A stretch of DNA of 30,320 bases from a virus (IMGVR_UViG_3300008339_000323:1-30320), one strand, 5' to 3'. Shown: positions 1 to 30,320, counted from the first letter of the stretch. The notes: generated from the letters alone by a model not told the origin. Program-made: numbers and translations.

Positions 1-1
1 C

Positions 2-259
2 TGGAACAATTTATTAAAAGAAGGGTGGATAGTGGTTTGGAGAAATAGAAACCATACAACCCAAAAATACAATATATATAAAGTTTCATTTAAGTGTAAA
101 CAACTAATAAGTAGGATGTACCGTATAATGCTTGGTAAAGAAGATTTGCCTACAAGTCATAGAAATATTATAATGAGTGGCAAAACTCATATGGACAAGC
201 TTAGAATAACGGCTATAGAGAACGTGAATAAAGATAAAACAAGAGATAATGAATACTAA
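2..259 (+). CDS. 3' end of an unrecognised small phage protein (5' truncated)
   Basis: The reading frame is open from the first complete codon of the window to a TAA at 257-259, so the true start lies upstream. A GTG at 32 and ATGs further in are possible internal starts, but the open frame before them argues for a partial gene. The visible 85 residues are basic and polar, rich in Arg, Lys, His and Asn, with no membrane segment. The segment RMYRIMLGKEDLPTS followed by KTHMDKLRITAIENV looks like two amphipathic helices. It overlaps the next start by 11 bases, so the two genes are probably cotranscribed. I do not recognise the family. Its place upstream of small virion-type genes suggests an accessory phage protein, but no function can be assigned. 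Confidence 0.6.
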   Translation, partial: WNNLLKEGWIVVWRNRNHTTQKYNIYKVSFKCKQLISRMYRIMLGKEDLPTSHRNIIMSGKTHMDKLRITAIENVNKDKTRDNEY

Positions 260-941
260 AAAAAATAGTCCTATAAAACAATTTGGTAATGCGTTTGCAG
301 GAGGTAACACTATTGGGGCAGGGCGTTCAGTCCTTAATTCATTTGATCCTTTAAAAAATAAAAATAATCCAACAAATAAACTTTTAGGCAATATGCCATT
401 TGGTAATTATACTCCTAATGTTGATTTTAGCAATCCAAACCAAAATGGGTTATTTGGGAAAAACTTTGCTCTAAATATTGATTTTAGTAATCCAACACAA
501 AATGCATTATTTGGTAGAAGTAATCAAGATTATGGGTTAGGTGGAATATTAAAAAATAGCCAATATGCTCTTGAGAAAAAAAGAGAAATGAGAGCCAACG
601 AAATAAAAGTCGCTACTAGTAATAAAAGATTAGTTGATAGAGGATTGTTGCCATCTCAACCAAAGCCTGCTTCAACAGCGCCATTGCCACAGTTAAAAAG
701 TAATAATATGGAATATAATAATATAAATAATAAAGCATTTAGTAATACAGATAATATTAAAAATGTAATGGGAGAGTCGTTACCAAATACTTTTACTAGA
801 AAAGTAGGAGGTAGCCCAATTAAGCAAAATATGGAATCTCCTATTGATCCTATGATTGCGCAGAATATTGACGAGCCGTTGCAACCGCCTAATAGAATTG
901 CAACACCAACTACACCACCTTACGATATAAACAACTATTAA
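249..941 (+). CDS. Asn-rich low-complexity phage protein with a 19-residue tandem repeat
   Basis: This 230-residue protein is rich in Asn, Pro, Gly and Ser and appears largely disordered. It has no signal peptide or membrane segment. Residues 57-94 contain two copies of a 19-residue unit built on (V/I)DFSNPxQNxLFG. A charged stretch, ALEKKREMRANEIKVAT, follows at about residues 107-123. The short motif SPIKQ occurs near both ends (residues 7-11 and 188-192); similar NSP or SP-K motifs recur in other small proteins of this cluster. The ATG at 249 overlaps the preceding gene by 11 bases and the next gene starts two bases after its stop. No family is recognised. A virion-associated or packaged role is possible by position, but unsupported by any catalytic motif. 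Confidence 0.75.
   Translation: MNTKKNSPIKQFGNAFAGGNTIGAGRSVLNSFDPLKNKNNPTNKLLGNMPFGNYTPNVDFSNPNQNGLFGKNFALNIDFSNPTQNALFGRSNQDYGLGGILKNSQYALEKKREMRANEIKVATSNKRLVDRGLLPSQPKPASTAPLPQLKSNNMEYNNINNKAFSNTDNIKNVMGESLPNTFTRKVGGSPIKQNMESPIDPMIAQNIDEPLQPPNRIATPTTPPYDINNY
417..530 (+). repeat. Two 57-bp in-frame tandem repeat units
   Basis: Units 417-473 and 474-530 are adjacent and in frame, each encoding 19 residues. The first 15 codons are strongly alike (N-V/I-DFSNP-N/T-QN-G/A-LFG-K/R), with mainly third-position changes and a few conservative replacements. The last four codons have diverged. Conservation of protein over DNA suggests the duplicated unit has been kept as a structural repeat rather than being a recent slippage product. 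Confidence 0.8.
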
Positions 942-943
942 CT

Positions 944-1162
944 ATGAATTTAAACGCAAAAAAACATCCAATGAGCGTTCACGACAGAGAAGCTAAACTA
1001 TCTGGAGTTGGAGCTAATGCAATATGGAATGGTCCATTTGACACTACCGCATTGCCAAAAGGTAAAGGATCAAGTTCAGGAAAAGATGGTATTGTATTCA
1101 ATAACATTAAACCTGTCTGTGATCCAAGAGCAATTACACAACGAGCTAAAGGAAGATACTAA
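944..1162 (+). CDS. small hypothetical phage protein, 72 residues
   Basis: A short, polar, basic protein that starts two bases after the previous stop, implying cotranscription and probably coupled translation. It contains MSVHDREAKLSGVGANAIWN, then a Gly/Ser/Lys-rich linker (KGKGSSSGKDG) and a C-terminal segment ending AKGRY. There is no membrane segment, signal peptide or catalytic motif. Another frame (from 1008) overlaps most of this gene, but its plausible part begins only at 1164, so this frame is preferred here. The family is not recognised and no function is assigned. Confidence 0.65.
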   Translation: MNLNAKKHPMSVHDREAKLSGVGANAIWNGPFDTTALPKGKGSSSGKDGIVFNNIKPVCDPRAITQRAKGRY

Positions 1163-1163
1163 T

Positions 1164-1319
1164 ATGAAAAAGAAAGTTATATCTGAGTATGGAGGAAAAG
1201 AAAAGTATCCTTCAAAGGCCGCTAAAGCAAAGCACGAAAAAAAAGAAACCAAGTCTTTTGAAAAGAAAGAAAAAAAGGGGCCCAAGCAAATGCCTCCTAT
1301 GAAAATGAAAAAATGTTAG
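1164..1319 (+). CDS. very Lys-rich small basic protein, 51 residues
   Basis: The ATG at 1164, directly after the previous stop, is chosen over the in-frame ATG at 1008 because the latter would overlap the 944-1162 gene almost fully. The product is extremely Lys/Glu-rich, with a KKETKSFEKKEKKG core and a tail PPMKMKKC. The tail is close to the C-terminus of the 2444-2962 protein (APAKMKKY). Such short basic proteins can bind DNA or coat internal virion surfaces, but that is inference only. No domain is recognisable. Confidence 0.6.
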   Translation: MKKKVISEYGGKEKYPSKAAKAKHEKKETKSFEKKEKKGPKQMPPMKMKKC

Positions 1320-1331
1320 TTATTAACATTC

Positions 1332-1370
1332 TTTATATATAAACAATAACCAAAACTAAAACTAAAAACA
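1332..1370 (+). promoter_or_regulatory. possible AT-box and A/C-rich leader
   Basis: The gap between 1319 and 1371 contains the palindrome TTTATATATAAA (1332-1343), then an A/C-rich leader with three near-repeats of AAAACTA before the ATG. It does not match the Bacteroidota TTTG / TAnnTTTG consensus. It is listed because the downstream gene has its own strong terminator hairpin, so a separate transcript is plausible. Evidence is weak. Confidence 0.2.
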
Positions 1371-1658
1371 ATGTTCAAATTTATCTCAATTGCTACAAAT
1401 GTAGCAGGTGCACAACCAATTCTTTTTAATGTAGCAAATATTACTGCGGTATCTTATCTCAGTTCAACTACTTTTGCTATTTATACTGGGCCTATAAGTT
1501 ACACATTTACTACAAGCACGAATGGCGCATCTAGTACTGTTGCTGCTGTAAACACTGCTATTTTTGCACAAGGGCCAACTTTATCGCCTGTCGCAATTCC
1601 TACTGGTGTTACTATTGCTAATTTGCCTATTATTGTTCCTATAGCCCCAGCAGCATAG
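1371..1658 (+). CDS. small hydrophobic, Thr/Ala-rich protein (possible virion decoration)
   Basis: This 95-residue protein is almost devoid of charge and rich in Thr, Ser, Ala, Ile, Val and Pro. Alternating hydrophobic and polar residues (TFAIYTGPISYTFTTSTN) suggest beta structure rather than membrane helices. The C-terminus, LPIIVPIAPAA, is strongly hydrophobic. It starts after an A-rich leader and is followed by a perfect 14-bp hairpin, so it may be a single-gene transcript made in quantity. Its composition would suit a small capsid decoration or tail protein, but I do not recognise the family. Confidence 0.65.
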   Translation: MFKFISIATNVAGAQPILFNVANITAVSYLSSTTFAIYTGPISYTFTTSTNGASSTVAAVNTAIFAQGPTLSPVAIPTGVTIANLPIIVPIAPAA

Positions 1659-1665
1659 TATTAAT

Positions 1666-1703
1666 TTAAATTCCCTATAGATATACTTTTATAGGGAATT
1701 TAA
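1666..1703 (+). terminator. 14-bp perfect hairpin, likely terminator
   Basis: Arms 1666-1679 and 1690-1703 are exact reverse complements around a 10-base loop. The hairpin begins eight bases after the stop at 1658 and lies before the ATG at 1721. The trailing sequence is AT-rich (taatattt) rather than a pure T-run. Placement and stem quality support transcription termination or 3'-end protection. Confidence 0.7.
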
Positions 1704-1720
1704 TAATATTTATTATTTAT

Positions 1721-2035
1721 ATGTCTTTTAAGATGAAAGGATTTCCATATAATGTGGATAATACTCCTGTTTATAGTACCGATATGGACGGCAATATTTT
1801 AGGTATGGCGCAATCTAATGGAACTATATTAGTGAATAAAAATATATCTCCTTTAGAATTAAAAAAGAATAAAACTATATCACACGAGAAAGTACATATA
1901 GATCAAATGAAACGTGGAGATCTGGATTATAATGATTCACACGTTATCTGGAAAGGTAAAAAGTATCCACGTTCTAAAATGAAAGAAGGAGCTAAAAATC
2001 TACCTTGGGAAAAGGAAGCTTATAAAAAGCAATAA
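1721..2035 (+). CDS. small HExxH putative zinc metallopeptidase, 104 residues
   Basis: The protein has a zincin signature HEKVH at residues 55-59. About 38 residues later comes the acidic segment PWEKEAY (E97/E99), which could supply a third zinc ligand as in gluzincins. Before the motif, a small beta region (NTPVYSTDMDGNILGMAQSN, then GTILVNKNISP) resembles the beta-strands that precede the active-site helix in minimal zincins. No signal peptide is present. At 104 residues it is close to a bare catalytic domain. The N-terminal MSFKMKGFP shares the FKMK motif with the 2444-2962 protein. Family knowledge supports a metal-dependent peptidase fold; substrate and role (virion maturation, lysis or host targeting) are not evident. 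A catalytically dead zincin remains possible. Confidence 0.7.
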   Translation: MSFKMKGFPYNVDNTPVYSTDMDGNILGMAQSNGTILVNKNISPLELKKNKTISHEKVHIDQMKRGDLDYNDSHVIWKGKKYPRSKMKEGAKNLPWEKEAYKKQ

Positions 2036-2078
2036 ATACGCGTAATAATAATAATATATAACTTTAATTTAATATATT

Positions 2079-2438
2079 ATGAAAAAAGTAATCTGTATTA
2101 TCGTATTTTTAGTTTTTAATTCCTATGTTCAAGCTCAAAAGCTTACTAAGGATTTTCTAGTAGGAACATGGACTTCCGAAACTGTGCAAATAGATTTTTC
2201 TATTATAAACAAGAATGAACTTAATGTGGTATCATTTTCTTATTTAACTGGAAATTACTTTAAAATATTAGGTTACCAATTTGATAAGAATAATTTCTAT
2301 TTGAATACATTGCACGAGCCTAATGACTGGGAAGCTTTAGGTAAATTTATAGTTGTAGATCAAGATACAATGGTTGCTAATTATGTTAGTGACGCTCCCG
2401 GACCCGTAATTTATAAAAGACTAATAAATAAAAACTAA
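2079..2438 (+). CDS. secreted lipocalin-like protein
   Basis: The product has a classical signal peptide: MKK, a hydrophobic core (VICIIVFLVF), then SYVQA with likely cleavage after residue 19. No lipobox cysteine is present, so it is probably soluble after export. The mature protein begins with a helix and FLVGTWTSE, close to the opening strand motif (GxW) of small lipocalin-like proteins common in Bacteroidota. Alternating beta-type segments continue to the end. Phage structural clusters seldom carry such a gene. It may be a morogenic or host-derived cargo gene acting at the cell surface or in the periplasm. It lies five bases before the next ATG, so it is probably cotranscribed with it. 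Confidence 0.65.
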   Translation: MKKVICIIVFLVFNSYVQAQKLTKDFLVGTWTSETVQIDFSIINKNELNVVSFSYLTGNYFKILGYQFDKNNFYLNTLHEPNDWEALGKFIVVDQDTMVANYVSDAPGPVIYKRLINKN

Positions 2439-2443
2439 ACAAA

Positions 2444-2962
2444 ATGAATACTCCTTTTAAAATGAAACCAGGCAGAGGTAATATGCCAAAAACAGGGAAT
2501 GGATTGCCTACGCCATTAAGACAAGATCACGGCGGAGATATTGAACTTACCAAAAAATATACAGAGGGTGTAGAAAAATACAAAGAGAATAGAGAAAAAG
2601 GAAACACTCCAAGTGGTATAAAAGTTGATGCTGTATCTGGATTTTCAACACCAAATTTACCAATGCATACAGTTGTTAAATCTGGAACTAAGGTAAGAGA
2701 GCTTGATTCAAAAGGTAATGTAGTAAAAGAAGAGCAACAAGATTCTAGAGGCAATACGTCTTTTTACGCAAATGTTGAAAAGCGTAATGCTGATGTAACA
2801 AGAAGACAAACTCGTAATGCTAATCTTTACAATGCTTTTGGAGGTGGAACTTCCCCAGATAAATTATCTGAAGAACAAAAAAGATCTTTAATTGCTACTA
2901 GCAAAGCAACGCCAGTCAAACAAAAAATGAAAATGGCACCTGCTAAAATGAAAAAATACTAA
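2444..2962 (+). CDS. hypothetical charged phage protein with Lys/Met-rich ends, 172 residues
   Basis: The N-terminus (MNTPFKMKPGRGNMPKTG) and C-terminus (KQKMKMAPAKMKKY) are both basic and Met/Lys-rich. Between them is a polar, helical-looking middle with a small beta segment at about residues 83-97 (KSGTKVRELDSKGNVVKEE). The C-terminal tail resembles that of the 1164-1319 protein. There is no signal peptide, membrane segment or enzyme motif. From memory, similar proteins with this N-terminus occur in aquatic Bacteroidetes phages, but the function is unknown. The next gene starts directly at the stop (TAAATG). Confidence 0.7.
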   Translation: MNTPFKMKPGRGNMPKTGNGLPTPLRQDHGGDIELTKKYTEGVEKYKENREKGNTPSGIKVDAVSGFSTPNLPMHTVVKSGTKVRELDSKGNVVKEEQQDSRGNTSFYANVEKRNADVTRRQTRNANLYNAFGGGTSPDKLSEEQKRSLIATSKATPVKQKMKMAPAKMKKY

Positions 2963-3202
2963 ATGAAAAATCTATCTGTAAAAGGTTATAAAAAAAATAG
3001 CCCTGATAAAGATAGACCTTATAATGTAATACCTAGCGGGGAAATCACTATGGAAAATGTGGAGTTTCCCGTTTTAGGTATAGATAATAAAGGAAATTCA
3101 AAAGTAATGAAACCAGGTAAAGATTATAGTTATCCAGGTGATACTGTATTAGAGATACCTATGAAGAAATCAACAATATATAATAGAATATTTAAAAAAT
3201 AA
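2963..3202 (+). CDS. small conserved-type phage protein, 79 residues
   Basis: The start codon directly abuts the previous stop. The protein begins MKNLSVKGYKKNSPDKDRPY, then has a compact domain with VEFPVLGIDNKGNSKVM and PGKDYSYPGDTVLEIPM. The Pro-Gly-Asp turn and 'V/F-EIPM' ending give a recognisable short beta unit that I recall from small proteins in Bacteroidetes phage structural clusters. The N-terminal KKNSPDK resembles KKNSPIKQ of the 249-941 protein. No biochemical role can be read from the sequence; a virion or assembly role is inferred from position. Confidence 0.65.
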   Translation: MKNLSVKGYKKNSPDKDRPYNVIPSGEITMENVEFPVLGIDNKGNSKVMKPGKDYSYPGDTVLEIPMKKSTIYNRIFKK

Positions 3203-3205
3203 ATT

Positions 3206-3502
3206 ATGGGACAATTTGGAAATCAGCCAGACTTTGGGACAAGAGCAAGATATATATTGCCTACTGGAAATCCAGCGCTTGAAATACCAGGTATTAATTT
3301 GGGATCAGCTGCATTATATATAGGCACTGGGGGAACTTTATTTTGTAACGTTGTAGGCGGAAATGGAGATGATGGATTAGGTATTTTTACAGAATTTACT
3401 AATATCCCAGACGGCACATTTTTCCCTGTTATAGTTAGTAATGTATGGGCAGGTTATGATGAAGGAGAAACAACCTGCTCTAATATAGTAGCACTTTACT
3501 AA
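3206..3502 (+). CDS. small beta-rich structural-type protein, 98 residues
   Basis: The protein opens MGQFGNQPDFGTRARYILP and continues with Gly-rich, alternating strands. It closes with IPDGTFFPVIVSNVWAG and a hydrophobic C-terminus, NIVALY. The layout (two-strand repeats, a 'P-x-GTFFPV' strand, a 'xxIVALY' end) is that of small beta-barrel structural proteins found in many marine phages and of spike-base proteins of gene transfer agents. That resemblance is from memory of the fold pattern. Its stop overlaps the next start by one base (TAATG), so the two products may be made together and act in one part of the particle. Confidence 0.6.
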   Translation: MGQFGNQPDFGTRARYILPTGNPALEIPGINLGSAALYIGTGGTLFCNVVGGNGDDGLGIFTEFTNIPDGTFFPVIVSNVWAGYDEGETTCSNIVALY

Positions 3503-3774
3503 TGAGAATGGGTATTGGAATTGGCTGGCCTAATGCAAGCGCTTCTAATCAATCACAAATGGCTTATTTTTTAATAGAGAGTATCTGCGGAGGAGATCCT
3601 CCACTAAAAACGTCCACCCAATTAGTAGATATTTCCATATATCAGCCCGGTGATTTTGTTGATTTTGAATTCCAAACTCAAACAGGTAGGCTTATATTAG
3701 GAGAGATAGTGTATGAGGCGGGAGAAACGGTATTTAATATAAGCGGGCCGGTATATACAGGTTGCCCAGTATAA
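3502..3774 (+). CDS. small structural-type protein, 90 residues
   Basis: It is coupled to the preceding gene through TAATG. The N-terminus MRMGIGIGWPNASASNQSQ is followed by a beta domain with YQPGDFVDFEFQTQTGRLIL and a C-terminal VFNISGPVYTGCPV. The ending is reminiscent of the extreme C-terminus of the 1382-residue nozzle-like protein (YTGSPVTCPIL). It has two cysteines and no membrane segment. A small virion component is likely, but the family function is unknown to me. Confidence 0.6.
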   Translation: MRMGIGIGWPNASASNQSQMAYFLIESICGGDPPLKTSTQLVDISIYQPGDFVDFEFQTQTGRLILGEIVYEAGETVFNISGPVYTGCPV

Positions 3775-3804
3775 AAATAAATAATAATAATCAAATTAAA
3801 TAAA

Positions 3805-4071
3805 ATGGAAAACACAAACAAAATTACAGAGAAACAATTAGAAACTATTGTTAATCAACAAAAAGATATGAGTGCCCTATTATCTAATATAGGGTTACTT
3901 GAATCACAAAAACATGGATTCCTACATCAAATCGCGGAAGTGAATAAAAGAGTAGAAGAATTCAAATCAGAATTACAAGCACAATACGGAGATATTAATA
4001 TTAATATCGAGGATGGTTCTTATACTTATATAGATAAACCTGAAGAGGTTAAATTAGAGAAAGTTGAATAA
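3805..4071 (+). CDS. small coiled-coil protein, 88 residues
   Basis: An acidic helical protein. Residues 5-62 form a heptad-patterned coiled coil containing ETIVNQQKDMSALLSNIGLL and HQIAEVNKRVEEFKSELQAQ. A short beta tail follows (DININIEDGSYTYI). It starts after an A-rich leader and ends in TAATG with the next gene. From memory, close relatives occur upstream of the terminase genes in Bacteroidetes phages. A dimeric assembly factor or regulator is possible; there is no direct evidence for either. Confidence 0.7.
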   Translation: MENTNKITEKQLETIVNQQKDMSALLSNIGLLESQKHGFLHQIAEVNKRVEEFKSELQAQYGDININIEDGSYTYIDKPEEVKLEKVE

Positions 4072-4298
4072 TGAGTTCTGTTATTAGAAAAATAAGTATA
4101 GGCACAGACTATAAAAATGAAGCTATGCATTACTCCGTAGGCCAAAACGTTTACGGGGGCCATGCAATATGTAATATTATATTTGACGATAATGATACAT
4201 CGTATAATATATATATTAAAAAAGAAGATGAAGTTATGCCATGGAAGAAGTTTAATTCTAATATGGCTATCTCAGTTGAATACGATTTAGAATATTAA
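4071..4298 (+). CDS. small conserved-type phage protein, 75 residues
   Basis: Translationally coupled on both sides by one-base TAATG overlaps. The protein has a mixed alpha/beta look, with RKISIGTDYKNEAMHYSVGQ, then GGHAICNIIFDDNDTSYNIY and a C-terminal PWKKFNSNMAISVEYDLEY. There is no signal peptide or membrane segment. I recall similar short proteins in the same position, before GroES-like and terminase genes, in Bacteroidetes phages, but without a known function. Tight coupling suggests it is needed in amounts similar to its neighbours. Confidence 0.65.
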   Translation: MSSVIRKISIGTDYKNEAMHYSVGQNVYGGHAICNIIFDDNDTSYNIYIKKEDEVMPWKKFNSNMAISVEYDLEY

Positions 4299-4906
4299 TG
4301 AGAAGTATATTTAGTTTTATTGTAAAACCAGTAGGCGAAAGATACAACAATAAAGTTAAGGTTGAGGATAAAGAACTAATAATCAATACTAAGATTGAAA
4401 GTTTTAAATCCGTAAATAATGTAGCAGAAGTTGTTGCAGTGCCTTTAGCTTATTCAACCGATATTAAAGTTGGAGATATAGTTGTAATTCATCATAATGT
4501 TTTTAGGGTATTTTATGATATAAGAGGAAATAAAAAAAATAGTAGATCATATTTTATGGATGATTTATATTTTTGTGATCTTGACCAAATATACCTATAT
4601 AAGAATACAGGTAAATGGAAAGCATTTGGAGACAGATGTTTTATTAAACCGATTAAGAATAAAGACTATTTAAACATAGCTAAAGAGCAAAGACTTATTG
4701 GTATATTAAAATACGGAAATAGCTCCTTAGAAGCGCTTAAAATAAACGAGGGAGACCTTGTTGGATATACTCCTTATGGAGAATTTGACTTTGTTATTGA
4801 TGGGCAAAGACTTTATTGTATGAAATCTAATGATATTGTAATTAAATATGGACATAAAGGAAACGAAACAGAATATAATCCAAGCTGGGCACAAAGCAGT
4901 TCTTGA
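4298..4906 (+). CDS. tandem GroES-like co-chaperonin-type protein
   Basis: This 202-residue protein appears to contain two GroES-like beta-barrels. Repeat 1 (about residues 6-102) has FIVKPVGERY, a flexible charged stretch at 20-40 where GroES has its mobile loop, VAEVVAVPLAYSTDIKVGD, and a closing strand ending LDQIYLY. Repeat 2 (about 112-185) repeats the plan: DRCFIKPI, IGILKYGN, LKINEGDLVGYTPYGEF, and RLYCMKSNDIVI. Canonical GroES is about 95 residues with one barrel. Some phages encode co-chaperonins (T4 gp31 is the known case) that let host GroEL fold capsid protein; an equivalent role here fits the placement just before the head genes. The mobile loop lacks an obvious canonical GroEL-binding IVL motif, so GroEL binding is uncertain. 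Its end overlaps the next gene by 59 bases. Confidence 0.65.
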   Translation: MRSIFSFIVKPVGERYNNKVKVEDKELIINTKIESFKSVNNVAEVVAVPLAYSTDIKVGDIVVIHHNVFRVFYDIRGNKKNSRSYFMDDLYFCDLDQIYLYKNTGKWKAFGDRCFIKPIKNKDYLNIAKEQRLIGILKYGNSSLEALKINEGDLVGYTPYGEFDFVIDGQRLYCMKSNDIVIKYGHKGNETEYNPSWAQSSS

Positions 4907-5123
4907 ATTAATTAAAGTTGCAGAGGAAGCTATTTTAGATAATGGGGATGATGATTTATCCGCAGATAAGTTAAAGAATGCTGCAGCTACAAAAAAGTTA
5001 GCCATATTTGATGCTTTTGAAATTCTAAGTAGAATACAGGATGAAACCCGTATGCTAGAAGAAGAAGATAAAGATCCTACAATAAAGACTTTTAAAGGTT
5101 TTGCAGAAGGGAGATCCAAATAA
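4848..5123 (+). CDS. probable terminase small subunit
   Basis: An acidic, all-helical 91-residue protein directly upstream of the large terminase and coupled to it by TAATG. Its helices include QAGHKAVLELIKVAEEAIL and KNAAATKKLAIFDAFEILSR. Position, size and helical make-up suit a terminase small subunit, which recognises phage DNA and regulates the large subunit. No clear helix-turn-helix is visible, so DNA recognition is inferred. The ATG at 4848 is the first in frame and gives a 59-base overlap with the GroES-like gene, long for a compact phage genome. Later starts would remove the first conserved-looking helix. Confidence 0.55.
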   Translation: MDIKETKQNIIQAGHKAVLELIKVAEEAILDNGDDDLSADKLKNAAATKKLAIFDAFEILSRIQDETRMLEEEDKDPTIKTFKGFAEGRSK

Positions 5124-7345
5124 TGTACGAGCAAACACTTTATAAAATACTTCCTGACTACGTAAAACAATCGGTGATTAAACAACAAAACCGATATAAT
5201 AAATGGAAATATGGCTATAATAAAGAGCATGATCTAATTATTATAAGCAAAACAGGTAAGATTGGAGAAATATACGAGATACAGAATTTAAGGATCGCTT
5301 TGCCTTTAATTGATGAATCTTATAAAAGAGCCCCAAAAAAAGAAGAACAATATTGGGAACAATTAAAAATACCAAAAGAACTTGAAAAAATAAAAAGCGT
5401 ATTTGATTGGAATAAATATCCAGATCATTTCAAGGAAAAATGGTATGATTATGTAGATAACGAATTTAAACGTAGAGAAGAAGGTTTCTCATTTTATAAT
5501 AATGGAGTTCCCACATATGTGACCGGTACACATTATATGTATTTACAGTGGAGTAAGATTGATGTTGGAGCACCAGACTTTAGAGAATCAAATAGATTAT
5601 TTTTTATATTTTGGGAAGCCTGTAAGGCAGACCCAAGATGTTATGGAATGTGCTATTTAAAGAATAGACGTTCCGGGTTTTCTTTTATGTCATCCGCTGA
5701 ATTAGTTAATCAAGCTACTATATCAAGTGACTCGCGATTTGGGATCTTATCAAAAGCTGGAGCAGATGCTAAAACAATGTTTACCGATAAAGTTGTTCCA
5801 ATCTCTCTTAACTATCCTTTCTTCTTTAAACCCATACAAGATGGTATGGATAGACCTAAAACAGAACTCGCTTATAGAGTGCCTGCTTCAAAGTTTACAA
5901 GAAGAAAATTAGATAGCCAAGAAAATCCTGAAGAACTTGAAGGTCTTGATACAACAATAGATTGGAAAAACACTGGAGATAACTCCTATGATGGTGAAAA
6001 ACTTAAATTGCTAGTTCATGACGAAAGTGGTAAATGGTTAAGACCTGACAATATATTAAATAACTGGAGGGTTACTAAAACCTGTTTAAGATTAGGTAGC
6101 CGGATTATTGGCAAGTGTATGATGGGTTCAACGTCAAATGCTTTAGATAAAGGGGGAGACAATTTTAAAAAACTATATTATGCTTCAGATGTCACGAAAA
6201 GAAACCGCAATGGCCAGACTAATTCAGGATTATATAGTTTGTTCATACCTATGGAATGGTCGTACGAGGGATTCATTGATACTTATGGCTTACCTGTCTT
6301 CGACACTCCAAAAACCTCAATCAAAGGAATTGACGGAAACGAAATAGATTATGGTGTTATTGAACACTGGCAAAATGAGGTTGATGGTTTAAAAACTGAT
6401 TCTGATGGATTAAACGAATATTATAGACAATTTCCAAGAACAGAACAACACGCTTTTAGAGACGAAACAAAACAATCTCTATTTAATCTTACAAAAATAT
6501 ATGAGCAAATTGATTATAATAATGATCTAAGAAATTCAAATATATTAACAAGAGGTAATTTTCAATGGGAAGGTGGCATACAAGATACCAAAGTGATATT
6601 TTATCCAAACAAAGATGGTAGATTTTTAGTATCATGGATTCCTCCTTATCATTTACAAAATAAAATAATATTAAAGAATAGTATGAAATATCCTGGTAAT
6701 GAGCATATTGGTGCATTTGGTTGTGACCCTTATGACATATCAGGAACAACAGATGGTAAAGGATCCAAAGGAGCTTTACACGGATTAACTAAATTCTCAA
6801 TGGAAGATGCTCCATCTAATACATTCTTTTTACAATATATATCAAGGCCTCAAACGGCTGAGATCTTTTTTGAAGACGTGCTTATGGCGTGTATATTTTA
6901 TGGCATGCCAATATTAGCAGAAAATAATAAACCAAGATTATTATATCATTTTAAAAGGAGAGGTTATAGAGGCTTTTCAATGAATAGACCGGATAGAATA
7001 TTTAATAAACTATCCGCAACAGAAAGAGAGATAGGCGGAATACCAAACTCATCACAGGATATAATACAAGCTCACGCAGCAGCAATAGAAACTTATATAG
7101 AAGATTATGTGGGTTTAAATGAAATGGGTTATGGAACAATGTATTTTCAAGATACGTTAGAAGATTGGGCAAGATTTGATATAAATAAAAGAACTAATCA
7201 TGATGCTTCTATTAGTTCAGGATTAGCAATAATGGCTTGTAATAAAAACAAATATATGCCAACTGAAAAAAGAGAAATAGTGTCTGTCCCTTTAGGTTTT
7301 AAGAAATATAATAATCAAGGAACTACATCAAAAATTATTAAGTAA
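5123..7345 (+). CDS. terL: terminase large subunit (packaging ATPase-nuclease)
   Basis: This 740-residue protein drives DNA into the prohead and cuts the concatemer. The ATPase half has a deviant Walker A segment, YLKNRRSGFSFMSS, at residues 178-191 (K180, G185, S187), lacking the usual GK[ST]. It has a Walker B, KLLVHDE, with D300/E301 and a coupling motif GSTSN at 335-339. The C-terminal RNase H-like nuclease shows GCDPYD with D535 and D538 and a final acidic residue D694 in HDASISSGLAIM. The N-terminal 160 residues (KWYDYVDNEFKRREEG, GTHYMYLQWSKIDVG) are typical of the larger terminases of crAss-like and aquatic Bacteroidetes phages. The start is coupled to the small-subunit gene. The portal gene begins at its stop (TAAATG). 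The assignment is strong. Confidence 0.93.
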   Translation: MYEQTLYKILPDYVKQSVIKQQNRYNKWKYGYNKEHDLIIISKTGKIGEIYEIQNLRIALPLIDESYKRAPKKEEQYWEQLKIPKELEKIKSVFDWNKYPDHFKEKWYDYVDNEFKRREEGFSFYNNGVPTYVTGTHYMYLQWSKIDVGAPDFRESNRLFFIFWEACKADPRCYGMCYLKNRRSGFSFMSSAELVNQATISSDSRFGILSKAGADAKTMFTDKVVPISLNYPFFFKPIQDGMDRPKTELAYRVPASKFTRRKLDSQENPEELEGLDTTIDWKNTGDNSYDGEKLKLLVHDESGKWLRPDNILNNWRVTKTCLRLGSRIIGKCMMGSTSNALDKGGDNFKKLYYASDVTKRNRNGQTNSGLYSLFIPMEWSYEGFIDTYGLPVFDTPKTSIKGIDGNEIDYGVIEHWQNEVDGLKTDSDGLNEYYRQFPRTEQHAFRDETKQSLFNLTKIYEQIDYNNDLRNSNILTRGNFQWEGGIQDTKVIFYPNKDGRFLVSWIPPYHLQNKIILKNSMKYPGNEHIGAFGCDPYDISGTTDGKGSKGALHGLTKFSMEDAPSNTFFLQYISRPQTAEIFFEDVLMACIFYGMPILAENNKPRLLYHFKRRGYRGFSMNRPDRIFNKLSATEREIGGIPNSSQDIIQAHAAAIETYIEDYVGLNEMGYGTMYFQDTLEDWARFDINKRTNHDASISSGLAIMACNKNKYMPTEKREIVSVPLGFKKYNNQGTTSKIIK

Positions 7346-9754
7346 ATGAATATATACACAAATCCAAATAGCGCTTTCCCTAGTCAGGTTGTGGATGATG
7401 CTACTAAGGCTTCCGAAGAATATGGATTACAGGTATCTCGAGCTATAGAACAGGAATGGTTTAATCAAGGGAGGACTAGCGGCAATAGGTATTTAACACA
7501 TTGGAATAATTTTAATAGATTAAGACTATACGCAAGAGGAGAACAATCCGTGCAAAAATATAAAGATGAGTTATCAATTAATGGTGATTTATCTTATTTG
7601 AATTTAGATTGGACTCCTGTGCCTATATTATCAAAATTTGTTGATATAGTTGCTAATGGAATTTCACAAAAAACTTACGACGTAAGGGCATTTGCACAAG
7701 ACCCGGATTCTTTAAAAAAGCGTATGAATTACGCTTCAGCCTTAAAATTTGATATGGCTAATAAAGAATTAATAGGCAGCAATAAACAAGAATTTGGAAT
7801 AGATATATCAAAATCAAATATTCCCCCGGCTGATTTACCTGCTACATTAGATGAATTAGAATTACATATGCAGCTTTCTTATAAGCAATCTATTGAGATA
7901 GCGGAAGAAGAAGCGATAAATACAGTGTTAAAAACTAATAAATATGATCTTACTAGAAAAAGATTAAATTATGATTTAACAACTATTGGTATTGCGGCAG
8001 TTAAAACGTCGTTTAATAAATCTGAAGGTATTGTTGTTGATTATGTGGATCCTGCTTATTTAGTTTATTCATATACAGAAGACCCTAACTTTGAAGATAT
8101 TTATTATGTGGGGGAGGTTAAAGCAGTAACAATACCAGAATTAAAAAAAGAATTCCCATATATATCGGAGGATGAACTTCTCAAGATACAACAAATGCCC
8201 GGCAATAGACAATATATTCAAGGGTGGGGTAATTATGACGAGAATACAGTACAAGTATTATACTTTGAGTATAAGACTTATATGAATCAAGTGTTCAAAA
8301 TAAAACAAAGCGAGAATGGATTAGAAAAAGTTATTCAAAAAACTGATTCTTTTAATCCGCCTCCAAATGACAACTTTGAAAGAGTATCAAGAACAATAGA
8401 AGTATTATATACTGGCGCTAAAATTATAGGCACAAATATGATGCTAGAATGGAAGTTATCAAATGATATGACTCGTCCATATGCAGATACTGCAAGGGTT
8501 AAAATGAATTATAATATAGTTGCTCCTAGAATGTATAAAGGCAGGATAGACTCTATTGTTACTAAATGCATTTCTTTTGCGGACATGATCCAATTAACTC
8601 ACTTAAAACTTCAGCAAGTTATGTCAAGAGTAGTGCCAGACGGTGTATTCTTAGATGTAGATGGCTTAATGGAAGTTGATTTGGGTAATGGAACAAAATA
8701 CAATCCGGCGGAAGCATTAAACATGTATTTCCAAACTGGTAGTATTGTGGGTAGATCTTTAACACAAGACGGAGATATAAATAGAGGCAAAGTGCCTATT
8801 CAAGAATTAACAACATCAAGTGGTCAAGGTAAAATACAAAGTTTAATACAAACTTATCAGTATTACTTACAGATGATTAGAGATGTTACAGGTCTTAATG
8901 AAGCTGTTGATGGTAGTAAACCTGATTCTAATGCTTTGGTAGGATTACAAAAAATAGCAGCAAACGCTTCTAATGTGGCTACTCGCCATATAAAAGATGC
9001 AAGTATATATTTAACTACTAAAATTTGTGAAAATATATCTTTAAGAATAGCAGATTGTTTAAATAATCCATTAACAGCAAACTCATTAAAACAAAGTATA
9101 TCAACTTATAATGTTGATGTTTTAAGAGAAATGGAAAAACTGAATTTACACGATTTTGGTATTTTCTTAGAAATTGAACCTGATGAAGAAGAAAAACAGC
9201 AATTAGAACAAAACATACAAGTTTCTTTACAAAACCAAGGAATTGATTTAGAAGATGCAATAGATATAAGACAAGTTAGAAATCTTAAATTAGCAAATCA
9301 GTTATTAAAGTTAAAAAGAAAAAGAAAGCAAGAGCAGTTGCAACAACAGCAATTAGCTAATATACAAGCGCAAGCAGATGCTAATTCACAAAATGCTGAG
9401 AAAGCTGCAATGTTTGAAGTGCAAAAACAAGAAGCTTTAGCTCAAACGCAAATACAAATAGAGCAAGCTAAATCTCAATTTGAAATACAAAAATTACAAA
9501 CAGAGGCTCAAATTAAAAAACAATTAATGTCTGAACAGTTTAATTATGATATGCAATTAGCGCAATTAAAGGTTCAAGCAGACACAAATAAGTTCAATCA
9601 GTTAGAAGATAGAAAAGACGAAAGAACTAAGATACAGGCCACGCAGCAATCAGAATTAATAGATCAGCGCAAGAACGATTCTTTACCAAAAGATTTTCAA
9701 AGTAACGCACAAAATTTAATGGAGGATTTAGGTGGCATGTTACAAATGGAATAA
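7346..9754 (+). CDS. portal protein
   Basis: An 802-residue protein directly after the terminase, beginning at the terminase stop. It forms the dodecameric DNA channel at the capsid vertex and docks the terminase. The sequence shows the expected portal core: RLRLYARGEQSVQKYKDEL and SYLNLDWTPVPILSKFVDI near residues 50-105, a long alpha/beta body, and a helix-rich stem and crown. At about residues 640-760 there is a long Gln/Ala/Lys-rich coiled coil with repeated QAQ/QQQ, which probably forms the crown or barrel inside the head. Length and motifs resemble portals of crAss-like phages. Long helical barrels of this kind are seen in podoviral portals such as that of P22. Confidence 0.9.
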   Translation: MNIYTNPNSAFPSQVVDDATKASEEYGLQVSRAIEQEWFNQGRTSGNRYLTHWNNFNRLRLYARGEQSVQKYKDELSINGDLSYLNLDWTPVPILSKFVDIVANGISQKTYDVRAFAQDPDSLKKRMNYASALKFDMANKELIGSNKQEFGIDISKSNIPPADLPATLDELELHMQLSYKQSIEIAEEEAINTVLKTNKYDLTRKRLNYDLTTIGIAAVKTSFNKSEGIVVDYVDPAYLVYSYTEDPNFEDIYYVGEVKAVTIPELKKEFPYISEDELLKIQQMPGNRQYIQGWGNYDENTVQVLYFEYKTYMNQVFKIKQSENGLEKVIQKTDSFNPPPNDNFERVSRTIEVLYTGAKIIGTNMMLEWKLSNDMTRPYADTARVKMNYNIVAPRMYKGRIDSIVTKCISFADMIQLTHLKLQQVMSRVVPDGVFLDVDGLMEVDLGNGTKYNPAEALNMYFQTGSIVGRSLTQDGDINRGKVPIQELTTSSGQGKIQSLIQTYQYYLQMIRDVTGLNEAVDGSKPDSNALVGLQKIAANASNVATRHIKDASIYLTTKICENISLRIADCLNNPLTANSLKQSISTYNVDVLREMEKLNLHDFGIFLEIEPDEEEKQQLEQNIQVSLQNQGIDLEDAIDIRQVRNLKLANQLLKLKRKRKQEQLQQQQLANIQAQADANSQNAEKAAMFEVQKQEALAQTQIQIEQAKSQFEIQKLQTEAQIKKQLMSEQFNYDMQLAQLKVQADTNKFNQLEDRKDERTKIQATQQSELIDQRKNDSLPKDFQSNAQNLMEDLGGMLQME

Positions 9755-9784
9755 ACTTATTAACCAATTTTATATTATCATATT

Positions 9785-10957
9785 ATGTCACAAGAAGTAA
9801 AACAAGAAGGAGAATTTAAAATAAAAGCAAAGAAACCTTCGGTAAAAAAACTAACCAAAACAGATGAACCTATTAAGGTTGATTTAACACAGAAGCAAGA
9901 GGATCCAATAAAAGTAGTAATCCCTAAAGAAGAAACAAATGCCATTCAAGAGCAAGGAACAAATGAAAGCGTGTTACGCGATAAACAGCCCGAAGTGGGA
10001 TTGCAAGAAGTGGTCGAAGGAAACCAAGGGGCCGCTGAAAATGTTATTGAAGAAATCCTCGAACAAGAAATAAAACAAGAAGTTGCAGATATTAAAGAAG
10101 AACTACAATTTCATACTCAAGAGCAAACAAAGAATAATACAGAACTACCAGAAAATATAGAGAAACTAGTTTCTTTTATGCAAGAGACTGGTGGAACAAT
10201 TGAGGATTATGTTAGGTTAAATGCTGATTACTCAAATATAAATAATGTTGCTTTATTAAAAGAATACTATAAGAGCACAAAGCCACATTTAGATGCTGAG
10301 GAAGTAGAATTCTTATTAGAAGACAAATTCTTTTTTGACGAAGATATTGACGACGAAAGAGAAATTAAATTAAAGAAATTAGCCTTTAAAGATGAGATTT
10401 CTAAAGCTAGGAATTTTTTAGAGGATGCAAAGAAAAAGTATTATGCAGAAATCAAGGCAAGGCCTGGGGTTAATGCAGAACAACAAAAAGCTGTTGATTT
10501 TTTTAACAGATATAATAACGAGCAAAACAAAGTGGCTCAACAACAAGATGCGTTTAAAAAACAAACGTCTAGTCTTTTCAACAACGAATTCAAAGGTTTT
10601 GAATACAACTTAGGTGAAAAAAGATTTAGATATAATGTTCAAAATCCAAATCAAGTTGCCGAAACTCAATCAAATATACAAACCTTCATCGGAAAGTTTC
10701 TGGACAAAGAAGGTAATGTAGCAGATGTGCCGGGTTATCACAAGGCTTTGTATTCAGCAATGAATGCTGACAAAATAGCCGCTCATTTTTATGAACAAGG
10801 AAAAGCTGATGCTGTTAAACAAGTTATTAGTAATTCCAAAAATCCAAGTATGGACGCCCCCAGAACTGCTGGTGAGCCATTCATTAATGGACTTAGAGTC
10901 AAATCTATAAGTGGCCAGGATTCCTCGAAACTAAGGATCCAAACAAAAAAATTTTAA
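9785..10957 (+). CDS. probable scaffolding protein
   Basis: A 390-residue hydrophilic protein between the portal and major capsid genes, the standard site for a scaffold. Residues 1-120 are Glu/Gln/Lys-rich and look disordered. Residues 120-260 are helical and acidic, including DKFFFDEDIDDEREIKLKKL and long Lys/Glu/Gln helices. The C-terminus is basic (LRIQTKKF), as often seen where scaffolds bind capsid protein electrostatically. No protease motif is found. Identification rests on position and composition, since scaffolds are poorly conserved. A fused or packaged head protein is an alternative. Confidence 0.65.
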   Translation: MSQEVKQEGEFKIKAKKPSVKKLTKTDEPIKVDLTQKQEDPIKVVIPKEETNAIQEQGTNESVLRDKQPEVGLQEVVEGNQGAAENVIEEILEQEIKQEVADIKEELQFHTQEQTKNNTELPENIEKLVSFMQETGGTIEDYVRLNADYSNINNVALLKEYYKSTKPHLDAEEVEFLLEDKFFFDEDIDDEREIKLKKLAFKDEISKARNFLEDAKKKYYAEIKARPGVNAEQQKAVDFFNRYNNEQNKVAQQQDAFKKQTSSLFNNEFKGFEYNLGEKRFRYNVQNPNQVAETQSNIQTFIGKFLDKEGNVADVPGYHKALYSAMNADKIAAHFYEQGKADAVKQVISNSKNPSMDAPRTAGEPFINGLRVKSISGQDSSKLRIQTKKF

Positions 10958-10977
10958 CAATTAAAAATTAAACGATT

Positions 10978-12444
10978 ATGTCAAACATGATTAACTCGGT
11001 TACAGGGACTAATTTTGGTTCTATTAAACCGTCACAAAAACAGCAAGCATTAGAAACAAACTACTTAAACTTTACAAATGGTAGTGGTAATGACTTTGCG
11101 CAACAATATTTACCAGAAATCTACGAGCAAGAAATTGAGCGTTATGGTAATAGAACTTTATCTGGTTTCTTACGTATGGTAGGAGCTGAGATGCCAATGT
11201 CTTCTGATCAAGTTGTTTGGTCTGAACAAAACAGATTGCATATTGCTTATAATAACGTAACTTCAGCTACAGCTACTACTTTAACATTTACAGTTGGTGG
11301 AACTGGTATTAACTTTGTTCAAAACGTTGTTTCTCCAGGTCAAACTTTAGTAGTTATGAATCCTACTACTGGGCAAGAATTAAAAGTTCTTGTTAGTGCT
11401 TCTACTACGGTGGGTACTACGGCTACTCTTACAGTTTACCCTTACACTCAAGCTAGTTTGTTTTCTGGGGCAGTAGTATGGAGCGCTTCTAATACAAATC
11501 TTAAAATATTTGTTTATGGTTCTGAATTTATAAAAGGAAGTACAGACTCCTCTTTAAAATCGGTTACTCCTTCATTTACTCAATACAGTAATTCACCAAT
11601 TATTGTTAGAGAAAAATATGAAATCAATGGATCTGATACTGCTCAAATTGGATGGGTAGAAGTTGCTACTGAAGATGGAGCTTCTGGATATTTATGGTAT
11701 TTAAAAGCAGAATCTGAAACAAGATTACGTTTTGAAGATTACTTAGAGATGAGTGTAATTGAAGGAGAATTATCAGCAGCTAGTTCAGGTGTATCGACTT
11801 TAACTCCTGCTACAGGCGTTACTTACAAAGGTACACAAGGTCTTTTCTCTGCTGTTAGAGAAAGAGGTAATATTGTAAACAACTTTACAGCAGCTTCAGG
11901 TCTTAATGATTTTGATTCAATCTTAAAAGGATTGGATACTCAGGGAGCTATTGAGGAAAACATGTTATTCCTAAACCGCGCAACTTCTCTTGACTTTGAT
12001 GATATGCTTGCTTCTTTATCTTCTGGGGCAGCTGGAGGTGTAGCCTACGGTTTATTTGAGAACTCTGAGCAAATGGCATTGAATTTAGGATTTTCTGGTT
12101 TCCGTCGTGGATCTTATGATTTCTACAAAACAGACTGGAAATACTTAAATGACGCATCTACTCGTGGAGGTATGAATACTTCGTCTATTGATGGATTACT
12201 TGTTCCTGCTGGTACATCAACTGTATATGATCAACAATTAGGTACTAATATCCGTAGACCATTCTTACATGTTCGTTATAGAGCTAATCAAGCTGACGAT
12301 AGAAGAATGAAAACTTGGATTACTGGATCTGTTGGAGGTGCTTATACTTCTGATCTTGATGCAATGCAAGTACACTTCTTATCTGAAAGATGTTTAGTTA
12401 CTCAAGGAGCTAATAACTTTGTGTTATTTACTGCTTCTACATAA
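10978..12444 (+). CDS. major capsid protein
   Basis: This 488-residue protein builds the icosahedral shell and is expected to have the HK97 fold. The N-terminal arm includes NYLNFTNGSGNDFAQQYLPE and EIERYGNRTLSGFLRMVGAE, then EMPMSSDQVVWSEQNRLH. Residues 91-185 are Thr/Val-rich beta strands, probably an inserted domain exposed on the capsid surface. The C-terminal half carries the P-domain-like helices and ends in QGANNFVLFTAST. Codon use differs from neighbours: more GC-rich (for example 24 G/C in 11641-11700) with fewer rare codons, as expected for the most abundant virion protein. A strong terminator follows. The pattern matches crAss-like capsid proteins. Confidence 0.9.
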   Translation: MSNMINSVTGTNFGSIKPSQKQQALETNYLNFTNGSGNDFAQQYLPEIYEQEIERYGNRTLSGFLRMVGAEMPMSSDQVVWSEQNRLHIAYNNVTSATATTLTFTVGGTGINFVQNVVSPGQTLVVMNPTTGQELKVLVSASTTVGTTATLTVYPYTQASLFSGAVVWSASNTNLKIFVYGSEFIKGSTDSSLKSVTPSFTQYSNSPIIVREKYEINGSDTAQIGWVEVATEDGASGYLWYLKAESETRLRFEDYLEMSVIEGELSAASSGVSTLTPATGVTYKGTQGLFSAVRERGNIVNNFTAASGLNDFDSILKGLDTQGAIEENMLFLNRATSLDFDDMLASLSSGAAGGVAYGLFENSEQMALNLGFSGFRRGSYDFYKTDWKYLNDASTRGGMNTSSIDGLLVPAGTSTVYDQQLGTNIRRPFLHVRYRANQADDRRMKTWITGSVGGAYTSDLDAMQVHFLSERCLVTQGANNFVLFTAST

Positions 12445-12451
12445 CAACCAT

Positions 12452-12497
12452 GGTGATATTACCCCTGTTAAATTAGCAGGGGTAATTATTACCTTTT
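12452..12497 (+). terminator. rho-independent terminator after the capsid gene
   Basis: Arms ATTACCCCTG (12458-12467) and CAGGGGTAAT (12477-12486) pair perfectly around a nine-base loop. With one bulge and a wobble pair, the stem extends outward to 12452 and 12493. TTTT follows at 12494-12497. It begins a few bases after the capsid stop at 12444 and would separate capsid from tail-module transcription, at least partly. Confidence 0.85.
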
Positions 12498-12523
12498 AAA
12501 AATTTATTAAATTATATTATATT

Positions 12524-13375
12524 ATGGCAACAAGACAAACAACAAAAAAAGAATTACAATCAAATGAATTTGATGTAGATACAATTACTGTGGAAGAAAC
12601 AATTGTACCTAAAGAAACAAAACAAAAATCATTAAAAGATACCTGGGTAATAAAGGACAGAACTTATATTATAGCTGATGGTTATTCCCCTTTAACTTAT
12701 ACTTTACAAAGTAGGCATTCGCTGAGGTATCCTTTATTATGGTTTAATAAAGAAACAGGGGAGCAAGAAGAATTAAGATATGCGACTAATCAAAACTCTC
12801 CATTAGTGTCACAACAAAAAGGAGCTGCTACTTTAGGCCATATTGTATTTGATAATGGAATATTAAATGTACCAAAAGAAAAGCAAAACCTACAAAAATT
12901 ATTATCAATTTACCATCCAGGATTAAATGTCCGATATACAGAGTTTGATCCAACAGTAGAAGCTGAGGATGAATTAGAAGATATTGAATTAGAAGTGTTA
13001 GCATTGAACGCCGCTTTAGAAATGGATATTGATCAAGCAGAATCTATTGTTAGAGTAGAGGTTGGATCTAGAGTGAATAAAATGAGTTCTAAAGAAATAA
13101 AAAGAGACTTATTATTATTAGCAAGAAATAACCCTGCTTTATTTATAGAGTTAGCAAATGATGATAATGTACATCTTAGGAATATAGCTATTAGAGCCGT
13201 AGAAGCAAACATTATAACATTATCACCTGACAACAGAACATTCCATTGGGGTGAAAATAATAGAAAGTTAATGACGGTGCCTTTTGATGAAAACCCATAC
13301 TCAGCTATGGCGGCATTTTTCAAAACAGATGAAGGTATAGAAATCTTTAAGTCTATAGAGAAAAAATTAAAATAA
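12524..13375 (+). CDS. unassigned conserved-type structural protein, 283 residues
   Basis: The first 37 residues are charged and probably disordered. A beta domain follows at about residues 38-125 (DTWVIKDRTYIIADGYSPLT, SRHSLRYPLLWF, TLGHIVFDNGILNVP). The acidic middle and C-terminal half are helical, with a HEAT-like stretch (NPALFIELANDDNVHLRNIA, about 205-224). It ends in AMAAFFKTDEGIEIFKSIEK. I recall well-conserved relatives next to the capsid gene in Bacteroidetes phages, without an assigned role. It is bracketed by two terminator-like hairpins (12452-12497 and 13381-13424), so it may be expressed independently. A head-vertex or capsid accessory protein is a reasonable guess. Confidence 0.7.
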   Translation: MATRQTTKKELQSNEFDVDTITVEETIVPKETKQKSLKDTWVIKDRTYIIADGYSPLTYTLQSRHSLRYPLLWFNKETGEQEELRYATNQNSPLVSQQKGAATLGHIVFDNGILNVPKEKQNLQKLLSIYHPGLNVRYTEFDPTVEAEDELEDIELEVLALNAALEMDIDQAESIVRVEVGSRVNKMSSKEIKRDLLLLARNNPALFIELANDDNVHLRNIAIRAVEANIITLSPDNRTFHWGENNRKLMTVPFDENPYSAMAAFFKTDEGIEIFKSIEKKLK

Positions 13376-13380
13376 TACGT

Positions 13381-13424
13381 AATATTAATATATAGGCGGT
13401 GGCTTTGGTTACCGCCTTAATATT
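13381..13424 (+). terminator. bulged hairpin between structural genes
   Basis: GGCGGT (13395-13400) pairs with ACCGCC (13411-13416) around a 10-base loop. AATATTAA (13381-13388) pairs with TTAATATT (13417-13424), leaving a six-base bulge TATATA on the left arm. It lies between the stop at 13375 and the ATG at 13441. There is no clean T-run, so it could be an attenuator or RNA-processing element. Confidence 0.5.
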
Positions 13425-13440
13425 ATAATAAATATATAGT

Positions 13441-14145
13441 ATGGCGGTAAATGTAAATACGGTTTATAGAACCGTTTTATTAATTATTAATAAAGAACAA
13501 AGAGGATATCTAACTCCAGATGAATTCAATAGAACAGCGGCTCAAGTACAACTTGAAATATTTAATGAATATTTCGATGACCTTAACCAGCAACTTAGAG
13601 TGCCTGGCAATGATAGCGAATATAGTGATCGTATAAAGAATTTAGAACAAAGGATTTCAATATTCCAAGAAATTGGAAATTGCACTTATTCTAGTGGGAA
13701 ATTTAATTTACCTACACTAACATCCCCTTATGAATTTTATAAATTAGGAACCGTTATATATAATGATGAAAAAGAAGTTCAATATGTTCAACCAAATGAA
13801 CTATTAGAACTTAATCTTTCACCAATAACAAAACCATCCACTTATTGGCCGGTTTATACATTTAAAAATTTACAAATAACAGTATCTCCAAATACTATTA
13901 CAAATAATATATCCTGCACATATATAAGAAAACCATTAGATCCTGTATGGAATTTTACAACAGGAGCAGGATACCAATATATATATACTTCAACAGGTTC
14001 ACAGGACTTTGAATTACATCCAATAGAACAAGTAAACATAATAACTAGAATATTACTTTATTCAGGTATAGTTATTAAAGACCCACAAATAGTACAAGCC
14101 GCAGCACAACAAGTGCAGATGGAAAATATTAATTCAAAAAGTTAA
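13441..14145 (+). CDS. probable head-tail connector/adaptor protein
   Basis: A 234-residue protein opening with VNTVYRTVLLIINKEQRGYL, then TPDEFNRTAAQVQLEIFNEY and an amphipathic helix around residues 50-75. The remainder is beta-rich (VSPNTITNNISCTYIRKPLD). This N-terminal pattern is one I associate with structural proteins next to the capsid genes of crAss-like phages, probably forming part of the ring between portal and tail. The next gene follows after six bases. The connector role is inferred from order and motif memory; another ring or tail-fibre-attachment role cannot be excluded. Confidence 0.6.
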   Translation: MAVNVNTVYRTVLLIINKEQRGYLTPDEFNRTAAQVQLEIFNEYFDDLNQQLRVPGNDSEYSDRIKNLEQRISIFQEIGNCTYSSGKFNLPTLTSPYEFYKLGTVIYNDEKEVQYVQPNELLELNLSPITKPSTYWPVYTFKNLQITVSPNTITNNISCTYIRKPLDPVWNFTTGAGYQYIYTSTGSQDFELHPIEQVNIITRILLYSGIVIKDPQIVQAAAQQVQMENINSKS

Positions 14146-14151
14146 TAAAAA

Positions 14152-15369
14152 ATGCCAACACCTAATAATGGTTTAATTACCGAAACAAATAGACAGTATT
14201 ACGAGGGAGCGCAAGGTTTTATAGCTCAATTAGGAACAACTGAATTTACAACTACATTTAATACTGATTTAGTTTTTGGAAGTTGGGATCCAAATGAGAT
14301 TAATTATGCTTTAAATAATTTTAAGTTATATACTAGCCCTACCGGATTGCCAGGGTCATTTGATGAATATATATTAGAATATACAGTAGTAAATAATACT
14401 ATAACTCCTGATACGCCATTAGCAGTAGGCACTTATGTAGTAGTACAATTAAAAATATTAGATGGTGGTAATTATGGCGATAATGACGCTTTTGGCACTG
14501 CTGTAGAGGAAAACTATGGCAGCTACTCTTATATCTCCTTAAATGATATTATAAACAATTTTATGGTTGCTTATGTAGGTACTGGTAAACTGATAGGTGC
14601 AGCAAAAAGAACTGATGTTATATTCCATGCAAAGCGTGGAATGCAGGAATTTAGTTATGACACATTAAAAAGCATTAAATCTCAGGAGTTAAATATACCG
14701 CCTAGTCTAAGCGTAGTAATACCGCAAGACTATGTTAACTACGTAAAAATGTCCTGGATAGATCACCATGGCGTTAAGCATCCTATATACCCCGTGAATG
14801 CGTTAACTACAAACCCATATGAAAATCCAATACAAGATCAAAGGGGAATACCAATACAGGATAACTTTGATGCAAATATACAGGGGGATTCTTTAACAGA
14901 AGAAAGATGGGATAAGAATAATATACTTGTTCAGATTAATGAGTTTGACAACTTGAATAATAATTGGTATAATGATGATAACTGGGTTCAAGATAGATTT
15001 TATGGCAGATTGTTTGGAGCTGACCCTCAATATGCTAATATAAATGGATATTTTTCTATAAATGATAGAGAAAATAAAATATCTTTTAGCAGTAATTTAG
15101 TAGGTAAATTAATTGTATTAGAATATATATCAGATGGATTAGCTTATGATTTAGATTCTAGAATACCAAAGATGGCTGAAGACGCTATGTATGCTTATAT
15201 TTTACATGCTATTATGGCCCATCGTTCAACATCAACAGAATATGTTGTTAGAAGATTGCAACAAGATAAATCAGCAAAATTAAGAAATGCTAAAATAAGA
15301 CTTTCAAATATTAAATTAGAAGAGATAACCCAAGTATTCAGAGGTAAATCTAAATGGATTAAACATTAA
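14152..15369 (+). CDS. probable tail ring / connector protein
   Basis: The first 125 residues form a beta-rich domain. The core, from about residue 126, reads SYISLNDIINNFMVAYVGTG, then KRTDVIFHAKRGMQEFSYDT, IPQDYVNYVKMSWIDHHGVK and IYPVNALTTNPYENP. The C-terminal part is helical, with AEDAMYAYILHAIMAHRST and a basic end (RGKSKWIKH). The plan, a helical bundle with a beta-strand insertion after 'RGMQEF', resembles P22 gp4 / T7 gp11-type connector proteins and their counterparts in crAss-like phages. It lies between the 234-residue connector candidate and the nozzle gene, with only three bases before the next start, supporting assembly in one complex. The exact ring position is not resolved. 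Confidence 0.6.
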   Translation: MPTPNNGLITETNRQYYEGAQGFIAQLGTTEFTTTFNTDLVFGSWDPNEINYALNNFKLYTSPTGLPGSFDEYILEYTVVNNTITPDTPLAVGTYVVVQLKILDGGNYGDNDAFGTAVEENYGSYSYISLNDIINNFMVAYVGTGKLIGAAKRTDVIFHAKRGMQEFSYDTLKSIKSQELNIPPSLSVVIPQDYVNYVKMSWIDHHGVKHPIYPVNALTTNPYENPIQDQRGIPIQDNFDANIQGDSLTEERWDKNNILVQINEFDNLNNNWYNDDNWVQDRFYGRLFGADPQYANINGYFSINDRENKISFSSNLVGKLIVLEYISDGLAYDLDSRIPKMAEDAMYAYILHAIMAHRSTSTEYVVRRLQQDKSAKLRNAKIRLSNIKLEEITQVFRGKSKWIKH

Positions 15370-15372
15370 AAA

Positions 15373-18300
15373 ATGGCAGAATCAAAAAATAGTTTTTTAA
15401 AAGGTAAAATGAATAAGGATTTTGATAATCGTATTTTAGGAGAAGGCGAATATCGAGATGCTTTAAATATATCTGTTGGTAAATCTGAGGACAAGAATGT
15501 AGGGTCATTACAAAATATATTAGGCAATGAGCTTTTACTAAAGCCAACATCTAGTGGCAGTGCTCCATTTGAATCCAATACCGATTTAGTATGTATAGGG
15601 TATGTAGTTGATAATGAGCGAAATAGAATATTTCAATTTTTAACAGATTATGTTGACACATCGCCATCATTAATAAATCCTCCAGGTAGCGGCAGGCAAA
15701 TGAAAATCACCGTTTATGATCCAACTAATAATGGTAATCCATATTTAACATTAGTCTCAGGAACATTTTTAAATTTTTCAACAACTAATTTAATCACAGG
15801 TGTCAACCTAGTTGAAAATTTATTATTCTGGACTGATAATAGAAACCAACCAAGAAAAATAAATGTTGATACCGCTATATCAAATTCTGTAGAATCAGGT
15901 AATCCTTATTATACAAATGCGGAACAAATAGCAGTTGCAAAATATGCTCCTTTCAAGGCTCCTTCTTTATATTCAATATCACCGCCTGTTGATGTTGATT
16001 TAGATGCTACTAATTCTGTAACGGGGCCAGGCGGATTTACAGTTGTTACTATTGATAATTCTGATATTACTGCTTATAATATAACAGTCGGTGATCAAAT
16101 AATTAGTCAACCAGATGGAATAGGCCAATCAGACAATGTGGTAATTACTAAAATTTTTGATAATGGAACCACCTCGTCCGTATATATAACGGGAGTATGG
16201 ACAATTACTGATACGGTGCAATTTTATAAATGCACTATGGGCACTGCTGATACCGTATCAAATATTAGTGGGAACGATAATTTTTTAGAAGATAAATTTG
16301 TAAGATTTAGTTATAGATTTAAATTTGACGATAACGAATATTCATTAATAGCTCCATTTACGCAGCCAACCTTTATACCAAATCAAAAAGGTTATTTTAT
16401 AAATGGAGATGAAGATGCAGCATATAGATCAACCGTGTTGGAGTGGATGGAAAATTCTGTTAATGAAGTTAAATTAATAATAGAATTGCCGGATACAGGG
16501 GCTAATATAGCCACATCGTATAAAATAAAAAGTATTGATATATTATATAAAGAATCAGACTCATTAGCAATTAAAGTAGTAGATACAATATTAGTATCTA
16601 AATTACAACAAGTATCCGCTAATACAAATATATATACATATAAATATCAATCGCAAAAACCAAAGAAAACATTAGCAGAAAACGAAACTCTTAGGGTATA
16701 TGACAAAATACCAATAAGAGCATTAGGGCAAGAAAGCGTAGGTAATAGAATTATATATGGTAATTTTATTAATCAAAATACGCCTCCCGCAACTTTAAAT
16801 TATAATGTTTCCCTAGTTGAAAAAGGTAATGACTATACCCCTTTTGTAAGTTGGGTAGAATACCCTAATCATAATTTAAAACAAAATAGAACATACCAAG
16901 TAGGTATTGTTTTAAGCGATAAATTTGGTAGACAATCATCAGTAATACTATCATCCGCGGCACCTTTTATAGAAAACGGAGATACCGTATATGGAGGATC
17001 ATCTGTGTTTATACCTTATAAAAGTCAAAACTGGGCAACAGATGTTAGAGGTTGGTTTGGAGACGAATTAGTGGTTATATTTAATGAAACTATAAATTCA
17101 GTTAGAAATGAAGCAGCAGGTACTCCAGGTTTATATGCTACAGTTTCTGGAATAATTCCTAATAGTCAAGCTGGATTTGAAATAACAGCGGGAACTGTTA
17201 ATAACGCAGGCCCATATACTTATACGTATACATTACAAACAATTGGAGCACCCCAATTAAATAGGCCTACAGTAGGTAATTACTTAAAAGGTAAATATAA
17301 AGACTACGTAAAAGTATTGACCGCCTCTGCGGGCTCATTAACCGCCGATGGCGCTATAAGTGAAATATACAATTTTAATCCATTAAGTGGACCAACATTT
17401 CCTGATATAAAATTTTCATATTCAATAAACGAATTAGGATGGTACTCATATAAAGTAGTTGTAAAACAACAGGAGCAAGACTATTATAATGTTTATGTGC
17501 CTGGAATGTTGGCTGGTTATCCATCTCAAACTCCGCCATTAATTAGCGGAGAGGATGATACTACATGTCATTTTGTTTCTATAAATGATAATATAAACAA
17601 AGTACCACGAGATTTATCTGAAGTTGGCCCTAATCAAAGACAATATAGAAGTAGTGCACAATTATGGCCAAGAGTTGAAAATATGGTTTCTGCTTCAAAT
17701 AGACAATATTTTCCGGGAACAGTATCTAATGTTGTTAACACTATTGCTCCATCAGATGATTTAAATTTTTCATCAACAGGGAGTGCCCCTAATAATCTTT
17801 ATCAATTTGACACAGATCCATTAATCAATAGGGTATCAACGTCTAATAGAGTTGGGGTAACCGCAGGAAGTATGACTCCTTATTTAGGGGTATTTGAAAC
17901 TGACCCTGATACTTCTTTAATAGACTTATTTTGGGAAACATCAACTACTGGATATATTTCAGATTTAAATATAGATGTATTAACTGGATCTGATATTATT
18001 GTAAGCTTTTCAGATTTAGATTTTATATATAGAGAAAATCAGAATTATTTAGGATCTGATCCTAATGAAGGCACACAAACATCTCCATTTATAACGGAAT
18101 GGTTTTATTTTAAAAACGCTTTTGGAGTTGAGGTATTTAATATAGATAGTGTTGTTATGTCCGTTGTGGATATAGTAGGCACAAATGTTTCTAGTAAATT
18201 TGCACTAATAAGAGATACAGACCCACTTAGTCCAACTTATCGTAAATACAAAATAAAAATAACCCAAAGTGATTATTATTATGGCACTAATGTAGATGGA

Positions 18301-19521
18301 GCATTCCCAACATTATCTGGTATTGGTACATTTATATTTACATTTAATATTACCCATACAGTTTCAGGCGTAGTCTATAATCCCATATTAAGCACTCAGG
18401 CAAGTGGATTAAAAATAACAAATGTTGAGCCAGTAATATTAAATCCGCCTAGCGATAATATAGTTTATAACTTAACAAATGATCCGTTACCTGGCCCATT
18501 TATTGATGGTATAGGTAAAAATGGAAATTTTAGCACTAATTCAACAAATTATTTAGCGGACCTTTATTGGACATTGTCTGCTAATGATGGGCCATCTTAT
18601 TTTAATATAGATAATTTACAAGGTAATGTTGGGATTATTACAAATGAAATACCTTCTGGAGATTATTTTCTTACAATGAAATTACAGGATTCTACATTTT
18701 CTACGGGTGTTGCATTTCCTATTCCAGGTTCTTTGTTTACTACTAGAGATGTTGTTATTGCTTCTCCATTTTTAACGGGTTGTTCTGATTGGCAAAGTGT
18801 TGCTAATAGCCTTGTTCAAGAAGAACCTTTTGTTTATACAGTATTTGCGTCTGGGTATGTAAATTTTTGGAAATATTTAAGAGAAGGAGAAAAAATATTA
18901 GATAGTACAGTTTCAATATACAAATTTGTTCAATTAAATACGGGGAATGTTTTTGAAGGTGAAGATATTTATTCGTATGGCCAAGGTACTATGCCGGTGC
19001 TTGTTAATTTCTATCCGTTTGGGCCTTCTGGTCTTTACAATGGCAATGGATACTTTACTAATAGATCAATTGCTAAAGGACTTATTGCAGGAGAAATGGA
19101 ACCCGCCTACGCGTTATTTTTTAAAGGATATATTTATACTACTCTAGACGGCGTTGAGTCAAATAGAACTATTTATGTGGATTTTATTATAGAAGGTGAA
19201 TTTACAAGTTCAAACGAATTTGAAGTTGTATCGGATAGTTATAACTGCACTATAGGTGATCCTGATGCATATATTCCTGAGGATTGTTATGAATGGACAA
19301 TACAGAATACTTCTACTTTTCCAATTAGGTGGAATGGGCTACACGGAAATGGAGTTACTATAATTGGAGGCATAATACAACCTGGGCAATATGCAAAAAG
19401 CTTTGGCAATGGAGGTACTTATCCAGTTGTTAGACAATCAAGCTTATCAGCGATGGGATCAATTACAGACGGGGGGATAATTACATATACCGGAAGCCCA
19501 GTAACCTGTCCGATATTGTAG
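15373..19521 (+). CDS. large tail nozzle-like protein with cadherin/Ig-like inserts
   Basis: A 1382-residue protein starting with NSFLKGKMNKDFDNRILGEG and EYRDALNISVGKSEDKNVGS, a characteristic N-terminus of podovirus nozzle/stabilisation proteins (T7 gp12-like). Around residues 309-340 is FVRFSYRFKFDDNEYSLIAP, another hallmark. The body is beta-rich, suiting a propeller or barrel. From about residue 836 to 1110 it switches to cadherin/Ig-like repeats (GVFETDPDTSLIDLFWETST; YLADLYWTLSANDGPSYFNI). The C-terminus (from C1305) reads CYEWTIQNTSTFPIRW and ends with paired cysteines, resembling a short surface domain common in Bacteroidota proteins. The protein probably forms the tail tip and contributes to receptor contact. 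The 551-residue gene 30 bases downstream probably encodes its partner. Confidence 0.75.
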   Translation: MAESKNSFLKGKMNKDFDNRILGEGEYRDALNISVGKSEDKNVGSLQNILGNELLLKPTSSGSAPFESNTDLVCIGYVVDNERNRIFQFLTDYVDTSPSLINPPGSGRQMKITVYDPTNNGNPYLTLVSGTFLNFSTTNLITGVNLVENLLFWTDNRNQPRKINVDTAISNSVESGNPYYTNAEQIAVAKYAPFKAPSLYSISPPVDVDLDATNSVTGPGGFTVVTIDNSDITAYNITVGDQIISQPDGIGQSDNVVITKIFDNGTTSSVYITGVWTITDTVQFYKCTMGTADTVSNISGNDNFLEDKFVRFSYRFKFDDNEYSLIAPFTQPTFIPNQKGYFINGDEDAAYRSTVLEWMENSVNEVKLIIELPDTGANIATSYKIKSIDILYKESDSLAIKVVDTILVSKLQQVSANTNIYTYKYQSQKPKKTLAENETLRVYDKIPIRALGQESVGNRIIYGNFINQNTPPATLNYNVSLVEKGNDYTPFVSWVEYPNHNLKQNRTYQVGIVLSDKFGRQSSVILSSAAPFIENGDTVYGGSSVFIPYKSQNWATDVRGWFGDELVVIFNETINSVRNEAAGTPGLYATVSGIIPNSQAGFEITAGTVNNAGPYTYTYTLQTIGAPQLNRPTVGNYLKGKYKDYVKVLTASAGSLTADGAISEIYNFNPLSGPTFPDIKFSYSINELGWYSYKVVVKQQEQDYYNVYVPGMLAGYPSQTPPLISGEDDTTCHFVSINDNINKVPRDLSEVGPNQRQYRSSAQLWPRVENMVSASNRQYFPGTVSNVVNTIAPSDDLNFSSTGSAPNNLYQFDTDPLINRVSTSNRVGVTAGSMTPYLGVFETDPDTSLIDLFWETSTTGYISDLNIDVLTGSDIIVSFSDLDFIYRENQNYLGSDPNEGTQTSPFITEWFYFKNAFGVEVFNIDSVVMSVVDIVGTNVSSKFALIRDTDPLSPTYRKYKIKITQSDYYYGTNVDGAFPTLSGIGTFIFTFNITHTVSGVVYNPILSTQASGLKITNVEPVILNPPSDNIVYNLTNDPLPGPFIDGIGKNGNFSTNSTNYLADLYWTLSANDGPSYFNIDNLQGNVGIITNEIPSGDYFLTMKLQDSTFSTGVAFPIPGSLFTTRDVVIASPFLTGCSDWQSVANSLVQEEPFVYTVFASGYVNFWKYLREGEKILDSTVSIYKFVQLNTGNVFEGEDIYSYGQGTMPVLVNFYPFGPSGLYNGNGYFTNRSIAKGLIAGEMEPAYALFFKGYIYTTLDGVESNRTIYVDFIIEGEFTSSNEFEVVSDSYNCTIGDPDAYIPEDCYEWTIQNTSTFPIRWNGLHGNGVTIIGGIIQPGQYAKSFGNGGTYPVVRQSSLSAMGSITDGGIITYTGSPVTCPIL

Positions 19522-19550
19522 TAATTTAAAAAAATAAGTGATTATTAATT

Positions 19551-21206
19551 ATGGCAGCAACATTAGAGATTAAATATTTCAATTCGTATTGGTTAAAAAA
19601 AATAAAATCAATACAGCCAGTAGGACCAGCAACGGCTCCTGCAGCATTGGCTGATTATGATTTTACAACTGGAAATAGTTTTTTTACAACTAATGTGATA
19701 CCTACTTTTATAGGAGCCGGACAAAAGTTATCTTATACATTAGCAGGGATTACTTATACGTTTATAATATTAGGATGGAAAGACATGGGGGGCAGCGTGT
19801 TTAGAGTATATTTGGATAATCCAATAACCTCTGCTTCTTTTGACGAAACAACCATTCCGGCCGTCCCAGTATCATTTGGGGCTATAACTAATTTTAATCA
19901 TATACCAGGAGCAACGCAATATATTGCAGACCCAACTGATAGTTATCAAGACTGGTATATTGAAGAATCTAGAATTAGAGGTGGTTACAATAATGTATCT
20001 ACAGATTTAGGTGTTAGAGCTTATATTGTTGAAGATACTCCAAATAGACAAAGCAGAGTTAGTTCTTTAATTTATTCTGGAATATTTAATTCTAGAACAG
20101 GTATAAACAATACTAACCAATTTTCTGTAGCGGAAGATATAACTAGGTCAATGGATCCTGCACAAGGTTCAATACAAAAATTATACGCGGAAGATACGAA
20201 TTTAATAATATTTCAAGAGTTAAAAGTAACTAGAGCATTAATAGATAAGACTGCGGTGTATTCTGCGGAGGGAGAACCTTTAACTACATCGTCTAATACG
20301 GTTATAGGGCAAATGCAAGGTTACGCGGGTAACTATGGAATAGGCACCAATCCTGAAAGTTTTGCGGTTTATGGTTATAGAAAATATTTTGTAGACAGAC
20401 CTAAAAATGCTGTGTTACGATTATCTCAAGATGGTATTACAGAAATATCAGGGTATGGTATGTTAGATTATTTTAGAGATAGTTTAGGTAGAATTAATTC
20501 AAATGGAGTTGTTATAGGCTCCTGGGATATGCATAATAAGCAATATGTACTATCTTTACAAGAAACTCTTTTTGCGGGTGTTAGAAGGCCTATTGGCGGT
20601 GTAGAAGAAGATATAGAAGAATACTATCAAACATTAGCCTTTGATGAAGATTCACTTGGATGGACTAGTACTTTTTCATTTAAACCAGATGCGGGATTTA
20701 GTTTATTAGGTAATTACTACACGGCACAAAACGGTAATTTATGGAAACATTATTCTACCAATGTGCCTTATTGTAACTTTTATGGATCACAATATGTATC
20801 CACCGTTACTTTTGTAATGAATCCAAATCCATCGTATTCTAAAACATTCCAAACAATAAATTATGAAGGATCGCCGGGGTGGTCATTAACTGAAATCTAT
20901 ACAGACGCAAATAATGGAGTCCCGATAACTTCAGCATCGGCTGTTATAAATTTAGCCGGATTAGAAAATCAATTATTTTTAAACAATTTTAAACCAAAAG
21001 AAAATAAATATTTTGGTACGCTTATAAATGTTACACCTCCATCAGAAGGCACGGTTGTATATGGACAGTCTATGTCTGGCCTTGCCGGTTTCTATGCTGT
21101 AGGAACATTTACTTTTCCTGATGTAAATCAAGCCGGTGTAGTATTTACAAAACCCGCTAATTTATTCGCGGTATCATCAACATTTGTAGAATCATTAAGT
21201 AATTAA
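19551..21206 (+). CDS. tail stabilisation/nozzle partner protein
   Basis: A 551-residue beta-rich protein. The start MAATLEIKYFNSYWLKKIKS leads to DWYIEESRIRGGYNNVSTDL and ITRSMDPAQGSIQKLYAEDT. The core continues with NLIIFQELKVTRALIDKTAV, NPESFAVYGYRKYFVDRPKN and DGITEISGYGMLDYFRDSLG. This block is strongly patterned, and I recall it from tail stabilisation proteins of crAss-like and other Bacteroidetes podoviruses, sometimes on the same polypeptide as the N-terminal nozzle sequence. Here the two lie in separate consecutive genes. It probably assembles with the 1382-residue product around the tail channel. No enzymatic motif is visible. Confidence 0.75.
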   Translation: MAATLEIKYFNSYWLKKIKSIQPVGPATAPAALADYDFTTGNSFFTTNVIPTFIGAGQKLSYTLAGITYTFIILGWKDMGGSVFRVYLDNPITSASFDETTIPAVPVSFGAITNFNHIPGATQYIADPTDSYQDWYIEESRIRGGYNNVSTDLGVRAYIVEDTPNRQSRVSSLIYSGIFNSRTGINNTNQFSVAEDITRSMDPAQGSIQKLYAEDTNLIIFQELKVTRALIDKTAVYSAEGEPLTTSSNTVIGQMQGYAGNYGIGTNPESFAVYGYRKYFVDRPKNAVLRLSQDGITEISGYGMLDYFRDSLGRINSNGVVIGSWDMHNKQYVLSLQETLFAGVRRPIGGVEEDIEEYYQTLAFDEDSLGWTSTFSFKPDAGFSLLGNYYTAQNGNLWKHYSTNVPYCNFYGSQYVSTVTFVMNPNPSYSKTFQTINYEGSPGWSLTEIYTDANNGVPITSASAVINLAGLENQLFLNNFKPKENKYFGTLINVTPPSEGTVVYGQSMSGLAGFYAVGTFTFPDVNQAGVVFTKPANLFAVSSTFVESLSN

Positions 21207-21216
21207 ATTAAATAAA

Positions 21217-21624
21217 ATGGAATTAACAGTAAGAGCATTACAAGAATCAGATTGGGACACATTACAAGAATGGTGGACTAAATGGAATTGGCCACAAATG
21301 AATAAAGACCTGCTGCCACTAAATGGAACAGGCGGTTTAATTGTTTGCAAAGGTGATATACCAATAGTATCAGGTTTTTTATATTTAACAAATTCTAAGG
21401 TAGCTTGGATGGAATGGATTATATCAAACCAAGATTATAGGGAAGCGGATAGGAAAGAAGCATTGGAGATGTTAATACTCAGTTTAGAGGATGTGGCATT
21501 GAGTGTTGATAAGAATATAATATTAAGTGTTGGTAGAAACACGGGATTAATAGATATGCACAAAAAATTAGGGTATACAGTGGATGAAAAACCATCGTAT
21601 GAAATTTCAAAAAAATTAATATAA
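21217..21624 (+). CDS. GNAT-family N-acetyltransferase
   Basis: A compact 135-residue protein with the GNAT plan: an N-terminal strand-helix (LTVRALQESDWDTLQEWWTK), a central strand pair (GGLIVCKGDIPIVSGFLYLT), then SKVAWMEWIISNQDYREADR followed by the cofactor-binding helix (KEALEMLILSLEDVALSV). The C-terminal half has IILSVGRNTGLIDMHKKLGY, where GNATs place the last strand and helix. The canonical Q/R-x-x-G-x-G/A loop is not clean; 'YREADRKEA' occupies its place, so acetyl-CoA binding may be atypical. The substrate is unknown. Lying between tail and internal-protein genes, it may modify a virion or host protein. The next start is one base after its stop. Confidence 0.75.
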   Translation: MELTVRALQESDWDTLQEWWTKWNWPQMNKDLLPLNGTGGLIVCKGDIPIVSGFLYLTNSKVAWMEWIISNQDYREADRKEALEMLILSLEDVALSVDKNIILSVGRNTGLIDMHKKLGYTVDEKPSYEISKKLI

Positions 21625-21625
21625 T

Positions 21626-22354
21626 ATGGCAGTAGCAGCAGCAGTAGGGGCAGGAGTGTCAATAATAGGAGGAGCCGTAGGAGCTCATCAGGCTGGTCAA
21701 GCAGCCAAAGGAGCGCGTAATGATGCAAGACGCGCGAAGGCAGAAATGGATGCAATTAAAGCGGCAAGACAAGCTATAACTAATCCTTATGCAACAACAG
21801 TGGACGTGAGTGGATTAGCGAAGGATTTATCGGGAATGATAAATAATCCTTATGCAAATTTAGGGGTTGCTACACGGGCCGCAGAAATGGAATTTGAGCA
21901 AGCGGATATGGCATTAGCAAATACGTTAGATACATTGAGAGCAACTGGAGCAAGCGCGGGTGGAGCAACTGCATTGGCACAGGCTGCATTACAAAGCAAA
22001 AAAGGCATTGCCGCAAATATTGAACAACAAGAGGCGGCAAATGAAAAATTACGTGCTCAAGGTGAAATGGAGCGTAATCAAATGAAGATGGCAGAGCAAC
22101 AAAGATTGCAATCATTACAAATAAGCGAAGCGCAAAGAGTTCAAGCTGCTGAGGCTGCTGGAAAACAATTTATGTTTGCAGCACGTGAAGATAGAACTAA
22201 TGCTGATTTAGGGAGAGAAGCAGGAGCCTTAACTCAGGCAATGCAAAATCAAGCGTCTGCTCAAGCCGCTCAGGGAGCCGCATGGGGACAAGCTTTTAGT
22301 GCTGTTGGCAGCATTGCGGGGGCCGCTGCGGGAGGCGCCGGAAAAAAGGAGTAG
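21626..22354 (+). CDS. Ala/Gly-rich internal (ejection) virion protein
   Basis: A 242-residue protein with a Gly/Ala-rich hydrophobic N-terminus (AAAVGAGVSIIGGAVGAHQA), a long Gln/Ala/Glu helical body and a second Gly/Ala-rich hydrophobic end (AFSAVGSIAGAAAGGAGKK). Small-residue zippers at both ends and a coiled-coil centre fit the class of podovirus ejection proteins such as T7 gp14 or P22 gp7, which leave the head with DNA and help make the channel across the cell envelope. It heads a block of internal-protein-type genes and starts one base after the GNAT stop. Assignment is by composition and position. Confidence 0.7.
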   Translation: MAVAAAVGAGVSIIGGAVGAHQAGQAAKGARNDARRAKAEMDAIKAARQAITNPYATTVDVSGLAKDLSGMINNPYANLGVATRAAEMEFEQADMALANTLDTLRATGASAGGATALAQAALQSKKGIAANIEQQEAANEKLRAQGEMERNQMKMAEQQRLQSLQISEAQRVQAAEAAGKQFMFAAREDRTNADLGREAGALTQAMQNQASAQAAQGAAWGQAFSAVGSIAGAAAGGAGKKE

Positions 22355-22413
22355 CCAAGGACACATGGGCCGTAAATGATAGTGGTACAGTTTCTTAATT
22401 AAAAAATATAAAT

Positions 22414-23967
22414 ATGAGTGCATACGATAATCCAACAATAATAAAAGACGAATCCGCAATGGCTTGGGCGACAGGCTTTGCTGGTATAGGACAGTCTTTT
22501 GTTGAAAGTTATAAAACCGCTAAAAAAGAAAGAGAGGCAAAGGAAAAAGAAGAAAGATTAGAAGCTGAAAGAAAAGCAAAAGAAAATAGAGAATTAACGA
22601 TTAGTAGACAGAAATTTTATTCTGAAAATACTGCTAGGGCTAGCGAGGACGCCTCTAAAACTGGTGCTTCTCTTGACAAAGCAGGGGTAAAGCCAAATAT
22701 TGGAAAAGTGCTAGTAGATCTTCGTTTTAAAGGAGAAACTAAAAAAGGCGTATATAGAGAAAAAGCAACATTTGAAGTCCTTAAAACAGGGGAAGCGGAG
22801 GAAGCTGCAAAATTTACTGAAAATTTTGACAAATATTGGAGTGATTTAAATAAAATGGTGGGTGGTGGAGCATCGCAAATGCAGGCTATTGCCAACGGCG
22901 ACATTGGGAAAACTAACGCACAAAATATAGAATATATAGGAGATGATGACATTTCTCGTTTGCAAAGAGCCGTTATTAGTACTAAAGGATCCTCTGGACT
23001 AGTTAATGCAGATCTTATATATGATCTTGATAAATTAGAAGAAACTGGCATGAGTATTAATATGAGTACTCAAAATATAAGTAAAGAGGAACTGGAAAAT
23101 TATATTCGCGGAGTAAATCCAAATATTATAAGTGATAAAAATACATTACAAACTTTTATTGATAAAAATAGTGATGCAATACAAGCTAACAACGACGGCA
23201 CATATAATATTATATATAATCAAAAAGTAGATGGTGAAAAAACAGGAGAATTTTATGTTATTGTACCCGATGCTAAAAAAGAAAAGGATTTGCAAACGGC
23301 GGGCATTTACGATAATAAAGATCAACTACAAGAGTCATTCTTTAAAAGCCCTCAGTACGTTAAAGCTGAAGGAAATGCCGGTATATCCACAAGCGAAGCC
23401 ACTGTAAAAGTTCCAAAGCGAGAAATTGATATGACTATTGTTGATAAATTATTAACAAAACAAGTAAATGTAACGATTGAGGGATTACTTGCAACGGAAT
23501 TAGGAGACATGAATAAGCTGAGAGGATTCGGCAGGAAGATTGGAGCTTGGGGAGCTGGAACGGAAGCGGCTAAAGAATTTGTTAAAATGAATACTAAAGA
23601 TCAAGTAGACATGCTCTCAAAATATATAATAGATGGATATAGAGCTGATATTATGCGTGATAATAACATTAGATTTGACAAAAAAAATAATACATATTAT
23701 CAATTAGATGAAATGGCATTGAAAGAATTTGACACTAAGCAAAAAGGAACTACTACTGAAGATAAAAAAGCGGCTGAAAAGGAAGCAGAATGGCAAGGGG
23801 TATTAAAAACAATAAAAGATATTGAACTTGGGGATATTAAGGATATTAACTTTAACGGCAAAAAAGTAAGTTATGATCGCAAAAATTTTAGAGTATCTAC
23901 ATCTGGTGGTAATTTATTAAGAAAATTTGACACGAAGGAAGAGGTCATTGAGTATTTAAGACCCTGA
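22414..23967 (+). CDS. probable internal virion protein, 517 residues
   Basis: The N-terminus is followed by a highly charged helix at about residues 30-60 (KKEREAKEKEERLEAERKAK). The rest is mostly helical, with Asn/Lys-rich linkers and a short beta segment near residues 272-290. It ends GNLLRKFDTKEEVIEYLRP. There is no signal peptide, membrane segment or recognised catalytic motif. It ends TGATAA, two consecutive in-frame stops, in the same frame as the giant gene that begins 18 bases later. Its position between an ejection-type protein and the giant polyvalent-type protein suggests a second internal protein. I do not recognise a named family. Confidence 0.6.
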   Translation: MSAYDNPTIIKDESAMAWATGFAGIGQSFVESYKTAKKEREAKEKEERLEAERKAKENRELTISRQKFYSENTARASEDASKTGASLDKAGVKPNIGKVLVDLRFKGETKKGVYREKATFEVLKTGEAEEAAKFTENFDKYWSDLNKMVGGGASQMQAIANGDIGKTNAQNIEYIGDDDISRLQRAVISTKGSSGLVNADLIYDLDKLEETGMSINMSTQNISKEELENYIRGVNPNIISDKNTLQTFIDKNSDAIQANNDGTYNIIYNQKVDGEKTGEFYVIVPDAKKEKDLQTAGIYDNKDQLQESFFKSPQYVKAEGNAGISTSEATVKVPKREIDMTIVDKLLTKQVNVTIEGLLATELGDMNKLRGFGRKIGAWGAGTEAAKEFVKMNTKDQVDMLSKYIIDGYRADIMRDNNIRFDKKNNTYYQLDEMALKEFDTKQKGTTTEDKKAAEKEAEWQGVLKTIKDIELGDIKDINFNGKKVSYDRKNFRVSTSGGNLLRKFDTKEEVIEYLRP

Positions 23968-23985
23968 TAAATAAATAAAAAATAT

Positions 23986-26900
23986 ATGCTAGAATACGAA
24001 TTAAACGGTAAAATATATACAGAAGCAGATTTAATTAAAATGGCCGGGGGTAAAGACAAACTCCCGGCTTATATTAAAAGTAAAGGTTTCAAGCCTGCTT
24101 CTAAAAAAACAAAGCAACCCGCTAAACTTGACGAAAGGTTTGGTGAGGATGTTTATAAAAAAACGTTTGGGTTTGAGAATCCTGCAAAAGATCAATTTTC
24201 TGAAATTAATAAAACTAAGAAGAAAAAACCTGTTGCTAAAAAATGGAATGAGGTAGTTACGTGGGAAGATCTTAAAGCTGAAGAAACAACTGTAGCGGAA
24301 AACCTTCAAAAAAGAGTAGCTAGATTTGGATTAACTCCTGAAGAAAAAGTTTTTGGAGTTAATAGAATTACACTTAGAGGGGATAAAAAACAACAATTAG
24401 AACATGTTGTGGATCCAAGCGGTATTTCAACAGGAATGTATGATTTACCAGAGGTTGTTGTAGGGGCAGACGCATCTAAAGAAGAACTTATAGCTAGTGC
24501 AAAAATATTAAATGACTATATAGGCAAATATGGTAATAAAGACTATATTCAGAAAGTTAAAAAAGAAAATCCAAATTTAGTAAGAGACGCTGAACAAAAA
24601 ATACAAGCTCCTACTAGGCCTTGGGAAACAAAAGTAAAAGAATATAACGAAGATTTAATAAACGAGTTTAAGAACAAAGAGGAGTCTATAAAAAGCCGTT
24701 TAAGAGCAAATAGTGGCTATATGTCTGCATCACAAAGAAAATACATTGATGCAGTAAAGCCAACTAAAAAAGATTTTGATAGTCCAGAAAAATATAATTT
24801 ATATGAATATTGGAAAAAGACAGGTCAAATACCGTTGCCTAGTGAGGTAAAATTAGAAAAGTTTATTAAGGAAAAAAACAATAATTATAGAGATAGTAAA
24901 TCAGCGGAATTAATGTCTGATGCTCCTCAAGAACAACGGACAATGTTGCTCGCCCTAGAATCGGAGCGTGAGGATAAAGCCATAGAAGGAAAAGTAAAAC
25001 TATCGGTAGAAAGTGATGAATTAGATAAAGCGGGTAAAGCTCTTAGTGAAAAAATAGCTAAATTCCAAAAAACGCCTCCTACTAAACAAGAATATGATGA
25101 AATTCAAAAAGAATATTTAGCATTACAAAATAGATCAAATGCATATAATAAAGAAGCATTAACACTTAATAGAGATTTCAATAATATTAAAGCAGTATCA
25201 GAAGCAGCATCAAAAGATTATAGTAGATTAAACCAAACTGGTACATTTTTAAAGCAAACTGGACTAGCTTTAGCAGGTGCGGCTGAGGATATACGTATTA
25301 GTACAAAGGCTTTTGAATTGGCACTTGCTCAATCGGTAGCCAATGGAGATTCATTTGGTGAAACATATACAAGAAATAAAAGTATACTTAAAGAAACTTT
25401 ATTAGATCCTATATATGGTGAGCAAAAAGCGGCTAGCAAAGAATTAGAATCTTACCAACGTGATTTACAAATTAAGGATATAAAGAGCATGAAAGATCTT
25501 GGCAGATGGGGAGCTGGGATTTTAACTCAAATGCCTTCGTCTATGGCTATGGCCGTTACAGGAGAAGCAGCATTGCCATTATTTTTTCTTAGTGGTTATG
25601 GTTCAAAACAATATGAAATTGCTAGTTTGCAGGAATCAGCTCTTAGTAGATTGCAATATAATGCTGATCAAATTAATAAAGGATTAGTTGCCGCAGAAGA
25701 TATGGCCGATGTGCAAAAGCAAATTGCCTCGGATAAAAAAACATTGAATATATCAGAAGGAACAAAGTTAACATCTCAAGTGTTAGCCGGTGCTGCAGAG
25801 GTATTATTAGAAAAGTATGGTACCTTAGGTATTATAAAACAAACTGATAATATACTTAGAGCTATACCTCCTCAAGAAATCAAACGCCAGTTAAAAGTTA
25901 TTGGTAAAGAAATGGGTAAATCTGCCGGTGTTGAATCGTGGACAGAGGGCCTAACTCAATTAGCTAATAACTTTGGAGATATTCATTTATTAGGACAAGA
26001 TAAAAACTATTTTGACGGTGTTCCAGATGCAATGGCTGGAGGAGCATTTATGGGTCCTGGATTCTCTGCAATGGGAGGAGCTGGAACAATAAGTAATAAT
26101 ATTACGAAAAGTGTTATTAGCGAACTTGCCACAAAAGAGGAATTTAAAGCAAGAAATAAAAAACTTGATGAAATAAAAAAACTTACTGGTTTAGATGATA
26201 TTACAGGACTAACAAAAAGAGAACTTAATAAATTAAAATTACAACCGCCTATTAAAAAGGCTGTAGAAGATCTTATTGATCAAATGGACGGAGATGATCT
26301 TCGTATATTAGATAGATTAGGCAAAGATTTTTCTATGGAGGATGCAAAAAAAGTAGGTGATTTTAATCAGAAATTAAGAAAAATAACAAGAGATTGGAAT
26401 GAAGCTAGTAAAACAGTTGGAATTGATGATGCTCAATTAAGATCATTAAAAGAATATTATCAAAAGCAATACAATGAAGTATTTGCCGCAAGAGAAGCAA
26501 TGCTTACCGACAAGCAATTAACTGGCAAAAATAAAAAAGAAAATGCTCAAAAAAGAATTACATTTGAAGCTACAGCTGGTTATAATTTATATAAAAGAAG
26601 ATTAACTAGAAAAACTTATCTTGAAAAACTGGCTGGATTTGATAAATTATCATCAGAAGAAAAACAAAGATATAATGATTTAGCATTGTTAGAATTAAAC
26701 CAAGACGCTACTATGGATCAATTATCTAATAAAGAGGTTGATAGTAAAGCTAGAGAATTGTATGCTGGAGAAGAAATTGGCAAACAATTAGATAGGGATA
26801 TTCAAGCTGCTAATGATTTTTCAACAGAATTAGGGCTAAATATAAAAATTGAAACAATAAATAGCGAAAAAGAATTATTAGAAAAATATGGTAAATTTAT

Positions 26901-29900
26901 AGATGAAGAAGAATTAAAAGATTTTAAAAATGGAAAAACAAATGGGTTTAATATAGATGATAATACATTGGTAGTATATAAACCAAACGCTATTAAAAAC
27001 GGGCATACAAGTACTGGATCACATGAGGTATTGCATACTGTACTGTCTAAAGCTTTTCAAGGCAATCAAGAGGAGGCAAATAAAAACGGTATAAAATTAC
27101 TTGAATATTTAAAAACAGCACAGCCATCACTTTATGCGGCAGTAGAAGAAAGAATGAAAGCTTACAAGCCTGAGTACAAAGCTTATGGGGAAGAAGTATT
27201 TAATGCCCTTTCAGATTCTTTTAGTGATGGAAAAATACCAAATGACGATGTATTTACCCAAATATCCAAAGTAGTTAATAAAATAACTAAAGGAGCGTTT
27301 GGAACATCTTCAACATATGATATTAAAAATATTAGCACGGATTCCGGGAAAGCTTTATTTGATACAATAAAAGCATATAGTCAGAAAGCCGGGGCTAAAA
27401 GAACTAAGTCCGGTCAAAATATAAGATTTATTAATTCTGATACAGAAGATAAAGCTGCGGAAGAAACTCCCGCTACTGGATTTAAAGCGTCAAAAGCAAA
27501 AGTTGCTGAGGTCCAAAAAAAGATAGATAATTTAGAAGATCAATTAGATAAAGGAGAAATTGATTATGAAGACTATGAAAGTAGACTTGAAATATTTGAG
27601 GCAGATTTAGCAAAAGCAAAATTAATGCCTGAAGAAGCGCCAAAACCAACAATTAAAAAAGAAGTTACAGAAGAAGAAGCAGATAAAGAAATAATAAAAA
27701 ATGAAAGAGGCTCTATATCTTCTGATAAAGTTCAAAGAATATATGAAGAAAAAGGAGTAAATGGAGCTCAAGAGATTATAGATCTATTTAAACCTATTAC
27801 TAAAAAATTAGTAAATAAAAGAATGGACGCTCCTGGTTTTGATAGAGAATTGTTAACAAGCGAAATAGAAACTGGGGACGGTGGCCTTTTCTATCTTATT
27901 AGAAGTTATAAGCCTGAAACAGGAGTGCCTTTAGCGGCTTATATAAATAAACAATTACCATTAAGAGCAATTGCTGCATCAAGAAGAGTATTAGACAAAG
28001 ACTTTAGTAAAGACGTTACAGAAGAAAAAGGTTTAATAGCCGAAGAAACTGTTTCTGAGGCAAAAGAAAAGCCAAAATATAAGAATGCATTAGAATCAAA
28101 TGTTTTTAGCCCAGAGATCTTAAAAACAGCTACAAACAAGATAGTAACAATAGTTAGAACACTAAAAAATAGAATTGATGCTCCTGTTACATTAAATAGA
28201 ACTGTAACTCCATTAATTTCTGAAATAAGAGACGAAGTTGGGAAACAATTAGACATTGATATAAAGACAATGCTTGGAGGCAAAAAAGACGGTGTGCTTA
28301 GAAAAGAGTTATTAAGGAATAAACGTTATATCCTTGAAAATATGACCACCACTTGGTTAATGGGTAAAGATGGACAAGGAGGCATACCACAAGCTATTCA
28401 AAAACAAATTGATGGTAAATGGGTTAGTTATCCTGATTGGGTTGGTCAAAAAATTGATAGAGAAAAAACAACTACAGATCAAGCGGGGAGAACTTCTGGA
28501 GCAGAACTAGTTAGACGTTTGCCTAATGTTAATAATAATGTTTCTAATGAAGATTTTTTAGCGCAAATAATAGGGCCTGACGGTAATCCGATTAGAGGCA
28601 GAAAAGAATCAGTGTCAAAAGCAATGGCAGAAGAAGGGGCTTTTGACATTATTAATGATGACCTTGCTAAAGAAGGGCCGATATTCGAAGCTCTTGTTAC
28701 TAATCAAGAAAGATTAGGTTATGAAGTGACTAATGCTTTTGCTGTTGAAATAGCCAGACAATCTGAAAGAGGTAATATTAAATTTTCTAAAACGGGTATA
28801 AGAGCAATAGACAATATATCAAATGAGTTTAATGATTTTTATAAAAATCTAAATTATACAAATAGAGCATCGGTATTTAATTATTTAAATAGTAAAGATG
28901 TAAAAGTAATTGATAATGATATAAAAAATAAATTAGAAGATATATTAGAAAGATGGAAAACTGCATATGTTAATAATTCCAAAGAATTATTGTCTAAGTT
29001 AATTGCAAAAAAAAATAAAGAATTAAAAGATAAATATCCTAAAGTAGAAGATTTTGATGAATACTTTTCTAAAAAATTAGAAATTGCAGGAACATCTAAA
29101 ACTATGGCATTAGGGCTTACTCCAAAAGGATTAGACTTTGCCAAAAATAATCAAGAAAAAATTAATGAAATAAATAATTTTATAATAAGTGATTTAGAAA
29201 AGGATTTAAATAATGATGAATTAAGCGATTTAGAAAAAACTAATAAAGTAAATACTTTTTTAAGAACATATAGAGCTGTTCTTACGGGTGGTGATAAAGG
29301 AAAAAATTTTTATTTATCAAATACAAAATTATTTGATGAATTATTAAAAATTGATGGTTTTAAAAAATTAGGATATAATCTAAAAAAAGTTGGTAATATA
29401 AGCATAATTGTTGACAAGAATGGGGAAAATACAAATTATATTGAGGGTCAAACAACAAAAAGTAAAGATTTTGATGATATATTTTTAAAAGGATTAAATA
29501 TAATTGGCAATAAAAAAATTAGAGATGCCCAAAGCGAACAATCTGTAACCGATGTAATGGCTTTTGCAGAAAAAATTAAAAATTCCACACTCTCGCCCGA
29601 AGCTAAGGCTATGGCGGCTATACTTATGGGATCTAGCACCTATTCACCATTAAGAACATTAGCAAAAGTTGATTCTGTTATATTAGATGAAAATTTAACA
29701 AAAGCAGAGGAGTATACCTGGGAACATGCAATCCCGGCTGATGAAAGTGTTAGAGCTGTATTATCTTATATATTAGACCTGCCATTTGCAAACAGACCTA
29801 TTATAACTAAAGAAAATTTAAAAAAATTTTTAGAAGAAAGTAAAATATCATTATTACCTACTCATATTAATGATGTATTAAATACCATACTTAAAAGCAG

Positions 29901-30320
29901 AATGCCATTAAGTTGGAAACCTGGAGATGATATATATAATGCCAGATATTTTGATGGAAAAGTATTAAATGCGCTAAAAGCAAATGGTATTGATTTAAGA
30001 GGAAAAGATTTAACAATCCTAAATGGAAAAGGCAAAAAGATTAAAAAAATTAATTTCGAAGCAAGGAAAAACGCATTAAATATTAGTAATAGTCAAGAGG
30101 CAACTATAAAATCTTTAAAACCTTCTAAATCTGTAAAAGGTATATCTGTTTTTGATTTTGATGACACTGTTGGATTAACAAAAGGTAGTGTGCTATACAC
30201 AATGCCAAACGATCTGCCAATTTATCACGGCGCTCCTAAAGGAAAAGATGTTACAAAAATTAGTGACAAGGGAGTTAAGTTTTTTGCTACGGATATAAGA
30301 GAAGCAGATGAGTATGCTAG
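23986..30320 (+). CDS. giant polyvalent-type virion protein (3' end outside window)
   Basis: I read this frame codon by codon from the ATG at 23986 to the window edge and found no stop, giving at least 2111 residues. An in-frame TAA at 23968 bars an upstream start. The N-terminus is LEYELNGKIYTEADLIKM. Residues 506-545 and 646-695 have Gly/Ala/Met-rich hydrophobic stretches that could insert in membranes. A zincin site HEVLH is at 1013-1017, with E1069/E1070 as possible third ligands. Coiled coil is likely at about 1160-1215. Residues 1270-1350 (SYKPETGVPLAAYINKQLPL) resemble sigma-70 region 2. Residues 2057-2061 are DFDDT, HAD motif I. From about 2079, PIYHGAPKGKDVTK and FFATDIREADEYA look like the start of an ADP-ribosyltransferase fold. 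This is the domain style of phage polyvalent proteins, thought to be packaged and delivered into hosts. Residue activity is inferred, not shown. Confidence 0.8.
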   Translation, partial: MLEYELNGKIYTEADLIKMAGGKDKLPAYIKSKGFKPASKKTKQPAKLDERFGEDVYKKTFGFENPAKDQFSEINKTKKKKPVAKKWNEVVTWEDLKAEETTVAENLQKRVARFGLTPEEKVFGVNRITLRGDKKQQLEHVVDPSGISTGMYDLPEVVVGADASKEELIASAKILNDYIGKYGNKDYIQKVKKENPNLVRDAEQKIQAPTRPWETKVKEYNEDLINEFKNKEESIKSRLRANSGYMSASQRKYIDAVKPTKKDFDSPEKYNLYEYWKKTGQIPLPSEVKLEKFIKEKNNNYRDSKSAELMSDAPQEQRTMLLALESEREDKAIEGKVKLSVESDELDKAGKALSEKIAKFQKTPPTKQEYDEIQKEYLALQNRSNAYNKEALTLNRDFNNIKAVSEAASKDYSRLNQTGTFLKQTGLALAGAAEDIRISTKAFELALAQSVANGDSFGETYTRNKSILKETLLDPIYGEQKAASKELESYQRDLQIKDIKSMKDLGRWGAGILTQMPSSMAMAVTGEAALPLFFLSGYGSKQYEIASLQESALSRLQYNADQINKGLVAAEDMADVQKQIASDKKTLNISEGTKLTSQVLAGAAEVLLEKYGTLGIIKQTDNILRAIPPQEIKRQLKVIGKEMGKSAGVESWTEGLTQLANNFGDIHLLGQDKNYFDGVPDAMAGGAFMGPGFSAMGGAGTISNNITKSVISELATKEEFKARNKKLDEIKKLTGLDDITGLTKRELNKLKLQPPIKKAVEDLIDQMDGDDLRILDRLGKDFSMEDAKKVGDFNQKLRKITRDWNEASKTVGIDDAQLRSLKEYYQKQYNEVFAAREAMLTDKQLTGKNKKENAQKRITFEATAGYNLYKRRLTRKTYLEKLAGFDKLSSEEKQRYNDLALLELNQDATMDQLSNKEVDSKARELYAGEEIGKQLDRDIQAANDFSTELGLNIKIETINSEKELLEKYGKFIDEEELKDFKNGKTNGFNIDDNTLVVYKPNAIKNGHTSTGSHEVLHTVLSKAFQGNQEEANKNGIKLLEYLKTAQPSLYAAVEERMKAYKPEYKAYGEEVFNALSDSFSDGKIPNDDVFTQISKVVNKITKGAFGTSSTYDIKNISTDSGKALFDTIKAYSQKAGAKRTKSGQNIRFINSDTEDKAAEETPATGFKASKAKVAEVQKKIDNLEDQLDKGEIDYEDYESRLEIFEADLAKAKLMPEEAPKPTIKKEVTEEEADKEIIKNERGSISSDKVQRIYEEKGVNGAQEIIDLFKPITKKLVNKRMDAPGFDRELLTSEIETGDGGLFYLIRSYKPETGVPLAAYINKQLPLRAIAASRRVLDKDFSKDVTEEKGLIAEETVSEAKEKPKYKNALESNVFSPEILKTATNKIVTIVRTLKNRIDAPVTLNRTVTPLISEIRDEVGKQLDIDIKTMLGGKKDGVLRKELLRNKRYILENMTTTWLMGKDGQGGIPQAIQKQIDGKWVSYPDWVGQKIDREKTTTDQAGRTSGAELVRRLPNVNNNVSNEDFLAQIIGPDGNPIRGRKESVSKAMAEEGAFDIINDDLAKEGPIFEALVTNQERLGYEVTNAFAVEIARQSERGNIKFSKTGIRAIDNISNEFNDFYKNLNYTNRASVFNYLNSKDVKVIDNDIKNKLEDILERWKTAYVNNSKELLSKLIAKKNKELKDKYPKVEDFDEYFSKKLEIAGTSKTMALGLTPKGLDFAKNNQEKINEINNFIISDLEKDLNNDELSDLEKTNKVNTFLRTYRAVLTGGDKGKNFYLSNTKLFDELLKIDGFKKLGYNLKKVGNISIIVDKNGENTNYIEGQTTKSKDFDDIFLKGLNIIGNKKIRDAQSEQSVTDVMAFAEKIKNSTLSPEAKAMAAILMGSSTYSPLRTLAKVDSVILDENLTKAEEYTWEHAIPADESVRAVLSYILDLPFANRPIITKENLKKFLEESKISLLPTHINDVLNTILKSRMPLSWKPGDDIYNARYFDGKVLNALKANGIDLRGKDLTILNGKGKKIKKINFEARKNALNISNSQEATIKSLKPSKSVKGISVFDFDDTVGLTKGSVLYTMPNDLPIYHGAPKGKDVTKISDKGVKFFATDIREADEYA

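Follow-up and report, generated by a model that had tools for sequence, protein, structure and literature searches.

A giant, cysteine-free candidate ejection protein with polyvalent-type domains in a podovirus related to Cellulophaga and Flavobacterium phages

The late operon of the virus studied here ends with a giant gene. Its product is most aptly placed in a new family of polyvalent ejection proteins, its sigma-like segment taking the place of the RNA polymerase found in the N4 counterpart. This protein is quite probably the largest of three ejection proteins, carrying exchangeable enzyme modules that would act on the host, and this explanation accounts best for the observations set out below.

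The virus and its giant gene

The stretch of DNA analysed (hereafter the window), a linear fragment from IMG/VR, is 30,320 bp long. The TerL, portal and major structural proteins of the window match PHROGs families, and the major structural protein is 40–50% identical to those of Elemovirus, Maribacter phage Panino and an uncultured podovirus; Cellulophaga phages also appear among its matches. By its sequence, the virus is a podovirus related to the Cellulophaga phages phi18:3 and phi38:1 and to Flavobacterium Elemovirus, and its host is probably a member of Bacteroidota. The gene order is as in Pervagoviridae and Pachyviridae, where the structural genes are followed by a small ejection gene, a medium ejection gene and a giant gene; genes on the opposite strand come after the giant gene where downstream sequence exists (L003 and phi38:1).

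The window also encodes a GroES-like co-chaperonin (4298–4906), which lies upstream of the terminase in a position conserved in isolated relatives, some of which contain GroEL too. A small ORF (1721–2035) contains an HExxH stretch (HEKVH) and is perhaps a separate small metallopeptidase, while the 135-aa gene directly before the ejection genes (21217–21624) matches the acetyltransferase-like phrog_17252, a gene of similar size being found at this position in several relatives.

The giant ORF is the final ORF of the window, with 2111 open codons at 23986–30318 on the plus strand, and the part inside the window (23986–30320) encodes residues 1–2111 of 3293, as the frame leaves the window. The downstream sequence, which the first-pass annotation had proposed to obtain, is provided by contig L003/L018, which shares 100% identity with the window over a 16,335-bp overlap and in which the frame closes at 3293 aa (L003:10001–19882); the frame of at least 2111 residues claimed at first is thus borne out, the full length being even larger. 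The first two relatives identified are of 3293 and 3154 aa (85% and 81% identity, respectively), and further scans revealed giants of 2051–3323 aa on about 28 different contigs, nearly all of which are single frames. A stop or frameshift in other isolates, regarded at the outset as contrary evidence, was found in L017 and L005, while the other complete records are single frames. The L017 giant consists of two frames overlapping at L017:15919–15976, near residue 1991 and just before the HAD domain, and this split may be either real or an assembly error; the L005 chain stops early, near the end of its contig.

Searches of the whole giant against Pfam, PHROGs and NCBIfam gave no family above cut-off, and tblastn of the window protein, a divergent C-terminus or the HAD domain alone against phage records gave either no match or one non-significant match. 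No relative of the giant was found in sequenced bacterial genomes, and there is thus no sign of a prophage. Structure prediction and profile searches had likewise been proposed. The confidence of the AlphaFold2 models of giant segments is low (pLDDT 61 and 68 on average), and Foldseek with both models gave no significant fold match, with enrichments only, of sigma factors for one model and of GNAT-type acetyltransferases for the other. PDB profile searches with the zincin, the HAD domain, the domain at residues 1360–1602 and the C-terminal frame returned nothing useful.

The ejection-protein trio and the exclusion of cysteine

The first-pass annotation placed the giant directly after two internal-virion-type genes, and this holds, as both have syntenic counterparts in phi18:3 detected by MS/MS. 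The 242-aa protein in the gp14 position (21626–22354, plus strand) has a hydrophobic N-terminus, shares weak blastp similarity with Gundel gp72 (1.4e-4) and phi38:1 gp99 (0.001) in a small database, and is syntenic with phi18:3 gp120. The 517-aa protein in the gp15 position (22414–23967, plus strand) corresponds to phi18:3 gp121 by position only, as comparison with its counterparts gave no significant sequence match. In phi18:3, gp120, gp121 and gp123, the counterparts of the trio, are annotated as virion proteins on the basis of 'experimental MS/MS proteomics'.

The giant possesses a conserved N-terminal core (residues 480–760; 25423–26265, plus strand), which is common to virion proteins of isolated phages and contains a hydrophobic stretch at residues 516–536 according to hydropathy. 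As aligned by hhalign, the region preceding the zincin matches elemoF gp18 of Elemovirus (1.3e-13), Gundel gp74 (8.5e-11), phi18:3 gp123 (3.7e-8), phi38:1 gp101 (2e-7) and Panino (8.9e-7), with reversed decoys at 0.16 or higher. Only this N-terminal region is shared by phi18:3 gp123, from which the HExxH and HAD motifs are absent. The podoviral ejection set, in which the giant takes the gp16/gp50 position, is represented by three genes together with a virion-packaged homologue.

The giant contains no cysteine among its 3293 residues, and none is found in either upstream ejection protein (242 and 517 aa). The giant family contains 0 cysteines in 79,878 residues (29 proteins), versus 15.2 per 1000 in the downstream (early-side) genes of the same phages, a frequency which would predict about 50 cysteines in the giant (probability of zero, about 2e-22); as the relatives share descent, the family total is not convertible to one probability. 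The trios of phi18:3 and phi38:1 contain no cysteine, six giants of other phages contain 1 in 15,490 residues, and the exchangeable modules within the giant frame are also cysteine-free. Among the controls, N4 gp50, gp51 and gp52 contain 0 cysteines in 4294 residues versus 8.4 per 1000 elsewhere in N4, T7 gp15 and gp16 contain none while gp14 contains one, and the cargo of crAss001 has 0.94 versus 11.6 cysteines per 1000. Two papers describe the N4-like virion RNA polymerases as cysteine-free and connect this with their route across tail and periplasm (PMC3715699, PMC3915230). Taken with these controls and reports, the absence of cysteine independently supports the ejection of the giant, and suggests that cysteine exclusion could become a sequence-only test for ejected proteins. 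From the homology with gp123, the lack of cysteine that the giant has in common with known ejected proteins, and a gene order resembling gp14-gp15-gp16, we infer that the giant is very probably packed in the particle and then ejected into the cell, a reading that is well supported.

Enzyme-like domains and exchangeable modules

The zincin-like metallopeptidase domain (residues 920–1160; 26743–27465, plus strand) contains the motif HEVLH (residues 1013–1017; 27022–27036), followed by a conserved Glu pair (27190–27195). All 35 relatives or loci carry the HExxH motif, for which composition shuffles give a probability of 0.0028 per protein, and the Glu after it is conserved. The order of helices and strands in the AlphaFold2 model of this segment fits the published polyvalent zincin core (PMC5512222), where the HExxH helix is followed by a small beta sheet and then by a Glu on the following helix, and one relative (L061) matches Peptidase_M78 (E=0.018). 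The initial identification of an HExxH zincin is upheld by this conservation and by the matching predicted secondary structure.

The HAD domain begins at 30118–30207 (plus strand) with motif I, FDFDDT (residue 2056; 30151–30168), and continues on the far side of the ART insert, outside the window, where motifs II (LTAR, residue 2273), III (K2311) and IV (DD, residues 2330–2331) are located. All four motifs, DxD(T), T, K and DD, occur in order and are invariant in 9 relatives, confirming the HAD-like motif first noted, and relative L057 matches TIGR01509 (HAD-IA) at E=0.0019, which is below the cut-off of that family.

The HAD domain is interrupted between motif I and the remainder by an ART-PolyVal-like insert (residues 2075–2216), which starts at 30208–30320 (plus strand), where the window ends after the first 37 residues of the insert. 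PF18760 is the sole Pfam match (E=0.011 for this giant, while relatives reach 1.6e-4 and 3.9e-4) and the sole family match in three relatives, with a best score of 22.9 bits versus a curated cut-off of 31.2. H2081 and the aspartate in SY[NS]DG are invariant in four sequences, while the position of the strand-2 tyrosine, as read by eye, seems to be phenylalanine (KFFATD). The ART-like domain proposed in the first-pass annotation is supported by this similarity to PF18760, at a score below the curated cut-off. Only four of the records examined carry the ART insert, and other relatives lack it at the same position of the HAD domain; ART activity as the core function of the giant was rejected, as an optional insert of few members cannot be the core function.

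Comparison among the relatives indicates that the modules between the conserved parts, which are HAD, ART, GNAT-like and nuclease-like, are exchanged. Slot 1 (28792–30117, plus strand), which lies after the conserved domain and ahead of the helical C-terminus, is occupied here by an 'EHxxP' module (EHAIP, 29722–29736), which is also present in many relatives. In L037, L042, L044, L046, L055 and L056 it is replaced by nuclease-like segments, in which patterns resembling PD-(D/E)XK can be read, such as NPDLVY...VIVELKAD in L046 and KPDLVF...IVVELKSS in L042; this reading was made from motifs by eye and has no Pfam support. An optional GNAT acetyltransferase-like module is located at residues ~2340–2527 (weak fold matches). 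Slot 2 of L042 (residues 1985–2364, 380 aa) apparently contains the GNAT-like module in two diverged copies. The module borders are accompanied by a short motif. The giant contains three [KR]FS motifs, of which IKFSK (28777–28791, plus strand) comes first and the others lie at residues 2358 and 2547. In 28 giants, [ILV][KR]FS[KLRS] was seen 42 times versus 1.6 expected, and 40 of the 42 lie within 30 residues of a module border; as the motif itself helped to set the borders for two of the five junction types, and copies inherited from common ancestors raise the count, this enrichment is suggestive only. The motif could represent a site of cleavage, a hinge or the scar of a past recombination.

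These domains bear on whether the giant is a purely mechanical ejection protein like T7 gp16, which would help to build a trans-envelope channel with enzyme-like domains that are decayed or needed for assembly only. This reading is improbable but deserves consideration, as the N-terminal homology includes smaller relatives without the zincin and HAD motifs (phi18:3 gp123, 1935 aa; phi38:1 gp101, 1691 aa) and the AlphaFold2 model shows a long helical C-terminus. However, the HExxH motif and its Glu, the acidic HAD motifs and the ART His and Asp are all conserved, and in some relatives a module gives way to one of another enzyme type, as would be expected of selected cargo more than of decay. 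It is decidedly unlikely that the zincin is a head-maturation protease, with the giant acting mainly in the producing cell or head rather than in the next host. The late-operon position of the gene would agree with such a role, as would phage P1 DdrB, which is thought to be processed before packaging (PMC5512222), but neither the chain, over its whole length, nor either partner contains cysteine, in which they resemble ejected proteins, and the N4 vRNAP, also with a zincin-type motif, is ejected full length.

The sigma-like segment, proposed action and known systems

The sigma region-2-like segment (residues 1230–1359; 27673–28062, plus strand) has its core at residues ~1262–1340 (27769–28005). 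With a 22-sequence profile of this segment, the best five PDB matches are all sigma factors (E 0.056–0.24), and Foldseek with its model places many sigma factors in the top 50, at E 0.49 or worse and none significant; each match is below significance singly, while sequence profile and fold point the same way. The family Sigma70_r2 (PF04542) has no match in the giants, but matches separate ORFs of 255–286 codons in 11 of 28 records. Complete separate sigma-70-type genes of about 255 aa, above the Pfam cut-off, are located in the early-side region of the record of L024 (G001:C1:54443–54667) and of 10 more records, and the presence of such a gene implies that these phages probably use the host RNA polymerase. 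As compared with the separate sigma factor of the phage, the segment of the giant scores 0.0024 by hmmsearch (in a set of 8) and 0.047 by hhalign. Profile and fold comparison both point towards the sigma-70 region-2-like segment noted at first, while membership of PF04542 fails; the case for a sigma region-2-like identity of residues ~1262–1340 is weak but convergent, and the giant is at most a putative sigma factor.

The adjoining domain (residues 1360–1602; 28063–28791, plus strand) is highly conserved, and has neither a match among PDB profiles nor a known relative. A hidden virion RNA polymerase of the N4 or crAss-like kind, on which the sigma-like segment would confer specificity, is very unlikely, even though this domain is without known fold and the giant resembles N4 gp50 in size, position, zincin and absence of cysteine. 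The polymerase motif DxDxD is absent from the giant, no RNA polymerase family in Pfam, PHROGs or NCBIfam matches it, RNA_pol (PF00940) gave no match in 28 records, though the control was likewise silent, and a separate phage sigma factor suits use of the host RNA polymerase. The giant is not an N4-type virion RNA polymerase, as no polymerase domain was found, although the absence of cysteine would fit one. Chance motifs in a long low-complexity frame, which would agree with the lack of a Pfam family above cut-off, hardly merit consideration, as they are contradicted by conservation across about 28 contigs, the low HExxH probability in shuffles and coherent profile matches.

As an ejection protein carrying enzyme modules, the giant would be synthesized late, packaged into the head together with the two proteins encoded upstream, and expelled in an unfolded state through the tail and envelope, before or with the DNA. 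Its conserved frame, comprising the N-terminal membrane-type region, the zincin, the sigma-2-like segment, the domain at residues 1360–1602 and the helical C-terminus, would carry HAD, ART, GNAT-like and nuclease-like modules that can be exchanged. After ejection, the giant would cleave itself and act on the host: cleavage is probably by the zincin, plausibly close to the [ILV][KR]FS junctions, after which the sigma-2-like piece would act on the host RNA polymerase and other pieces on proteins, nucleotides or nucleic acids. Speculatively, a sigma-like segment arriving with the DNA could act before the separate sigma gene is expressed. In the first-pass annotation, the injected package was to disable or reprogramme the host ahead of phage transcription; of this, a polyvalent-type protein in the ejection slot is supported, while the effect on the host is putative. 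A more elaborate version, tentative and rather doubtful as a whole, is that a pre-made sigma-like factor is injected instead of a polymerase, that the zincin frees the sigma-2-like segment (with residues 1360–1602) at the [ILV][KR]FS junctions, and that this piece redirects or blocks the host RNA polymerase until the phage sigma factor is expressed, the swappable modules serving for particular hosts. If true, the preferred explanation would make this virus a tangible and testable example of the delivery of preformed tools for host control at a time when none of the viral genes has yet been read; as isolated relatives with analysed virions exist, delivery and cleavage of the giant are directly testable.

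Among the closest known systems are phi18:3 gp123, phi38:1 gp101, Gundel gp74 and Elemovirus gp18, which share the genome position, a homologous N-terminal region and the absence of cysteine. HExxH is present in the Gundel and Elemovirus giants and absent in those of phi18:3 and phi38:1, and in gp74 of the Tenacibaculum phage Gundel the similarity extends to part of the C-terminal frame; none of the four proteins was seen to contain the sigma-like, HAD or ART modules. T7 gp14-gp15-gp16 is similar in organization, being an ejection set in small-medium-large order with gp15 and gp16 free of cysteine, but T7 gp16 carries a peptidoglycan enzyme rather than effector modules. The crAss001 cargo gp45–gp50 is also large, cysteine-poor and ejected by a short-tailed Bacteroidota phage, but consists of RNA-polymerase-associated proteins encoded by different genes; some crAss-like giants carry a PD-(D/E)XK domain (PMC7886860).

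N4 gp50 of Schitoviridae, with gp51 and gp52, resembles the giant by features, which are a length of ~3300–3500 residues, a three-gene ejection set, an HExxH domain, a large helical C-terminal part and no cysteine, whereas the giant has a sigma-like segment and exchangeable enzymes, with no RNA polymerase detected. The polyvalent proteins of phages and conjugative elements (Iyer et al. 2017, PMC5512222) are likewise multi-domain, encoded beside virion genes and predicted to be co-injected, with a zincin hub domain and ART-PolyVal, and the original designation of the giant as a polyvalent-type protein is sustained, with several disparate domains beside virion genes and in an ejection-protein slot. 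Unlike them, it contains a sigma-2-like segment, a HAD domain with a nested ART and a recurring junction motif; a word search of that paper gave no 'sigma', and 'HAD' only as a verb in the passages listed. The giant family links the polyvalent effectors with the giant ejected virion polymerases.
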